NCBI RefSeq assembly: GCF_035825295.1
Contig: NZ_JAYMGI010000002.1
Span: forward strand, 6,501,501 to 6,565,500
DNA from: Actinacidiphila sp. DG2A-62
Lineage (GTDB): Bacteria; Actinomycetota; Actinomycetes; Streptomycetales; Streptomycetaceae
DNA length: 64,000 nt
Reading direction: 5' to 3'
Shown: positions 1 through 64,000 of the stretch, in pieces
Layout: each line of letters opens with the position of its first letter
Position numbering within the stretch: position 1 is the stretch's first letter
The notes under the pieces: model-generated
The model's database searches: none
Told to the model about the DNA's origin: nothing
What the model saw: the letters and a program-made list of their open reading frames with translations, nothing else
Translations under genes and position numbers: made by a program

Positions 1-1
1 C

Positions 2-340
2 CCGCTCACCGAGCAGACCAGGGGACTGGTCGACGCGTCGTTCCTGGCCGCGATGAAGGACGGTGCGCTGCTGGTCAACGTCGCGCGCGGGCCGGTGGTG
101 GACACCAAGGCGCTGCTCGCGGAGACCGAGTCCGGGCGGCTGACCGCGGCCCTGGACGTCACCGACCCCGAGCCGCTGCCGCCCGGACATCCGCTGTGGC
201 ACGCGCCCGGCGTGCTGATCAGCCCCCATGTGGGCGGCAGCACCTCGGCGTTCCTGCCGCGCGCCCACCGGCTGGTCCGCGACCAGCTCCGCCGCTTCGC
301 CGCCGGCGAGGAGCTGCGGAACGTGGTCGCGACGAGCTGA
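2..340 (+). CDS. D-2-hydroxyacid dehydrogenase, C-terminal part (5' end outside window)
   Basis: The reading frame is open from the window edge to a TGA at 338-340, giving about the last 112 residues of an NAD-dependent D-isomer 2-hydroxyacid dehydrogenase. Family landmarks are visible: the NVARGPVVD stretch after the Rossmann core, the catalytic-Glu region (DVTDPEPLP) and the catalytic-His motif ISPHVGG near the C-terminus. The family reduces 2-oxoacids to D-2-hydroxyacids in the cytoplasm. The substrate cannot be told from this fragment. It is a different gene from serA at 8 kb: it lacks the ACT regulatory tail and stops soon after the catalytic His, as the short members of the family do. 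Confidence 0.85.
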   Translation, partial: PLTEQTRGLVDASFLAAMKDGALLVNVARGPVVDTKALLAETESGRLTAALDVTDPEPLPPGHPLWHAPGVLISPHVGGSTSAFLPRAHRLVRDQLRRFAAGEELRNVVATS

Positions 341-419
341 GCGCCAGGCGCCAGGCGACTGCACCGGGTGTACGCCGTCGCCCATATGATTACACAGGGT
401 AGATCGACCCTATCGCTGA

Positions 420-443
420 GTGACGATTCTGGTGTATCGTCAC
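420..443. promoter_or_regulatory. Inverted repeat upstream of the GGDEF-EAL gene
   Basis: The region 341-693 has no recognised gene apart from a doubtful small ORF at 542. It contains a perfect 8-bp inverted repeat, GTGACGAT at 420-427 and ATCGTCAC at 436-443, with an 8-nt spacer. A shorter AGGGT/ACCCT repeat lies just before it, around 396-412. The right arm includes a TATCGT that could be a -10 element, so the repeat may overlap a promoter. It does not fit the BldD box as I know it: the TNAC and GTNA half-sites are too far apart. Confidence 0.3.
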
Positions 444-541
444 GTCGGGGGACCCACCGCGAGCGTCCGCGCCGCCGACGACGGCGGGGACGACGAGCAG
501 GTCGAGTGAGCAGGTCGAGCAAGTAAGGGGGGCGACGGGCG

Positions 542-697
542 ATGCACGGCGGAGCGACCGATCCGGACACGCGGGCCCAGCGCACCGAGGACCGACGCGG
601 CGGCGTCACCGGTCCGACCGGTCCGACCGGACGGACCGGGCCGGGCGGGGCGTCCTGCCGCGGCCGCGCCGCCGCACGCCCCGGAGCGGCACGGTGA
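542..697 (+). CDS. Possible small ORF or misread N-terminus of the GGDEF-EAL protein
   Basis: An ATG at 542 follows a purine-rich stretch (AAGGGGGG, about 10 nt upstream) and opens a 51-residue frame rich in Gly, Arg, Thr and Pro. Its TGA at 695-697 overlaps the GTG start of the next gene in a GTGA arrangement. Either it is a translationally coupled small ORF, or it is the true N-terminus of the next protein, separated from it by an indel as in seven other genes of this window. I recognise no family. The Gly-Pro-Thr composition could also be chance in GC-rich DNA. Confidence 0.25.
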   Translation: MHGGATDPDTRAQRTEDRRGGVTGPTGPTGRTGPGGASCRGRAAARPGAAR

Positions 698-3600
698 CCG
701 CCACCGGCGCGGTGCTCGCGACGCCGCAGCCCGACCACGGCGACCGCGACCGCGCCGGCGGCTCCGGCGCGCCCGGCGGCGACCGGAAGGACGATCGCGG
801 CGGGGAGCGCGGGCGCGCCGCCCTGCTGCCGCAACTGGTCCTCGCGGTGCTCTGCGCCGGCTACACCACCGGCGCCGCCCTCGGCTGGGGTTCCACCGAA
901 GTGGCCCTGATCATGGGCGACTTCGGGCTGGCCGCCGCCTCCGCCGGCGCCGCCGTCTCCGCGCTGCTGTACGCCCGCAGGGTCGCCGGACCGCACCGCC
1001 CGGCGTGGCTGCTGTTCGCCGTCTCCTCCTCGATGCTCGCCCTGGGCAACGCCATCTGGGGCTGGTACGAGGTGATCCTGCGCGAGCCGGTGCCGCAGAC
1101 CTCGGCCGCCGACTTCTGCTTCCTGCTCTTCGCGCCGCCCGCCGTCATCGGCCTGCTGGTGCTGGCCAAGCGCCCGGTCACCCGGCCCGGCTGGATCTGC
1201 CTGGCGCTGGACACCTGGCTGATCGGCGGCTCGCTGCTCACCCTGTCCTGGAGCCTGGCGCTGGCCCACACCGCGCGTTCGGACGGTCCGAGCACCACCA
1301 GGATGGCGCTGTCGCTGGCCTACCCGCTGCTGGACATCGTCCTGGTCAGCATGGTCCTCGCGCTGCACTTCCGCCGCTCGGCCGCCAACCGCGCCGCCGT
1401 CAACACCGCGCTGGCCGCGCTCGCGCTGACGGTGCTGTGCGACGCGCTGTTCACCTCGCCGCTGCTGCGGGCGCACTACCGCTCCGGACAGGTGCTGGAC
1501 GCCGGCTGGTTCGCCGGCGCGCTGCTGATGGCGTACGCCCCCTGGGTCGGCCCGCGCCACCACCCGCCCCGGCGCACCGGCGCCACCACCCGCAAGGTCG
1601 CCGGCTCGCTGTCCGCGCTGACGCCGTACCTGGCCGCGGCGGTGTGCACCCTGGGCATCCTCTACGACGTGATCACCGGTCAGAAGTGCGACCGCGTGGT
1701 GCTCTTCACCGGCTGCACGGTGGTGCTGGCGTTGGTGGTCCGGCAGGGCATCATGCTGCTGGACAACATCGCGCTCACCCAGGAACTGGCCCACAAGGAG
1801 AACCACTTCCGCTCCCTGGTCCAGGGGTCGAGCGACGTCATCATGATCGCCGCCCCCACCGGTGTGCTGCGCTACGTCAGCCCCGCCGCCAAGGGCGTCT
1901 ACGGCCGCGATCCCGAGGAACTGGTCGGCACCGAACTGGCCGCCCACATCCACCCCGAGGACCTCGGCCGGGTGGTGCACGAGGTGCGCCGCTTCCTGGC
2001 CGCTCGCCCCGGCGACGAGCCCGCGACGCGCATCGAGTGCCGGATCAGGTCGGGACACGCCCGCGACCCGGTCGGGGACGCGGAGGGCGCGCGCTGGCTG
2101 CATGTGGAGTCCAGCGTCAAGCGCTACCAGGGCGGCCTGATCTTCAACAGCCGCGACGTCACCGAACGCGTCAGGCTCCAGGCCCAGTTGCAGCACAACG
2201 CCTCGCACGACCCGCTGACCGACCTGCCCAACCGGGCGCTGTTCACCGAGCGCCTCGGCAAGGCGCTGCGCGGCCGCCGGTCCGGCGACGGGCACGCCGC
2301 GGTGCTCTACGTCGACCTCGACGGCTTCAAGGCGGTCAACGACTCGGCCGGCCACCAGGCCGGGGACGACCTGCTGGTGCAGGCCGCCCGCAGGCTCAAG
2401 GACTCGCTGCGGGTCGGCGACACCGCGGCCCGGCTCGGCGGCGACGAGTTCGCCGTGCTGATCGCCGGTCCCGGCTCCCGGGACGACGACCCCGCCCCGG
2501 GCCGGGACGCCGCCCCCGGCTACGACCCGGCTTCCGGCCACGCCCCCGTGTCGGGCTCGCCCCCCGGCCACGCCCCCGCGTCCGGTTCGGCTCCCGGCCG
2601 CGATCCGGCGCACGCCCCCGGCCGCGGCGGCCCGGCAGTCGACCGCCAGATCCGGGAGATCGCCGACCGGCTGCGCGCCGCGCTCTCCGCGCCCTACCGC
2701 ACCTCGGCCGGCGAGATCACCGTCGGCGCCAGCATCGGCATCGCCTTCGCCCGGCCAGGCGACAGCCCGACCGCGCTGATGCGCAACGCCGACCTGGCGA
2801 TGTACCGCGCCAAGCAGAGCGGCCGCGGCCGGGTCGAGCTGTACGCCCCGCGGCTGCGCGCCGAGGCGGTGCGCCGCGCCGAGCTGTCCGGGCGGCTGCG
2901 CCGGGCGCTGCACGACGGCGAGCTGACGCTGCTGCACCAGCCGGTGGTGGAGCTGGCCGGCGGCCGGATCACCGGCGTCGAGGCCCAGCCGCGGTGGCGC
3001 TCGGGCGCGGGCATCCTCTTCACGCCCGCCGAGTTCCTGCGCCGCGCCGACGAGCACGACGACCCCGACCCGCCGGACGCCGCGGCCCCGGACGCCGCCG
3101 AGGAGGCAGCCGCGGAGGCCGCCGCGGGCGGCGCGCGGGCCGGCGACCGACGCTTAGAGCGCCTGGAACCCGGCCGCTGGCTGCTGGAACAGGCGGTCGC
3201 CCAGGCCGCCCGCCGTTACGCCGAGGGACACCGGCTGCCGGTGACCGTGCGCTTCCCGGTCCGCCGGCTGTTCCACCGCGAGCTGCCCGCCGGCGTCGTC
3301 GAGGCCCTGCTGGACCGGCACGACCTGCCGCCCGGCGGCCTGGTGCTCGAACTGCCCGGCGGCGACCCCCGCATCCCGCACGAGGAGCTGGAACGGCGAC
3401 TGGCGGTGCTGCGCGGCATCGGCGTGCGGATCGCGCTCGGCGGCTTCGGCGCGGGCCACGGAGCGCTCGCCGCGCTGCGCGCCCTGCCGGTGGACCTGAT
3501 CAAGCTGGACCGGTGTCTGACCGAGGGGATCGCCGAGTCGGTCCGCCACCACAAGATCACCCAGGGGCTGGTGCGGATCGCCGCCGACCTCGGCATCCGC

Positions 3601-3957
3601 ACCGTCGCCGACGGCGTGGACCACCCGGACCAGGTGGACGCGCTGCGCGAGATGGGCTGCCAGCACGGCGTCGGCATGGCATTCTCCGAGCCGCTGGACG
3701 AACACCGGCTGCGCGGCTCGCTGGCCCGCGGCGGCTTCCCGGTGCCGCGGGACGCCGTCCCCCGGGAGGCCCCGCCGCCGAATCCGCCGCAGAGCCGGCC
3801 GCCGCAGGCCCCGCCGCCGAACCCGCCGCCGGAGGGCGGGCCGCCCGGGGGCGCACCGGGCGTGCCACCGGAAGGCGTACCGTCGAGGCCGTGCGAGGCG
3901 GCCCTGCCGGTACCCGCCGCCCGCTCACATACTGAGACGCCCGTCCCACCCGCTTGA
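694..3957 (+). CDS. Membrane PAS-GGDEF-EAL cyclic-di-GMP protein with degenerate EAL
   Basis: This 1087-residue protein has an N-terminal block of about nine hydrophobic segments (residues ~45-365), a PAS sensor domain (~370-490), a GGDEF domain with intact RLGGDEF (GGDEF at 582-586), and a C-terminal EAL-type domain. The diguanylate cyclase half looks competent. The EAL half does not: the EAL motif reads EAQ (763-765), and the later Glu-containing motif reads ADGVD (972-976), so phosphodiesterase activity is doubtful and the domain may only sense c-di-GMP. A Pro/Gly/Ser/His-rich insertion of about 55 residues follows the GGDEF motif, and the last ~70 residues are Pro-rich. The GTG start at 694 has a weak ribosome-binding site. 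S. coelicolor has a GGDEF-EAL gene in the same place before ilvB. Its likely role is developmental c-di-GMP signalling at the membrane. Confidence 0.85.
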   Translation: MTATGAVLATPQPDHGDRDRAGGSGAPGGDRKDDRGGERGRAALLPQLVLAVLCAGYTTGAALGWGSTEVALIMGDFGLAAASAGAAVSALLYARRVAGPHRPAWLLFAVSSSMLALGNAIWGWYEVILREPVPQTSAADFCFLLFAPPAVIGLLVLAKRPVTRPGWICLALDTWLIGGSLLTLSWSLALAHTARSDGPSTTRMALSLAYPLLDIVLVSMVLALHFRRSAANRAAVNTALAALALTVLCDALFTSPLLRAHYRSGQVLDAGWFAGALLMAYAPWVGPRHHPPRRTGATTRKVAGSLSALTPYLAAAVCTLGILYDVITGQKCDRVVLFTGCTVVLALVVRQGIMLLDNIALTQELAHKENHFRSLVQGSSDVIMIAAPTGVLRYVSPAAKGVYGRDPEELVGTELAAHIHPEDLGRVVHEVRRFLAARPGDEPATRIECRIRSGHARDPVGDAEGARWLHVESSVKRYQGGLIFNSRDVTERVRLQAQLQHNASHDPLTDLPNRALFTERLGKALRGRRSGDGHAAVLYVDLDGFKAVNDSAGHQAGDDLLVQAARRLKDSLRVGDTAARLGGDEFAVLIAGPGSRDDDPAPGRDAAPGYDPASGHAPVSGSPPGHAPASGSAPGRDPAHAPGRGGPAVDRQIREIADRLRAALSAPYRTSAGEITVGASIGIAFARPGDSPTALMRNADLAMYRAKQSGRGRVELYAPRLRAEAVRRAELSGRLRRALHDGELTLLHQPVVELAGGRITGVEAQPRWRSGAGILFTPAEFLRRADEHDDPDPPDAAAPDAAEEAAAEAAAGGARAGDRRLERLEPGRWLLEQAVAQAARRYAEGHRLPVTVRFPVRRLFHRELPAGVVEALLDRHDLPPGGLVLELPGGDPRIPHEELERRLAVLRGIGVRIALGGFGAGHGALAALRALPVDLIKLDRCLTEGIAESVRHHKITQGLVRIAADLGIRTVADGVDHPDQVDALREMGCQHGVGMAFSEPLDEHRLRGSLARGGFPVPRDAVPREAPPPNPPQSRPPQAPPPNPPPEGGPPGGAPGVPPEGVPSRPCEAALPVPAARSHTETPVPPA

Positions 3958-3989
3958 CACCCCCGGGGCGCGCGGAGGAAGGTCGGGCC

Positions 3990-4031
3990 ATGCACTCCCG
4001 AATTCTCGTACTTGGACAGCGCGTCGGCTGA
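3990..4031 (+). CDS. ilvB leader peptide (MHSRILVLGQRVG)
   Basis: A 13-codon ORF with a strong ribosome-binding site (GGAGGAAGG at 3974-3982) contains the consecutive codons ATT CTC GTA CTT, that is Ile-Leu-Val-Leu. It is followed 37 nt later by an intrinsic terminator. This is the standard layout of a ribosome-mediated transcription attenuator: stalling at the Ile/Leu/Val codons when charged branched-chain tRNAs are scarce would favour an antiterminator and let transcription continue into ilvB. Leaders of this kind before ilvB are known in actinobacteria. A possible -10 (CATACT near 3927-3932) lies inside the 3' end of the preceding gene. Confidence 0.85.
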   Translation: MHSRILVLGQRVG

Positions 4032-4068
4032 CCGAGGCACCCACCGCCTCGCACCCCACCGGCGCGCT

Positions 4069-4102
4069 CCCCTCGCTTGCCTCACGGCACGAGGGGTTTT
4101 TT
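4069..4102 (+). terminator. ilvB attenuator terminator
   Basis: A perfect 7-bp stem, CCCCTCG at 4069-4075 and CGAGGGG at 4090-4096, with a 14-nt loop, is followed by six T residues (4097-4102). It lies between the leader peptide and the ilvB start at 4212, as expected for the termination half of an attenuator. The C-rich sequence between the leader ORF and the stem (about 4032-4068) could supply the competing antiterminator strand. I have not folded it. Confidence 0.85.
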
Positions 4103-4211
4103 GTTGCCCGGGACGCATGCGGGCGGCGAGGAACCCTCCGCGCGGACGGCCCCCATTCCCGCAGCACCTCACCACCCTCAGCACCCTCATCTTCGAGAGA
4201 AGAGAACGCAG

Positions 4212-7731
<3,520 letters not shown>

Positions 7732-7740
7732 GCCCTCCGC

Positions 7741-7770
7741 GGGGCCCACGGTGAGTGATCCGCGGGCCCC
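7741..7770 (+). terminator. Hairpin after ilvC
   Basis: A perfect 7-bp GC stem (GGGGCCC at 7741-7747, GGGCCCC at 7764-7770) starts nine bases after the ilvC stop. There is no T run, which is common for streptomycete terminators but lowers certainty. Confidence 0.45.
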
Positions 7771-8067
7771 GGCCGCCGGACGGGACGACGCGCGCCCGTC
7801 CGGCGGCCCGCGCGGCCGCTTCCCCGGCGTCCGCGCAGGTCACGGCCCCGCCCGTCCGGCGGCCGGACACCGCTTGTCCGCGGCGTACAACCACCATCGG
7901 GTGATCCTTCCATCGCGTCGAGGGACAGCGTGCGACCCGCCGATACACTTCGTTAACAAGCGCGTCAGGCTCACAGCGTCGTGCGTCTTCCACGCGGCAT
8001 GCCATCCCCGCCTCCCCGGAGCGGTCGTACGGGACCGGCCGCCCCCGCAGGACAAGTGAGGACCCAC
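7771..8067 (+). promoter_or_regulatory. Upstream region of serA
   Basis: About 300 nt without a recognised gene. A TACACT near 7942-7947 would suit a -10 hexamer, followed by an AT-richer stretch (TTCGTTAACAAG) that stands out in this DNA, but I see no good -35 element. No leader peptide or T-rich terminator like those before ilvB and cimA is visible, so serA does not appear to be attenuated. Confidence 0.3.
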
Positions 8068-9660
8068 GTGAGCCAGAAGCCTGTCGTACTCATCGCAGAA
8101 GAGCTGTCGCCGGCCACGGTCGACGCCCTCGGCCCGGACTTCGAGATCCGGCACTGCAACGGCGCGGACCGAGCCGAACTGCTGTCCGCGATCGCCGACG
8201 TCGACGCCATCCTGATCCGCAGCGCCACCAAGGTGGACGCCGAGGCGGTCGCCGCGGCCCGCAGGCTGCGCGTCGTCGCCCGCGCCGGCGTCGGCCTGGA
8301 CAACGTCGACGTGGCCGCCGCCACCAAGGCCGGCGTCATGGTCGTCAACGCCCCCACCTCGAACATCGTCACCGCCGCCGAGCTGGCCTGCGGTCTGATC
8401 ATCGCCACCGCGCGCAACATCGCGCCGGCCAACGCCGCGCTCAAGGCCGGCGAGTGGAAGCGCAACAAGTACACCGGTGTGGAGCTGAGCGAGAAGACCC
8501 TCGGCGTGGTCGGCCTCGGCCGCATCGGCGTCCTGGTCGCGCAGCGGATGGCCGCCTTCGGCATGAAGGTCGTCGCCTACGACCCCTATGTGCAGCCCGC
8601 CAAGGCCGCCACGATGGGCGTCAAACTGCTGACGCTGGACGAGCTGCTGGAGACCTCCGACTTCATCACCGTGCACCTGCCCAAGACGCCCGAGACCCTC
8701 GGCCTGATCGGCGACGAGGCGCTGCACAAGGTCAAGCCCTCGGTGCGGATCGTCAACGCCGCGCGCGGCGGGATCGTGGACGAGGAGGCGCTGGCCGCCG
8801 CCCTCAAGGAGGGCCGGGTGGCCGGCGCGGGCCTGGACGTCTACGCCAAGGAGCCGTGCACCGACTCCCCGCTGTTCCAGTTCGACAACGTGGTGGCCAC
8901 CCCGCACCTGGGCGCCTCCACCGACGAGGCCCAGGAGAAGGCGGGCATCGCCGTCGCCAAGTCGGTGCGGCTCGCGCTGGCCGGCGAGCTGGTGCCCGAC
9001 GCGGTCAACGTCCAGGGCGGCGTGATCGCCGAGGACGTCAAGCCGGGCCTGCCGCTGGCCGAGAAGCTCGGCCGCATCTTCACCGCGCTGGCCGGCGAGG
9101 TCGCCGCCCGGCTCGACGTCGAGGTCTGCGGCGAGATCACCCAGCACGACGTGAAGATCCTCGAACTCAGCGCGCTCAAGGGCGTGTTCGAGGACGTGGT
9201 GGCCGAGACGGTCTCCTACGTCAACGCGCCGCTGTTCGCGCAGGAGCGCGGCGTCGAGGTGCGGCTGACCACCAGCAGCGAGTCGCCCAACCACCGCAAC
9301 CTGGTCACCGTGCGCGGCACCCTCGCCGACGGCACCGAGGTCGCGGTCTCCGGCACGCTCGCCGGGCCCAAGCACGTCCAGAAGATCGTCGCCGTCGGCG
9401 AGGAGGACGTGGACCTGGTGCTCGCCGACCACATGGCCTTCCTGCGCTACACCGACCGCCCCGGCGTGGTCGGCACCATCGGCCGCATCCTCGGCGAGGT
9501 CGGCGTCAACATCGCGGGCATGCAGGTCGCCCGCGCCGCCGCCGGCGGTGACGCGCTGGTCGCCCTCACCGTCGACTCGACCATCCCGGCCGGAGTGCTC
9601 GCCGACATCGCCGACGAGATCGGCGCCACGTCCGCGCGGGCGGTCAACCTCACGGACTGA
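8068..9660 (+). CDS. serA: D-3-phosphoglycerate dehydrogenase
   Basis: This 530-residue enzyme oxidises 3-phosphoglycerate, the first step of serine synthesis. It has a substrate-binding domain, an inserted NAD domain with VGLGRIG, the catalytic region (VNAARGGIVDEEAL, then ATPHLGAST), an allosteric substrate-binding domain, and a C-terminal ACT domain (YTDRPGVVGTIGRILGEVGVNI) for serine feedback. The length matches the long actinobacterial type. The GTG start at 8068 follows AAGTGAGGA and gives the expected N-terminus (SQKPVVLIAEEL). It is probably transcribed on its own. Confidence 0.96.
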   Translation: MSQKPVVLIAEELSPATVDALGPDFEIRHCNGADRAELLSAIADVDAILIRSATKVDAEAVAAARRLRVVARAGVGLDNVDVAAATKAGVMVVNAPTSNIVTAAELACGLIIATARNIAPANAALKAGEWKRNKYTGVELSEKTLGVVGLGRIGVLVAQRMAAFGMKVVAYDPYVQPAKAATMGVKLLTLDELLETSDFITVHLPKTPETLGLIGDEALHKVKPSVRIVNAARGGIVDEEALAAALKEGRVAGAGLDVYAKEPCTDSPLFQFDNVVATPHLGASTDEAQEKAGIAVAKSVRLALAGELVPDAVNVQGGVIAEDVKPGLPLAEKLGRIFTALAGEVAARLDVEVCGEITQHDVKILELSALKGVFEDVVAETVSYVNAPLFAQERGVEVRLTTSSESPNHRNLVTVRGTLADGTEVAVSGTLAGPKHVQKIVAVGEEDVDLVLADHMAFLRYTDRPGVVGTIGRILGEVGVNIAGMQVARAAAGGDALVALTVDSTIPAGVLADIADEIGATSARAVNLTD

Positions 9661-9723
9661 GCGCGGCAGCGCACCCGGCGGGCGGCCGCGTCCCGGAGGG
9701 GCGATCGCGACGATCGCGCCTCG

Positions 9724-11514
9724 TCAGGACGCCGGCCGCCCGCCGTGCCACGAGTGCCACAGCGCCGCGTACGCCCGGCCCGCCGCCACCAGCTCGTCGT
9801 GCGGGCCCAGTTCGGTCAGCCGGCCGTCCTCCATCACCGCCACCCGGCCCGCGTCGTGGGCGGTGTGCAGCCGGTGCGCGATCGCGATGACCGTACGCCC
9901 CTTGAGCACCGAGGCCAGCGCCCGCTCGGTGTGCCGGGCGGTCCGCGGGTCCAGCAGCGCGGTGGCCTCGTCGAGGATCAGGGTATGCGGATCGGCCAGC
10001 ACCACCCGGGCCAGCGCGAGCTGCTGCGCCTGCGAACCGTGCGCACGGTGGCCGCCGGCGCCCAGCACCGCGTCCAGCCCGCCGGGCAGCTCGGCCACCC
10101 AGTCCGCGCCGACCGCCGCGAGGGCGGCCAGCAGCCGCGCGTCGTCGGCGTCCGGCGCGGCCATCAGCAGGTTGTCCCGCACGGTGCCGTGGAAGACGTG
10201 GTGCTCCTGGGTGACCAGGACGACCTGGCGGCGCAGCTGCTCGGGACCGAGGTCGGCGACCGGCACCCGGCCGACCGTCACCGTGCCGCTGTCCGGCGCG
10301 TCGATGCCCGCGAGCAGCCGGCTCAGCGTGGTCTTCCCGGCCCCCGACGGGCCGACCACCGCCAGCCACTCGCCCGGCCGCACGGTCAGGTCCACGCCGC
10401 GCAGCACCTCGCCGCCGCCCTCGTAGGAGTAACGCACCCCGGCCACGTCGATCCGGTCGTCGGCCGGCGCGGCCGAGCCGGTCGCGGGCCGCTGGGAGCG
10501 CGGCGCCCGGCCCAGCCCCTCGACCCGGGCGAAGGACGCGCTGCTGCTCTGCAACTGCTCGATCCACATCAGCACCGCGTCCAGCGGCTCCGCGAGCTGC
10601 CGCAGATACAGGGCGGCGGTGACCACCGCGCCGACGCTCATCGCGCCGTGCGCGTGCAGCAGCCCGCCGACCAGCAGCACACCGACGACGGGCACCGCGT
10701 ACGAGACCTCCACGGACGGGAAGAACACCGTGCGCAGGTACAGCGTGTGCAGCCGGGCCCGCTGGGAGGCGTCCAGCGCCTGCCGGCTCGCCGCGGTCCG
10801 CACCTCCCCGAGACCGAACGCCTCGATGGTCCGCGCCGCCGACGCGGTGGTGGACACGGCGTCGGCGACCACGGAGTTGGCGGCGCCCTCGGCGAGGTAG
10901 GCGGTGCGGGCGCGCCGCAGGTACCAGCGCAGCGCGCACCAGATGCCCACCAGGCCGAGCAGGCCGCAGCAGCCCAGCAGCGGGCTCACGGTGAAGACCG
11001 CGCCGAGGATGAAGAGCGCCTGCACGAGCTGGATCAGCACCTCGGGGCCCACGTCGCGCAGGGTGGTGCCGAGCATCGTGACGTCGGAGGTGCCGCGTGC
11101 GGTGAGGTCGCCGGTGCCGGCCCGCTCCACCACCGACGCGGGCAGCGCCAGCGCCCGGTCCACGAACTCCTCGCGGACCCGGGCCAGCGTCCGCTCCCCG
11201 AACCGGTAGCCGAGGCGGCGGGCGTACCGCGCGAGCAGGAACTGCGCCACCGCGAACACCAGGACGACCAGCGCCAGCCGGTCGACGGCGTCCACGCCCG
11301 CGCCGGACCGCACCTCGTCCACGATCCGGCCCACCAGCCACGGCCCGGCCAGCCCGGCCGCGCCGGCGAGGGCGTTGAGCGCGATCAGCGCGGTGAAGGC
11401 GCGGCGGTCCGCGCGGACCAGCCGGGTCGCGGCCCGGCGGACGTCGCCGCTGTCGGCGACGGGCAGGAGGGCGCCGGCCGCGGCCGGCGTCGCAGCGCTG
11501 TGGGCGGTGGTCAT
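9724..11514 (-). CDS. ABC exporter subunit with catalytic Walker motifs but degenerate signature
   Basis: This 596-residue half-transporter has a six-helix membrane domain (residues ~60-340) and a C-terminal nucleotide-binding domain. Walker A is intact (GPSGAGKTT, ~386), as are the Q-loop (VTQEHHVFHGT), Walker B (LILDEAT, ~512) and H-loop (AIAHR, ~545). The ABC signature that is normally LSGGQ reads AHGSQ (~490). Its ATG overlaps the TGA of the upstream gene by four bases (11511-11514), so the two are co-translated and very likely form a heterodimer. The partner lacks the Walker motifs but keeps a perfect signature, so together they could make exactly one ATP-hydrolysing site. The substrate is unknown. 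Confidence 0.88.
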   Translation of the reverse strand: MTTAHSAATPAAAGALLPVADSGDVRRAATRLVRADRRAFTALIALNALAGAAGLAGPWLVGRIVDEVRSGAGVDAVDRLALVVLVFAVAQFLLARYARRLGYRFGERTLARVREEFVDRALALPASVVERAGTGDLTARGTSDVTMLGTTLRDVGPEVLIQLVQALFILGAVFTVSPLLGCCGLLGLVGIWCALRWYLRRARTAYLAEGAANSVVADAVSTTASAARTIEAFGLGEVRTAASRQALDASQRARLHTLYLRTVFFPSVEVSYAVPVVGVLLVGGLLHAHGAMSVGAVVTAALYLRQLAEPLDAVLMWIEQLQSSSASFARVEGLGRAPRSQRPATGSAAPADDRIDVAGVRYSYEGGGEVLRGVDLTVRPGEWLAVVGPSGAGKTTLSRLLAGIDAPDSGTVTVGRVPVADLGPEQLRRQVVLVTQEHHVFHGTVRDNLLMAAPDADDARLLAALAAVGADWVAELPGGLDAVLGAGGHRAHGSQAQQLALARVVLADPHTLILDEATALLDPRTARHTERALASVLKGRTVIAIAHRLHTAHDAGRVAVMEDGRLTELGPHDELVAAGRAYAALWHSWHGGRPAS

Positions 11515-13787
11515 CGCAGGGCCTCCTCGGACCGGCGCGGGCCGCCGTCGCCGTCGCCGTGGTCGCGGTTGCTGTTGTGGCCGTTGTGGCCGTTGTCACC
11601 GCTGTCACGGTTGCCGCGGTCGCGCGGGTCGTCCCCTGCGCCGTCCTCCGGGCCGCGGGACACCAGGCCGCGGTAGCCGGGTTCTGAGGCGAGCAGTTCG
11701 CGGTGTCCGCCGACGGCCGCGACCCGGCCGTCCACCAGGTAGTACACGGTGTCGGCCTGGTCGAGCAGCAGCGGCGAGGTGCCGGTGACGACGGTGGTGC
11801 GGCCTGCCCGCGCCGCCCGCAGCCGCCGCGCCACCGCGGCCTCGGTGTGCGCGTCCAGCGCGGAGGTCGGCTCCACCGCGATCAGCACCTCGGGGTCGGC
11901 GAACAGCGCCCGTGCCAGCCGGACGCGCTGCCGCTGGCCGCCGGAGAGGTTCCGCCCCTGCGCCTCGACAGCCGAGCCGAGCCCGTCCGGCATCGCGCCG
12001 ACCACGTCCTCGGCGACGGCGGCCCGCAGCGCCTCGGCGACGGCGGTGGAGACGACGTCGGCGCCACCGGGCGTCGGCGCGGCGCCGGACGGGGGAGTGC
12101 CGGGTCCGGCGGCGTCGAACCGCGCGGCTTCGGCTGGTGCGGTGCGGGGCCGACCCGGAGCCGGTCGTGCGGCGCCGGCCGGGGCGGCGTTCTGGGCCTC
12201 GCCGCGCTCGCCGTCATCGCTCCTCCCGCCTCCGTGCGGGCCGGCTTGCGCGGGGACGCGGGGCTGGTCCGCCTCCGCGGTGCGGGCCTCGTCCGTCTCC
12301 GTCGTGCGGGCCGTGCCCGTCTCCGTCGTGCGGGCCGTGCCCGTCCCCGCCGTGCGGGGCTGGTCCGCCTCCGCGGTGCGGGCCCCGTCCGCCGCCGTGC
12401 GGGCCGTGCCCGTCCCCGCCGCGCGGGCCTCGTCCGTTCCCGTCGTGCGGGCCCCGTCCGTGTCCGGCACGGGGACGCGGGGTCTGTCCGCGGGGTGGGG
12501 CGCCCAGCGGCCGGCGACCACCTCCCGCAGCGTGCCGGCGAACAGATCCGCCTCGTTGTCCGCGAGCAGGATGCGCTCGCGGACCTGGGCCCGCGCGACC
12601 TCGTCCAGCCGCACCGGCCCCCACGTGACGTCCGACGCGCGGAAGCCGGCCAGCCGGTCGGCCAGCGCCGCCGCGTCCGCGGGGCGCGCGCTGACCACCG
12701 CGGTCAGGCGGCCGGGCGCCGCCTCGACGCCCGACGCGGGATCGCGCAGCGGCGCCGGGCCCGCGGGGGCGTCGGCGGTGGCCGGCCGGGCGGCGGAGTC
12801 GGGTTCGAGGGACAGGAACCGCACCACGCGGCCGGCGGCGACCAGGCCGCGCGTCACGTCGTAGCCGCTCTCGATGAAGAACGCCACCGGTCCGACCAGC
12901 ACCGCGACGTAGCCGTAGACCGCGACGAGCTGGCCGACGCTGATGCCGCCCCGCGCGGCCATCCGCGCCGCGAGCCAGGTGACGACGGCCAGGAACAGCA
13001 TCGGCAGGCCCGTGCCCAGCGCCTGCACCCAGCTCGTGACGCCGCCGACCCGGTAGCCCTGCGCCACCAGCCGGCGCGAGTCGAGGCGGAACGCCCGCGC
13101 GTACAGCTCCTTGCCGCCGAGGCCGTTGAGGACCCGCAGGCCGCCGGCGAGGTCGCCGATGCGCGAGGTGAGCACGCCCTGCTGCTCGCGGTACTCCGAC
13201 TCGGCGCCGCGCAGCCGCCCCAGCAGAGGCCCGACCAGCAGGGCGATCACCGGGACGCCCAGGACGACGACCACACCGAGCGACACCGAGATCGCCAGCA
13301 GCTGCCAGCACACCACGGCGTACGCCACCGCCACGCCGACGCCGGGGCCCGTCATGGTCAGCGACTGGCTGATCTGCTGGACGTCGGTGACGCCGATCGT
13401 GACGACCTCGCCCGCGCCGGTCTGCCGGTGCAGCGCCGCGCCCAGCCGGACCGCCTGGGCGATCAGCGACTTGACGGTGCGGAAGTTGGCGTCCATCCGC
13501 AGCCGGGTCATCACCCGGTGCCGCATGATGCTCACCCACGCGTTGAACGCCTGCAGGCCCAGCAGTGCCGCGCTCCAGGCCACCAGCGCGCCGGTGTCCC
13601 CGGGCACGAGGCCGTCGTCGACCGCGCGCGACAGCACGTACGGCGACAGCGTCACGAGGATCATCCACACCGTGCCCAGCCCCGCGCCCGCCCAGGCGCG
13701 CCCCGGCTGACGGGCCAGCAGCCACCACAGATACCGCCCAGGCCCCCGCCGCTCCGGCGCCCCCGGCTCCGCGTACGCGTCGATCAC
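11511..13787 (-). CDS. ABC exporter subunit with non-catalytic NBD and repeat insertion
   Basis: From GTG 13787 (ribosome-binding site GGAAGGGG) this is a 758-residue half-transporter; longer in-frame starts exist but add Gly/Arg-rich sequence. The membrane domain spans ~25-330. In the nucleotide-binding domain the Walker A position reads RLTAVVSARPADAAA with no GxxxxGK(S/T), Walker B reads LIAVEPTS with the Asp replaced by Val, and the H-loop His is absent (VVTGTSPLL), yet the signature LSGGQRQRVRLARAL (~612) is perfect. About 130 residues of Thr/Ala/Arg/Asp-rich sequence with an octapeptide repeat are inserted between the Q-loop region and the signature. I infer a regulatory subunit that lends its signature to the partner encoded just downstream. 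Confidence 0.85.
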   Translation of the reverse strand: MIDAYAEPGAPERRGPGRYLWWLLARQPGRAWAGAGLGTVWMILVTLSPYVLSRAVDDGLVPGDTGALVAWSAALLGLQAFNAWVSIMRHRVMTRLRMDANFRTVKSLIAQAVRLGAALHRQTGAGEVVTIGVTDVQQISQSLTMTGPGVGVAVAYAVVCWQLLAISVSLGVVVVLGVPVIALLVGPLLGRLRGAESEYREQQGVLTSRIGDLAGGLRVLNGLGGKELYARAFRLDSRRLVAQGYRVGGVTSWVQALGTGLPMLFLAVVTWLAARMAARGGISVGQLVAVYGYVAVLVGPVAFFIESGYDVTRGLVAAGRVVRFLSLEPDSAARPATADAPAGPAPLRDPASGVEAAPGRLTAVVSARPADAAALADRLAGFRASDVTWGPVRLDEVARAQVRERILLADNEADLFAGTLREVVAGRWAPHPADRPRVPVPDTDGARTTGTDEARAAGTGTARTAADGARTAEADQPRTAGTGTARTTETGTARTTETDEARTAEADQPRVPAQAGPHGGGRSDDGERGEAQNAAPAGAARPAPGRPRTAPAEAARFDAAGPGTPPSGAAPTPGGADVVSTAVAEALRAAVAEDVVGAMPDGLGSAVEAQGRNLSGGQRQRVRLARALFADPEVLIAVEPTSALDAHTEAAVARRLRAARAGRTTVVTGTSPLLLDQADTVYYLVDGRVAAVGGHRELLASEPGYRGLVSRGPEDGAGDDPRDRGNRDSGDNGHNGHNSNRDHGDGDGGPRRSEEALR
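12255..12470 (-). repeat. 24-nt tandem repeat coding an octapeptide in the ABC NBD
   Basis: About nine imperfect 24-bp units lie in frame inside the upstream ABC subunit. They encode octapeptides such as TETGTART, TETDEART, AGTGTART and AEADQPRT. Two almost identical units flank the rest at each end of the central block, which suggests slippage or unequal exchange. The repeat sits where ordinary NBDs have a short linker between the Q-loop and the signature helix. Confidence 0.75.
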
Positions 13788-14003
13788 CGCGCCCGCCCCT
13801 TCCGCCGGACGAACCTGCGACAGAGGGGATCGGCGCGCGTCATGGCCGCATCGTCCCAGACGCCCTCGACCCCCGGCCAACCCATTTCCGCAGGCCCGGC
13901 CCCCTGCCCACGGGCGTGCCATTCACCCGAACGGGTGGCGGTGATGTCGTTGCCCGGCACTAGTCTGAGCACTGCGGACAGAATCCCGCCCATGGGAGGA
14001 ATC

Positions 14004-14591
14004 ATGACTGCCCAACCGCTGCCGGACTGGGTGTTCCCGCCCGAGGGCGGTTTCACCGCGGACGACCTGGACCGCATCCCCGATCTCCCGCCGCACACAG
14101 AGCTGATCGACGGGAGCCTCGTCTTCGTGAGTCCGCAGAAGAGTTTCCACACGCTGGCGATGTATCTGCTGGAGAGCGGGCTGCGCTCGCATCTGCCGCC
14201 GACGCTCCGGGTGCGGCGTGAGATGACCGTCGTGGTGGACAAGACCAGCCGGCCGGAGCCCGACCTCGTGGTGATCCAGCGGGACGCCGTGCCCGCAGGA
14301 GGCCACGACGAGACCCGCTACCGGGCCGAGGACGTGGTGCTCGCCGTCGAGGTGGTGTCTCCCCAGTCCGCGGCGCGCGACCGCAAGCGTAAGCCGCTGC
14401 TCTACGCCCAGGCCGAAATCCCGCACTTCTGGCTCGTGGAGCGCACGGACAACGGCCGCCCCGCCGTCCACACCTACGAGCTGGACCGGGTGGGCCTGAA
14501 GTACGAGCTGACCGGCATCCACCACGACCGCCTCAAGCTCTCCGCCCCGTTCACCATCGACATCGACCTCGCCGAGATCGACGACATGTAG
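14004..14591 (+). CDS. Uma2 family (DUF820) putative restriction-endonuclease-fold protein
   Basis: This 195-residue protein has the Uma2 pattern: an early helix and strand (TELIDGSLVF), then SRPEPDLVVI with the PD-type acid, then VLAVEVVSPQSAARDRKRK with the ExK-type residues, and LYAQAEIPHFWLVE. This is the PD-(D/E)XK nuclease fold, found in many paralogues in Streptomyces with no settled function. ATG 14004 has a GGGAGGA ribosome-binding site four bases upstream. It is divergent from the ABC operon and convergent with the pucR-type gene. No cognate partner gene is adjacent. Confidence 0.88.
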   Translation: MTAQPLPDWVFPPEGGFTADDLDRIPDLPPHTELIDGSLVFVSPQKSFHTLAMYLLESGLRSHLPPTLRVRREMTVVVDKTSRPEPDLVVIQRDAVPAGGHDETRYRAEDVVLAVEVVSPQSAARDRKRKPLLYAQAEIPHFWLVERTDNGRPAVHTYELDRVGLKYELTGIHHDRLKLSAPFTIDIDLAEIDDM

Positions 14592-14644
14592 AGACATGGG
14601 GCGTGTTGCCCTGCGGGGCGCGGTTTCCCGGGGCGGCGCCCTGC

Positions 14645-16381
14645 TCAGAGCCGCGCGGCCTTCAGGGCCATGTGGAGGAGGAGGCGGGACTCGCCGTCGG
14701 AGAGGTCGAGGCCGGTGAGCTGTTCGATGCGGGACAGGCGGTAGTAGAGGGTCTGGCGGTGCACCGCCAGGGCCGCGGCGGTGCGGGCGGCCTGGCCGGC
14801 GAGGTCGAGGTAGAGCTCGGCGGTGCGGGCGAGTTCGCGGTGGGCCGGGTCGAGCAGGGGCGCCACCGCGGGGTCCGGCGCGGCGTTCTCGGGCAGCGCG
14901 GTGAGCAGCCGGTACGGACCCAGGTCCGCCCAGCGCGCCACCGGCCCGAGCTCCGGCTGCGCCTCGGCCGCGCGGGCCGCGGCCACCGCTTCGCGCCACG
15001 CCTCCGGCAGCGCGCCGATCCCCTCCCGCCCGGCGCTCACCCCGGCGACGGCGGCGGGGCCGGCGCTCGCGCCGGCACGTGTGCGGTAGGGCGCCGCGCT
15101 CGGCTCCCCGGTCGCGCGGCTCGCCCCGGCGTCGCCCGCGGCGGCCGGCGCCAGCGCCTCCAGCAGCCGCGTCGCCGCGGTCCTGGCCGGCGCGAGCAGG
15201 TGCGGGGAGCGCAGGCGTACCAGCAGCGCGACGGGTTCCGCGCGGGGCGGCCGGTGCGCGGGGCCCGCCGGCACCCGGGTGAGCGCCGCCGCCCCCGGCA
15301 CCGCGCGCAGCCCCGGCAGCTCCCCCCACTGCCCCGGCGCCCCGCCGACCGCCTCGGACCAGGCCCGCCCCGCCGTGCCCCCCTGCCCGGCCGCCTCGGG
15401 CCACTGCTCCGCGCTCTGCGCTCCGGCCCGCTGCCCCGGCGCCCCGCCGGTCGCCTCGGGCCACCGCTGCCCGGCCGAGGGACCGGCCGAAGGACCCGCC
15501 GCCTCGGCCCGCCGCCCCGCGTCCTGCGTCTCGGCCGGCCGCCCCGATGCCCTGCCGGTCGCCTCGGGCCACCGCTGCCCAGCCGAGGGACCGGCCGAAG
15601 GACCCGCCGCCTCGGGCCGCTGCCCCGCGTCCTGCGCTTCGGCCCGCTGCCCGGCCGAAGGATTCGCCGCTGGACCCGCCGTCTCGGGCCGGTGCCGCGC
15701 GCCTTGCGCGTCAGGCCGCCGCCGCGGGCCCGCGCCGCCGGACGCCGCGCCCGCGCCTCCCGGCGCCACCCGCGCGGGCGGGCGCGCACCCCCCGCGCCG
15801 CTCCCCGCACCGCCCGGCGCGAGCCGTACGCACACCAGCGCGTGCGGCTCGTCCGCGTCCTCCGCCAGCGCCGCACGCAACGCGTCCTCCGCGCCGTCGC
15901 GGGCCGCTCGGGAGGCCGCGGTGAGCAGGTCGCGCAGGGCCCGCGCCGCGGCCGATCCGGTGCGCGCGGCCGCCGCCAGGCCCGCGCCGATGCGGGCCGC
16001 GACGGCCATCGCCGCGTCGAGCTGCGCCGCCGAGTGCTCGGCCTCGTCCAGCAGCCACACGTACCCGTAGACCACGCCGGCGTGCCGCACCGGCAGGCAC
16101 AGCCGGCCGCGCACCACCCCGGCCGCCGGCGCCGCCGGGATCCGCACCGGCCCGGTCGCCCGCGCGACGCCGAACCGCTCGAACCACGCCCGCACCTCCG
16201 CGGTGGACCTGCGGGTGAGGATCGACCGGGTGCGCACCGGGTCGGTCGCCGCCTCGTCGTCGCTGTCGTGCACGCCGAACGCGATCAGCCGGAAATCCCG
16301 GTCCTCCAGCGTCGCGGGCGCGCCCAGCAGCGCGGACACCTCGTCCACCAGATCCTGGAAGTCCTCGTACACACCGGCCAC
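14645..16381 (-). CDS. PucR family transcriptional regulator, probably of proline catabolism
   Basis: This 578-residue protein starts at GTG 16381. The N-terminal ~190 residues resemble a PucR/CdaR sensory domain ([18 protein letters not shown], a GAF-like pattern), and the C-terminus is the PucR helix-turn-helix ([23 protein letters not shown], then [11 protein letters not shown]). Between them lies about 170 residues of Ala/Gly/Pro/Glu low-complexity sequence with a long direct repeat. The gene is transcribed away from the proline dehydrogenase gene with 156 bp between starts, the usual arrangement of a PucR-type regulator with a proline dehydrogenase-pruA operon. I infer that it activates that operon in response to proline. 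Confidence 0.85.
15450..15640 (-). repeat. 108-bp direct repeat inside the PucR-type gene
   Basis: A block beginning GTCGCCTCGGGCCACCGCTG occurs at 15450 and again at 15558, a period of 108 bp (36 codons), with few differences over about 85 bp. Shorter relatives lie on both sides (about 15350-15440 and 15640-15700). The period is a multiple of three, so copy-number change would keep the frame. It encodes Ala/Gly/Pro-rich linker. Confidence 0.8.
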
Positions 16382-16403
16382 CGCACCATTGTCCCGCACT
16401 CCT

Positions 16404-16419
16404 TCATACAGACGTATGA
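16404..16419. promoter_or_regulatory. Candidate operator between the PucR-type gene and proline dehydrogenase
   Basis: A perfect 6-bp inverted repeat, TCATAC at 16404-16409 and GTATGA at 16414-16419, lies in the divergent intergenic region, 22 bp from the regulator start and 119 bp from the dehydrogenase start. Its AT-richness stands out against the surroundings. It is a plausible binding site for the adjacent regulator. Confidence 0.4.
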
Positions 16420-16537
16420 CCGGCCGCACCCGGACGCGTGACAGGTGTCGATGGCCGCCGGGGGAGGGGAACCCTAGATTCACGGTGACGGCGCGTGTCC
16501 GCCGCAGAATCCGTACCGCCCGCCCTGGAGGAGCCCC

Positions 16538-17467
16538 GTGCTCGGTCCCGTGTTGCTCGCCGCCTCGCACAGCGACCGGCTGCGCCGCGTCGTCGCCGCC
16601 GCACCCGTCACCCGTCCCGTGGTGAACCGTTTCGTCGCGGGCGACGCCCTGCACCCCGCGATGGACACCGTCCGCGCGCTGACCGCCGGCGGTCTCGACG
16701 TCACCCTCGACCACCTCGGCGAGGACGTCACCGACAAGGCCACCGCGCACGCCACCCGCGACGCCTATCTGCGGCTGCTGGAGACGCTGCGCGACGAGAA
16801 GCTCGGCCCGCGCGCCGAGGTCTCGGTCAAGCTCTCCGCCTTCGGCCAGTCGCTCCCCGACGGCGGCCACGACATCGCCCTCGAAGGGGTGCGGCAGGTC
16901 GCCGAGCTGGCCACCGAGATCGGCACCACGGTCACCCTGGACATGGAGGACCACACCACCGTCGACTCCACCCTCGCCGTGCTGCGCGAACTGCGCCTGG
17001 CGCACCCCCGCACCGGCGCGGTGCTCCAGTCCTACCTCTTCCGCACCGAGGACGACGCCCGCGCGCTCGCCGTCGACGGCTCGCGGGTGCGGCTGGTCAA
17101 GGGCGCGTACAAGGAGCCGGCGAGCGTCGCGTACCAGGACAAGCGCGAGGTCGACAAGGCGTACGTGCGCGCGTTGCGCATCCTCTTCCAGGGCGACGGG
17201 TACCCGATGGTCGGCTCCCACGACCCCCGCATGATCGCCATCGCCCAGGAGCTGGCCGCGCGCAACCACCGCGCGCCGGGCAGCTACGAGTTCCAGATGC
17301 TCTACGGCATCCGCACCGCCGAGCAGCGCCGGCTCGCCGACGAGGGCGAGCGGATGCGGATCTACGTGCCCTACGGCGCGGACTGGTACGGCTACTTCAT
17401 GCGCCGGCTCGCCGAACGCCCGGCCAACCTCGCGTTCTTCCTCCGCTCCTTCGTCCCCGGCCGCTGA
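16538..17467 (+). CDS. Proline dehydrogenase
   Basis: This 309-residue FAD enzyme oxidises L-proline to pyrroline-5-carboxylate. It is the short, monofunctional type, with the (beta/alpha)8 landmarks [31 protein letters not shown] and [12 protein letters not shown], and the C-terminal substrate motif [23 protein letters not shown] 16538 is preceded by GGAGGAG. It is followed after 70 bp by pruA, so the product passes to the next enzyme, and it is divergent from a PucR-type regulator. Confidence 0.95.
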
Positions 17468-17537
17468 GCCCGACCGGCCGCCGGGTCCCACCGGCCGCCG
17501 GGCCCGAATCCCCCGAACCCTCAAGGAGACAGCTTCC

Positions 17538-19168
17538 ATGGACGCCGTGACCCAGGTCCCCGCGCCGGTCAACGAGCCGGTGCACACGTACGCGCCGGGC
17601 AGCCCGGAACGCGCCCGGCTGGAGGCCAGGCTCAAGGAGCTGGCGGGCAACCCGGTCGACCTGCCGATGTTCATCGGCGGCCAGGAGCGGATGGGCGGCG
17701 GCGAGCGGTTCGACGTGGTCCAGCCGCACAACCACGGCGCCCGGCTCGGCAGTTACGCCAACGCCACCACCCAGGACGCGCGGGACGCGATCGGCGCCGC
17801 CCTGGCCGCGGCCCCCGCCTGGCGCGCGACCTCCTTCGACGACCGCGCCGCGATCATCCTGCGCGCCGCCGAACTGCTGGCCGGCCCTGGCGCGAGACGC
17901 TGGCCGCCTCCACCATGCTCGGCCAGTCCAAGACCGTGCAGCAGGCCGAGATCGACAGCCCCTGCGAGCTGGTGGACTTCTGGCGGTTCAACGTCCACTA
18001 CGCCCGGCAGATCCTCGCCGAGCAGCCGGTCGCCAACGCCCCCGGCGTGTGGAACCGCCTCGACCACCGCCCGCTGGAGGGCTTCGTCTACGCGATCACG
18101 CCGTTCAACTTCACCGCGATCGCCGGCAACCTGCCCACCGCACCGGCCCTGATGGGCAACGTCGTGGTGTGGAAGCCGTCGCCGACCCAGACGCACTCCG
18201 CGGTGCTGCTGATGCGGCTGCTGAAGGAGGCCGGGCTGCCGGACGGCGTGATCAACCTCGTCACCGGCGATGGGATCGCCGTCTCCGAGGTCGCGCTGGC
18301 CCACCCGGAGCTGGCCGGCATCCACTTCACCGGCTCCACCAAGACCTTCCAGTACCTGTGGCGCACGGTCGGCGAGAACATCGAGCGCTACCGCTCCTAC
18401 CCGCGGATCGTCGGCGAGACCGGCGGCAAGGACTTCGTCGTCGCGCACCCGTCGGCCGACCCCGCGGTGCTCAAGACCGCGCTGACCCGCGGCTCCTTCG
18501 AGTACCAGGGCCAGAAGTGCTCGGCCTCCTCGCGCGCCTACATCCCGCGCTCGATCTGGGACGGCGGCTTCAAGGAGGAGTTCGCCGCAGAGGTCGACGG
18601 CATCACCATGGGCGACGTCACCGACCTGTCCAACTTCCTCGGCGCGGTGATCGACGAGCGCGCCTTCGCCAAGAGCCGGGCGGCGATCGAGCGGGCCAAG
18701 GCCGACCCGACGGTCGAGGTGCTGGCCGGCGGCACCTACGACGACTCGGTCGGCTACTTCGTCCGCCCGACCGTGCTGGTCTCCACCGACCCGGACAACG
18801 AGATCTTCCGCGAGGAGTACTTCGGCCCGATCCTCGGCGTGTACGTCTACGAGGACGCCGACTTCGAGGAGGTGCTCACGCAGATGGAGTCGGTCGCCGC
18901 GTACGCGCTCACCGGCTCGGTGATCGCCACCGACCGGGCCGCCGTCGCGCACGTGATGGAGCGGCTGCGGTTCGCCGCGGGCAACTTCTACATCAACGAC
19001 AAGTCGACCGGCGCGGTGGTCGGGCAGCAGCCCTTCGGCGGCGGCCGGGCGTCGGGCACCAACGACAAGGCGGGCGCGGCGCAGAACCTGATGCGCTGGA
19101 CCTCCACCCGCGCGATCAAGGAGGCGCTGGTGCCGCCGACCGACTACCGCTACCCGCACCAGGGCTGA
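17538..19168 (+). CDS. pruA: 1-pyrroline-5-carboxylate dehydrogenase (frameshifted as read)
   Basis: This NAD-dependent enzyme converts glutamate semialdehyde to glutamate, the second step of proline catabolism. The frame from ATG 17538 breaks at about 17885: the N-terminal part ends in AAELLAGP, and the rest resumes one frame back with [17 protein letters not shown]. One missing C in GGCCCTGG accounts for it, and restoring it gives 543 residues, the normal family length. Catalytic landmarks are intact: the general-base motif GETGGKDF and the nucleophile motif [13 protein letters not shown]. The clean C-terminal 417 residues argue for a consensus error rather than decay. The gene is co-transcribed with proline dehydrogenase. 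Confidence 0.92.
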
Positions 19169-19173
19169 GCGGC

Positions 19174-19208
19174 CCTGCCGGAAGCCGTCCTGGACGGCTT
19201 CCGGCAGG
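19174..19208 (+). terminator. Terminator hairpin after pruA
   Basis: A perfect 16-bp stem with a 3-nt loop (arms 19174-19189 and 19193-19208) starts six bases after the pruA stop codon. It has no T run, but the stem is very strong. Confidence 0.7.
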
Positions 19209-19258
19209 CGTACGGGTGATCGCCGTCTCAGATAGTAGGAAGTCCGAGTAATTGTGGC

Positions 19259-19291
19259 GACAGGACGGCCGCGCTGTCCTACGTTTGTAGG
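19259..19291 (+). promoter_or_regulatory. Inverted repeats in the leuB upstream region
   Basis: Two short inverted repeats lie close together: GACAG at 19259-19263 with CTGTC at 19274-19278, and CCTAC at 19278-19282 with GTAGG at 19287-19291. An AT-richer stretch precedes them (19229-19258, including GATAGTAGGAAG). This is the most likely promoter or operator area for the small ORF at 19439 and leuB. The rest of 19209-19438 shows nothing else. Confidence 0.35.
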
Positions 19292-19438
19292 GAGCCGAAC
19301 GCTCCCGCTCGACCGAGCGAGTGGCGGATGGACGGGCAGCGCCTTCCCAGCAGCCGGGTCACCCCCCGCGGCGCACCCCACCGCCCGCGTTCCATGGCAC
19401 CCCCATCTCCTCCGATCTCCTCCAGGAGTTGATTCCCC

Positions 19439-19540
19439 ATGGACATGGACGAGACCGCCCGCCGAAACGCCCTGCGGGCCCTGCAGCGCAGCATGGACCG
19501 GCGCGACAACGGCGGCAGCACCGGCCACGAGTCGCACTGA
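19439..19540 (+). CDS. Small ORF of 33 residues upstream of leuB
   Basis: ATG 19439 follows an AGGAG ribosome-binding site about 11 nt upstream and encodes a charged peptide beginning MDMDETARRNALRALQRS and ending in GHESH. The helical, Arg-rich first half looks like a real small protein rather than an attenuation leader: it has only two Leu codons, not adjacent, and no T-rich terminator follows before leuB at 19637. I do not recognise a family. Confidence 0.45.
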   Translation: MDMDETARRNALRALQRSMDRRDNGGSTGHESH

Positions 19541-19636
19541 CGCCGACCGGGCCGCCCGGGTCGCCGCACGAGACCGCTCCGTCCGGCATGCGGACGCCGT
19601 ATGTCAGGGGTTGGGACGCGGAGTAGGGTGCCGCAC

Positions 19637-20674
19637 ATGTCTCGCACCCTCAGCCTCGCAGTGATCCCCGGCGACGGAATCGGCCGGGAAGTCGTGACCG
19701 AGGGCCTCAAGGTCCTCACCGCCGTCCTCCCGCCCGACACCAAGCTGGAGACGAAGGAGTACGACTTCGGCGCCAAGCGCTACCACGCGACCGGCCAGAC
19801 CCTCACCGACGAGGACCTGGCCGAGCTGAAGGCGCACGACGCGATCCTGCTCGGCGCCATCGGCGACCCCTCGGTGCCGTCCGGCGTGCTGGAGCGCGGC
19901 TTCCTGCTCAAGCTCCGGTTCGCCTTCGACCACCACGTCAACCTGCGCCCGAGCAAGCTCTTCCCGGGCGTCGGCACCCCGCTGGCCGGCAGCCCGGCCA
20001 TCGACTTCGTGGTGGTCCGCGAGGGCACCGAGGGTCCGTACACCGGCAACGGCGGCAGCATCCGTACCGGCACCCCGCACGAGGTGGCCACCGAGGTCAG
20101 CCTGAACACCGCGTACGGCATCGAGCGCGTGGTCCGGGACGCGTACGAGCGCGCCAAGGCCCGTCCGCGCAAGAAGCTCACGCTGGTGCACAAGAACAAC
20201 GTCCTGGTGCACGCCGGACACCTGTGGACGCGCATCTTCGAGTCGGTCGGCCGCGAGTACCCCGAGGTCGCCACCGACTACCTGCACGTGGACGCGGCGA
20301 CGATCTTCCTCGTCACGCAGCCCGAGCGGTTCGACGTGATCGTCACCGACAACCTCTTCGGCGACATCATCACCGACCTGGCCGCCGCCGTCTCCGGCGG
20401 CATCGGCGTCGCGGCGAGCGGCAACATCAACCCCTCGCGCACGTTCCCCTCGATGTTCGAGCCGGTGCACGGCTCCGCGCCGGACATCGCCGGCCAGTCC
20501 AAGGCCGACCCCACCGCGACCGTGCTGTCCGTGGCGCTGCTGCTGCAGCACCTCGGCTACGACGCGGAGGCCGCCAGGATCGACGCGGCGGTCCAGGCGG
20601 ACCTGGCCGCGCGCGCCGGGCAGCCGGCCCGCTCCACGGTCGAGATCGGCGACGCGCTCGCCGCCGGCGTCTGA
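19637..20674 (+). CDS. leuB: 3-isopropylmalate dehydrogenase
   Basis: This 345-residue NAD-dependent enzyme decarboxylates 3-isopropylmalate in leucine synthesis. It starts [15 protein letters not shown] and has the substrate region ([16 protein letters not shown]), the [15 protein letters not shown] segment, and the metal and NAD motifs [17 protein letters not shown] and [16 protein letters not shown] 19637 gives the family-typical N-terminus. It stands apart from leuCD (25 kb away), with ilvE next downstream. Confidence 0.96.
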
Positions 20675-20766
20675 CGCCTGAGCGCCCCCGGTAGCACCCC
20701 GGAGCCCTCCCCGGGACGCCCCGGAGCACACCGCCTCCCCGGCCGGGCCGGACGCGAGGTGGGTAC

Positions 20767-20803
20767 GCGGCCCCACCGCTGCGATAATCGGCGGTGGGGC
20801 CGC
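20767..20803 (+). terminator. Perfect 13-bp inverted repeat between leuB and ilvE
   Basis: Arms GCGGCCCCACCGC (20767-20779) and GCGGTGGGGCCGC (20791-20803) match perfectly around an 11-nt loop containing GATAAT. It could end leuB transcription or act in the ilvE leader, 72 bp before the ilvE start. No T run follows. The GATAAT in the loop resembles a -10 element, but no -35 is visible. Confidence 0.45.
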
Positions 20804-20875
20804 TGCACGACGGGAAACGTGGACGTCCTAGCATCCGGGACGGCAGCCACCTGACGACGGTGAAGGACGGAAGAC

Positions 20876-21964
20876 ATGACGACGCCCACGATCGAGCTCA
20901 AGCCCTCGTCGCACCCGCTGGCCGACACCGAGCGGGAGGCCATCCTGGCCAACCCCGGGTTCGGCCGCCACTTCACCGACCACATGGTCACCATCAGGTG
21001 GACCGAGGGCCGGGGCTGGCACGACGCCCAGCTGGTGCCCTACGCACCGCTGTCGATCGACCCGGCCAACATGACGCTGCACTACGCCCAGACGATCTTC
21101 GAGGGCCTGAAGGCCTACCGGCAGCCCGACGGCTCGGTGGCCACCTTCCGCCCCGAGGCCAACGCCGAGCGCTTCCGCAGCTCCGCGCGCCGGCTGGCCA
21201 TGCCCGAGCTGCCGGTGGAGACCTTCATCGCCGCGTGCGACGCGCTGGTCCGCCAGGACCGGGCGTGGGTGCCGGGCGACGGCGAGGCGTCGCTGTACCT
21301 GCGGCCGTTCATGTTCGCCACCGAGGTCGGCCTCGGCGTGCGCCCGGCCAACGAGTACCTCTTCCTCGTCATCGCCTCCCCGGCCGGCGCGTACTTCTCC
21401 GGCGGCGTCAAGCCGGTCTCGGTGTGGCTCTCCGAGGAGTACGTCCGGGCGGCCCCCGGCGGCACCGGCGCGGCCAAGACCGGCGGCAACTACGCCGCGT
21501 CCCTGGTCGCCCAGGCGCAGGCCATCGAGCACGGCTGCGACCAGGTGGTCTGGCTGGACGCGATCGAGCGCCGCTGGATCGAGGAGATGGGCGGCATGAA
21601 CCTGTACTTCGTGTACGGCGACCGCATCGTCACCCCCGAGCTGTCCGGCTCGCTGCTGCCGGGCATCACCCGCGACTCGCTGCTGACCATCGCGGCCGAC
21701 CTCGGCTACGAGGTCGCCGAGGGGCGGATCAGCGTGGACGACTGGAAGCAGGGCAACGAGCACGGGACGCTCACGGAGGTGTTCGCCTGCGGGACCGCGG
21801 CGGTGATCACCCCGGTCGGCTCGGTCAAGTCCACGCGGGCGAACTGGACGGTCGGGGACGGACAGCCCGGCGCCGTGACCATGCGGCTGCGGGCCGCGCT
21901 GCTCGACCTCCAGTCGGGCCGCGCCGCCGACCCCCACGGCTGGATGCACCCCCTGGGCGCGTGA
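20876..21964 (+). CDS. ilvE: Branched-chain amino acid aminotransferase
   Basis: This 362-residue PLP-dependent fold-type IV transaminase performs the last step of Val, Leu and Ile synthesis and the first of their breakdown. It has the class IV pattern: [16 protein letters not shown] near the N-terminus, the PLP-lysine segment [13 protein letters not shown], then [17 protein letters not shown] and the phosphate-binding end [14 protein letters not shown]. The long form (~360 residues) is usual in actinobacteria. ATG 20876 has GGAAGAC upstream. Confidence 0.96.
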
Positions 21965-22046
21965 GCGCTGGGTGCTGACCGGGGGCGGGCGCCCGCATTG
22001 TGAGACTCGGGGTCGGCGCGGAGGGCACGTGTGGCACACTGCCACC

Positions 22047-22097
22047 GTGTCCTCGAACGCCGTGATTATTGGCAGCAGGCACGCCGGTCCGCAGTGA
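22047..22097 (+). CDS. Candidate cimA leader peptide with Ile-Ile codons (MSSNAVIIGSRHAGPQ)
   Basis: A 16-codon frame from GTG 22047 to TGA 22095-22097 contains GTG ATT ATT (Val-Ile-Ile). ATT is a rare isoleucine codon in this DNA, where ATC is used almost always. It is followed 52 nt later by a strong intrinsic terminator, then cimA. CimA leads to isoleucine, so Ile codons are what an attenuator here should carry. A shorter frame from GTG 22062 is also possible. Just upstream, GTGGCA/TGCCAC (22031-22045) brackets a CACACT that could be a -10, which would place the start of transcription very near this ORF. Confidence 0.6.
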   Translation: MSSNAVIIGSRHAGPQ

Positions 22098-22149
22098 CGT
22101 CGCCACTGACCCCAGTGGAACGCCACCGTGTCCCAGACCCGCGTGCAGA

Positions 22150-22175
22150 CCTCTCGCATCCGCGAGAGGTTTTTT
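22150..22175 (+). terminator. Attenuator-like terminator before cimA
   Basis: A perfect 8-bp stem, CCTCTCGC (22150-22157) and GCGAGAGG (22162-22169), with a 4-nt loop, is followed by TTTTTT (22170-22175). It lies 121 bp before the cimA start and far after the ilvE stop, so it is placed to control cimA read-through. Confidence 0.85.
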
Positions 22176-22296
22176 CGTTTCCGGACCACCCGCGCCGGAG
22201 GCGGAACCGCACGGGGGGACGGGGACAAGTGGAGTCGGAACCTCCGGACGGCGGGACCGTCCGGAGGACCCACCCACCTGACAGGAGTGACAACCC

Positions 22297-23907
22297 ATGA
22301 CCGCCGAACTGGACGACAGCTTCCACGTCTTCGACACCACGCTGCGCGACGGCGCCCAGCGCGAGGGGATCAACCTCACCGTCGCCGACAAGCTGACGAT
22401 CGCCCGGCACCTGGACGACTTCGGGGTGGGCTTCATCGAGGGCGGCTGGCCCGGCGCCAACCCCCGCGACACCGAGTTCTTCGCGCGCGCCGCCGAGGAG
22501 CTCGAACTGCGGCACGCGACCCTGGTGGCGTTCGGCGCCACCCGCAGGGCCGGCGGCAAGGCGGCCGACGACCCCCAGGTGGGCGCGCTGCTGGCGTCCG
22601 GCGCACCCGTGATCACGATCGTCGCCAAGTCGCACGACCGGCACGTGGAGCTCGCGCTGCGCACCACGCTGGAGGAGAACCTGGAGATGGTCAGGGACAC
22701 CGTCTCCCACCTGGTCGCCCAGGGCCGCCGGGTGTTCGTGGACTGCGAGCACTTCTTCGACGGCTACCGCGCCAACGCCGACTACGCCACCCAGGTCGTC
22801 CGCGCCGCGCACGAGGCCGGCGCCTCGGTGGTGGTGCTCTGCGACACCAACGGCGGCATGCTGCCGGCCCAGGTCCAGGCGGTCACCGGCCTGGTCCTCG
22901 CCGACACCGGCGCGCGCCTGGGCATCCACGCGCAGGACGACACCGGCTGCGCGGTCGCCAACACCCTCGCCGCGGTGGACGCCGGCGCCACCCACGTCCA
23001 GTGCACCGCCAACGGCTACGGCGAGCGCGTCGGCAACTCCAACCTCTTCCCGGTGGTCGCGGCGCTGGAGCTCAAGCACGGCCGCCGGGTGCTGCCGCCG
23101 GGCGCGCTCGGCGAGATGACCCGGATCTCGCACGCCATCGCCGAGGTCGTCAACCTGCCGCCGTCCACCCACCAGCCGTACGTGGGCGTGTCCGCGTTCG
23201 CGCACAAGGCCGGACTGCACGCCTCGGCGATCAAGGTGGACCCCGACCTTTACCAGCACATCGACCCCGAACTGGTCGGCAACACCATGCGGATGCTGGT
23301 CTCGGACATGGCCGGCCGCGCCTCGATCGAGCTGAAGGGCCGCGAGCTGGGCATCGACCTCGGCGGCGACCGCGAGCTGGTCCAGCGCGTCGTGGACCGG
23401 GTCAAGGAGCGCGAACTGGCCGGCTACACCTACGAGGCCGCCGACGCGTCCTTCGCGCTGCTGCTGCACGGCGAGCTGGACCGCGGCGAGCACGGCGGCC
23501 CCCGACGCTTCTTCCGCACCGAGTCCTGGCGGGCGATCACCGAGGACCGCCCGGACGGCAGCCACGCCAACGAGGCGACGGTCAAGCTGTGGGCCAAGGG
23601 CGAGCGGATCGTCGCCACCGCCGAGGGCAACGGCCCGGTCAACGCCCTGGACCGGGCGCTGCGGATCGCGCTGGAGCGCATCTACCCCCAGCTCGGCGGC
23701 TTCGCGCTGGTCGACTACAAGGTCCGCATCCTGGAGGGCCGCTACGGCACCGACTCCACCACCCGCGTGCTGATCACCACCACCGACGGCGCCGGCGAGT
23801 GGTCCACGGTCGGCGTCGGGGAGAACGTCATCGCCGCGTCCTGGCAGGCCCTGGACGACGCCTACGCCTACGGCCTGCTGCGGGCCGGACTGGAGCCGGG
23901 CGAGTGA
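22297..23907 (+). CDS. cimA: Citramalate synthase
   Basis: This 536-residue enzyme of the DRE-TIM metallolyase family condenses pyruvate and acetyl-CoA to (R)-citramalate, a threonine-independent entry to isoleucine. It has FDTTLRDGAQREGINL, the metal-site pattern GIHAQDDTGCAVANTL, NGYGERVGNSNLFPV, and a C-terminal regulatory LeuA-type dimer domain (~390-530). The overall pattern is the citramalate synthase type rather than the homocitrate or isopropylmalate type. ATG 22297 follows ACAGGAGTGACAACC. The upstream leader suggests control by isoleucine supply. The stop overlaps the next gene's GTG. Confidence 0.93.
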   Translation: MTAELDDSFHVFDTTLRDGAQREGINLTVADKLTIARHLDDFGVGFIEGGWPGANPRDTEFFARAAEELELRHATLVAFGATRRAGGKAADDPQVGALLASGAPVITIVAKSHDRHVELALRTTLEENLEMVRDTVSHLVAQGRRVFVDCEHFFDGYRANADYATQVVRAAHEAGASVVVLCDTNGGMLPAQVQAVTGLVLADTGARLGIHAQDDTGCAVANTLAAVDAGATHVQCTANGYGERVGNSNLFPVVAALELKHGRRVLPPGALGEMTRISHAIAEVVNLPPSTHQPYVGVSAFAHKAGLHASAIKVDPDLYQHIDPELVGNTMRMLVSDMAGRASIELKGRELGIDLGGDRELVQRVVDRVKERELAGYTYEAADASFALLLHGELDRGEHGGPRRFFRTESWRAITEDRPDGSHANEATVKLWAKGERIVATAEGNGPVNALDRALRIALERIYPQLGGFALVDYKVRILEGRYGTDSTTRVLITTTDGAGEWSTVGVGENVIAASWQALDDAYAYGLLRAGLEPGE

Positions 23908-24383
23908 CCGCCGCGCCGACACGCCGCGCGACCGCCGCCGACGCCGCCGCGATCGCCCGGGTGCACATCGCCTCCCGTGAGGCCACGATGCCCTACCTGC
24001 CGCCGCGCAAGCGCTCCGACGCCCAGGTCGAGGCGTGGGTGCGGGACGTGGTGCTGCCCGGCAGCGCGGTGTGGGTGGCCGAACTCGACGGGCGGGTGGT
24101 CGGCTACGCGGCCGTGCGGGGCGACACGCTCGACGCGCTCTATCTGCTCGCCGAGGTCCGCCGCCGGGGCATCGGCAGCGCCCTGCTGGCGGCGGCCAAG
24201 GCGCACCGGTCGCAGGGCCTGGACCTGTTCGTGTTCCAGAAGAACACCGACGCGCGGGCCTTCTACCTCCGGCACGGCTTCACCGTCACCGCCACCAGGG
24301 ACGGCTCGGACACCATGGAGCGCGAGCCCGACCTGGCGATGCGCTGGACGCCGGTGACGAAGGGCACACGTACTGTCGGGTAA
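23904..24383 (+). CDS. GNAT family N-acetyltransferase
   Basis: This 159-residue protein has the GNAT fold: VWVAELDGRVVGYAAV, then LYLLAEVRRRGIGSALLAAAK, where RRRGIG is the acetyl-CoA pyrophosphate loop, and FVFQKNTDARAFYLRHGF near the end. Its GTG start overlaps the cimA stop (GTGA at 23904-23907), so it is translationally coupled to cimA. The acceptor substrate is not predictable. Confidence 0.88.
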   Translation: MTAAPTRRATAADAAAIARVHIASREATMPYLPPRKRSDAQVEAWVRDVVLPGSAVWVAELDGRVVGYAAVRGDTLDALYLLAEVRRRGIGSALLAAAKAHRSQGLDLFVFQKNTDARAFYLRHGFTVTATRDGSDTMEREPDLAMRWTPVTKGTRTVG

Positions 24384-24479
24384 CCGGCGGGACCCGGTCG
24401 CCGTAAGGTGAGCGCCGGGGGTCCGGCCCTGCGGGCGGACCTCCGCAACCCTCACCCCGAACGACGACCGGGAGATCGC

Positions 24480-25571
24480 ATGCGCTCGGCGAAGGACTTC
24501 TTCCGCCCGCTTGCCGTGGGGGCCCCGGCCCCCGTCCGGGAGGTGCCGTTCCGGCCCTCCCGGATGATCCACTTCTTCGACCCGGGCAACGAGAAGATGG
24601 CCGCGAAGGTCCCCGCGCTCGTGCCCCGGGTGGACGTGCTGCTGGGCAACCTGGAGGACGCGGTCGCCGCCGACCGCAAGGAGGCCGCCCGGCACGGCCT
24701 GGTGAAGACCGCCCGCGCCACCGACTTCGGCGCCACCCAGCTGTGGACCCGGGTCAACAGCCTCGACTCGCCCTGGGCGCTGGACGACCTGGTCACCCTG
24801 GTCACCGAGATCGGCGACAAGCTCGACGTGGTCATGGTGCCCAAGGTCGAGGGCGCGCAGGACATCCACTACGTGGACCGGCTGCTCGCCCAGCTGGAGG
24901 CCAGGGCCCGGCTGACCCGGCCGATCCTGGTGCACGCCATCCTGGAGACCGCGGCCGGCGTGGCGAACGTCGAGGAGATCGCCGGGGCCAGCCCCCGGAT
25001 GCAGGGCATCTCGCTCGGTCCCGCCGACCTCGCCGCCGACCGCCGGATGAAGACCACCCGGGTCGGCGGCGGCCACCCCGGCTACCTGGTCCGCGCCGAC
25101 CCCGGCCCGGCCGGCTCCGGCGACCCGGACCGGCCCGCGTACCAGCAGGACCTGTGGCACTACACCATCGCGAGGATGGTCGACGCGTGTGCGGCGCACG
25201 GCATCCTCCCGTACTACGGGCCCTTCGGGGACATCGGGGACGTCACCGCGTGCGAGGACCAGTTCCGCAACGCGTTCCTGCTCGGCTGCGTCGGCGCGTG
25301 GTCGCTGCACCCGGTGCAGATCGACATCGCCAGGAAGGTGTTCTCGCCCTCGCCCGAGGACGTCGCCTGGGCGCACCGGGTCATCGAGGCGATGGGCGAC
25401 GGCACCGGCGCGGTGATGATCGACGGCAAGATGCAGGACGACGCGACGTACAAGCAGTGCCGGGTGGTGGCCGAACTCGCCGACGCGCTGGCCGCCCGCG
25501 ACCCGGAGCTGGCCGAGCGCTACCGGGCCGCGCGGGCCGCGTCCGCCGACGCCGAGGGGGAGGGCCGATGA
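24480..25571 (+). CDS. HpcH/HpaI aldolase/citrate lyase family protein (malyl-CoA lyase-like)
   Basis: This 363-residue member of the CitE/Mcl family carries the barrel landmarks [31 protein letters not shown] (metal-binding acids), [39 protein letters not shown] and [16 protein letters not shown]. The length and the [23 protein letters not shown] loop recall malyl-CoA/beta-methylmalyl-CoA lyases more than citrate lyase beta subunits. The expected reaction is reversible cleavage of a beta-hydroxyacyl-CoA with a glyoxylate or acetyl-CoA partner. ATG 24480 is chosen. Its TGA overlaps the ATG of the next, related gene, so the two act in one operon. Confidence 0.82.
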
Positions 25572-26469
25572 CCGCCGCCCCCGCGACCCCGTCCGCCGGC
25601 GGCCCGCCGGCCCCGCGCCCGCGCCGCTCCGTCCTCTACATGCCCGGCGCCAACGAGCGCGCCCTGGAGAAGGCCAGGACGCTGCCCGCCGACGCGCTGA
25701 TCCTCGACCTGGAGGACTCCGTCGCGCCCGACGCCAAGAAGGACGCCCGCGAGCGCGTGGCCGCCGCGGTGGCCGGCGGCGGCTACGGCCACCGCGAGCT
25801 GACCGTCCGCGTCAACGCCCCCGGCACCCCCTGGCACGACGACGACCTGCGCGCCGCCGCCCAGGCCGGCCCGACGCCGTCGTGGTGCCCAAGGTCGACG
25901 ACCCGCGGACGGTGCGCGAGGTGGCCGCGGCGCTGGAGGCGGCCGGCGCCCCCGACCGCACCGCGATCTGGGCGATGATCGAGACGCCGGCCGCGATGTT
26001 CGAGGCGCGGGCGGTCGCCGCCGCCTCCGAGCGGCTCACCGTGCTGGTCCTGGGCACCAACGACCTCGTCAAGGAACTGCACGCCGAGCACGTGCCGGGC
26101 CGCGCCCCGCTGCTCCCCGCGCTCGGCATGGCGCTGCTCGCGGCCCGCGCCACCGGCCGGGCGGTGTTGGACGGTGTCTACAACGACGTGCGCAATCTGG
26201 AAGGTTTCGAGGCCGAGGCCCGCCAGGCGCGGCAGCTCGGCTTCGACGGCAAGACGCTGATCCACCCCGCGCAGGTGGAACCCTGCAACCGCGTCTTCGC
26301 GCCGGCCGCCGAGGACGTCGAGCGCTCCCGCCGGATCATCGCCGCGTTCGAAGAGGCCACGTCACAGGGGCGCGGGGTGGTCACCGTGGACGGCAGGATG
26401 ATCGAGAACCTGCACGTGGAGGAGGCCCGCCGGGTGCTCGCCCTGGCCGAGGCCGTCCGGGGGCGCTGA
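25568..26469 (+). CDS. CoA ester lyase / CitE-like protein (frameshifted as read)
   Basis: ATG 25568 overlaps the preceding stop (ATGA). The frame reads [54 protein letters not shown] and then breaks at about 25870. The remainder runs one frame back as [43 protein letters not shown] and [16 protein letters not shown]. One missing C in GGCCCGACG restores a 300-residue protein, the usual length. It is a second, shorter CitE-type enzyme. In the ethylmalonyl-CoA pathway such a pair acts as malyl-CoA lyase and malyl-CoA thioesterase, which is only a possibility here. Confidence 0.85.
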
Positions 26470-26668
26470 CCCGGCGGCCGCGCTGACCCGGACGGCCCAG
26501 TCGGCGACCCGGAATCAGATGGGCAAAACGGACAAAAAGGCGAGCCCTGTGCGGCGGGAACAGGGCCCGCGGCCGTGATCCGACTGTCGGGTTCCACCAT
26601 GAAGTGCGGACGGACACTGTACATAGTCGATGGCCCGGAATCGGGCCCGTCGCTCGTACTGTCGATGC

Positions 26669-28264
26669 ATGACCACATCGCAAGAGGTGTCCGCGCCGGC
26701 GACCGAACCGGCGACCGACGCCCGGGGACGCGTCGCCGAGCTCCACGCCATCCGCGCGGAGGTCAGGCGCGGGCCGAGCGAGAAGGCGACCGCGGCCCAG
26801 AAGGCCAAGGGGAAGCTGACCGCCCGCGAGCGCATCGAGCTGCTGCTGGACGAGGGCACCTTCCACGAGGTGGAGCCGCTGCGACGGCACCGGGCCACCG
26901 GCTTCGGCCTGGAGGCCAAGCGCCCCTACACCGACGGCGTCGTCACCGGCTGGGGCCTGGTCCACGGCCGCACGGTCTTCGTCTACGCCCATGACTTCCG
27001 GATCTTCGGCGGCGCCCTCGGCGAGGCCCACGCCACCAAGATCCACAAGATCATGGACATGGCCATCTCGGCCGGCGCCCCGCTGATCTCCCTCAACGAC
27101 GGCGCGGGCGCCCGCATCCAGGAGGGCGTCTCCGCGCTCGCCGGGTACGGCGGCATCTTCCAGCGCAACACCCGGGCCTCCGGGGTCATCCCGCAGATCA
27201 GCGTGATGCTCGGCCCCTGCGCGGGCGGCGCGGCCTACTCGCCGGCGCTCACCGACTTCGTCTTCATGGTCCGCGAGACCTCGCAGATGTTCATCACCGG
27301 TCCCGACGTGGTCAAGGCGGTCACCGGCGAGGAGATCACCCAGAACGGCCTGGGCGGCGCCGACGTGCACGCCGCCACCTCGGGCGTCGCGCACTTCGCC
27401 TACGACGACGAGCAGACCTGCCTGGAAGAGGTCCGCTACCTGCTCTCGCTGCTGCCGCAGAACAACCGCGAGAACCCGCCCGCGGTCGAGTCCGCCGACC
27501 CGGTCGACCGCCGCTCCGACGTGCTGCTCGACCTGGTGCCCGCCGACGGCAACCGCTCGTACGACATGCACAAGGTCATCGAGGAGATCGTCGACGAGGG
27601 CGAGTACCTGGAGGTCCACGAGCGCTGGGCCACCAACATCATCTGCGCGCTGACCCGGCTCGACGGCCAGGTGGTCGGCATCATCGCCAACCAGCCGGCC
27701 TCGCTGGCGGGCGTGCTGGACATCGAGGCGTCCGAGAAGGCCGCCCGCTTCGTCCAGATGTGCGACGCGTTCAACATCCCGATCGTCACGCTGCTGGACG
27801 TGCCCGGCTTCCTGCCCGGCGTCGCCCAGGAGCACGGCGGCATCATCCGGCACGGCGCCAAGCTGCTGTACGCGTACTGCAACGCCACCGTCCCGCGGAT
27901 CTCGCTGATCCTGCGCAAGGCCTACGGCGGCGCGTACATCGTCATGGACAGCCAGTCCATCGGCGCCGACCTGACCTACGCCTGGCCGACCAACGAGATC
28001 GCGGTGATGGGCGCCGAGGGCGCCGCCAACGTGATCTTCCGCCGCCAGATCGCCGAGGCCGACGACCCCGACGTGATGCGCGCGCACATGGTCAAGGAGT
28101 ACAAGTCCGAGCTGATGCACCCCTACTACGCCGCCGAGCGCGGCCTGGTGGACGACGTCATCGACCCGTCGGAGACCCGCGAGGTGCTCATCTCCTCGCT
28201 GGCGATGCTCCGCACCAAGCACGCGGACCTGCCGTCGCGCAAGCACGGCAACCCCCCGCAGTGA
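26669..28264 (+). CDS. accB: Acyl-CoA carboxylase beta (carboxyltransferase) subunit
   Basis: This 531-residue carboxyltransferase moves CO2 from biotin to acetyl- or propionyl-CoA, making malonyl- or methylmalonyl-CoA. Both crotonase-like halves are present: the N-terminal half with KLTARERIELLLDEGTF, SLNDGAGARIQEGV and GPCAGGAAYSPALTDF, and the C-terminal half with VGIIANQPASLAGVLD, LLDVPGFLPGVAQEHGGI and RKAYGGAYIVM. ATG 26669 gives the family N-terminus. In S. coelicolor the acetyl-CoA carboxylase pair accB-accE lies in the same place next to a conservon, which supports the name. The biotinylated alpha subunit must be encoded elsewhere. Confidence 0.92.
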   Translation: MTTSQEVSAPATEPATDARGRVAELHAIRAEVRRGPSEKATAAQKAKGKLTARERIELLLDEGTFHEVEPLRRHRATGFGLEAKRPYTDGVVTGWGLVHGRTVFVYAHDFRIFGGALGEAHATKIHKIMDMAISAGAPLISLNDGAGARIQEGVSALAGYGGIFQRNTRASGVIPQISVMLGPCAGGAAYSPALTDFVFMVRETSQMFITGPDVVKAVTGEEITQNGLGGADVHAATSGVAHFAYDDEQTCLEEVRYLLSLLPQNNRENPPAVESADPVDRRSDVLLDLVPADGNRSYDMHKVIEEIVDEGEYLEVHERWATNIICALTRLDGQVVGIIANQPASLAGVLDIEASEKAARFVQMCDAFNIPIVTLLDVPGFLPGVAQEHGGIIRHGAKLLYAYCNATVPRISLILRKAYGGAYIVMDSQSIGADLTYAWPTNEIAVMGAEGAANVIFRRQIAEADDPDVMRAHMVKEYKSELMHPYYAAERGLVDDVIDPSETREVLISSLAMLRTKHADLPSRKHGNPPQ

Positions 28265-28293
28265 CACCCCTCAGTGAGACCCAGGAGACCACT

Positions 28294-28496
28294 GTGAGCA
28301 CTCCCGCCGATTCACTCGTGCGCGTCGAGAAGGGGCACGCCGGCCCGAGGAACTCGCCGCGCTGACCGCGATCCTGCTCGCCCGCGCCGCCGCGGGCGAG
28401 GGCGCCGCCCCGGCCGGGCCCGTGCGGTCCACCGCCGGCTGGCGCCGCCTGGAGCGCACCCCGGGTTTTCGCGCCCCGCACTCCTGGCAGGGCTGA
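28294..28496 (+). CDS. accE: Acyl-CoA carboxylase epsilon subunit (frameshifted as read)
   Basis: GTG 28294 follows CCAGGAGACC and lies 29 nt after accB. The frame starts MSTPADSLVRVEKGHAG and as read hits a stop soon after. Inserting one C at the GGCCCGAGG run (about 28344-28346) restores EELAALTAILLARAAA, then GWRRLERTPGFRAPHSWQG, the conserved AccE/PccE pattern with the RVxKG start and PxSWQ end, 67 residues in all. The subunit stimulates the carboxylase by bridging alpha and beta. This gene is short enough for automatic annotation to miss it. Confidence 0.85.
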
Positions 28497-28557
28497 GCAC
28501 CTGCACGGGCCCGGCGCGGGCGTCCACGGCGCCCGCCGCCGGGCCCCGCGCGGCACG

Positions 28558-28588
28558 AAGGCCCCACCGCGTCCCGCGGTGGGGCCTT
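28558..28588. terminator. Bidirectional terminator between accE and the first conservon
   Basis: A perfect 13-bp inverted repeat (AAGGCCCCACCGC at 28558-28570 and its complement at 28576-28588, 5-nt loop) extends outward with one bulge to the GCACG/CGTGC flanks. It lies between convergent genes and could stop transcription from both sides. Confidence 0.75.
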
Positions 28589-28682
28589 CGTCGTGCCCTG
28601 GGCGTGCCCCGCGCAGGCCCTCGGCGGCCTCCTGGGGGCCGTTCCCGGCCCCCAGGCCCCCGGTGCCCGGGGGCGCGGAGGA

Positions 28683-29276
28683 TCAGCGCAGACGGGCCAT
28701 CAGCGCGTGCTCGACGAGCGTGATGAGCGCGCTCTTCGCCTCCGCGCGGTGCCGGGCGTCGGTGGTGATGATCGGCGCCTCGGGCCCGATCTGGAGCGCC
28801 TCGCGGACCTCCTCCGGCCCGTACGGCTGGTGTCCGTCGAAGCCGTTGAGGGCGATGACGAACGGCAGGCCGCTGTTCTCGAAGTAGTCGACAGCGGGGA
28901 AGCAGTCCGCCAGCCGCCGCGTGTCCACCAGCACGATCGCGCCGATCGCGCCGCGCACCAGGTCGTCCCACATGAACCAGAACCGGTCCTGGCCCGGGGT
29001 GCCGAACAGGTAGAGGATCAGGTCCTCGTCGAGGGTGATGCGGCCGAAGTCCATCGCCACGGTGGTCGTGGTCTTGTCCGGCGCGTGCGTGAGGTCGTCG
29101 ATCCCCGCGGAGGCTGAGGTCATCACGGCTTCGGTGCGCAGCGGGTTGATCTCCGACACGGCACCGACGAACGTGGTCTTGCCCACGCCGAATCCGCCCG
29201 CCACCACGATCTTCGCGGAGGTGGTGGCGCGGGTCGGACCGCTAGAGCTTCCGAAGTCCACTGAGCACCCTTTCAA
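28683..29276 (-). CDS. Conservon GTPase-like protein CvnD (first conservon)
   Basis: This 197-residue small GTPase-like protein has the P-loop GGFGVGKTTFVGAVSEI, the switch region TTTTVAMDFGRITL, the G3-like LFGTPGQDRFWFMWDDL and the G4-like ALNGFDGHQPY. It is the D member of an actinobacterial conservon, proposed to relay signals from the membrane kinase-like CvnA with CvnB and CvnC. Its start (29276) lies inside the end of cvnC (29242), a 35-bp overlap typical of conservons. The second conservon's CvnD is close in sequence but not identical. Confidence 0.93.
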   Translation of the reverse strand: MKGCSVDFGSSSGPTRATTSAKIVVAGGFGVGKTTFVGAVSEINPLRTEAVMTSASAGIDDLTHAPDKTTTTVAMDFGRITLDEDLILYLFGTPGQDRFWFMWDDLVRGAIGAIVLVDTRRLADCFPAVDYFENSGLPFVIALNGFDGHQPYGPEEVREALQIGPEAPIITTDARHRAEAKSALITLVEHALMARLR

Positions 29277-29721
29277 GCAGTGTCACGTCAGGCTGGCCAC
29301 CGGCCGCGGCGTCCCCGCCCGGCTGATGGATCGCCACCAGGCCGGCCTCGGCGAGGTCGGCCACCAGGATGCGCACCACCCCGAGCGGGATGGTCAGCAG
29401 CGCGGAGATCTCCGCGACCGACTTGACCTCCCGGCACAGCAGGCAGATCCGCTGGTGCTCCGGCAACTGGCCGCGCAGTCGCTCGGGCTCTGCGGTGGTG
29501 CTGACCAGCGCCTCGATGGCGAGCTGGTAGCGCGGCCGGGTCCGGCCGCCGGTCATGGCGTACGGCCGCACCAGACCCGAGGGGGTCCGGGAACGGCCGC
29601 CGCCGCCCGCCCCGGGGCCCGCGGGGGCCGGCGGGGCGGAGGGTGCCGAAGGGAAGGAGTACGGATTCAGGGGCGGCTGGTGCGGGTGACCGTACCGGTC
29701 CCCGGCGGGCGACGTGCTCAC
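29242..29721 (-). CDS. Conservon DUF742 protein CvnC (first conservon)
   Basis: From GTG 29721 (ribosome-binding site GGAGGAGGA) this is a 159-residue protein. The DUF742 domain covers the C-terminal two thirds: LVRPYAMTGGRTRPRYQLAIEAL, LPEHQRICLLCREVKSVAEISALL, PLGVVRILVADLAEAGLVAIH and VTLLERVLSGLRKL. The middle part resembles a winged helix. The N-terminal ~50 residues are Pro/Gly-rich. It is translationally linked to cvnD by overlap. Confidence 0.92.
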   Translation of the reverse strand: MSTSPAGDRYGHPHQPPLNPYSFPSAPSAPPAPAGPGAGGGGRSRTPSGLVRPYAMTGGRTRPRYQLAIEALVSTTAEPERLRGQLPEHQRICLLCREVKSVAEISALLTIPLGVVRILVADLAEAGLVAIHQPGGDAAAGGQPDVTLLERVLSGLRKL

Positions 29722-29798
29722 GAGTCCTCCTCCTGATTCGGCTGCGACGCGGCGCCCGGACCCCTGGAGGGAGCCCGGACGAGCCCGCACGCCCGTGC

Positions 29799-30212
29799 TT
29801 AGTTGAGCAGGCTGCCCTGCAGTTCGGCCCGGAGGTCCGGGGTGAGTACGGTGCCTGCTCGGTCGACGAGCAGGGCCATTTCGTAGCCGACGAGGCCGAT
29901 GTCGCATTCGGGGTGGGCGAGTACGGCGAGGGAGGAGCCGTCGGAGACGGACATGATGAAGAGGAAGCCGCGTTCCATCTCGACGACGGTCTGGTTGACG
30001 CTTCCGCCTTCGAAGATGCGGGAGGCTCCGGCGGTGAGTGAGGTCAGGCCGGAGGCGACGGCGGCGAGCTGGTCGGCTCGGTCGCGGGGGAATCCGTCGG
30101 ACATCGCGAGCAGCAGGCCGTCGGCGGAGACCACCACGGTGTGGGACACCCCGGGGGTGTTGTCCACGAAGTTGGTGATCAACCAGTTCAGGTTCTGTGC
30201 CGCCTGGCTCAT
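29799..30212 (-). CDS. Conservon roadblock/LC7 protein CvnB (first conservon)
   Basis: From ATG 30212 this 137-residue roadblock/LC7 protein runs MSQAAQNLNWLITNFV, VSHTVVVSADGLLLAMS, DQLAAVASGLTSLTAGAS, VVEMERGFLFIMSVSDGS and CDIGLVGYEMALLVDR. Roadblock proteins typically regulate small GTPases, here presumably CvnD. It begins 9 bp after the cvnA stop. A TTG nine bases upstream is an alternative start. Most of the gene is identical at DNA level to the second conservon's cvnB. Confidence 0.93.
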   Translation of the reverse strand: MSQAAQNLNWLITNFVDNTPGVSHTVVVSADGLLLAMSDGFPRDRADQLAAVASGLTSLTAGASRIFEGGSVNQTVVEMERGFLFIMSVSDGSSLAVLAHPECDIGLVGYEMALLVDRAGTVLTPDLRAELQGSLLN

Positions 30213-30214
30213 CG
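29854..30214 (-). repeat. Exact 361-bp duplicate tract in cvnB (copy 1)
   Basis: This tract is identical base for base to 34828-35188, while flanking sequence and the cvnA, cvnC and cvnD paralogues have clearly diverged. After a single mismatch (30215 versus 35189), 19 more bases match, reaching into the end of cvnA. The best explanation is recent gene conversion between the two conservons. Confidence 0.9.
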
Positions 30215-30221
30215 GACTCAA

Positions 30222-33200
30222 CTAGCGCTCCTGGTTCTGTGGGCCGTCGAATCGGCGCTCGCCGGCCTGTCCGTTCGTGTCAGTTCCAGCAGTGCGCCCT
30301 TGCTGGACGCCACGCCGCAGATTACTCAACCTGCCGCGTACGTCCTCCGGTGCGCGGGAGACCTGTGGGCCGCCCTGCGGGGTCTGCGTCGCGGTGCCCG
30401 GGACCAGGTTGGCCTGAGGCACCCGGCGGGGCAGGCCGGAGGGGGTCACCCCGCCGGCCTTGGGCTCGCGGACCTGCTCGGCCCGCTGCCAGTGCTCGTC
30501 GTTGGTGGACCGCCAGCCGTCACCGTCGCCGGCCGCGGGCTCGGATGGCTGCTCCGTACCGCCCTGGGGCGCCTCCTCCCCTTGAGGTTCCCGCTGAGGT
30601 TCCCGCTGATCCGGTTGCCGTCGTTCGCGGCGGGGGAGCCCCGCGTCCGTCAGCGAAGGTGAGACTACGCTCTCGGCGGGCTGCTCGGGGAGCGGCGGAA
30701 CGGATTCCGTTACCTGCGGTTCGGCTTCCGGCCAGTCGCCCTGAGCTGGAGCGTAACCGGGGAACTGCGTGCCGTGACCGTTCGCGGAATAGGCCGGATC
30801 GTACGGCTGCCCCGGCTCGTAACCGCCGTTGTCGTACGGGCCCGGGGTGAAGGCGCCCTCGGGGTGGGCGGCCTCCTCGTACCCCGCGTCCTGGAACGGC
30901 TGCTGCGGCTGGCCGAAGGGCTGCTGCTCGAACGGCTGGGGCTGGTCGAAGGACTGCGGTTCGAACGACTGGGGCTGGTCGAACGGCTGGGGCTCGAAGG
31001 GCGGCTGCTCCTGGAAGGCCGCCGCCGCCGCGGCCTCCAGGTGGGCGCGGCGCTCCTCGCGCTGGAGCGAGCGGCCCACCGGGTCCAGCGGGGGCTGCGT
31101 CCCGGGCGCCGCGCCGTCCTGGCCGGCCGCGGGCTGCTCGTAGCGGGAGTCGTCGAAGCCGAGCGCGGCGGCACTGCGGTGGTCCAGCTCCGGGCGCTGC
31201 GCGGGCAGCTCGGCCGGCGGCTCGGGGACGACGCGCGAGACGGTGAAGTCACCCTCGCCGGCGTCGAACTCCCCGCCCCCGCCGCCGTGCGTGATCGGCT
31301 CGGGCAGCATCACCAGCGAGGTGGTGCCGGCCTGCTCGCCGGACGGCCGCAGCTGCACCCGGATGCCGTGCCGGTCGGCCAGCCGGCCCACCACGAACAG
31401 GCCCATCCGCTTGGCGACCTCGACGTCCACCGTGGGCGGCTCGGCCAGCTTGTGGTTGATGTCGGCGAAGTCCTCGGCGGTCAGCCCGATGCCGCGGTCG
31501 TGGATCTCGATCATCACCCGGCCGTCCGGCAGCCGGGTCGCGGTCACCCGCACCTTGGTCTGCGGCGAGGAGAAGGCCGTGGCGTTCTCCAGCAGCTCCG
31601 CCAGCAGGTGCACCAGGTCGGTGACCGCGCTGCCGTGGATGTCGGCCTCGGGTATGCCGACCAGTTCGATCCGCTCGTACGCCTCCACCTCGGAGGCCGC
31701 CGCGCGCAGCACGTCCACCAGCGGAACCGGCTGGTTCCACTGCCGGGCGGTCTCCTCGCCGGCCAGCACCAGCAGGTTCTCGCCGTTGCGCCGCATGCGG
31801 GTGGCCAGGTGGTCCATCTTGAACAGGTTGTCCAGCTGGTCCGGGTCGCTCTCGTTGTTCTCCAGGTCCGTGATCAGCTCCAGCTGGCGCTGGATGAGGC
31901 CCTGGTTGCGCTGCGAGAGGTTGGTGAAGATCGCGTTGACGTTGCCGCGCAGCATGGCCTGCTCGGCGGCCAGCCGGACCGCCTCGCGGTGCACCTGGTC
32001 GAAGGCGCGGGCCACCTCGCCGATCTCGTCGCGGGTGTTGATCGGGATCGGCGCGACGGTGGTGTCCACCCGGCCGGGGTCGGTGCGCGAGAGCTGGTCG
32101 ACCAGGCCGGGCAGCCGGGTCTGGGCGATCTCGAACGCGGCGCCGCGCAGCCGCCGCATGCTGCGGCTCATCGCCCGCGCCATCAGGCCGGCCACGATGA
32201 ACGCGATGATCAGCGCGAAGAGCACCACCGCGGAGTTGATGAGCGCGTCCCGCCTGGCGTGCGAGGCGACCTCGGCGGCGTCGTCGGCGGCCTGGTCGGC
32301 CAGGCCCACCTCGACCTGCCGGTAGGCGTCGAAGGACAGCGTCGCCGCGGCCATGTAGGAGTCCGGGGTGACGCCCTGGGCGCGCAGGGCGGCCGGGGTG
32401 GAGGTCGGGCCGGCGATGTCGTTGACCATCCGGGTCAGGTCCGGCGGCACCACGTACGCGGTGTGGTGCGCCTCCGCGTCGCGCTGCGCCCGCGCGATCA
32501 GCTCCGTGCCCTTCTGCGCGGCCTGGTCCTGCGCCGCCTTCAGCCGGGCCGCGTCCTGCGTGGTGCCGCCGCCCGCGTACTCCTCCAGCGCGATGCCCTG
32601 GAGGTACTGGTACGAGCCGAGCGACGTCTTCTGCAGCGCCAGTTCGCTGGCCGAGGCGGGCTTGCCGACCAGGATGTGCATGCCGATCGCCCGGGTCAGC
32701 GACGCGGCCGCCTTGGCCAGCGACGCGGCGTACAGGGTGCGGCCGTAGGCGGCACCGTTGCTGGTGCCGAAGCCCAGCTCGTTGGCCAGCTCCATCAGCG
32801 GGTGCTGGATGCGGACGTACCACTCCTCGGTCTGCACGCCCGACAGCTGCCGGGTGTACGCCGCCTTGCGCAGCGAGGGGAGCTGCGGCTCGACGGTGCG
32901 GAAGTTGGTCATCCGGCGCTTGAGGTCGGCCTCGTCGGGGATGTGGGTGGCGGCCTCGTCGAAGACCTTGGCGGCCTCGTCCGTGCGCGCGTAGGCGGCG
33001 GTGACGGTGGAGGCGTTGCGCTTGCCGGCCAGCAGCGGAACCGCGGTGACGTCCCGCTCGTCCTCAAGGGCGTTGCTGTAGGTTGCGGCGGCCCGGACCA
33101 GATCGGCCACCTTCACCGCGTCGTCCGCCCGGTGCCAGGTGTCGACCGAGCTGTTGACCCGGAAGCCGCCGAAGACCAGGGCCACGATCACCGGAATCAG

Positions 33201-33389
33201 CAGGATCGCGTTCAGCCGGGTCGCCACCCGCCAGTTGCGCATGCTGAGCCGGCCGCCCGGATCGGGCAGCGCCGGCGCCGTCGCGGCGGCGACCGGACCC
33301 GAGGGAGCGCTGCCCGGGCGCTCGGGCGGCGTGAAATTCCCCCGCGGACGCTGGTCGGCGCCCGCCTGTGCTCGCCTCGTGTTCCTCAC
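30222..33389 (-). CDS. Conservon sensor kinase-like protein CvnA (first conservon)
   Basis: This 1055-residue membrane protein starts at GTG 33389. A first transmembrane segment (~60-80) and a second (~390-412) bracket an extracellular NIT-type (nitrate/nitrite-sensing-like) helical domain. A HAMP-like linker follows, then the helix DHLATRMRRNGENLLVLAGE, and a histidine-kinase-type ATPase with the N-box LLAELLENATAFSSP, IHDRGIGLTAEDF, and MGLFVVGRLADRHG. The C-terminal ~370 residues are a Pro/Gln/Glu-rich tail with QPF-type repeats (about 30890-31010) and end in a conserved TPSGLPRRVP...VRGRLSNLRRGVQQG motif shared with the second CvnA. It heads cvnABCD. Confidence 0.92.
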   Translation of the reverse strand: MRNTRRAQAGADQRPRGNFTPPERPGSAPSGPVAAATAPALPDPGGRLSMRNWRVATRLNAILLIPVIVALVFGGFRVNSSVDTWHRADDAVKVADLVRAAATYSNALEDERDVTAVPLLAGKRNASTVTAAYARTDEAAKVFDEAATHIPDEADLKRRMTNFRTVEPQLPSLRKAAYTRQLSGVQTEEWYVRIQHPLMELANELGFGTSNGAAYGRTLYAASLAKAAASLTRAIGMHILVGKPASASELALQKTSLGSYQYLQGIALEEYAGGGTTQDAARLKAAQDQAAQKGTELIARAQRDAEAHHTAYVVPPDLTRMVNDIAGPTSTPAALRAQGVTPDSYMAAATLSFDAYRQVEVGLADQAADDAAEVASHARRDALINSAVVLFALIIAFIVAGLMARAMSRSMRRLRGAAFEIAQTRLPGLVDQLSRTDPGRVDTTVAPIPINTRDEIGEVARAFDQVHREAVRLAAEQAMLRGNVNAIFTNLSQRNQGLIQRQLELITDLENNESDPDQLDNLFKMDHLATRMRRNGENLLVLAGEETARQWNQPVPLVDVLRAAASEVEAYERIELVGIPEADIHGSAVTDLVHLLAELLENATAFSSPQTKVRVTATRLPDGRVMIEIHDRGIGLTAEDFADINHKLAEPPTVDVEVAKRMGLFVVGRLADRHGIRVQLRPSGEQAGTTSLVMLPEPITHGGGGGEFDAGEGDFTVSRVVPEPPAELPAQRPELDHRSAAALGFDDSRYEQPAAGQDGAAPGTQPPLDPVGRSLQREERRAHLEAAAAAAFQEQPPFEPQPFDQPQSFEPQSFDQPQPFEQQPFGQPQQPFQDAGYEEAAHPEGAFTPGPYDNGGYEPGQPYDPAYSANGHGTQFPGYAPAQGDWPEAEPQVTESVPPLPEQPAESVVSPSLTDAGLPRRERRQPDQREPQREPQGEEAPQGGTEQPSEPAAGDGDGWRSTNDEHWQRAEQVREPKAGGVTPSGLPRRVPQANLVPGTATQTPQGGPQVSRAPEDVRGRLSNLRRGVQQGRTAGTDTNGQAGERRFDGPQNQER

Positions 33390-33636
33390 TGGACCAACAA
33401 CCTCTCGGCGACGGCGCCACGACGGCCGTTCCTACGCTCGGGTTCTGCGCATTTCAGCACGCCGCGACGGCCCCGGCCAAACGTCCGCGACGGCGGGACG
33501 GACGCCCGTAACCGGAGAACAAAACGGTCACACGGCTCAAAAACCCTCGAACTAGGGAACACAGGTCCACGGTGCGATACGGATCAGGTGCGCGGCGTGT
33601 TCACAGCGTCCTGAAACTCCCCCGAAATGTTATGAA

Positions 33637-33678
33637 CATGGGGACCCGCGGTGTCCCATGACACAGCGGGTCCCCATG
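33637..33678 (-). terminator. Perfect 13-bp hairpin between the two conservons
   Basis: Arms CATGGGGACCCGC (33637-33649) and GCGGGTCCCCATG (33666-33678) flank a 16-nt loop. It lies 35 bp past the cvnD2 stop on the minus strand and is followed in that direction by a moderately T-rich stretch, so it probably ends the upstream conservon. The remaining ~245 bp (33390-33636) must hold the promoter of the first conservon; I see no clear -35/-10 pair. Confidence 0.6.
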
Positions 33679-33712
33679 GCGGTGCGGCGGTGCGGTTCCT
33701 GCTCCGCGCGGC

Positions 33713-34325
33713 CTACTTCAGCCGGGCCAGCAGCGCGTGCTCGACGAGCGTGATGAGCGCGCTCTTGGCCTCCCCGGTGCCGGGCGTCGGTGGTGATGAT
33801 CGGCGCCTCGGGCCCGATCTGGAGCGCCTCGCGGACCTCCTCCGGACGGTACGGCTGGTGTCCGTCGAAGCCGTTGAGGGCGATCACGAACGGCAGGCCG
33901 CTGTTCTCGAAGTAGTCGACCGCCGGGAAGCAGTCGGCGAGCCTGCGGGTGTCCACCAGGACCACCGCGCCGATCGCGCCGCGCACCAGGTCGTCCCACA
34001 TGAACCAGAACCGGTCCTGACCGGGGGTGCCGAACAGGTAGAGGATCAGGTCGTCGTCCAGCGTGATGCGGCCGAAGTCCATCGCCACGGTGGTCGTGGT
34101 CTTGTCCTGCACGTGGCTCAGGTCGTCGATGCCCGCCGACGCCGAGGTCATCACGGCCTCGGTGCGCAGCGGGTTGATCTCCGAGACGGCGCCCACGAAC
34201 GTGGTCTTGCCGACGCCGAACCCACCGGCCACGACGATCTTCGCGGAGGTCGTGGACCGCACCGGAGGCGCACCGTACGCCTGTTGCGGCCTAGAGCTTC
34301 CGAAGTCCACTGAGCACCCTCTCAA
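33713..34325 (-). CDS. Conservon GTPase-like protein CvnD (second conservon, frameshifted as read)
   Basis: This is a paralogue of the first CvnD with the same P-loop (GGFGVGKTTF), TTTTVAMDFGRITL and GTPGQDRFWFMWDDL. Its N-terminus carries a short insertion (RPQQAYGAPPVRST). The frame breaks at about 33772: as read it continues into unrelated sequence, but two bases further on the expected end EAKSALITLVEHALLARLK is encoded up to a TAG at 33713-33715. Comparison with the paralogue suggests loss of two bases in the CCTCCCCGGTG run. Full length would be about 204 residues. The start overlaps the end of cvnC2 by 35 bp. Confidence 0.88.
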
Positions 34326-34698
34326 GCAGTGTCACATCAGGCTGGCCGCCCGCCTCGCCGCTGCCCGGCTGGTGGATGGCGACCATGCCGGCCTCGGCGA
34401 GGTCGGCCACGAGGATCCGGGCGACGCCGAGGGGTATGGCCAGCAGCGCGGAGATCTCCGCCACCGACTTGATCTCACGGGTCAGATGGCAGATCCGCTG
34501 GTGCTCCGGCAGGAGTCCCGCGTACTGCGCCGGGTCGGCGGTGGTGCTCACCAGCGCCTCGATGGCGAGCTGGTAGCGCGGCCGGGTGCGGCCACCGGTC
34601 ATGGCGTACGGCCGCACCAGCGGCTGGTCGCCTTCCACCCCGTACGGCGCGTGGTGGGACGCGCCGTACGGGCCCGGCGAGGCGGGTGGCGGGGTCAT
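34291..34698 (-). CDS. Conservon DUF742 protein CvnC (second conservon)
   Basis: From ATG 34698 (ribosome-binding site GGAGGA) this is a 135-residue DUF742 protein: PLVRPYAMTGGRTRPRYQLA, LLPEHQRICHLTREIKSVAE, PLGVARILVADLAEAGMVAIH and the same C-terminus as its paralogue (VTLLERVLSGLRKL). The N-terminal tail is shorter than in the first conservon. It lies between cvnB2 (74-bp gap) and cvnD2 (35-bp overlap). Confidence 0.92.
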   Translation of the reverse strand: MTPPPASPGPYGASHHAPYGVEGDQPLVRPYAMTGGRTRPRYQLAIEALVSTTADPAQYAGLLPEHQRICHLTREIKSVAEISALLAIPLGVARILVADLAEAGMVAIHQPGSGEAGGQPDVTLLERVLSGLRKL

Positions 34699-34772
34699 GA
34701 GGGTCCTCCGTGTCCGGGCAGTGCATCGCTGGTGCGTAACGACGGGAACATACGGTGACTCGCTTCCGAGTC

Positions 34773-35186
34773 TCAGTGCATCAGGCTGCCCTGGAGCTCC
34801 GCGCGGAGATCCGGGGTCAGCACCGCTCCTGCTCGGTCGACGAGCAGGGCCATTTCGTAGCCGACGAGGCCGATGTCGCATTCGGGGTGGGCGAGTACGG
34901 CGAGGGAGGAGCCGTCGGAGACGGACATGATGAAGAGGAAGCCGCGTTCCATCTCGACGACGGTCTGGTTGACGCTTCCGCCTTCGAAGATGCGGGAGGC
35001 TCCGGCGGTGAGTGAGGTCAGGCCGGAGGCGACGGCGGCGAGCTGGTCGGCTCGGTCGCGGGGGAATCCGTCGGACATCGCGAGCAGCAGGCCGTCGGCG
35101 GAGACCACCACGGTGTGGGACACCCCGGGGGTGTTGTCCACGAAGTTGGTGATCAACCAGTTCAGGTTCTGTGCCGCCTGGCTCAT
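34773..35186 (-). CDS. Conservon roadblock/LC7 protein CvnB (second conservon)
   Basis: This 137-residue roadblock protein differs from the first CvnB only near the C-terminus (VDRAGAVLTPDLRAELQGSLMH at the end). Its role should be the same: partner of the GTPase-like CvnD at the membrane. It starts 9 bp after the cvnA2 stop. Confidence 0.93.
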   Translation of the reverse strand: MSQAAQNLNWLITNFVDNTPGVSHTVVVSADGLLLAMSDGFPRDRADQLAAVASGLTSLTAGASRIFEGGSVNQTVVEMERGFLFIMSVSDGSSLAVLAHPECDIGLVGYEMALLVDRAGAVLTPDLRAELQGSLMH

Positions 35187-35188
35187 CG
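34828..35188 (-). repeat. Exact 361-bp duplicate tract in cvnB (copy 2)
   Basis: This tract is identical to 29854-30214, with an offset of 4974 bp throughout. See the first copy. The tract covers about 87% of the gene. Confidence 0.9.
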
Positions 35189-35195
35189 CACTCAA

Positions 35196-38100
35196 CTAGC
35201 GCTCCTGGTGGTTCGTGCCGAAGCCACGGCCGTCGGTGGTGCCGCCGGCCTGCCGGCCTTGCTGGATGCCCCTGCGGAGGTTGGTCAGACGTCCGCGCAC
35301 ATCGTCCGGCGCCCGGGAGACCTGCGGTCCTCCGGACGGAGCGGGCGGCTGCGCGGCGCCGCCCGGCACGAGGTTGGCCCGCGGCACCCGCCGCGGCAGA
35401 CCGGAGGGGGTCACCCCGCCGGCCGAGGGCTCGCGGACCTGCTCGGCCCGCTGCCGCAGCACGTCGTTGGGCGAGGTCCGCCAGTTCGGGGTCTCCCGCG
35501 GCAGCGGCTGCGCGACCGGGGCCGCGGGCGCCGCCGCGCCGCCCTGGGAGGCGGCCTGCGCGGGCTGCTGCGGGGCGCCCGCGGGACGCTGGGCCCCCGG
35601 GGCCGGGCGGCCGGCCGGCGGACGCTGCGGCGGCGCCGTGCGGCCCACCGGGCGCGACGGCGGGGCCTGCTGGCCGCGGGTGTCCTGGGCGCCCTGCGGT
35701 CCCTGGGCCGGCTGCGCGCCCTGCTCGACGCGGATCTGCTGCATCCGCTCGGCCTGGCCGGTGCGGAACCAGTCGGATTCCATCGAGGTGAAGATCGGCG
35801 TCGGCTCGTCGCCGCGGGTCGGGGCCGGCGGCAGCGCCATCGGCTCGGCGACCGGCGGCAGCTGGGGCTCGGGCCGGCCCGGCGCGGGCTGCTGCGGCTG
35901 CTGCACCGGGAACTGGCCGGACTGGTGCTGCGGCTGCCGCGGCGCCTGCTGCTGGGGCTGCTGCACGGGGTACTGGCCGCTGCCGCCGTGGAGGCCGGGC
36001 ATCTGCTGCGAGCCGGTGTCGAACGGGTCGGCGCCGGGACCGCCGGCCGGGCCCGCGGGGGCGGGAGCGCCGGGCGTCCAGCCGGGCGTGCCCTGCGGCC
36101 CGCGGGGACCGCGCTGCGGCAAACCAGAGGAGAGTCCGCGGCCGGGCTGCGGGGGAGCGGCGAACTCACCGGTGTCGGATGGCGCCGGACCGTCGGCCCT
36201 GACCGGCGGGAACTGCGCGGTGTCGCCCGCCGCGCCGGGACCGCCCTGGACGGCGGGGAACTGCCCGGTGTCGCCGGGGCCGCCCTGCGGGGCGAACCGG
36301 CCGGCCCGGTAGCTCCGGTCCTGGCCGCCCTGATCGCCCGCCTGCACGGCGGGGAACTGGCCGGTGTCGCCCGGGCCGCCCTGCACCGGGAACTGCTCGG
36401 TGCCGTACGGGTCCTGGCCGCCGCCCGGCCGACCGGGGCCCTGACCGCCGGCGTTCCAGCCGGGATCGCCCTGGCCGCCTTGCACCGCCGGGAACTGGCC
36501 GGTGTCGCCGGGACCGCCCTGGACCGGCGGGACGGCGGGGAACTGGCCGGTGTCGCCCGGGCCGCCGGCCTGCGCGGTCGGCGCGAAGTCGTCGCGGACC
36601 GGCGGGAACTGCGCGGTGTCCCCGGGGCCGCCCTGCCCGCCGCGCACGGCGGGGAACTGCGCGGTGTCGCCGGGGCCGCCCTGGTCACCCTGACCGCCCG
36701 GGCCGCCGCCCTGGCGCTGCATCGGGCCGGGACGGCCGCCGAAGACGTCGGAGCGGAAGCCGCCGGGGCCGGTGTTCTGCGGCTGCGGCGGCGGGAAGCC
36801 GCCCTGCTGCCGCCCGCCGGGGCCCTGGCCCTGCGGGAACTGCGGTCGGTCCTGCGGACCGCCGGGCTGCCCGGCCTGGCCCTGCGGGTTCTGCCAGGCC
36901 CGGCTGACCGCCCTGGTCGTTCTGGCCCTGCGGGTGCTGCTGGCCCTGCGGGTGCTGGCCGCCGCGGGGCCCCGAGGTGCTGAACGCGTCGAACGCGGAG
37001 GCCGCCTCGACCTCCTCGTGCCCGCGCGGGGCGTCCACCCGCTCGTCCGGGAACCCTCCCGGCTGACCTCCCTGGCCCGCGGCGGGCCGGCCGTCCTGCC
37101 CGGACCAGCGCGGGCCGCCGGGGCCGCCCTGCTGCGGCCCGCCGGGACCGCCGGGGGCGTCCGCGCCGACGCCGAGGGCGGGGCGCGCCCCGCCGCCGAC
37201 CTGGCCTCGCTGGGCCGCCGCCACCCGGGGGCCGTTGCCGAAGGCGCCCGCGATGCCGCTGCCGGTCGCCGCGGCCGGGCGCTCGGCCTGCGGCCGCCCG
37301 CCCGCGCCGCCGGCCTTCTGGTTGGCGCCGCCCTGGGTGACGTCGACGGGCAGCATCACCAGCGCGGTGGTGCCGCCGGAGTCCGACGGGCGCAGCTGGA
37401 TGCGGATGCCGTGCCGCAGGGACAGCCGGCCGACCACGAACAGGCCCATCCGGCGGGACACCGAGACGTCCACCGTGGGCGGGCTGGCCAGCCGCTCGTT
37501 GATGTCGGCCAGGTCCTCCGGGGACAGGCCGATGCCCGTGTCGTGGATCTCGATCAGCACCCGGCCGTCCGGCAGCGAGTGGCCGGTGACGCGGACCTTG
37601 GTCTGCGGCGAGGAGAACGACGTGGCGTTCTCCAGCAGCTCGGCGAGCAGGTGCACGAGGTCGTTGACGATGCGGCCGGTGACCTCGGCCGAGGGCACCG
37701 AGGTCAGCTCGATCCGCTCGTACTGCTCCACCTCGGAGGCCGCGGCGCGCAGCACGTCGACCAGCGGCACCGGGCGGGTCCACCGGCGGCCCGGCTCCTC
37801 ACCGGCGAGGACCAGCAGGTTCTCACCGTTGCGGCGCATACGGGTGGCGAGGTGGTCCAGCTTGAACAGCGAGGACAGCTGGTCCGGGTCGGCCTCGCGG
37901 GACTCCAGTTCGGAGATCAGCGACAGCTGGCGCTGGATGAGGCCCTGGCTGCGGCGCGAGAGGTTGGTGAACATCGCGTTGACGTTGCCCCGCAGCAGCG
38001 CCTGCTCGGCGGCCAGCCGGACCGCCTCGCTGTGCACCTCGTCGAAGGCGCGGGCCACCTGGCCGATCTCGTCGCGGCTGTTGATGCCGATCGACTCGAC

Positions 38101-39432
38101 CGAGGTGTCCACGTCCTGCGGGTCGGTGTCGGAGAGCTGCTTGACCAGCTCGGGCAGCCGCTTCTGGGCGACGTCCTGCGCGGTCTGCTGGAGCCTGCGC
38201 AGCGAGCGGATCATCGACCGGGCCACGACGAAGGCGCCGACCACCGCGACGCCGAGCACCAGCAGGATGATCGCGCCGGAAATCAGCGCCTCCCGCTTGG
38301 CCTCGCTCTGCAGCTTCAGGGCGCGCTGCTGCATGTCGTTGAGCAGCGACTGCTCGATCTGGCTCATCGCGTTGATCTTGGTCTTCGCGGCATCGTCCCA
38401 GTCCAGGTACGACTGGTGGATCTTGGTGATGCCCTCGGGGGACTTCGCGATGCGGGTCAGGTTGGCGTCGTAGGCGCTGATCGTGTCGTTGCCGCCCTGG
38501 ATCGGGGCGAGCAGCTCGTCGGCGTCCTTCTTGCCGTAGATGGCCTCGAACCGGTCCAGCTGGGTGCCGCCGGTGGAGCTGGCCCAGTGCACCGTCTGGT
38601 AGTCGTTCGGCGAGAGCGTGCCGCCGGTCGCGTACGCGGCGCTGACCACGGCGCGCTGGATCGACTCGTACTCCTTGGCGGAGGAGAAGGCGGCGAGCGC
38701 GCGGGTCGCCTGGATCATCTCGTGGTTGTTCGTCGCCTGCGCCATGTCCTGGGACAGCGAGAGCAGCGACTGGATGAGGGAGTCGTACTGCGAGACGGTC
38801 TGCGAGATGCCGGCCTTGTCGCTGTACGCGGTGCTGCGCAGGGTGCTCAGCTGGCCCAGCTGCTGGCCGATGGAGAGCAGCTCGGCGCGCACGCCGCTGA
38901 AGACCGAGTCGTCCGACTGGATGTTGTCGGTGGCCTGGCTGTAGAGCTTCAGCTCCTGGTCGGTCTTGCCGCGGCTGGAGACGATCGCGTCGTTGTTCGG
39001 CTGGCCGGCCTCCAGCGGGCCGGCCGAGTCGTCCCGCTCCTCCTGGAGGGCGGAGGCCAGTGCGGTGGCGTGCTCGGTGATGTCGGTCAGGGTCTTCATG
39101 TGCTCGAGCTGGTGCATGTTGTCCAGCGAGCTCTTGATGTTCAGACCGCCGAGGGCGCCGGCGGTGACCACCGGCAGCGCGAGCAGGGAGACGAGTCTGG
39201 TGCTGATGCGCCAGTTGCGCATGGCTATTCGGGGGCCGGGCTTGCCGTCCAGGCCGGTGATGCGGCCGGCCTCGATGCCGCTGGGCGTGGTCGTCCGCCC
39301 GGCGCCCGCGACGGTGCTCGGCGTGGCGGTTCCGGAGTCGGCCGCCCCTTGCGGGGAACCGCTGCCGGTCCCGCCGGGCTGCTGCTCCGGGTCACCCGCA
39401 GCGCCGCTGTCCCTCTTGAAACGTCCCTGCAC
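35196..39432 (-). CDS. Conservon sensor kinase-like protein CvnA (second conservon, frameshifted as read)
   Basis: GTG 39432 opens a membrane protein of about 1411 residues once a break near 36898 is allowed for. Before it the frame runs through TM1 (LVSLLALPVVTAGALGGLNI), an extracellular NIT-type helical domain, TM2 (ISGAIILLVLGVAVVGAFVV), HAMP-like linker, DHLATRMRRNGENLLVLAGE, N-box LLAELLENATSFSSP, IHDTGIGLSPEDL and GLFVVGRLSLRHG, then Gln/Gly-rich tail. After the break the tail continues (WQNPQGQAGQPGGPQDRP, then FRSDVFGGRPGPMQRQGG), with a repeated GDTGQFP-type motif and the conserved end VTPSGLPRRVPRANLVPGG, VRGRLTNLRRGIQQGR. One extra base in CCAGGCCCGG fits. It heads the second cvnABCD. 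Confidence 0.88.
36165..36700 (-). repeat. GDT(A/G)QFP(A/P)V peptide repeats in the CvnA2 tail
   Basis: Within ~180 residues the nonapeptide GDTGQFPAV or GDTAQFPPV occurs seven times, with two looser copies (GTEQFPV, SDTGEFAAP) and more distant relatives further on (SGQFPV, GSGQYPV). Spacers are Gly/Pro/Gln-rich and vary in length. The conserved Thr-x-Gln-Phe core suggests a repeated binding or phosphorylation site rather than a mere spacer. Confidence 0.8.
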
Positions 39433-39655
39433 TAGCGTCGCAACCTCTGGACCAGGCGTCCCCCGCTTCGCAACGGAAGGGACGGTGTCGAGTCATGGGG
39501 GCGACAGCCGTACCGGATCTCGGATCGGCCTTGCCCTTCACCACCGCTCGGCCTCCGTGCGCGCCCCCTGCGCGCCGGCCGAAGTGACGCGGCGGTTCCG
39601 GGAATTCCAGCACAGTGCCGGATCTCCCAACAAGGCCCGTAGCCGACCTGTTGGA

Positions 39656-39698
39656 ATGCGTCACTCGACGCATCGACTCAGCCACGCAGTGTCGAGTG
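39656..39698. promoter_or_regulatory. Overlapping inverted repeats upstream of cvnA2
   Basis: The 549 bp between cvnA2 (minus) and the small gene at 39982 (plus) hold no convincing ORF. They contain ATGCGTC/GACGCAT (39656-39662, 39667-39673) interleaved with CACTCGAC/GTCGAGTG (39662-39669, 39691-39698), both perfect. The repeats are 224-266 bp upstream of cvnA2 and about 284 bp upstream of the small gene, so they could be an operator for either. A less GC-rich patch (39790-39880) follows. Confidence 0.35.
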
Positions 39699-39981
39699 GA
39701 AAAGGGTGAATTCCCCGGAAACCGGATCAAGCGGGCGAGTGTCACCTGCGCGGTCCCGCCGCCCGGTCCGGGTGCGTCCCGGGCGGAATGTCCGGTGTAC
39801 TCCTGATGTCCGCTTCCCCATACCCGTGATGGTGTCCGGAATGCACGATGCGCGACGCGATTCGTGAGCAAAATCACAGCCCGTGCGAGGTCTGGACCGC
39901 CGCCGGGCGGGAAGAGGCGGCACTAGCCTGACAGTTGACAAAAACGACAGAGTGCCAAGCAGCGTGAGGGCCGTAGGGCAG

Positions 39982-40188
39982 ATGAAGACCACCCTGATGT
40001 TCCGCCAGATGATCGCCAACCCGCGGCGCACCACCCTGGCACACCTGACCGACGCGACCGACGCCGACGCGCCGCGCCCGGCCGCCGTCCCGGTGCGGGA
40101 CGCCGACGCTGCGCCGCTGCCGCAGCGCACCGCGAACCCGCGCCGCACGGTACTCACCGAGCTGCCGAAGGCCCCCACCGCGGGCTGA
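39982..40188 (+). CDS. Small protein with duplicated NPRRT motif
   Basis: ATG 39982 encodes 68 residues: MKTTLMFRQMIANPRRTTLA at the start and QRTANPRRTVLTELPKAP near the end. The block ANPRRT(T/V)LxxL occurs twice about 37 residues apart, joined by an Ala/Asp/Pro-rich linker. There is no signal peptide and no Cys. A purine-rich GTAGGGCAG precedes the start. It is followed after 36 bp by the FAA hydrolase gene. I do not recognise the family. Longer in-frame starts exist upstream, but the motif begins at this Met. Confidence 0.6.
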   Translation: MKTTLMFRQMIANPRRTTLAHLTDATDADAPRPAAVPVRDADAAPLPQRTANPRRTVLTELPKAPTAG

Positions 40189-40224
40189 CGCCGACCGGCG
40201 CGCGGCACGCCCTAGTGTGGCGGT

Positions 40225-41025
40225 ATGCGCATCGCCAGGTTCTCCATCGACGGCAATGTCGCCTTCGGAGCGGTCGAGGGCGACCCCACGGGTCCCGACA
40301 GCTTCGAGGGACTCGTCGTCGACATCATCAAGGGCATCCCGTTCGCGGACTTCGAGCTGTCCGGCACCAAGGTGCCGCTGGACAAGGTGCGGCTGCTGCC
40401 CCCGGTCCTGCCGAACAAGGTCGTCGCCATCGGCCGCAACTACGCCGACCACGCCGCCGAGCTGGGCAACGAGGTGCCCGCCGCGCCCTGGGCGTTCTTC
40501 AAGCCGTCCACGTCGGTGATCGGCCCCGGCGACGCGATCGTGCTGCCGTCCTTCTCCCGGGAGGTCCACCACGAGGCCGAACTCGCCGTGGTGATCAGCC
40601 GGCTGTGCAAGGACGTGCCGCGCGAGCGGGTCAAGGACGTCATCCTCGGCTTCACCTGCGCCAACGACGTCACCGCGCGCGACACCCAGAAGACCGAGAA
40701 GCAGTGGGCCCGGGCCAAGGGCTTCGACTCCTCCTGCCCGCTCGGTCCCTGGATCGAGACCGGCGTCGACCTCGCCGCCGCCTCCGACCTGGCGATCACC
40801 GCGACCGTCAACGGCGAGCTGCGCCAGGCCGGCCGCACCAGCCAGATGCTGAACTCCATCGAGGACCTCGTCGTGAACATCACCGAGGCCATGACGCTGC
40901 TGCCCGGCGACGTCCTGCTCACCGGCACCCCGGCCGGCGTCGGTCCGCTGCGCGACGGGGACCAGGTCTCGGTCTCCATCGAGTCCGTCGGCACCCTCAC
41001 CAACAGGGTCACCGCGCACCGCTAG
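40225..41025 (+). CDS. Fumarylacetoacetate hydrolase family protein
   Basis: This 266-residue protein has the FAH-fold metal-binding pattern: KVVAIGRNYADHAAELGNEVP, PWAFFKPSTSVIGPGDAIVLP, VHHEAELAVVIS, GFTCANDVTARDTQK and LLPGDVLLTGTPAGVG. Relatives include fumarylpyruvate hydrolases, acylpyruvases and oxaloacetate decarboxylases acting on 2,4-dioxo acids. The exact substrate is not clear. ATG 40225 gives a typical short N-terminal domain (MRIARFSIDGNVAFG). In S. coelicolor I remember the glutamyl-tRNA synthetase gene directly downstream; here tRNA genes follow instead. Confidence 0.9.
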   Translation: MRIARFSIDGNVAFGAVEGDPTGPDSFEGLVVDIIKGIPFADFELSGTKVPLDKVRLLPPVLPNKVVAIGRNYADHAAELGNEVPAAPWAFFKPSTSVIGPGDAIVLPSFSREVHHEAELAVVISRLCKDVPRERVKDVILGFTCANDVTARDTQKTEKQWARAKGFDSSCPLGPWIETGVDLAAASDLAITATVNGELRQAGRTSQMLNSIEDLVVNITEAMTLLPGDVLLTGTPAGVGPLRDGDQVSVSIESVGTLTNRVTAHR

Positions 41026-41067
41026 AAGCGGCCGGGACACGCCCAGGTCGCCCTCCGCATACTCGTT

Positions 41068-41096
41068 TTGGAGCGCTGACCCGCATCGGGTAATGT
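41068..41096 (+). promoter_or_regulatory. Promoter of the tRNA-Gln/Glu cluster
   Basis: TTGGAG (41068-41073) and TAATGT (41091-41096) are separated by exactly 17 bp, a good vegetative -35/-10 pair, about 85 bp before tRNA-Gln. A small hairpin with a TTCG loop (CCCCC 41156-41160, GGGGG 41165-41169) lies in the leader. Confidence 0.6.
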
Positions 41097-41180
41097 TCTT
41101 CCTGCGCCGCCGGAGCGGGCCGAAAGGCCGGCCGGTGATCGCAAGCCGAACGAAGCCCCCTTCGGGGGGTTGAGTTTTGG

Positions 41181-41252
41181 TGGGGTATGGTGTAATTGGC
41201 AGCACGACTGATTCTGGTTCAGTTAGTCTAGGTTCGAGTCCTGGTACCCCAG
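41181..41252 (+). tRNA. tRNA-Gln (CUG anticodon)
   Basis: A 72-nt cloverleaf. The acceptor stem is TGGGGTA with TACCCCA and discriminator G. The anticodon stem CTGA/TCAG encloses loop TTCTGGT with anticodon CTG, and the T-arm has GGTTCGAGTCC. The CCA end is not encoded. Confidence 0.93.
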
Positions 41253-41271
41253 CAGCACGTCAATAGTGCGA

Positions 41272-41344
41272 GCCCCCGTTGTGTAGCGGCCTAGCACGCT
41301 GCCCTCTCAAGGCAGTAGCGCCGGTTCGAATCCGGTCGGGGGTA
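41272..41344 (+). tRNA. tRNA-Glu (CUC anticodon), copy 1
   Basis: A 73-nt cloverleaf with acceptor GCCCCCG and CGGGGGT (G-U first pair) and discriminator A. The anticodon stem CTGCC/GGCAG holds loop CTCTCAA, anticodon CTC. The T-arm is CCGGTTCGAATCCGG. It starts 20 bp after tRNA-Gln, so both are probably on one transcript. CCA is not encoded. Confidence 0.94.
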
Positions 41345-41407
41345 CAGATCCTTCCATTCCGTGCCCTCCGGGTCGCTCCCGGCCGGTTCGAGGCGAGGAT
41401 CGCCAGG

Positions 41408-41480
41408 GCCCCCGTTGTGTAGCGGCCTAGCACGCCGCCCTCTCAAGGCGGTAGCGCCGGTTCGAATCCGGTCGGGGGTA
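41408..41480 (+). tRNA. tRNA-Glu (CUC anticodon), copy 2
   Basis: Identical to copy 1 except for one compensated base pair in the anticodon stem (CCGCC/GGCGG instead of CTGCC/GGCAG). The anticodon is CTC. It lies 63 bp after copy 1, just before a strong terminator. Confidence 0.94.
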
Positions 41481-41490
41481 CGTCCGAGCG

Positions 41491-41539
41491 AAAAGGTCCG
41501 CGCCCCGCAGAATCCGTTCCGCGGGGCGCGGGCCTTTTT
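41491..41539. terminator. Terminator after the tRNA cluster
   Basis: A long stem, CGCGCCCCGC (41499-41508) with GCGGGGCGCG (41521-41530), is flanked by A-rich and T-rich ends (AAAAGG at 41491, CCTTTTT ending at 41539). It would end the tRNA transcript and, read from the other strand, the gene at 41574. Confidence 0.88.
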
Positions 41540-41573
41540 CCGTGGGCCTCAGCCACCGGGCACGCCGCCCGTG

Positions 41574-42568
41574 TCAGGCCGTCCACTCCTTGAGCCGGCG
41601 CACCAGCCCGGCGGGATCGCCGCCGACCGGGGTCACCTGCAGGCCGGTCACCCCGGACTCGCGGAAGGCCGCGATCCGCTCCCTGACGTAGGACGCCGGA
41701 CCGACGAGGTTCACCTGCTCCAGCAGCTCCAGCGGCACCTTCGCCTCGGCCTCCTTCTTGTTGCCGTCGAGATAGAGGTCCTGGATCTGCCGGGCCTGCG
41801 CCTCGTAGCCGTAGCGGCGGATCAGGTCGTTGGAGAAGTTGCCGCCGCGCGGGCCCATGCCGCCGATGTACAGCGCGGCCTGCGGCCGTGCGAGGTTTCG
41901 AACTCGGCGAGGTGCGTGTGGACCATCTGCACCATCGACCGGTGGGGCTGCATCACGCCCTTGGGCCGCCCGGTTGTGCCGCCGGTGTACTGCAGCCACG
42001 CCACGTCCGTCTCGGCGGCGGGACCGCGGTCCAGCGGGCGGGCCGGGTGGGACTCGCCCTCGGGCAGGCCGCCCGCGGCCGGGATCACCATCAGGTGCTC
42101 CAGCGAGTCCACCTCGGCGAGGACGTGGCGCCCGTGCTCCTCCAGGGCCGCGGTCACCACCAGCACCGCGGCCCGCGCGTCCTGGCACACGGCCATGTGA
42201 TCCTCGGCCGAGGCCAGCGCCTGGAGGCCGGTGAAGCGCCCGCCCAGCAGATACGTCGCCGCCTGGACGATCCACGACTCGGGCATGTTCGGGCTGAGCA
42301 TCGTGACGCCCGTGCCGTGTCCGACGCCGCGCCCGCCCAGCGCGGCCGCGAACCGCGAGACCAGGTCGCGGACCTGTGCGTAGGTCAGCCGCCGGTCGCC
42401 GGCGACGAAGGCCTCGGACGAACGGTGCCGGGTCAGGGCCTGCACGATCAGGTCGCCCATCGTCACACCGGAGGAGGCCGCGGCGGCGGCCGCCGCGGCG
42501 GAAGCGCTCCGCGCGTCACGGGAACCGCGGGCGTCAGGGGGATCGTGCGCGTCGAGGTGATGAGGCAT
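41574..42568 (-). pseudogene. Chimeric remnant: acyl-CoA ligase N-terminus joined to F420-dependent oxidoreductase C-terminus
   Basis: From ATG 42568 about 225 residues match the N-terminal part of an AMP-dependent acyl-CoA synthetase, including the adenylation motif YTGGTTGRPKGV, up to HTHLAEFE. At about 41890 the match stops and, in another frame, the last ~100 residues of an LLM-class F420-dependent oxidoreductase appear: ALYIGGMGPRGGNFSNDLIR, GYEAQARQIQDLYLDGNKKE, LVGPASYVRERIAAFRESGV, ending at TGA 41574. The C-terminal ~300 residues of the ligase and the N-terminal part of the oxidoreductase are missing, so a deletion fused two neighbouring genes out of frame. A one-base error cannot explain it. 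No functional product is expected, though the truncated ligase could be translated. It lies just past a tRNA cluster. Confidence 0.8.
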
Positions 42569-42667
42569 GCGTCAACGATGGGCGGCGGACGAGCGGGCGT
42601 GCCACCGTTGTCCCGCCCGCGAATACGGCCGACCCGCCAGGCCGCCAGGCCGCCGCGGCCGCCGCGC

Positions 42668-43441
42668 TCAGCGTGCGGTGCGCGCGGCGGAGCGGTAGCG
42701 GCCGGGAGTCTGGCCGACGAGTTCGGTGAACGCCTCGATGAAGCTGCTCGGGTTCGACCAGCCCAGCCGGATCGCGGTGTCGGTGACCGAGGCGCCCTCG
42801 CAGAGCGCGAGCAGCGCCCGCTGGACGCGCAGCAGGGTGCGCCACTGGTGGAAGCTCATGGACAGCTCGCTGCCGAACAGCCGGCTGAGAGTGCGCTCGC
42901 TCGAACCGGTCCTGTGGCCCAGCTCGGCGAGTGTCGCCGGGTTCGCCGGGTCCGCGTGCAGCAGGTCGGTGACGGCCTTGAGCCGGGGGTCGGCCGGCTC
43001 CGGCAGGCGCAGCGGCTCCCGCGGCGCGCGGACCAGCTCCGCGACGACGACCTGGAGCAGCAGCCGGCCGCGCGGGCCGTCGGCCGGCTCGCGGTCGCCG
43101 ACCACCGCGAGGAACGCCTCGCGCATCAGCGCGCTGGCCGTGAACACACAGGGCTGCGCGGGCAGTTGCCCGGCCGGCCCGGCGGGGACCCCGAGCAGCC
43201 GGACGTCGGTGTCGCCGTACGAGCGGCTGCTGTGCACGCAGAACGGCGGGATCCAGGTGATCCGGCTGGCCGGCGCCACCCAGGTGCCGGCCTGGGTCGA
43301 GGTGACCAGCGCGCCCGAGGCGGCGTACCTGAGCTGGCCGAAGTCGTGGAAGTGGGCGGCGATGTCCGTGCCGTGGGCCAGGGCTTCGCAGACCGACGAG
43401 TCGTCGGTCCAGAACACCGGCTCAGGGACGGTTGCGGTCAT
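42668..43441 (-). CDS. AraC family transcriptional regulator
   Basis: This 257-residue protein has an N-terminal cupin-like sensing half ([33 protein letters not shown]) and a C-terminal AraC double helix-turn-helix ([19 protein letters not shown] and [20 protein letters not shown], then QTPGRYR). The cupin-AraC layout fits the AraC_binding type that senses small molecules or controls exporters. The start is ATG 43441. It lies 99 bp upstream of the broken ligase gene in the same direction and may once have regulated it. Confidence 0.9.
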
Positions 43442-43601
43442 CGGCGCCCACTGTAGTCCGCGGTCGCGGGGGGCCGCCCCTGCGCGGCGGGGGCCGCCCG
43501 TGCGCGGTTCCGCCGCCGTACGTCCCCGGTGCGCCCCGCCGCCCCTCCGCCCCTCCGCCCCGCATACCGTCCGGTCGCCAGGGCGCGCCGGTGCTGACGG
43601 G

Positions 43602-44318
43602 TCAGCCGTTGCGGCGCAGCGCCTCGGTGAGCCGGGCGGCGGCGTCGACCACGGCCTGGGCGTGCATCCGGCCCGGGTGCCGGGTGAGCCGCTCGATCGG
43701 GCCGGACACCGACACCGCGGCCACCACCCGGTTCGACGGCCCGCGCACCGGCGCCGAGACCGAGGCCACGCCCGGCTCGCGCTCGCCGATCGACTGCGCC
43801 CAGCCCCGGCGCCGTACGCCGGACAGCGCGGTCGCGGTGAAGCGCGCCCCCTGCAGCCCGCGGTGCAGCCGCTCCGGCTCCTCCCAGGCCATCAGGACCT
43901 GCGCGGCCGAGCCCGCCTTCATCGGCAGCGTGGAGCCGACCGGCACGGTGTCCCGCAGTCCGGACAGGCGTTCCGCCGCGGCGACGCAGATCCGCATGTC
44001 GCCCTGGCGGCGGTAGAGCTGGGCGCTCTCGCCGGTCACGTCCCGCAGGTGGGTCAGCACCGGTCCGGCGGTGGCCAGCAGCCGGTCCTCGCCGGCCGCG
44101 GCGGCCAGCTCCGACAGCCGCGGCCCCAGGATGAAGCGGCCCTGCATGTCGCGGGCCACCATGCGATGGTGTTCGAGCGCGACCGCGAGCCGGTGCGCGG
44201 TGGGGCGGGCCAGACCCGTGGCGCCGACGAGCCCGGCCAGGGTGGCCGGACCGGACTCCAGCGCGCTGAGCACCAGAGCCGCCTTGTCGAGAACGCCGAC
44301 GCCGCTAGAGTTGTCCAT
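43602..44318 (-). CDS. ndgR: IclR family regulator NdgR
   Basis: This 238-residue IclR-type protein has an N-terminal winged helix ([41 protein letters not shown]) and the IclR effector domain ([60 protein letters not shown]). It is divergent from leuC with 150 bp between starts. This is the arrangement of NdgR in Streptomyces and LtbR in Corynebacterium, which control leuCD and amino-acid-dependent growth, so I use the name. ATG 44318 is the start. Confidence 0.93.
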
Positions 44319-44468
44319 GCAACGATACTCGCGTCTCAGAGTGTGAAACGCAAGTTCACTTTCCCGTGGAACTTGTCACGCTGGACCCACAGCGCACCAC
44401 AGCACACGACGGCGCGGTGCGGGACAACCACCAATCTGCCCGCGAGGGCGCGGGCCGGGAGGACAGCG
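44319..44468. promoter_or_regulatory. Divergent ndgR-leuC control region
   Basis: This 150-bp region should hold both promoters and the NdgR binding site. It is AT-richer in its left half (44323-44372), where GTGTGAAACGCAAGTTCACTT contains an imperfect GTGAA...TTCAC inverted repeat (44342-44346 and 44355-44359), a candidate operator. The leuC ribosome-binding site is GGGAGGACAG. I see no leader peptide with Leu codons or T-rich terminator, unlike ilvB and cimA. Confidence 0.45.
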
Positions 44469-45893
44469 ATGGGTAGGACACTCGCGGAGAAAGTCTGGGA
44501 CGACCACGTCGTCCGCCGCGCCGAGGGCGAGCCCGATCTGCTCTTCATCGATCTCCACCTGCTGCACGAGGTGACCAGCCCACAGGCGTTCGACGGGCTG
44601 CGGATGAACGGCAGGAAGGTCCGCCGCACCGACCTCACCATCGCCACCGAGGACCACAACACCCCGACCCTCGACATCGACAAGCCCATCGCCGACCCGG
44701 TCTCGCGCACCCAGCTGGAGACGCTGCGCAAGAACTGCGCGGAGTTCGGCGTCCGGCTGCACCCGCTCGGCGACGTCGAGCAGGGCGTCGTCCACGTGGT
44801 GGGACCGCAGCTGGGCCTGACCCAGCCGGGCACCACGGTGGTCTGCGGCGACAGCCACACCTCCACCCACGGAGCGTTCGGCGCGCTGGCGTTCGGCATC
44901 GGCACCTCGCAGGTCGAGCACGTGCTGGCCACCCAGACGCTGCCGCTGGCCCCCTTCAAAACCATGGCGATCACCGTCGACGGCGAACTGCCCGACGGCG
45001 TCACCGCCAAGGACCTGATCCTCGCCGTCATCGCCCGGATCGGCACCGGCGGCGGCCAGGGCTACGTCATCGAGTACCGCGGCTCGGCCATCGAGAAGCT
45101 GTCGATGGAGGCCCGGATGACCATCTGCAACATGTCGATCGAGGCCGGCGCCAGGGCCGGCATGATCGCCCCCGACCAGACCACCTTCGACTACCTCGAA
45201 GGCCGTCCGCACGCGCCCAAGGGCGAGGACTGGGACGCGGCGGTCGCGTACTGGAAGACGCTGCGCACCGACGACGACGCGGTCTTCGACCACGAGGTGC
45301 GGATCGACGCGGCCGGGCTCGCGCCGTTCGTCACCTGGGGCACCAATCCGGGCCAGGGCGCGCCGCTGAGCGCGTCGGTGCCCGACCCGGCCGCCTTCGA
45401 CGACCCCAGCGACCGGCTCGCCGCGGAGAAGGCCCTGGAGTACATGGGCCTCAACCCCGGCCAGCCGCTGCGCGAGGTCGCGGTCGACACCGTCTTCGTC
45501 GGGTCCTGCACCAACGGGCGGATCGAGGACCTGCGCGCCGCCGCCTCGGTGGTCAAGGGCCGCAAGGTGGCCGACGGCGTCCGCATGCTGGTCGTACCCG
45601 GCTCGGTACGGGTCGCCCTGCAGGCCGTCGAGGAGGGCCTGGACAAGGTGTTCACCGAGGCGGGCGCCGAATGGCGGCACGCCGGCTGCTCGATGTGCCT
45701 GGGCATGAACCCCGACCAACTCGCGCCCGGCGAGCGCTCCGCGTCCACCTCCAACCGCAACTTCGAGGGGCGGCAGGGCAAGGGCGGCCGCACCCACCTG
45801 GTCTCCCCGCAGGTCGCCGCGGCGACCGCGGTCACCGGCCGGCTCTCCTCGCCCGCCGATCTGTCCGACGCCCCTGCCCTGACGGAGGTCTGA
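44469..45893 (+). CDS. leuC: 3-isopropylmalate dehydratase large subunit
   Basis: This 474-residue aconitase-family subunit binds the 4Fe-4S cluster. Motifs: [35 protein letters not shown], and the cluster cysteines in [14 protein letters not shown] and [11 protein letters not shown]. With LeuD it isomerises 2- to 3-isopropylmalate. ATG 44469 is chosen over a long upstream open frame that crosses the control region. leuD follows after 5 bp. Confidence 0.97.
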
Positions 45894-45898
45894 GCCCG

Positions 45899-46492
45899 AT
45901 GGAAGCCTTCACCACCCACACCGGCCGGGCCGTGCCGCTGCGCCGCAGCAACGTCGACACCGACCAGATCATCCCCGCGCACTGGCTGAAGAAGGTCACC
46001 CGCAACGGCTTCGAGGACGGGCTGTTCGAGGCGTGGCGCAAGGACCCGCAGTTCATCCTCAACGCCCCCGAGCGGGCGGGCGCCACCGTCCTGGTGGCCG
46101 GCCCCGACTTCGGCACCGGCTCCTCGCGCGAGCACGCGGTCTGGGCGCTGCAGAACTACGGCTTCAAGACCGTGATCTCCTCCCGGTTCGCGGATATCTT
46201 CCGCGGCAACTCGCTGAAGAACGGCCTGCTCACGGTGGTGCTGCCGCAGTCCGTGGTGGAACAGCTGTGGAAGCTCACCGAGGCCGACCCGGCTGCGGAG
46301 ATCACCGTGGACCTGGTCGCCCGCGAGGTGCGCGCCGAGGGCGTCACCGCGGCGTTCGAACTGGACGACAACGCCCGCTGGCGGCTGCTGGAAGGGCTGG
46401 ACGACATCAGCCTGACGCTCGCCAACGAGGCCGAGATCGCCGCGTTCGAGGCGCGCCGGCCGTCCTTCAAGCCGACCACCGTGCAGGTCTGA
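45899..46492 (+). CDS. leuD: 3-isopropylmalate dehydratase small subunit
   Basis: This 197-residue swivel-domain subunit begins [20 protein letters not shown] and has [15 protein letters not shown], the substrate-loop motif [17 protein letters not shown] and [20 protein letters not shown] 45899 has GGAGG nine bases upstream, overlapping the end of leuC. It completes the leuCD operon. Confidence 0.97.
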
Positions 46493-46544
46493 GCCGCCGC
46501 ACGCACGCCGACGCACTCCCGGACGGCCGCCGGCCGTCACTCTC

Positions 46545-46600
46545 CGAAGCGCTCCCCGCCCGTTCTCCGCACTCCGCGGAGACCGCGGCGGGGCGCTTCG
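46545..46600 (+). terminator. Terminator after leuCD
   Basis: CGAAGCG...CCCCGCC (46545-46560) pairs with GGCGGGGCGCTTCG (46587-46600) with a two-base bulge. A second small stem, CTCCGC/GCGGAG, is nested inside. No T run follows directly. Confidence 0.6.
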
Positions 46601-46711
46601 CGGTGTTTGCGGGGCCCGGTGGCGGCGGCCGGCGGCCGGCCCGGCGGGCCCCGCGACACCCGGTTGGCCCTGTAGCCCGCGACAACTCCCCGCAGATGGC
46701 ACAATCGACGC

Positions 46712-46936
46712 ATGGAACGCGACCGCCAACTCGACCTCTACGGGGTTCTGGCGGCGCGTCTGAAGCAGGCGCACACACGTGTGGCGAATGCCGAAGTCCC
46801 TGATGGGACACGGCGGGAGTTGAGTCGGCGGTTGCTCGCGGTGACCGCCGTCGCCAAGCGCGATCTCGCCGGCGCGGTACGGCGTCTGGACGTGTTAACG
46901 GCTGAGTTGGACGAGCTCGGAATCCCTGATCGCTGA
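46712..46936 (+). CDS. Small conserved-type hypothetical protein (74 residues)
   Basis: ATG 46712 opens MERDRQLDLYGVLAARLKQA and ends LTAELDELGIPDR. The sequence is predicted helical and charged, with heptad-like spacing (LSRRLLAVTAVAKRDLAGAV), like a small coiled coil. It has no Cys, signal peptide or membrane segment. It lies between leuD and hupS, in its own unit or read through from leuCD. I recognise no family with a known role. Confidence 0.75.
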   Translation: MERDRQLDLYGVLAARLKQAHTRVANAEVPDGTRRELSRRLLAVTAVAKRDLAGAVRRLDVLTAELDELGIPDR

Positions 46937-46990
46937 TCGCCGGGAGCCCCGAGTTCGTTGCGGCACAAGGGTGATTCGCCCGTTTCGTAT

Positions 46991-47019
46991 TTGATTTGCG
47001 GTATATATCCGCCTAGCGT
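46991..47019 (+). promoter_or_regulatory. Promoter of hupS
   Basis: TTGATT (46991-46996) and TAGCGT (47014-47019) are separated by 17 bp. The spacer holds an unusual GTATATAT. Transcription would begin near 47026, giving a leader of about 44 nt before the GTG at 47070 with ribosome-binding site GAAGGGGAAG. Confidence 0.65.
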
Positions 47020-47069
47020 GCGAAATCAGCCCGTACTCATTCGCCGGGCAAAGTTCCGAAGGGGAAGAC

Positions 47070-47684
47070 GTGAACAAGGCGCAGCTCGTAGAAGCGATTG
47101 CCGACAAGGTAGGCGGCCGGCAGAACGCCGCGGACGCGGTCGACGCGGTTCTCGACGCGATCGTCCGCGCCGTGGTCGCCGGCGACCGGGTCTCGGTCAC
47201 CGGGTTCGGCTCGTTCGAGAAGGTCGAGCGTCCCGCCCGTTACGCCCGCAACCCCCAGACCGGGGAGCGGGTCCGGGTCAAGAAGACCTCCGTGCCGCGG
47301 TTCCGGGCTGGGCAGGGGTTCAAGGACCTGGTCAGCGGGTCCAAGAAGCTTCCGCGCGGCGGCGAGGTCTCGGTCAAGAAGGCCCCCAAGGGCAGCCTGA
47401 GCGGCGGCGCGTCCAGCACGGCGCGGACCACCACCAAGAAGGCGGCGGCCAAGAAGGCCACCCCTGCGAGCAAGGCGGCGGCGAAGAAGACCACCACCGC
47501 GAAGAAGACCGCGGCGAAGCAGACCGCCGCCAAGAAGACGACCGCGAAGAAGACCGCGGCCAAGAAGACCACCGCCAAGAAGGCGGCGGCCAAGAAGGCC
47601 CCGGCGAAGAAGGCCACCGCCAAGAAGGCCCCGGCCAAGCGAGCCACCCGCAAGTCCGCGGCCAAGCGCACCGCCGCGAGGTGA
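47070..47684 (+). CDS. hupS: HU-family nucleoid protein with Lys/Ala-rich tail
   Basis: This 204-residue protein has a normal HU domain in residues 1-94 (MNKAQLVEAIADKVG, DRVSVTGFGSFEKVERPARY, NPQTGERVRVKKTSVPRFRAG, GFKDLV), then a basic tail of ~105 residues built from TTAKK, TAAKK and AAKKAP units resembling histone H1. This two-part structure is that of HupS of Streptomyces, which compacts DNA in spores, and of mycobacterial HupB/Hlp. The tail repeats are AAG-rich coding repeats that could vary in number between strains. Confidence 0.95.
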   Translation: MNKAQLVEAIADKVGGRQNAADAVDAVLDAIVRAVVAGDRVSVTGFGSFEKVERPARYARNPQTGERVRVKKTSVPRFRAGQGFKDLVSGSKKLPRGGEVSVKKAPKGSLSGGASSTARTTTKKAAAKKATPASKAAAKKTTTAKKTAAKQTAAKKTTAKKTAAKKTTAKKAAAKKAPAKKATAKKAPAKRATRKSAAKRTAAR

Positions 47685-47740
47685 TACGCGAGCCGCTCCC
47701 GCACCACCACGCACCACCCGCACCACCCGCACCATCGCGA

Positions 47741-47771
47741 CGGGCCGGGCCCCCAAGGGGAACCCGGCCCG
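47741..47771 (+). terminator. Terminator after hupS
   Basis: CGGGCCGGG (47741-47749) pairs with CCCGGCCCG (47763-47771) around a 13-nt loop, 57 bp after the hupS stop. It lies between convergent genes. Confidence 0.55.
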
Positions 47772-47862
47772 CGCTGTCTTCGGGCCGCCCTGTCGCCGCG
47801 GGCTCGCGGGATCGCGGGCTTGCGGGCTCGCCGGCTCCTCGGCGACAGGGGCGTCAGGGGCG

Positions 47863-48081
47863 TCAGGGCCTCGGGTCGGGGTACGTCGCGAGGGTGACGA
47901 AGACGACGCGGCGGGCGTCGCCCGCGCCCTCGGTGCGGATGCGCACCCGCTGGCCCGGGCGCAGCAGCCGCAGCGCGCCCGCGTCGAAGGCCGCCGCGTC
48001 GAACGGCAGCGGCGTCCCGTCGTCGAGCAGCACACTGCCCGCGCGGGTCTCGGCATCGAAGGTGAACGCGGTCGCCTGCAT
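47863..48081 (-). CDS. Small hypothetical beta-barrel-like protein (72 residues)
   Basis: ATG 48081 encodes MQATAFTFDAETRAGSVLLD, then DGTPLPFDAAAFDAGALRLL and GQRVRIRTEG, ending VTLATYPDPRP. The pattern of short strands with a charged turn (fold-back over DDGTPLPF, then RPGQRVRIR) resembles a cold-shock/OB-like barrel, but the RNP motifs of cold-shock proteins are absent. It is convergent with hupS and lies downstream of cofC on the same strand (114-bp gap). No function can be assigned. Confidence 0.7.
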   Translation of the reverse strand: MQATAFTFDAETRAGSVLLDDGTPLPFDAAAFDAGALRLLRPGQRVRIRTEGAGDARRVVFVTLATYPDPRP

Positions 48082-48195
48082 GCCGCCAGCCTAGTCACGC
48101 CGGCCGCGCGCCGGCCGCTGTGCCCACCCGCTCACACCCGCTCGCACCCGCTCGCCCCCGCTCGCACCGGTCACGCCGGCCGGCCGTGGCACGGC

Positions 48196-48854
48196 TCAGC
48201 AGCAGGTGGGCAGCAGGTCCGCCGTGACGGCCGCGGTCCGCGGGCCCACGCCCAGCGCGAGCGCCGCGCGCAGGTCGTCCGCGGTGTCCACGTCCTGCCG
48301 GACCGAGGGCACGTCGGCCAGCAGGATCTCGCGGGCCCCGGAGGCGAGATGGCGGGCCCGGGACGGTCCGCCGAAGCCGGGGAGAGCTCCACGCCGGCCG
48401 CGGCGCTGAGCAACGTTGTCCCCACGCCCGCCGTATCGGCCAGGAACGCCCGCTCCGGCGCGCGTGCGGCCTCCCCGAGCACCGCAGACAGCTCCGCGGG
48501 CCGCAAGGCCGGGAGATCGCCGTTCAGCGCCGCGACCGCGCGGCCCGCCGCGCGCTGCCGGGCCAGGGCCGCGCCGTGCCGCAGCGCCGCGTTCAGTCCG
48601 GCCGCCGGGGCGTCCGGCGCCACGAACGCGCCGAGCGCGGCCAGTTCCGCCCCCGCCACCGGGTCGTCGGTGACCACCGTCACCTCGCGCACCCGCGGGC
48701 AGGCCAGCGCCGCCGCCACCGTGTCCACCGCGAACGCCAGTGCCAGCGCGGCCCTGGCGTCGCCGCCGACCTCCGCGCCGAGCCTGCTCTTGGCCACCGC
48801 AAGCGGCTTGAGCGGCACGACCAGCGCCCACCCGTCCGTACTCTTCGCCGTCAC
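48196..48854 (-). CDS. cofC: 2-phospho-L-lactate / phosphoenolpyruvate guanylyltransferase of F420 synthesis (frameshifted as read)
   Basis: From GTG 48854 the product runs WALVVPLKPLAVAKSRLG, REVTVVTDDPVAG, GLNAALRHGA and VAALNGDLPALRPAEL, the CofC/FbiD pattern of a GT-A-type nucleotidyltransferase that activates the phospho-acid for coenzyme F420. At about 48380 the frame breaks; one base further on the expected end continues (GFGGPSRARHLASGAREILL, VRQDVDTADDLRAALALGVG) to TGA 48196. One missing G in the AAGCCGGGGAG run accounts for it; the full length is 219 residues. The C-terminal part holds conserved substrate-site residues, so the enzyme would be dead if the break were real. Confidence 0.9.
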
Positions 48855-49065
48855 CGCACCATTGTCGCCGACCGGTCCGCGACGCCCCGAAAGCCCCGGA
48901 GGCCACCCCCGTGACGCGCGCGTCGGCGTCCGCGCGGCGGGCCGGGCGCCGGGCCGGCCCCGGCCGCGAACCCCACGGGTGCCCCGGTGGCGGCGCAGAC
49001 CTGGCGTTAGTCTCTGGTTGCCGCGATGCTGAGCGGCAGCGCCGTCGAAACGAAGAGGAGTCCGC

Positions 49066-49872
49066 GTGCCCCGCCGCAGAATCGGTTTCTGGTACCGCTT
49101 GGCGGCCATGATCGTGAAGCCGCCGCTCATTGTCCTGTTCAAGCGCGACTGGCGCGGAATGGAGAACATTCCGGCCGACAGCGGATTCCTCACGGCGGTG
49201 AACCACAACTCACACGTCGACCCGTTCGCGTACGCGTATTTCCAGTACAACACCGGCCGTGTTCCACGCTTCCTGGCGAAGGCCGGGCTGTTCACGCCGT
49301 TCATCGTCGGCTCATTCATGCGCGGCACCGGGCAGATCCCGGTCTTCCGGGCCACCGCCGACGCCGCGGCCGCGTTCCGCGCCGCCGTCGAGGCCGTGCA
49401 CAAGGGCGAGTGCGTGGTCTTCTACCCCGAGGGCACGCTCACCCGCGACCCCGAGATGTGGCCGATGGTCTCCAAGACCGGCGTGGCCCGCGTCGCGCTG
49501 CTCACCAAGGCGCCGGTCATCCCGATCGCCCAGTGGGGCGCCAACGAACTGCTGCCGCCCTACGCGAAGAAGCCCCGGCTCTTCCCGCGCAAGACGCACC
49601 GCGTGCTGGCCGGCCCGCCGGTGGACCTCAGCGCCTTCTACGGCAAGGAGCCCACCGCCGAGGTGCTGCGCGAGGCGACCGCGGTGATCATGGAGGCGGT
49701 CAAGGACCTGCTGGCCGAGGTGCGCGGCGAGCCCGCGCCCGCGGGCCTGTGGGACCAGCGCAAGCGCACCCGCGTCCGCCTCGACGGCACCCCGGTGGAC
49801 GCGCCGGACGACCCGACGGCGAACGACCCCGCGGTGAAGGACGCCGCGGGCGGGGAAGAGGACGGCGCATGA
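49066..49872 (+). CDS. 1-acylglycerol-3-phosphate O-acyltransferase (PlsC-type)
   Basis: This 268-residue membrane-associated acyltransferase has the family motifs in order: [10 protein letters not shown] (catalytic His/Asp), a hydrophobic-basic N-terminus ([18 protein letters not shown]), [34 protein letters not shown] and [12 protein letters not shown]. It makes phosphatidic acid from lysophosphatidic acid. GTG 49066 has GAGGAG upstream. The stop overlaps the gpsA ATG, which makes the glycerol-3-phosphate needed for the same pathway. Confidence 0.92.
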
Positions 49873-50915
49873 CGGTCCGCTGCGCGGTCTACGGCACGGG
49901 TTCGTGGGGCACGGCCTTCGCCGCGGTGCTGGCCGACGCCGGCTGCCAGGTCTCGCTGTGGGGCCGGCGCCCCGACCTCGTCGCCGCGATCAACGCCGAG
50001 CGCCGCAACCCCGAGACCTTCCCCGACCGCGAACTGCCGCCCTCCGTCACCGCGACCGCCGACCCCGCGCAGGCCGCCGCCGACGCGGAGTTCGTCTTCC
50101 TGGCCGTCCCCTCGCAGTCGCTGCGCGCCAACCTCGCCTCCTGGGCGCCGCTGCTGCGCCCGGACGCCGTGCTGGTCAGCCTGATGAAGGGCGTCGAACT
50201 CGGCACCGCCAAGCGGATGAGCGAGGTCATCGAGGAGATCGTCACCGGAACGGGCACCGCCGCCGGGGCCCGCGCCGGCGGCCCGGACCCCGCCGTCGCC
50301 GGCCGTATCGCCGTGCTGTCGGGACCCAACCTCGCCCCCGAGATCGCCGCCCGGCAGCCCGCCGCCGCCGTCGTCGCCTGCACCGACGAGGCCGTCGCCC
50401 GGCGCATCCAGTCCGCCTGCCACACCGGCTACTTCCGCCCGTACACCAACACCGACGTGGTCGGCTGCGAACTCGGCGGCGCGGTGAAGAACGTGATCGC
50501 GCTGGCCGTCGGCATCGCGGCCGGCATGGGCATGGGCGACAACACCAAGGCGTCGCTGATCACCCGCGGCCTGGCCGAGACCACCCGGCTGGGCCTGGCG
50601 ATGGGCGCCGACGCGCACACCTTCGCGGGCCTGGCCGGCATGGGCGATCTCGTCGCCACCTGCTCCTCGCCGCTGTCCCGCAACAACACCTTCGGGCGCA
50701 ACCTCGGCCGCGGCATGAGCCTCGCCGAGACCATCGCGGTCACCAGCCAGACCGCCGAAGGCGTCAAGTCCTGCGAGTCGGTGGCCGATCTGGCCCGCCG
50801 GCACGGCGTCGACATGCCGATCACCGAGACCGTGGTCGACATCGTGCACAACGGGAAGCCACCCGTGGTAGCCGTCAAGGAGTTGATGTCACGCTCAGCC
50901 AAGCCCGAACGGTAA
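49869..50915 (+). CDS. gpsA: Glycerol-3-phosphate dehydrogenase, NAD(P)-dependent
   Basis: This 348-residue cytoplasmic enzyme reduces dihydroxyacetone phosphate to glycerol-3-phosphate for phospholipids. Motifs: [64 protein letters not shown] with the catalytic Lys, and [21 protein letters not shown] 49869 overlaps the acyltransferase stop (ATGA). ddl follows after 12 bp. Confidence 0.96.
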
Positions 50916-50927
50916 GGTCAAGGCGAT

Positions 50928-52064
50928 ATGAGCCACCTGCAGAAGTTCGACCGCAAACCCCGCGTCGCCGTCGTCTTCGGCGGCCGCAGCAGCGAGCACG
51001 GCGTGTCCGTGGTGACCGCGGCCAGCGTGCTGCGGGCCATCGACCGCGACAAGTACGACGTCCTGCCGATCGGCATCACGTCCGAGGGGCGCTGGGCGCT
51101 GACCGCCGACGCGCCCGAGCGGATGGCCATCGAGGAACGCCGGATGCCCACCGTCGAGCAGGTCACCGACCACGACGGCGCCGTGGTGCTGCCGGTCGAC
51201 CCGGCCAGCCGCGAGGTCGTCTACACCGAGGCCGGCGCGGTGCCCAAGGCGCTCGGCGACGTCGACGTGGTCTTCCCGCTGCTGCACGGCCCGTACGGCG
51301 AGGACGGCACCCTCCAGGGCCTGCTGGAGCTGTCCGGCGTGCCGTACGTCGGGGCCGGCGTGCTCGCCTCCGCGGTGGGCATGGACAAGGAGTACATGAA
51401 GCGGATCTTCACCTCCTTCGGTCTGGCCGTCGGCCCGTACACGGTGATCCGCCCGCGGGACTTCGACCGCGACCCGGCCGCCGCGCGCGACCGGGTGCTG
51501 GCCTTCGCCGCCGAGCACGGCTGGCCGCTGTTCGTGAAGCCGGCACGGGCCGGCTCGTCCATCGGCATCACCAAGGTCGACGGCCCCGAGGGCCTGGACG
51601 CGGCGATCGAGGAGGCCCGCGGCCACGACCCGAAGGTCGTCGTCGAGGCGCTGCTGCGCGGCCGGGAGATCGAGTGCGGCGTGCTGGAGTTCGCCGACGG
51701 CCCGCGCGCCTCGGTGCCCGCCGAGATCCCGCCGAGCACCGCGCACGGCTTCTACGACTTCGAGGCGAAGTACATCGACTCCGCCGAGGGCGTGGTGCCC
51801 GCGCCGCTGACCCCCGAGCAGACCGCCGAGGTGCGGCGGCTGGCGGTCGCGGCGTTCGAGGCCGCGTCCTGCGAGGGGCTGGTGCGCGCGGACTTCTTCC
51901 TGCTGGACAGCGGCGAGTTCGTGATCAACGAGATCAACACCATGCCCGGCTTCACGCCCATCTCGATGTACCCGCGGATGTGGCGTGAGAGCGGCGTGGA
52001 CTACGCCGAACTGGTCGACCTGCTGATCCAGGCGGCGCTGCGCCGCTCCACCGGGCTGCGCTGA
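50928..52064 (+). CDS. ddl: D-alanine--D-alanine ligase
   Basis: This 378-residue ATP-grasp enzyme makes the D-Ala-D-Ala dipeptide of peptidoglycan. Motifs: VVFGGRSSEHGVSVVTA, FPLLHGPYGEDGTLQGLLE, VGAGVLASAVGMDKEYMK, LFVKPARAGSSIGITK, and EINTMPGFTPISMYPRMW with the metal-binding acids and substrate loop. The loop reading EAKYIDSAEG includes the family Tyr region of Ala-specific ligases, so a D-Lac ligase (vancomycin resistance type) is unlikely. Confidence 0.95.
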   Translation: MSHLQKFDRKPRVAVVFGGRSSEHGVSVVTAASVLRAIDRDKYDVLPIGITSEGRWALTADAPERMAIEERRMPTVEQVTDHDGAVVLPVDPASREVVYTEAGAVPKALGDVDVVFPLLHGPYGEDGTLQGLLELSGVPYVGAGVLASAVGMDKEYMKRIFTSFGLAVGPYTVIRPRDFDRDPAAARDRVLAFAAEHGWPLFVKPARAGSSIGITKVDGPEGLDAAIEEARGHDPKVVVEALLRGREIECGVLEFADGPRASVPAEIPPSTAHGFYDFEAKYIDSAEGVVPAPLTPEQTAEVRRLAVAAFEAASCEGLVRADFFLLDSGEFVINEINTMPGFTPISMYPRMWRESGVDYAELVDLLIQAALRRSTGLR

Positions 52065-52107
52065 ACCGGCGCACGGGCCGGGGCGCGGCGCGGCGACGAC
52101 CCGCGTC

Positions 52108-52126
52108 CCGCGGCCGGGGGCCGCGG
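52108..52126. terminator. Hairpin between convergent ddl and the DUF3515 gene
   Basis: A perfect 8-bp stem, CCGCGGCC (52108-52115) and GGCCGCGG (52119-52126), with a 3-nt loop, lies in the 81-bp gap between two converging stops. Confidence 0.45.
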
Positions 52127-52145
52127 TCGGCAGCCGCGGCCGGGT

Positions 52146-52622
52146 TCAGATGCCCTCGGGGATGGTCTTCTTGACCGCGCCGGCGAGATCGGTCAGCGGA
52201 CCGAGATCGTCGGCGTACTTCCTGGGCAGCGTCACCTCGACGTACGCCTTGCGCAGCGTCGTGGTCAGCCGGAAGGCCCCGCCGGGCTCGCGCTCGATGA
52301 CCCAGCCGACGCCGTCCACGTCCACGCCGTCGGCGTCCGGGTCGGCGTCCACGCCCGGCCGCGGCACCCCGCAGCGCAGCACGATCGACGGATCGCCCCA
52401 ACCGGCGGTCAGGTCCGAGCGCGGCTTGAGATCATGCCGGGGCAGCCCGTCGACCTTCGACGGCAGCCGCGCGTGCAGCGCGGCGCAGTACGCGGCGACC
52501 CGCTGGTCCGGAACCGGCACGGCCACCGTCTCGTCCGTACCGGACGTGGACGCGTAGACCGCCGCCGCGGACGAGCATGCGACGGCGGACACGGCGATCA
52601 GCGCGGCCCGGCGGCGAAACAT
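52146..52622 (-). CDS. DUF3515 family secreted or lipid-anchored protein
   Basis: This 158-residue protein has an N-terminal Arg-rich start and hydrophobic stretch (MFRRRAALIAVSAVACSSAA) with a Cys that may be a lipobox, though VAC followed by S fits only loosely. The mature part has a pair of Cys (AAYCAALHARLPSKVDGL, VLRCGVPRP) and the DUF3515 pattern ending LRKAYVEVTLPRKYADDL. The family is actinobacterial and of unknown function. A GTG one codon upstream is an alternative start. It is convergent with ddl. Confidence 0.85.
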   Translation of the reverse strand: MFRRRAALIAVSAVACSSAAAVYASTSGTDETVAVPVPDQRVAAYCAALHARLPSKVDGLPRHDLKPRSDLTAGWGDPSIVLRCGVPRPGVDADPDADGVDVDGVGWVIEREPGGAFRLTTTLRKAYVEVTLPRKYADDLGPLTDLAGAVKKTIPEGI

Positions 52623-52645
52623 CACCGGGTGAGCATAGTGGGGGG

Positions 52646-52879
52646 CTAGATATGGACGACCGGGCAGGTCAGGGTTCTGGTGATGCCGTCCACTTGCTGG
52701 ACCTTGGCGACCACCATCCGGCCGAGTTCGTCGACCGTGTCCGCCTGCGCCCGGACGATGACGTCATAGGGTCCCGTGACGTCCTCGGCCTGGATGACGC
52801 CGTCGAGCTTGGAGATCACCTCCGCGACTGCCGAGGCCTTGCCGACCTCGGTCTGGATCAGGATGTACGCCTGTACCAC
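52646..52879 (-). CDS. Lrp/AsnC ligand-binding (RAM) domain protein without DNA-binding domain
   Basis: From GTG 52879 (ribosome-binding site GGAGG) this 77-residue protein is only the effector domain of Lrp/AsnC regulators: VQAYILIQTEVGKASAVAEV, VTGPYDVIVRAQADTVDEL, VDGITRTLTCPVVHI. It has no helix-turn-helix. Stand-alone RAM proteins bind amino acids and form octamers. It lies 23 bp upstream of the DUF3515 gene on the same strand and is divergent from thiL. Confidence 0.9.
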   Translation of the reverse strand: MVQAYILIQTEVGKASAVAEVISKLDGVIQAEDVTGPYDVIVRAQADTVDELGRMVVAKVQQVDGITRTLTCPVVHI

Positions 52880-53043
52880 GGAACCTCCAGGGCGGCTTCG
52901 AGGATCATGTGGGAAGGGGGACGCCACGTTATCGCGTCACCGAGCGCGGCGGGGAGACCCGCGCGGTACCCGGGCCCCGGATTTGACGGGAAATACGCAG
53001 CGAAGTCCGTGCACGCGGTGCACGCAGTGAAGGGGACGGCCAT

Positions 53044-54015
53044 ATGAAGGGGACTGTGGGCGAGCTGGGGGAGTTCGGGCTCATCGGGGAACTGACCGCC
53101 CGACTCACCTCGACCCCCGCGGTGAAGATCGGCCCCGGCGACGACGCCGCCGTGGTGACCGCGCCCGACCGCCGGGTGGTCGCCACCACCGACATCCTGC
53201 TGGAGAACCGGCACTTCCGGCGCGACTGGTCCACCGCCTACGACGTCGGCCGCAAGGCCGCCGCGCAGAACCTCGCCGACATCGCCGCCATGGGCGCGGT
53301 GCCGACCGCGGTGCTGCTCGGCCTGGTGGTCCCCGCCGACCTGCCGGCCACCTGGCCGGTGGAGCTGATGGACGGCATCCGCGACGAGTGCCAGGTGGCC
53401 GGCGCCGCGGTGGTCGGCGGCGACGTGGTGCGCGGCGACACCATCACGGTCGCCGTCACCGCACTGGGGGACCTGCGCAGCCGTTCCGCCGTCACTCGTT
53501 CGGGAGGCCGGCCCGGAAACATCGTCGCGGTCACCGGCTGGCTCGGCTGGTCCGCCGCCGGCTACGCGGTGCTCTCCCGCGGATTCCGCTCGCCGCGCGC
53601 CTTCGTCGAGGCCCACCGCAGGCCCGAGCCGCCGTACCACGCGGGTCCCGCCGCCTCCGAACTCGGCGCCACCGCGATGACCGACGTCAGCGACGGCCTG
53701 GTGGCCGACCTCGGCCACATCGCGGCGGCCAGCGGCGTGGACATCGACCTGCGGTCCGCCGACATCGACGTGCCGGCCCAGATGACCGACATCGGCCAGG
53801 CGGTCGGCGTCGACCCGCTGCACTGGGTGCTGACCGGCGGCGAGGACCACGCGCTCGTCGCGCTCTTCCCGCGCGACGTCAAACTCCCGGCCCGCTGGCG
53901 GGTCATCGGCGAGACGACGGCGCCCGCGGGCCGCGCCCCGCAGGTCACCGTCGACGGCGCGCCCTGGGACAAGGCGCCGGGCTGGGACCACTTCGGCGGG
54001 GACGGGCGGGCATGA
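53044..54015 (+). CDS. thiL: Thiamine-monophosphate kinase
   Basis: This 323-residue enzyme phosphorylates thiamine phosphate to the active cofactor. Motifs: [79 protein letters not shown] and [16 protein letters not shown] 53044 is chosen. I see no TPP riboswitch in the 5' region: the stretch before it encodes the Lrp-like gene's upstream region. The stop overlaps thiD. Confidence 0.95.
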
Positions 54016-54908
54016 CGCCGCGATCCGGGCGGCCGGACACCGCGGTGCCGCCGCCCTCGCCGCCGGCCGCGCCCGCCGCGGCGGCCCCGGCCCGGGTGCT
54101 GACCGTCGCGGGCTCCGACTCCGGCGGCGGCGCCGGCGTCCAGGCCGACCTGAAGACGATGCTCGCCCACGGCGTGCACGGCATGAGCGTGCTGACCGCC
54201 GTCACCGCGCAGAACTCCCTGGGCGTGACCGGCTCCTGGGAGCTGCCGGAGGAGGCGGTCCGCGCGCAGTTCCGCGCGGTCGTCGACGACATCGGCGTGC
54301 AGGCGGTCAAGACCGGCATGCTCTCCTCGGCCGCGCTCACCGCGGCCGTCGCGGACCTGCTCGCCGGGCACGCCGCGCGCGGCGTGCCCGTGGTGGTCGA
54401 CCCGGTGGGCGTCTCCAAGCACGGCGACGCCCTGCTCGCCGCCGACGCGACCGAGGCCGTACGCGGGCTGCTGCTGCCCACGGCCACCGTCGCCACCCCC
54501 AACCTGGACGAGGTCGCGCTGCTCACCGGCGTCGTCGTGCGCGACGAGGACGGGATGCGGGCCGCGGCCGAGGCGGTGCTCGCGCTCGGACCGCGCTGGG
54601 CGCTGGTCAAGGGCGGCCACCTGCCCGGCGCGGAGCATCACGCCGAGTCCGTCGACCTGCTCAGCGACGGCCGCACCGAGCACTGGTACCGGGCGCCGCG
54701 GTACCCCAACCGGCACACCCACGGCACCGGCTGCACCCTGGCCAGCGCGCTGGCCTGCCACCTCGCGCGCGGCCTGCCGGTCCCCGAGGCGGTCGGCCTG
54801 GCCAAGGAGTACGTCACCGGCGCGATCGCGGGCGGCTTCCCGCTGGGCGCGGGGATCGGCCCGGTCGACCACGGGTGGCGGTGGCGGGGCGGTGCCGGAC
54901 GCGACTGA
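54012..54908 (+). CDS. thiD: Hydroxymethylpyrimidine (phosphate) kinase
   Basis: This 298-residue ribokinase-fold enzyme phosphorylates HMP and HMP-P for thiamine synthesis. After a Pro/Ala-rich lead of ~30 residues come [90 protein letters not shown] and the anion-hole motif [17 protein letters not shown] 54012 overlaps the thiL stop (ATGA). Confidence 0.95.
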
Positions 54909-55005
54909 GCGCGGGCGGGCCGGGAGAGCGCACGCGGCCGGGGGGTGCGCGGGCTGGGGAGGGGGTGCGCGGGCGCGGCGGGCGCCTACCGGGCCGCGGC
55001 ACGCG

Positions 55006-55041
55006 GAAGAGCCGGCCCACCGCGAGGTGGACCGGCTCTTC
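55006..55041. terminator. Bidirectional terminator between thiD and rpmB
   Basis: A 16-bp stem with one G-T pair (55006-55021 with 55026-55041) and a GCGA tetraloop lies between converging thiD and rpmB. The rest of 54909-55130 holds nothing I recognise. Confidence 0.75.
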
Positions 55042-55130
55042 GAGGCCGCAAGGGCTGCACTGCTACGACGTACGCGTGCGTACGAGCGCGGGACCGGTCG
55101 TCCCCGCTCGCACGGGGGCGCCGGCCAGGC

Positions 55131-55316
55131 TCAGCGCGAGACCTTGCCGGCCTTGATGCACGAGGTGCAGACATTGAGGCGCTTCGGCGTCTTCCCGACG
55201 ACCGCCCGCACGCGCTGGATGTTCGGGTTCCAGCGACGCGGGGTACGGCGGTGCGAGTGGGAGATGCTGTTGCCGAAGCCCGGCCCCTTGCCGCAGACGT
55301 CGCAGTTGGCAGCCAC
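55131..55316 (-). CDS. rpmB: 50S ribosomal protein L28 (zinc-binding form)
   Basis: This 61-residue protein runs [20 protein letters not shown], then [19 protein letters not shown] and ends [15 protein letters not shown]. Four cysteines in two CxxC pairs (5, 8, 50, 53) mark the zinc-containing form, used when zinc is plentiful; zinc-free paralogues are usually elsewhere in Streptomyces under Zur control. ATG 55316. It is divergent from the FakA-like gene. Confidence 0.96.
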
Positions 55317-55573
55317 GGGTCACTCCAAAGACTTCAGATGCATTTACGATGAAAAGCCCGAGAGAGCCCCGGGCAACCGGAGCAGCATACAACGCCCGCT
55401 CCCGTACAACGAAACTACCATGGTCGGCGGCCTCCTCCCGCCGCAGGCCGGGGGCGCGCACAGCGCCGCGAGGGCGCTGTGCGGGCGCCGCCGCGACTAC
55501 GCTCGGGCAGCAGCCCAAGATCCGCCCGTCCCGCGCGCCCGCCCCGCCCGCCCGGTGTCCCAGGAGGAATTCG

Positions 55574-57567
55574 TTGCCGCCCTCGCTCGACGCTTCCGCG
55601 GTGCGCGCATGGTGCAGGCTGTCCCTGCGGGCGCTCGGCCGGGCCCGCGAGGAGATCGACGCGATCAACGTCTACCCCGTCGCCGACGGTGACACCGGCA
55701 CCAACCTCTATCTGACCGTCGAGTCCGCGGCGCAGGCCGTCGAGGCCGCGTTCGACGGCCACGCGACGGCCCGCCCGCCGGCCCCGGCGCCGCGGACGCC
55801 CCCCGGCCCACCCTCACCGAGGCGTTCCGCGCGATGTCCCACGGCGCGCTCATCGGCGCCCGGGGCAATTCCGGGACGATCCTCGCGCAGTTGCTGCGCG
55901 GCATGAACGAGGCGATCGCGGCGCCCGGCGCGGGGCAGGAAGGGGCCCGCGGCGGAGCCGAGGTGCTGCGGCGGGGGCTGCGGGGAGCGGCGGAGGCGGC
56001 GTACCGCGCGGTGGCGCGGCCGGTGGAGGGGACGATGCTCACCGTCGCGGCGGCCGCCGCGGACGCCGCGGAGTCGGCGGAGGGGGAGCTCGGCGAGGTG
56101 GCCCGAGCGGCCCACGCCGGCGCGCTGGCCGCCCTCGCGGCGACGCCCGGCCGGCTCGGCGTCCTGCGCCAGGCCGGCGTGGTCGACGCGGGCGGCCTGG
56201 GCCTGGTCGCCGTGCTCGGCGCGCTCGGCGAGGCGCTGACCGGGCAGGCCGCGGTCTTCCCCGCCGGCGCGGCCACTCCCGGCGCCGGCACCTCGCTGCG
56301 CCACGAGCACGCCGCGGCGCCCGACGCGGCCCCGCCCGAGGCCGCGGCGCACGCGGCGGACGCGCTGGAGGCCGTGGCGGACGCGGCCGACGCCTTCGGC
56401 CCGTTCGGCCCCTGCACCGAGTGCACCGAGCGCACCGAGTACGCCGAGTACGCCGACGCGGCGGCCGGCGGCGAAGGCGACCGCGACGGGAGCGACGGCG
56501 GTGCGGCAAGCCGCGCAGGCAGCCGTGCGGCGAACGGCCCCGTCAGCGGCGCGGAGAGCAGCTCCGGCTCCGGCGCCGCCCCGGCCCACGCCTCCGCCCA
56601 CGCCGCCCACGCCGCCCCCTCCGCCCACGCCTCCGCCCACGGTCACGGTCCCGGCTCGGGGCCCGGCTTCGAGGTGATCTACCTCCTGGAGACCGAGGGC
56701 GAGGCGCCCGTCGACCGGCTGCGGGCCCGGCTCGACGCGATCGGCGACTCCCTGGTCGTCGTCGGAGGCGACGGCCTGTGGCGCGTGCACGTCCACGTCG
56801 ACGACGTCGGCGCGGCCATCGAGGCCGGCATCGAGGCGGGCCGCCCGCACCGCATCCGCGTCACCCACTTCGGCGACCAGACCCGCGGGCCCCGCGGCGA
56901 GCCCGTGCCCCGCGCGGTCGTCGCCGTGGTCCGCGGCGACGGCCTCGCCGCGCTCTGCGCCGAGGCCGGCGCGACGGTGGTCGCGGTCCGCCCCGGCGAA
57001 CCGCCGGCCAGCGGCGAGATCGCGGCGGCCGTCCGCAGGGCGCACGCCCGCGAGGTCGTCCTGCTGCCCAACGACGCCGAACTGCGGCACACCGCGGCCG
57101 CCGCCGCCGAGCAGGCGCGCGCGGAGGGCGTACGGGTCGCCCTCATCCCGACCCGCTCGGAGGTGCAGGGCCTGGCCGCGCTCGCCGTCCACGAGCCGAG
57201 CCGCCGCTTCGACGAGGACGTGGTCGCGATGACCTCCGCGGCCGGCGCCACGCGCTACGCCGAACTCGCCGTCGCCGAGCACCGGTCGTGGACCATGGCC
57301 GGGGTCTGCCAGGCCGGCGACGTGCTCGGGCTGATCGACGGCGACGTCGCGGTCATCGGCCACGACCTGGCGAGCGCGGCCACCGCGGTCCTGGACCGCA
57401 TGCTCGCGGCCGGCGGCGAACTCGTCACCCTGGTCCCCTCCGCCGCCGCGCCCCCCGACCTCGCCCCCACCCTGGAGGCCCACGTCCGCGACACCCACCT
57501 GGCCGTGGACACCCTCGTCTACGACGGCGGCCACACCCCCGTCCTCCTCCACATCGGTGTCGAGTAG
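55574..57567 (+). CDS. DAK2 domain fatty-acid kinase FakA-like protein (frameshifted as read)
   Basis: TTG 55574 has a very good ribosome-binding site (AGGAGG, 6-nt spacing). The N-terminal DhaL-like domain has the nucleotide/Mg motif NVYPVADGDTGTNLYLTVES and, after a break near 55785, MSHGALIGARGNSGTILAQLLRG. One missing base in GGCCCCGGCGCC restores 664 residues. The middle (about 56290-56660) is Ala/His/Ser-rich low-complexity sequence with short repeats (CTECTERTEYAEYAD). The C-terminal DAK-associated domain follows (FEVIYLLETEGEAPVDRLRA, VVGGDGLWRVHVHVDD, VLLPNDAELRHTA). FakA phosphorylates fatty acids bound by FakB (DegV) proteins; that role is inferred from the family. recG follows. 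Confidence 0.85.
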
Positions 57568-57676
57568 CCCCCGCCCGCCGGCGGACCCGGGGGGCCGCGA
57601 GCGACGCCGGGCGCCCGCCCGGCCGGCTCCGCGGGGTTACGGCCGCATGTCGGCGGGGTGGGGGAGGATGGGCGGG

Positions 57677-59917
57677 ATGAATCCTCTCGACGAACCGCTG
57701 CGCAAGCTCGTCGGCGACCGCACCGCGAAGGTGCTCGGCGAGCACCTCGGGCTGCACACCACCGGCGATCTGCTGCACCACTACCCGCGGCGGTACGCCG
57801 AGCGCGGGGAGCTGACCCGGCTCGCGGACCTGCCGGTGGACGAGTACGTCACGGTGGTCGCGCGGATCGCGAAGGCGGACAAGCGGACGTACGGCGGCGG
57901 CAAGGGCGTACGCCTGGAGGTCGTGGTCACCGACGGGAGCGGCTCGCTGACGCTGGTGTTCTTCAGCAAGGCGGCCCACGCCCACGCGCACCGGCTGATC
58001 CCGGGCCGGCGCGGGATGTTCTCCGGCAAGGTCTCGGTCTTCAACCGGGTACGCCAACTCGCCCACCCCGACTACCAGTTGCTCGACGCCGAGGACGGCG
58101 ACGACGCGCAGGCGGTCGACGCCTTCGCCGGGCGGCTGATCCCGCTGTACCCCGCGGTCAAGCAGATCACCTCCTGGCGCATCGCCCAGGCCGTCGACAC
58201 CGCGCTCAACTCGCTGGGCGCGACCGGCTGGAGCGGCGTGGGCGAGCCGCTGCCCGGGGAGCTGCGCGCCGCACGCGGCCTGCTGCCGCTGCCCGAGGCG
58301 CTGGAGAAGATCCACCGGCCGCGCAGCAAGGACGACATCGCCGCCGCCAGGCACCGGCTGAAGTGGGACGAGGCGTTCGTGCTCCAGGTCGCGCTGGCCC
58401 GGCGGCGGGCCGACGAGGCCGCGCTGCCCGCCGTCCCCCGCCGCCCCGCGCCGGACGGGCTGCTCGCCGCGTTCGACGCCCGGCTGCCGTTCACCCTCAC
58501 CGAGGGCCAGCGGACGGTCTCGGATGAGATCTTCGCCGACCTCGCCACCGACCACCCGATGCACCGGCTGCTCCAGGGCGAGGTCGGCTCGGGCAAGACG
58601 CTGGTGGCGCTGCGGGCGATGCTCGGCGTGGTGGACGCCGGCGGCCAGGCCGCGATGCTCGCGCCCACCGAGGTGCTCGCCCAGCAGCACCACCGGTCGA
58701 TCACCGAGATGATGGGCGACCTCGCCGAGTCCGGCATGCTCGGCGGCTCGGACCTGGGCACCAAGGTCGTGCTGCTGACCGGCTCGATGGGCGCCGCGGC
58801 CCGCCGCACGGCGCTGCTGGACCTGGTGACCGGCGAGGCCGGGATCGTCATCGGCACGCACGCGCTGATCGAGGACAAGGTCGCCTTCCACGACCTCGGC
58901 CTGGTCGTGGTGGACGAGCAGCACCGGTTCGGCGTGGAGCAGCGGGACGCGCTGCGCGCCAAGGCCGAGCAGCCGCCGCACCTGCTGGTGATGACCGCGA
59001 CGCCGATCCCGCGCACGGTCGCGATGACCGTCTTCGGCGATCTGGAGACGTCCGTGCTGGACCAGCTGCCGGCCGGCCGCTCGCCGATCGCGACGCACGT
59101 GGTGCCGGCCGCGGAGAAGCCGCACTTCCTGGCCCGCGCCTGGGAGCGGGTGCGCGAGGAGACCGAGAGCGGCCACCAGGCGTACGTGGTGTGCCCGCGG
59201 ATCGGCGACGAGGACGAGGCCGAGGACGGCGGCGCGAAGGGCGGCCGGAAGGGCTCCACGGCCGCGAAGAAGGCCGCCGGCGGCGCGGACGACGGCGAGC
59301 GCCGGCCGCTGCTCGCGGTGCTCGACGTCGCCGACCAGCTCGCCGCCGGACCCCTGAAGGGCCTGCGCGTCGAGGCGCTGCACGGCAGGATGGCGCCGGA
59401 CGCCAAGGACGACGTGATGCGCCGCTTCGCCGCCGGCGAGGTGGACGTCCTGGTCGCCACCACCGTGATCGAGGTCGGCGTGAACGTGCCGAACGCCACC
59501 GCCATGGTGATCATGGACGCTGACCGCTTCGGCGTCTCGCAGCTGCACCAGCTGCGCGGCCGGGTGGGCCGCGGCTCCGCGCCCGGCCTGTGCCTGCTGG
59601 TCTCCGAGGCGCCCGAGGCGAGCCCGGCCAGGACCCGGCTGGACGCGGTCGCCCGCACCCTGGACGGCTTCGAGCTGTCCGAGATCGACCTCGAACAGCG
59701 CCGCGAGGGCGACGTGCTCGGCCAGGCCCAGTCCGGCAGCCGCTCCTCGCTGCGGGTGCTCGCCGTGATGGACGACCGGGACGTCATCGAGGCGGCCCGC
59801 GAGGAGGCCGTCGCGCTGGTGCGCGCCGACCCGGAGCTGTCCGGCAGCCCCGATCTGCGCAGCGCCCTGCAGAGCCTGCTCGACGCCGACCGCGAGGAGT
59901 ATCTGGACAAGGGCTGA
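57677..59917 (+). CDS. recG: ATP-dependent DNA helicase RecG
   Basis: This 746-residue helicase reverses stalled replication forks and branches. The N-terminal wedge/OB domain (HYPRRYAERGELTRL, VTDGSGSLTLVFFSK) precedes the helicase core: Walker A GEVGSGKTLVALRAM, motif II VVVDEQHRFGVEQR, motif III TATPIPRTVAMT, then LHGRMAPDAKDDVMRRF, VATTVIEVGVNVPNATAMV and QLHQLRGRVGRG. A Lys/Ala-rich insert (GGAKGGRKGSTAAKKAAGG) sits in the second RecA lobe. ATG 57677 is preferred; an ATG three codons upstream is too close to the ribosome-binding site. Confidence 0.96.
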   Translation: MNPLDEPLRKLVGDRTAKVLGEHLGLHTTGDLLHHYPRRYAERGELTRLADLPVDEYVTVVARIAKADKRTYGGGKGVRLEVVVTDGSGSLTLVFFSKAAHAHAHRLIPGRRGMFSGKVSVFNRVRQLAHPDYQLLDAEDGDDAQAVDAFAGRLIPLYPAVKQITSWRIAQAVDTALNSLGATGWSGVGEPLPGELRAARGLLPLPEALEKIHRPRSKDDIAAARHRLKWDEAFVLQVALARRRADEAALPAVPRRPAPDGLLAAFDARLPFTLTEGQRTVSDEIFADLATDHPMHRLLQGEVGSGKTLVALRAMLGVVDAGGQAAMLAPTEVLAQQHHRSITEMMGDLAESGMLGGSDLGTKVVLLTGSMGAAARRTALLDLVTGEAGIVIGTHALIEDKVAFHDLGLVVVDEQHRFGVEQRDALRAKAEQPPHLLVMTATPIPRTVAMTVFGDLETSVLDQLPAGRSPIATHVVPAAEKPHFLARAWERVREETESGHQAYVVCPRIGDEDEAEDGGAKGGRKGSTAAKKAAGGADDGERRPLLAVLDVADQLAAGPLKGLRVEALHGRMAPDAKDDVMRRFAAGEVDVLVATTVIEVGVNVPNATAMVIMDADRFGVSQLHQLRGRVGRGSAPGLCLLVSEAPEASPARTRLDAVARTLDGFELSEIDLEQRREGDVLGQAQSGSRSSLRVLAVMDDRDVIEAAREEAVALVRADPELSGSPDLRSALQSLLDADREEYLDKG

Positions 59918-60020
59918 CCGCCGTCCGCTCGGACGCCGTCCGGATACCGCCCGGCCGCCGCCGCGCCGGTCGGACGGAGCCGGCCCCGCCCGGCCGGTAT
60001 GGTCGGGGCGTGAGCAGCTC

Positions 60021-60602
60021 ATGACCCGCGTGATCGCCGGCGCGGCCGGCGGACGACGCCTCGCGGTGCCGCCGGGCACCGGCACCCGGCCGACCTCCGA
60101 CCGGGCCAGGGAAGCGCTCTTCTCCACCTGGGAGGCGCTGCACGGCCCGCTCGCCGGGACCAGGGTGCTCGACCTGTACGCCGGCTCCGGCGCGGTCGGC
60201 CTGGAGGCGCTGTCCCGCGGCGCCGCCCACGTCCTGCTGGTCGAGGCCGACGCCAGGGCCGCCCGCACCGTCCGCGAGAACGCCGCCGCGCTGGGCCTGC
60301 CCGGCACCGAAGTGCGCTCCGGCCGGGCCGAGAAGACGGTCGCGGGACCCGCTCCCGCGCAGCCGTACGGCGTGGTCTTCCTCGACCCGCCGTACGACGT
60401 GCCGGACGCCGACCTGCGGGAGATTCTGCTCACACTCGCCGCCAACGGCTGGCTGACCGCCCGCGCGCTGGTCACCGTGGAGCGCAGGACCCGTGGCGGA
60501 ACGTTCCACTGGCCCGAGGGTTTCGAGGAGCTGCGCTCCCGGCGCTACGGCGAGGCGACCCTTTGGTACGGTCGCGCCGCCGACGTTACCGACGGGTCAT
60601 GA
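60021..60602 (+). CDS. rsmD: 16S rRNA (guanine(966)-N(2))-methyltransferase
   Basis: This 193-residue SAM-dependent methyltransferase begins MTRVIAGAAGGRRLAVPPG and has TRPTSDRAREALFSTW, the SAM motif VLDLYAGSGAVGLEALSRGA, and the catalytic motif VFLDPPYDVPD. It methylates G966 of 16S rRNA. It lies 103 bp after recG. coaD follows, a common pairing in bacteria. Confidence 0.94.
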   Translation: MTRVIAGAAGGRRLAVPPGTGTRPTSDRAREALFSTWEALHGPLAGTRVLDLYAGSGAVGLEALSRGAAHVLLVEADARAARTVRENAAALGLPGTEVRSGRAEKTVAGPAPAQPYGVVFLDPPYDVPDADLREILLTLAANGWLTARALVTVERRTRGGTFHWPEGFEELRSRRYGEATLWYGRAADVTDGS

Positions 60603-60625
60603 GCCCGTCCGGAGAGGAGCCAGTT

Positions 60626-61105
60626 GTGCGCCGCGCAGTCTGTCCGGGGTCCTTCGACCCCATCACCAACGGACACCTCGACGTGATCGCCCGCGCCGCC
60701 CGGCTGTACGACACGGTCCACGTGGCCGTGATGATCAACCAGGCCAAGAAGGGCCTGTTCACCATCGAGGAACGCATCGGGCTGATCGAGTCCGTCACCT
60801 CCGACCTGGGCAACGTGAAGGTCGAGTCCTTCCACGGACTGCTGGTGGACTTCTGCAAGCAGCGCGAGATCCCCGCCATCGTCAAGGGCCTGCGGGCGGT
60901 CAGCGACTTCGACTACGAGCTGCAGATGGCCCAGATGAACATGGGCCTGACCGGCGTGGAGACGCTCTTCGTCCCCACCAACCCCGCCTACAGCTTCCTG
61001 TCCTCCAGCCTGGTCAAGGAAGTCGCCCAATGGGGCGGCGACGTCGCGCACTTGGTGCCCCCGCAGGTCCTCGACTCGCTCAACGCGAAGCTGCAGCAGC
61101 AGTAG
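60626..61105 (+). CDS. coaD: Phosphopantetheine adenylyltransferase
   Basis: This 159-residue nucleotidyltransferase makes dephospho-CoA. It has the N-terminal motif RRAVCPGSFDPITNGHLDVI (T/HxGH), VKGLRAVSDFDYELQMAQMN, and PAYSFLSSSLVKEVA at the ISSTxVR position. GTG 60626 gives the usual short N-terminus with AGAGGAG upstream. ATG 60599, overlapping the rsmD stop, would add nine residues and is possible. Confidence 0.95.
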   Translation: MRRAVCPGSFDPITNGHLDVIARAARLYDTVHVAVMINQAKKGLFTIEERIGLIESVTSDLGNVKVESFHGLLVDFCKQREIPAIVKGLRAVSDFDYELQMAQMNMGLTGVETLFVPTNPAYSFLSSSLVKEVAQWGGDVAHLVPPQVLDSLNAKLQQQ

Positions 61106-61115
61106 GCTTCCGCCC

Positions 61116-62312
61116 GTGGACGTCCAGAAGAAGCTCGATGAGATCGCGGCCACCGTGGCGAACGCCCGGTCGATGCCGATGTCGGCCTCCTGCGTGGTGA
61201 ACCGGGCCGAGCTGCTCGCCCTGCTCGACGAGGTGTCCGCCGCGCTGCCCGAGTCGCTGGCGCAGGCCCAGGAGCTGCTCGGGGACCGCGAGCAGATGGT
61301 CCAGCAGGCCCGCACCGAGGCCCAGCGGATCATCGAGTCCGCGCACGCCGAGCGCGGCTCGCTGGTCTCCGACACCCAGATCGCCCGGCAGTCCCAGGAC
61401 GAGGCCGAGCGCATCCTCGCCGAGGCCCGCCGCGAGGCCGACGAGATCCGCGCCGAGGCCGACGACTACGTCGACAGCAAGCTGGCGAACTTCGAGGTGG
61501 TCCTCACCAAGACCATCGGCTCGGTGGACCGGGGCCGCGAGAAGCTGCTCGGCCTCGACCCGTACGCCGGGGACGACGGCCAGGGCTACGCCGAGGACGA
61601 CCCGGACGCCCCCGAGCGCAGCAGCGACCCCGAGACGCTGCGCCGCCGCGCCGACGAGTACGTGGACGCCAAGATGCGCGCCTTCGAGGCGGTGCTCAGC
61701 AAGACCCTGGAGGCGGTCGGCCGGGGCCGGCTCAAGCTGACCGGGCACAACCCCATCGACGACCTGGCCGCGCAGATCGCCGCCGCCGACGCGGCCGAGG
61801 GCGGCGGGCTGCGGCAGTCCGACGCCGAGTACCTCGCCGGTCTCGCCGCGCCCGCCGACTCCGGGCAGGCCGACCTCGCGCAGTACGGCTACGAGCCGCA
61901 GCAGGCCGTCCCGCAGGCCGTGCCGCAGTCCCCGCAGCAGCAGCCCGCGGCCCAGCAGGAGCCGGCCTACGGCTACCCGCAACAGCCGGAGTACGCCCCG
62001 CAGGGCTACGCCGACCAGCAGGCCGGCTACGCGGACCCGTACGCGCAGGCGGTGCCGCAGCAGCTCGCGCCGGGCTACGACCCGCAGGGCGGCCAGGGCT
62101 ACGACCCCGGCTACCCGCAGCAGGGCTACGACCCGCACACCGGGCAGTCGGTCGACCCGTACGGACAGCCCCTGCCGTACCAGCAGGGCCGTCCCGACCA
62201 GCACGGTCAGCAGGGGCAGGTGCCGCAGCCGGCCGCGCTTGACGAGACCAGCTTCTTCGACACTGGGATGATCGACCTCAACCGGCTGCGGGAGCTGGAA
62301 CAGGGACTGTGA
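61116..62312 (+). CDS. DivIVA-domain coiled-coil protein, SepIVA-like
   Basis: This 398-residue protein starts at GTG 61116. The N-terminal part (MDVQKKLDEIAATVANARSM, CVVNRAELLALLDEVSAALP) and a long coiled coil (~45-130: EAQRIIESAHAERGSLVSDT, EAERILAEARREADEIRAEA) contain the duplicated segment DYVDSKLANFEVVL / EYVDAKMRAFEAVL. The last ~150 residues are Gln/Pro/Tyr-rich repeats (QGYDP, QQGYDPHTGQSVDPYG). Mycobacterial SepIVA (Rv2927c), a septation and cell-envelope factor, lies beside the DUF177 gene and rnc, as here, so orthology is likely. It is expected at the membrane or division site. Confidence 0.85.
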   Translation: MDVQKKLDEIAATVANARSMPMSASCVVNRAELLALLDEVSAALPESLAQAQELLGDREQMVQQARTEAQRIIESAHAERGSLVSDTQIARQSQDEAERILAEARREADEIRAEADDYVDSKLANFEVVLTKTIGSVDRGREKLLGLDPYAGDDGQGYAEDDPDAPERSSDPETLRRRADEYVDAKMRAFEAVLSKTLEAVGRGRLKLTGHNPIDDLAAQIAAADAAEGGGLRQSDAEYLAGLAAPADSGQADLAQYGYEPQQAVPQAVPQSPQQQPAAQQEPAYGYPQQPEYAPQGYADQQAGYADPYAQAVPQQLAPGYDPQGGQGYDPGYPQQGYDPHTGQSVDPYGQPLPYQQGRPDQHGQQGQVPQPAALDETSFFDTGMIDLNRLRELEQGL

Positions 62313-62351
62313 GGCCCGGCGGCCCGCGCGGAGCCGGGCCGATGCTCCCGT

Positions 62352-62380
62352 TTGGGCGGGGGCGGCGCGTCCAGTATCCT
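62352..62380 (+). promoter_or_regulatory. Promoter of the DUF177-rpmF-rnc operon
   Basis: TTGGGC (62352-62357) and TATCCT (62375-62380) lie 17 bp apart, 40 bp after the SepIVA-like stop. Transcription would start near 62387 and give a leader of about 100 nt with a GGAGGAGTCCC/GGGACCTCC hairpin (about 62431-62453). Confidence 0.55.
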
Positions 62381-62490
62381 GTCCACTCCAGCCGTGTGAA
62401 TCGCCGGCGCTTCGGCCTGCCCGCTGCCGGAGGAGTCCCGCAGGGACCTCCCGGGCCCGCGGACGGCCGTACCGATGAAAGCAGGAAGCC

Positions 62491-63108
62491 CTGAACGCCC
62501 GTCTCGACCACCGTGACCCGCTCGTGTTCGACACGCACGAGCTGGGCCGCCGTCCTGGCGCGATGAAGAAGGTCTCCCGCTCGGTGCCGGCCCCCCAGGA
62601 CCTCGGCGTCGCCGGGGTCGTCGGGGTGCCCGAGGGCGCGGACGTCGCGCTGGACCTCCGCCTGGAGTCGGTGATGGAGGGCGTACTGGTCACCGGTACC
62701 GCCCGGGCGCCGGTCGAGGGGGAGTGCGTAAGGTGTCTGGAGCCCGTCGGGTGGCAGCTCGACGCGGACTTCCAGGAGATGTTCTCCTACCCCGACGCCG
62801 ACACCCGGACCGCCCGCAGGGACGAAGCCGGTGACGACGCCGAGGACGAGGACGACACGCCGCAGCTCGAGGACGACCTGTTCGACCTCGAACCGGTGCT
62901 GCGCGACGCCGTGGTGCTCGCGCTGCCCATGCAGCCGGTGTGCCGGGACGACTGCCCGGGTCTGTGCTCCCAGTGCGGGGCGCGGCTCGCGGACGACCCG
63001 GACCACCACCACGAGGTCACCGACATCCGGTGGGCGGCCTTGCAGGACCTGAAGGACCAGGACAAGAACGGTGCCGGAGACGGCTCCGACGACGAGCAGG
63101 AGAAGTAG
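62491..63108 (+). CDS. DUF177 (YceD) family protein with two zinc-finger-like CxxC motifs
   Basis: The conserved region is FDTHELGRRPGAMKKVSRSV, LDLRLESVMEGVLVTGTA, GECVRCLEPV and, near the end, VCRDDCPGLCSQCGARL. YceD is linked genetically to ribosome assembly and almost always precedes rpmF, as here (2-bp gap). The start is unusual: an in-frame TGA at 62476 leaves only CTG 62491 or GTG 62524. I choose CTG because AGCAGGAAG lies at good spacing and the extra residues (NARLDHRDPL) look like the family N-terminus I remember from Streptomyces. With GTG 62524 the protein would be 194 instead of 205 residues. Acidic stretches (DDAEDEDD) lie in the middle. Confidence 0.85.
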   Translation: MNARLDHRDPLVFDTHELGRRPGAMKKVSRSVPAPQDLGVAGVVGVPEGADVALDLRLESVMEGVLVTGTARAPVEGECVRCLEPVGWQLDADFQEMFSYPDADTRTARRDEAGDDAEDEDDTPQLEDDLFDLEPVLRDAVVLALPMQPVCRDDCPGLCSQCGARLADDPDHHHEVTDIRWAALQDLKDQDKNGAGDGSDDEQEK

Positions 63109-63110
63109 CC

Positions 63111-63284
63111 GTGGCTGTTCCCAAGCGGAAGATGTCGCGCAGCAACACGCGCCACCGCCGTTCGCAGTGGAAGGCTGCGCCCGTGAGCCTGGTGGCGTGC
63201 GAGCGCTGCCACGAGCCGAAGCTGCAGCACATCGCGTGCCCGAACTGCGGCACCTACAACCGCCGTCAGGTCCTCGAGGTCTGA
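63111..63284 (+). CDS. rpmF: 50S ribosomal protein L32 (zinc-binding form)
   Basis: This 57-residue protein runs [20 protein letters not shown] and has four cysteines in CERC and CPNC (30, 33, 43, 46), the zinc-ribbon form. GTG 63111 has AGGAGAAG upstream, overlapping the end of the DUF177 gene. rnc follows after 19 bp. Confidence 0.96.
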
Positions 63285-63303
63285 TCGGCAGGTGACAGGC
63301 CCA

Positions 63304-64000
63304 GTGTCCTCAACGCCCGACGCGGCCGCGTCGCACAAGAAGGCCGGCACGGACAGAGCCTCGTCCCACACGCTCCTGGAAGGGCGGCTCGGGTACACCC
63401 TCGAGCCCGCCCTTCTGGTGCGTGCGCTCACCCACCGCTCGTACGCGTACGAGAACGGCGGGCTGCCCACCAACGAGCGGCTGGAGTTCCTCGGGGACTC
63501 GGTGCTCGGCCTGGTGGTCACCGACACCCTCTACCGCACCCACCCGGACCTGCCCGAGGGCCAGCTGGCCAAGCTGCGGGCCGCGGTGGTCAACTCGCGG
63601 GCCCTGGCCGGGGTCAGCCGCGGGCTCGACCTGGGCGCGTTCATCCGGCTCGGCCGGGGCGAAGAGGGCACGGGCGGACGGGACAAGGCGTCGATCCTCG
63701 CCGACACCCTGGAGGCGGTGATCGGGGCGGTCTACCTGGACCAGGGCCTCGACGCGGCCTCCGAGCTGGTGCACCGGCTCTTCGACCCGCTGATCGAGGA
63801 GTCCTCCAACCTGGGCGCCGGCCTGGACTGGAAGACGTCCCTGCAGGAGCTGACCGCGACCGAGGGGCTCGGCGTGCCCGAGTACGCGGTCACCGAGTCC
63901 GGCCCCGACCACGAGAAGACCTTCAGGGCTGCCGCCTGCGTCGGTGGTGTCGAGTACGGCGCCGGCACCGGCCGCAGCAAGAAGGAAGCGGAGCAGCAGG
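63304..64000 (+). CDS. rnc: Ribonuclease III (3' end outside window)
   Basis: GTG 63304 opens a frame that stays open to the window end (232 codons). After a ~25-residue lead comes the RNase III domain: [20 protein letters not shown], the signature [16 protein letters not shown] with catalytic acids, and [20 protein letters not shown]. The double-stranded-RNA-binding domain starts [16 protein letters not shown] and reaches [12 protein letters not shown] at the edge. It processes rRNA and mRNA. In Streptomyces this is the absB gene that affects antibiotic production. It belongs to the DUF177-rpmF operon. Confidence 0.95.

Follow-up and report, generated by a model that had tools for sequence, protein, structure and literature searches.

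Degenerate ATP sites are widespread among ABC transporters. A passage of one review counts such a site in 21 of the 29 human ABC proteins that are not homodimers, which is more than half, and the same source describes the degenerate site of the reviewed exporters as binding ATP with similar affinity and possibly holding it for many cycles (PMC7756269). Among the closest described systems, TM287/288, TmrAB, BmrCD and MsRv1273c/72c each consist of two half-transporters with one canonical and one degenerate site. In MsRv1273c/72c the degenerate site carries a Glu to Asp and a His to Gln change, and ATP sits in both sites (PMC12038006). The leading idea on degenerate sites is that ATP is held there as a stationary hub, although the function of such a site is called unclear.

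Complementary loss has been described outside this group. In yeast Pdr5, NBD1 retains the signature VSGGE, the signature of NBD2 reads LNVEQ, and Asn replaces Glu in the deviant Walker B; according to the section of the paper that deals with this site, it is still occupied by ATP (PMC8421411). Human ABCG5/G8 is cited in part of the review mentioned above for a changed signature accompanied by a Walker A Lys to Arg substitution (PMC7756269). Among pairs assigned to tetracycline export, TetAB(60) is a two-gene ABC transporter requiring both subunits, and the relevant excerpt reports that deletions in the Walker A region of either one (69 and 57 bases; misfolding possible) abolished resistance (PMC5138185). 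TetAB of the Corynebacterium striatum plasmid pTP10 is annotated as a tetracycline efflux ABC transporter, and a figure and table of a review describe it as exporting tetracyclines and beta-lactams (PMC8304765). Here we analyse a pair of actinobacterial exporter subunits, A and B, in which complementary motif losses match those of the pTP10 TetAB and go further than in the other exporters checked.

Results

A pair of half-size exporters with complementary motif losses

The stretch of DNA analysed, referred to as the window, spans 64,000 nucleotides of the genome of Actinacidiphila sp. DG2A-62. The earlier note had placed two ABC exporter genes within it, and both frames proved intact, with A preceding B in transcription order:

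11511..13787, minus strand: subunit A, half-size ABC exporter, 758 aa, GTG start (open frame)
9724..11514, minus strand: subunit B, half-size ABC exporter, 596 aa, ATG start (open frame)

The stop codon of A and the start codon of B overlap in the sequence ATGA (11511-11514), and the GTG at 13787 fits as the start of A because relatives align from the same N-terminus. Pfam PF00664 and PF00005 were found in both proteins, each thus having a TMD fused to an NBD. The entire ABC ATPase profile is matched by B; in A the PF00005 match is restricted to residues 604-642, in the C-terminal part. The motifs of the two NBDs, located in the window by alignment to relatives, are as follows.

12711..12749, minus strand: A, LRDPASGVEAAPG where the first NBD strands and the A-loop would lie (alignment to relatives)
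12651..12695, minus strand: A, former Walker A, VSARPADAAALADRL, without the P-loop Lys (alignment to relatives)
12540..12566, minus strand: A, former Q-loop LADNEADLF, Gln replaced (alignment to relatives)
12081..12467, minus strand: A, low-complexity insert between Q-loop and signature, approximate extent (in-frame 24-base-type repeats at 12267-12461)
11925..11948, minus strand: A, signature LSGGQRQR, intact (SGG in 79 of 79 A rows)
11853..11885, minus strand: A, former Walker B and D-loop LIAVEPTSALD (Asp replaced by Val; Glu and D-loop Asp kept)
11769..11789, minus strand: A, former H-loop VTGTSPL, His lost (alignment to relatives)
10327..10353, minus strand: B, Walker A GPSGAGKTT, intact (Lys in 81 of 81 B rows)
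10198..10215, minus strand: B, Q-loop VTQEHH, intact (alignment to relatives)
10030..10044, minus strand: B, degenerate signature AHGSQ (SGG[QE] in 0 of 81 B rows)
9949..9981, minus strand: B, Walker B and D-loop LILDEATALLD, intact (alignment to relatives)
9865..9882, minus strand: B, H-loop IAHRLH, intact (alignment to relatives)

The earlier note had described A as lacking Walker A, the Walker B Asp and the H-loop His while keeping a perfect LSGGQRQR, and B as keeping Walker A, Walker B, Q-loop and H-loop with AHGSQ for a signature. Both descriptions were read again in the window, and the losses recur across the 79 A rows and 81 B rows of the alignments below. Beyond this, the Q-loop Gln is missing from A, as is the segment bearing the A-loop Tyr together with the surrounding strands, about 15 residues. 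One composite site was expected to be canonical, and the motifs of B with the signature of A would indeed make a complete set. The further statement that the other site lacks every element was too strong: A retains the Walker B Glu and the D-loop Asp. Homodimers, which had been named as a refuting case, were rejected as an explanation, neither an A nor a B homodimer containing a complete site. Judged from these motifs, A is a TMD joined to an NBD without a usable nucleotide pocket.

The interval between the Q-loop motif and the signature is 192 residues in the window's A versus 37-76 in 78 relatives, the difference being the low-complexity insert. An initial alignment put GPHGGGRSD, a stretch within this insert, under Walker A. 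We rejected this hidden Walker A as an artefact because the true P-loop position lies upstream of the insert and the relatives do not have the insert.

Conservation of the motif losses among relatives

A search for B over 84,980 species genomes returned 231 loci, the best 80 of which were used; together with the window these yielded 79 A rows and 81 B rows. A was found directly upstream of B in 78 of the 80 loci, and at the other two (L047 and L069) the contig ends at that point. Two different, co-encoded subunits are thus the rule, as in heterodimeric exporters with a degenerate site. None of the 79 A rows has GxxxxGK[ST] after the TMD, an H-loop His or a Walker B Asp, and a single one has the Q-loop Gln. 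All 79 retain SGG in the signature and have Ser-Pro in the H-loop region, and the Walker B Glu persists in 76 (Asp in two, Gln in one). Conversely, the Walker A Lys, Q-loop Gln, Walker B Asp and Glu, and H-loop His are each present in 81 of 81 B rows, none of which contains an SGG[QE] signature. Because the search patterns for B left the signature out, its loss was not selected for by the search.

To more distant relatives the pattern also extends. An A-profile search of 296 genomes spread over the phylum matched 22 genomes at E ≤1e-65, and a distant set was assembled by taking 20 of its 36 listed places together with their flanks, picked to span clades, and adding two paralogous pairs of the window's own genome. 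All 22 distant A rows lack the Walker A Lys, Q-loop Gln, H-loop His and A-loop Tyr and keep SGG; the A-loop column is a gap in every one. The stretch preceding the P-loop strand has a median length of 30 residues in A versus 45 in B. The distant B rows (21 of 21) keep the remaining motifs and in none is SGG found in the signature column, SGGE occurring elsewhere, after Walker A, in two of them. The Walker B Asp is retained in 6 of the 22 distant A rows, and was therefore lost last or never, the other A losses being universal in this set. The A profile favours sequences that already lack Walker A, such that transitional forms may be missed.

The pattern was seen once more in all 18 of a set of further pairs at the family level, 15 of them from the window's own genus, which partly overlaps the first set (three contigs match those of L062, L070 and L073 in length). 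The earlier note had called for a check of whether the losses occur together in homologous pairs; they do in all pairs examined (79 A and 81 B rows, 22 and 21 distant rows, and 18 of 18 further pairs), and no homologue with intact motifs in both subunits, which the earlier note had named as a sign of sequence error, appeared inside the A and B clades. The motif losses of A are a trait of a conserved family. A sequencing or assembly error, which would make the losses spurious, is refuted by the homologues: the same residues are changed in independent genomes, and the window's A keeps its reading frame through the insert. Chance was likewise excluded by the conservation of the same changes in homologues.

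A B-type frame adjoins A in 30 of 30 loci from the phylum search, a count that includes the window's own and two broken cases. In L135 a deletion has removed most of A and the start of B, so that the remaining front of A runs into B in the wrong reading frame; in the genome of L122/L153 the frames of A and B are both interrupted. Given these broken pairs, the A-B pair is dispensable. Among the genomes of the family (at least 121), 52 matched and 44 were without a match at E 1e-150. As separate observations, A and B at L073 (2560-6336) are read as a single open frame of 1259 residues whose linker is unusual, a possible natural fusion. The B subunits of L137-L146 and of one pair in the window's genome (C2:2360215-2362098) have an altered D-loop as well, with EAG or similar for LLD.

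Inheritance and selection

Related loci share the arrangement of the window, with a 4-base overlap between A and B in 74 of the 77 measured. The pairwise distances among A subunits and among B subunits correlate with r 0.97 over 32 pairs, a value reached in 0 of 2000 permutations. In a quick tree, with 24 weak inner branches and long branches for TetA and TetB, 33 A and 33 B sequences each fall on one side of one branch (support 99 and 100) and 22 other exporters from the window's genome fall outside. The subclades of A and B mirror each other. Because A and B occupy single branches with mirrored subclades and correlated distances, they look like one old pair inherited together.

Within A, positional entropy averages 1.39 bits at the former Walker A and 0.16 at the signature, with a median of 0.83 over the NBD core. 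In B the corresponding values are 0.14 at Walker A, 0.79 at the former signature and 0.23 for the core median, so that conservation follows the division of intact motifs between the subunits. At 0.59 and 0.52 bits, the former Q-loop and H-loop of A are both well conserved, in favour of a new structural function over decay. Median dN/dS values, taken from 28-29 independent species pairs, are 0.18 for the TMD of A, 0.26 from the former Walker A to the Q-loop and 0.19 from the signature to the H-loop; for the matching parts of B they are 0.21, 0.10 and 0.11. The half of A that would be expected to hold ATP is thus the most relaxed, and A as a whole is under purifying selection and maintained.

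If A were instead a decaying pseudo-subunit, B would act alone or with another partner, and the broken pair of L135 might be taken as a sign of such decay. With dN/dS at 0.18-0.26, A is not a pseudogene, its signature is invariant, and it stands beside B in 78 of 80 loci. Moreover, B alone has no signature with which to complete any site, making this explanation very unlikely. Conservation of the Walker B Glu (76 of 79) and of the former Q- and H-loops in A shows that the dead site is not in mere decay; it may have its own ligand or function.

Predicted structure of subunit A

An AlphaFold2 model of the A relative from L001, computed with 25 sequences, had a mean pLDDT of 81.7 and a pTM of 0.59. 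Its best structural match was MsRv1273c/72c (Z 28.1, 546 residues, rmsd 8.8), and its NBD superposed on that of ComA over 223 residues at 2.0 A and on that of HlyB over 222 at 1.8 A. According to the model, A keeps an NBD fold and, overall, the MsbA/TM287-288 (type I exporter) fold. The strand that leads into the P-loop spans residues 360-365 and the next helix 368-378, with just two residues between them, as if two residues and an earlier onset of the helix had taken the place of the phosphate-binding loop. For the window's A the mean pLDDT was 69.2; residues 429-573 fell below 50, and the low-complexity insert is predicted to be disordered. The former P-loop region of this second model showed no clear strand, at a pLDDT of about 66-74.

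These data bear on whether the degenerate site might still bind ATP or another nucleotide through unusual contacts, so that the pair, like Pdr5, would carry two nucleotides and hydrolyse just one. The Pdr5 precedent is in its favour, since in the part of that paper concerned the deviant site holds ATP despite LNVEQ and a changed Walker B Glu (PMC8421411), as are the conserved former Q- and H-loop segments and the retained Walker B Glu of A. However, neither the P-loop Lys, nor GxxxxGK[ST], nor the A-loop residue occurs in any of the 79 or 22 A rows, B supplies no signature to the dead site, and the predicted helix of A begins two residues past the strand, which would leave no phosphate loop. 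We therefore regard two bound nucleotides as unlikely; the second A-B interface probably binds none, as read from its missing residues.

Relationship to TetAB and to other exporters

The pTP10 TetAB pair is one of the closest described systems. Its genes are in the same order, A then B. TetA has LSGGQRQR and lacks Walker A and the H-loop His, as A does, and TetB keeps GTSGAGKST, LTQDVH, LILDEATAEAG and VVAHRLD with PPEVEQ at the signature, as B does with its own motifs. TetA differs from the window's A in being shorter (513 aa) and in keeping the Walker B Asp (LILDDPT). In the tree TetA groups with A and TetB with B (support 99 and 100), a placement to be taken cautiously owing to their long branches, that of TetA, at 1.81, being the less certain. 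The window's proteins fell below the cut-offs of NCBIfam NF000506 and NF000103 (59.5 versus 1025 bits for TetA, 151 versus 999 for TetB), and four more distant B relatives scored 216-228 bits on the TetB model (cut-off 999). The window's pair is not a TetAB equivalog; it is a member of a clade that contains TetAB. Because TetAB has the same losses, the pair is also not the first of its kind, and TetAB shows the motif pattern to be compatible with a working pump.

We searched the open-licence PMC literature for text pointing out the missing motifs of TetAB-type pairs and found none; nor, among the matches listed there, did any title or abstract opening describe an exporter subunit without a P-loop. 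RamAB, StrVW and Rv0194 were considered as well, as possible relatives of the A-B family.

Three such pairs occur in the window's genome, namely the window's own, C2:7866137-7869969 and C2:2357744-2362098. All 23 other NBD rows from this genome, covering the regions of best matches and so part of its ABC genes, keep GxxxxGK[ST]. Among these 23 are ordinary degenerate-site pairs, with Glu to Asp changes, signatures of SAGQ or SAGE, and Walker A kept. The suggestion in the earlier note that the pair is more extreme than usual degenerate sites is borne out by these 23 rows, although with three pairs in one genome and TetAB besides, it is not singular.

Genomic surroundings

A classical degenerate-site exporter pair, X-Y, recurs near A-B: the Y subunit (>55% identity) is encoded upstream of A at 47 of 78 loci and is adjacent in 44. 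Downstream of B, on the same strand, a gene for a thermolysin-like M4 metallopeptidase (Pfam M4, M4_C, FTP and P_proprotein) is present in 53 of 80 loci at a median distance of 401 bases, for example at L040 (6959-9457). In the window's genome the X-Y pair (C2:6409107-6412938) is about 100 kb from A-B, with the M4 homologue beside X-Y, and A-B adjoin serA, a gene that did not turn up in the flanks of either the 80 loci or the 18 further pairs. Two neighbours in the window deserve mention. A Uma2-family gene (putative restriction endonuclease family) is divergent from A (13998-14588, plus strand). It is followed by a long frame (14645-17731, minus strand) that also has a long low-complexity repeat region, and whose C-terminus we take to resemble a PucR-type regulator. 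An anti-phage system was considered and rejected, as the corresponding models gave weak, partial matches and nothing more.

The surroundings also bear on whether the pair might be something other than a drug exporter, be it an importer, a flippase or a regulatory complex. The direction of transport is not readable from sequence, and the best structural matches of the L001 A model include YbtPQ and IrtAB, importers of the same fold. On the other hand, the only member found with a recorded function, TetAB, is annotated as an efflux pump, and siderophore or substrate-binding genes were not recognised among the recurrent neighbours listed. A role other than drug export is accordingly improbable. 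For an exporter, the likeliest guess at a substrate, by analogy with TetAB, is a toxic small molecule.

Discussion

In summary, we consider it likely, from the sequences of the two subunits and their relatives, that A and B pair obligatorily into a heterodimeric ABC exporter that has the MsbA/TM287-288 fold and no more than a single composite ATP site. We infer assembly of the heterodimer from the co-inheritance and motif complementarity of the two subunits. At the single ATP site, B would contribute Walker A, Walker B, the Q-loop, the H-loop and the A-loop, and A the signature. The opposite site would be dismantled from both sides, A having lost the A-loop, the P-loop, the Q-loop Gln, the Mg-binding Asp and the H-loop His, and B the signature. 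Binding and hydrolysis of ATP at the single site would then close and reopen the NBD dimer and thereby drive the TMDs, as a one-stroke engine. The dead interface would serve as a nucleotide-free protein contact or hinge, replacing the "ATP glue" proposed for other degenerate sites. We infer both the direction and the mechanism of transport.

The comparison with described exporters places the pair at one edge of the degenerate-site class. One composite site is canonical and the other is changed in both subunits, as in that class, and Walker A in both subunits, which is usual in the class and not a defining feature, is found in 0 of 79 and 0 of 22 A rows. TM287/288, TmrAB, BmrCD and MsRv1273c/72c share the fold, but in the literature cited their sites keep Walker A and bind ATP, whereas the A family lacks both the P-loop and the A-loop. 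Pdr5 and ABCG5/G8 show complementary loss, as A-B do, and are hence partial precedents; in the excerpts cited they differ in being eukaryotic, in having the ABCG fold, and in carrying point substitutions rather than loss of the A-loop and P-loop. As described in the relevant part of its report, TetAB(60) is similar to A-B as a two-gene exporter needing both subunits, and it needs the Walker A region in each, whereas A of the present family naturally lacks Walker A.

Because the degenerate sites in the cited literature still hold ATP, the A-B family makes the idea of a stationary ATP hub testable. A lineage whose site cannot be expected to bind ATP, and which is nevertheless under selection, would show that the second ATP is dispensable for export. 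We lean, by a modest degree, towards the view that A and B represent ancient actinobacterial ABC exporters that work with a single bound ATP per cycle, the second site having become a permanent nucleotide-free contact, such that neither "ATP glue" nor a second ATP would be needed for alternating access. If true, the family would offer a natural one-site machine in which coupling could be measured without interference from a second nucleotide, and TetAB would be its member with an assigned substrate.
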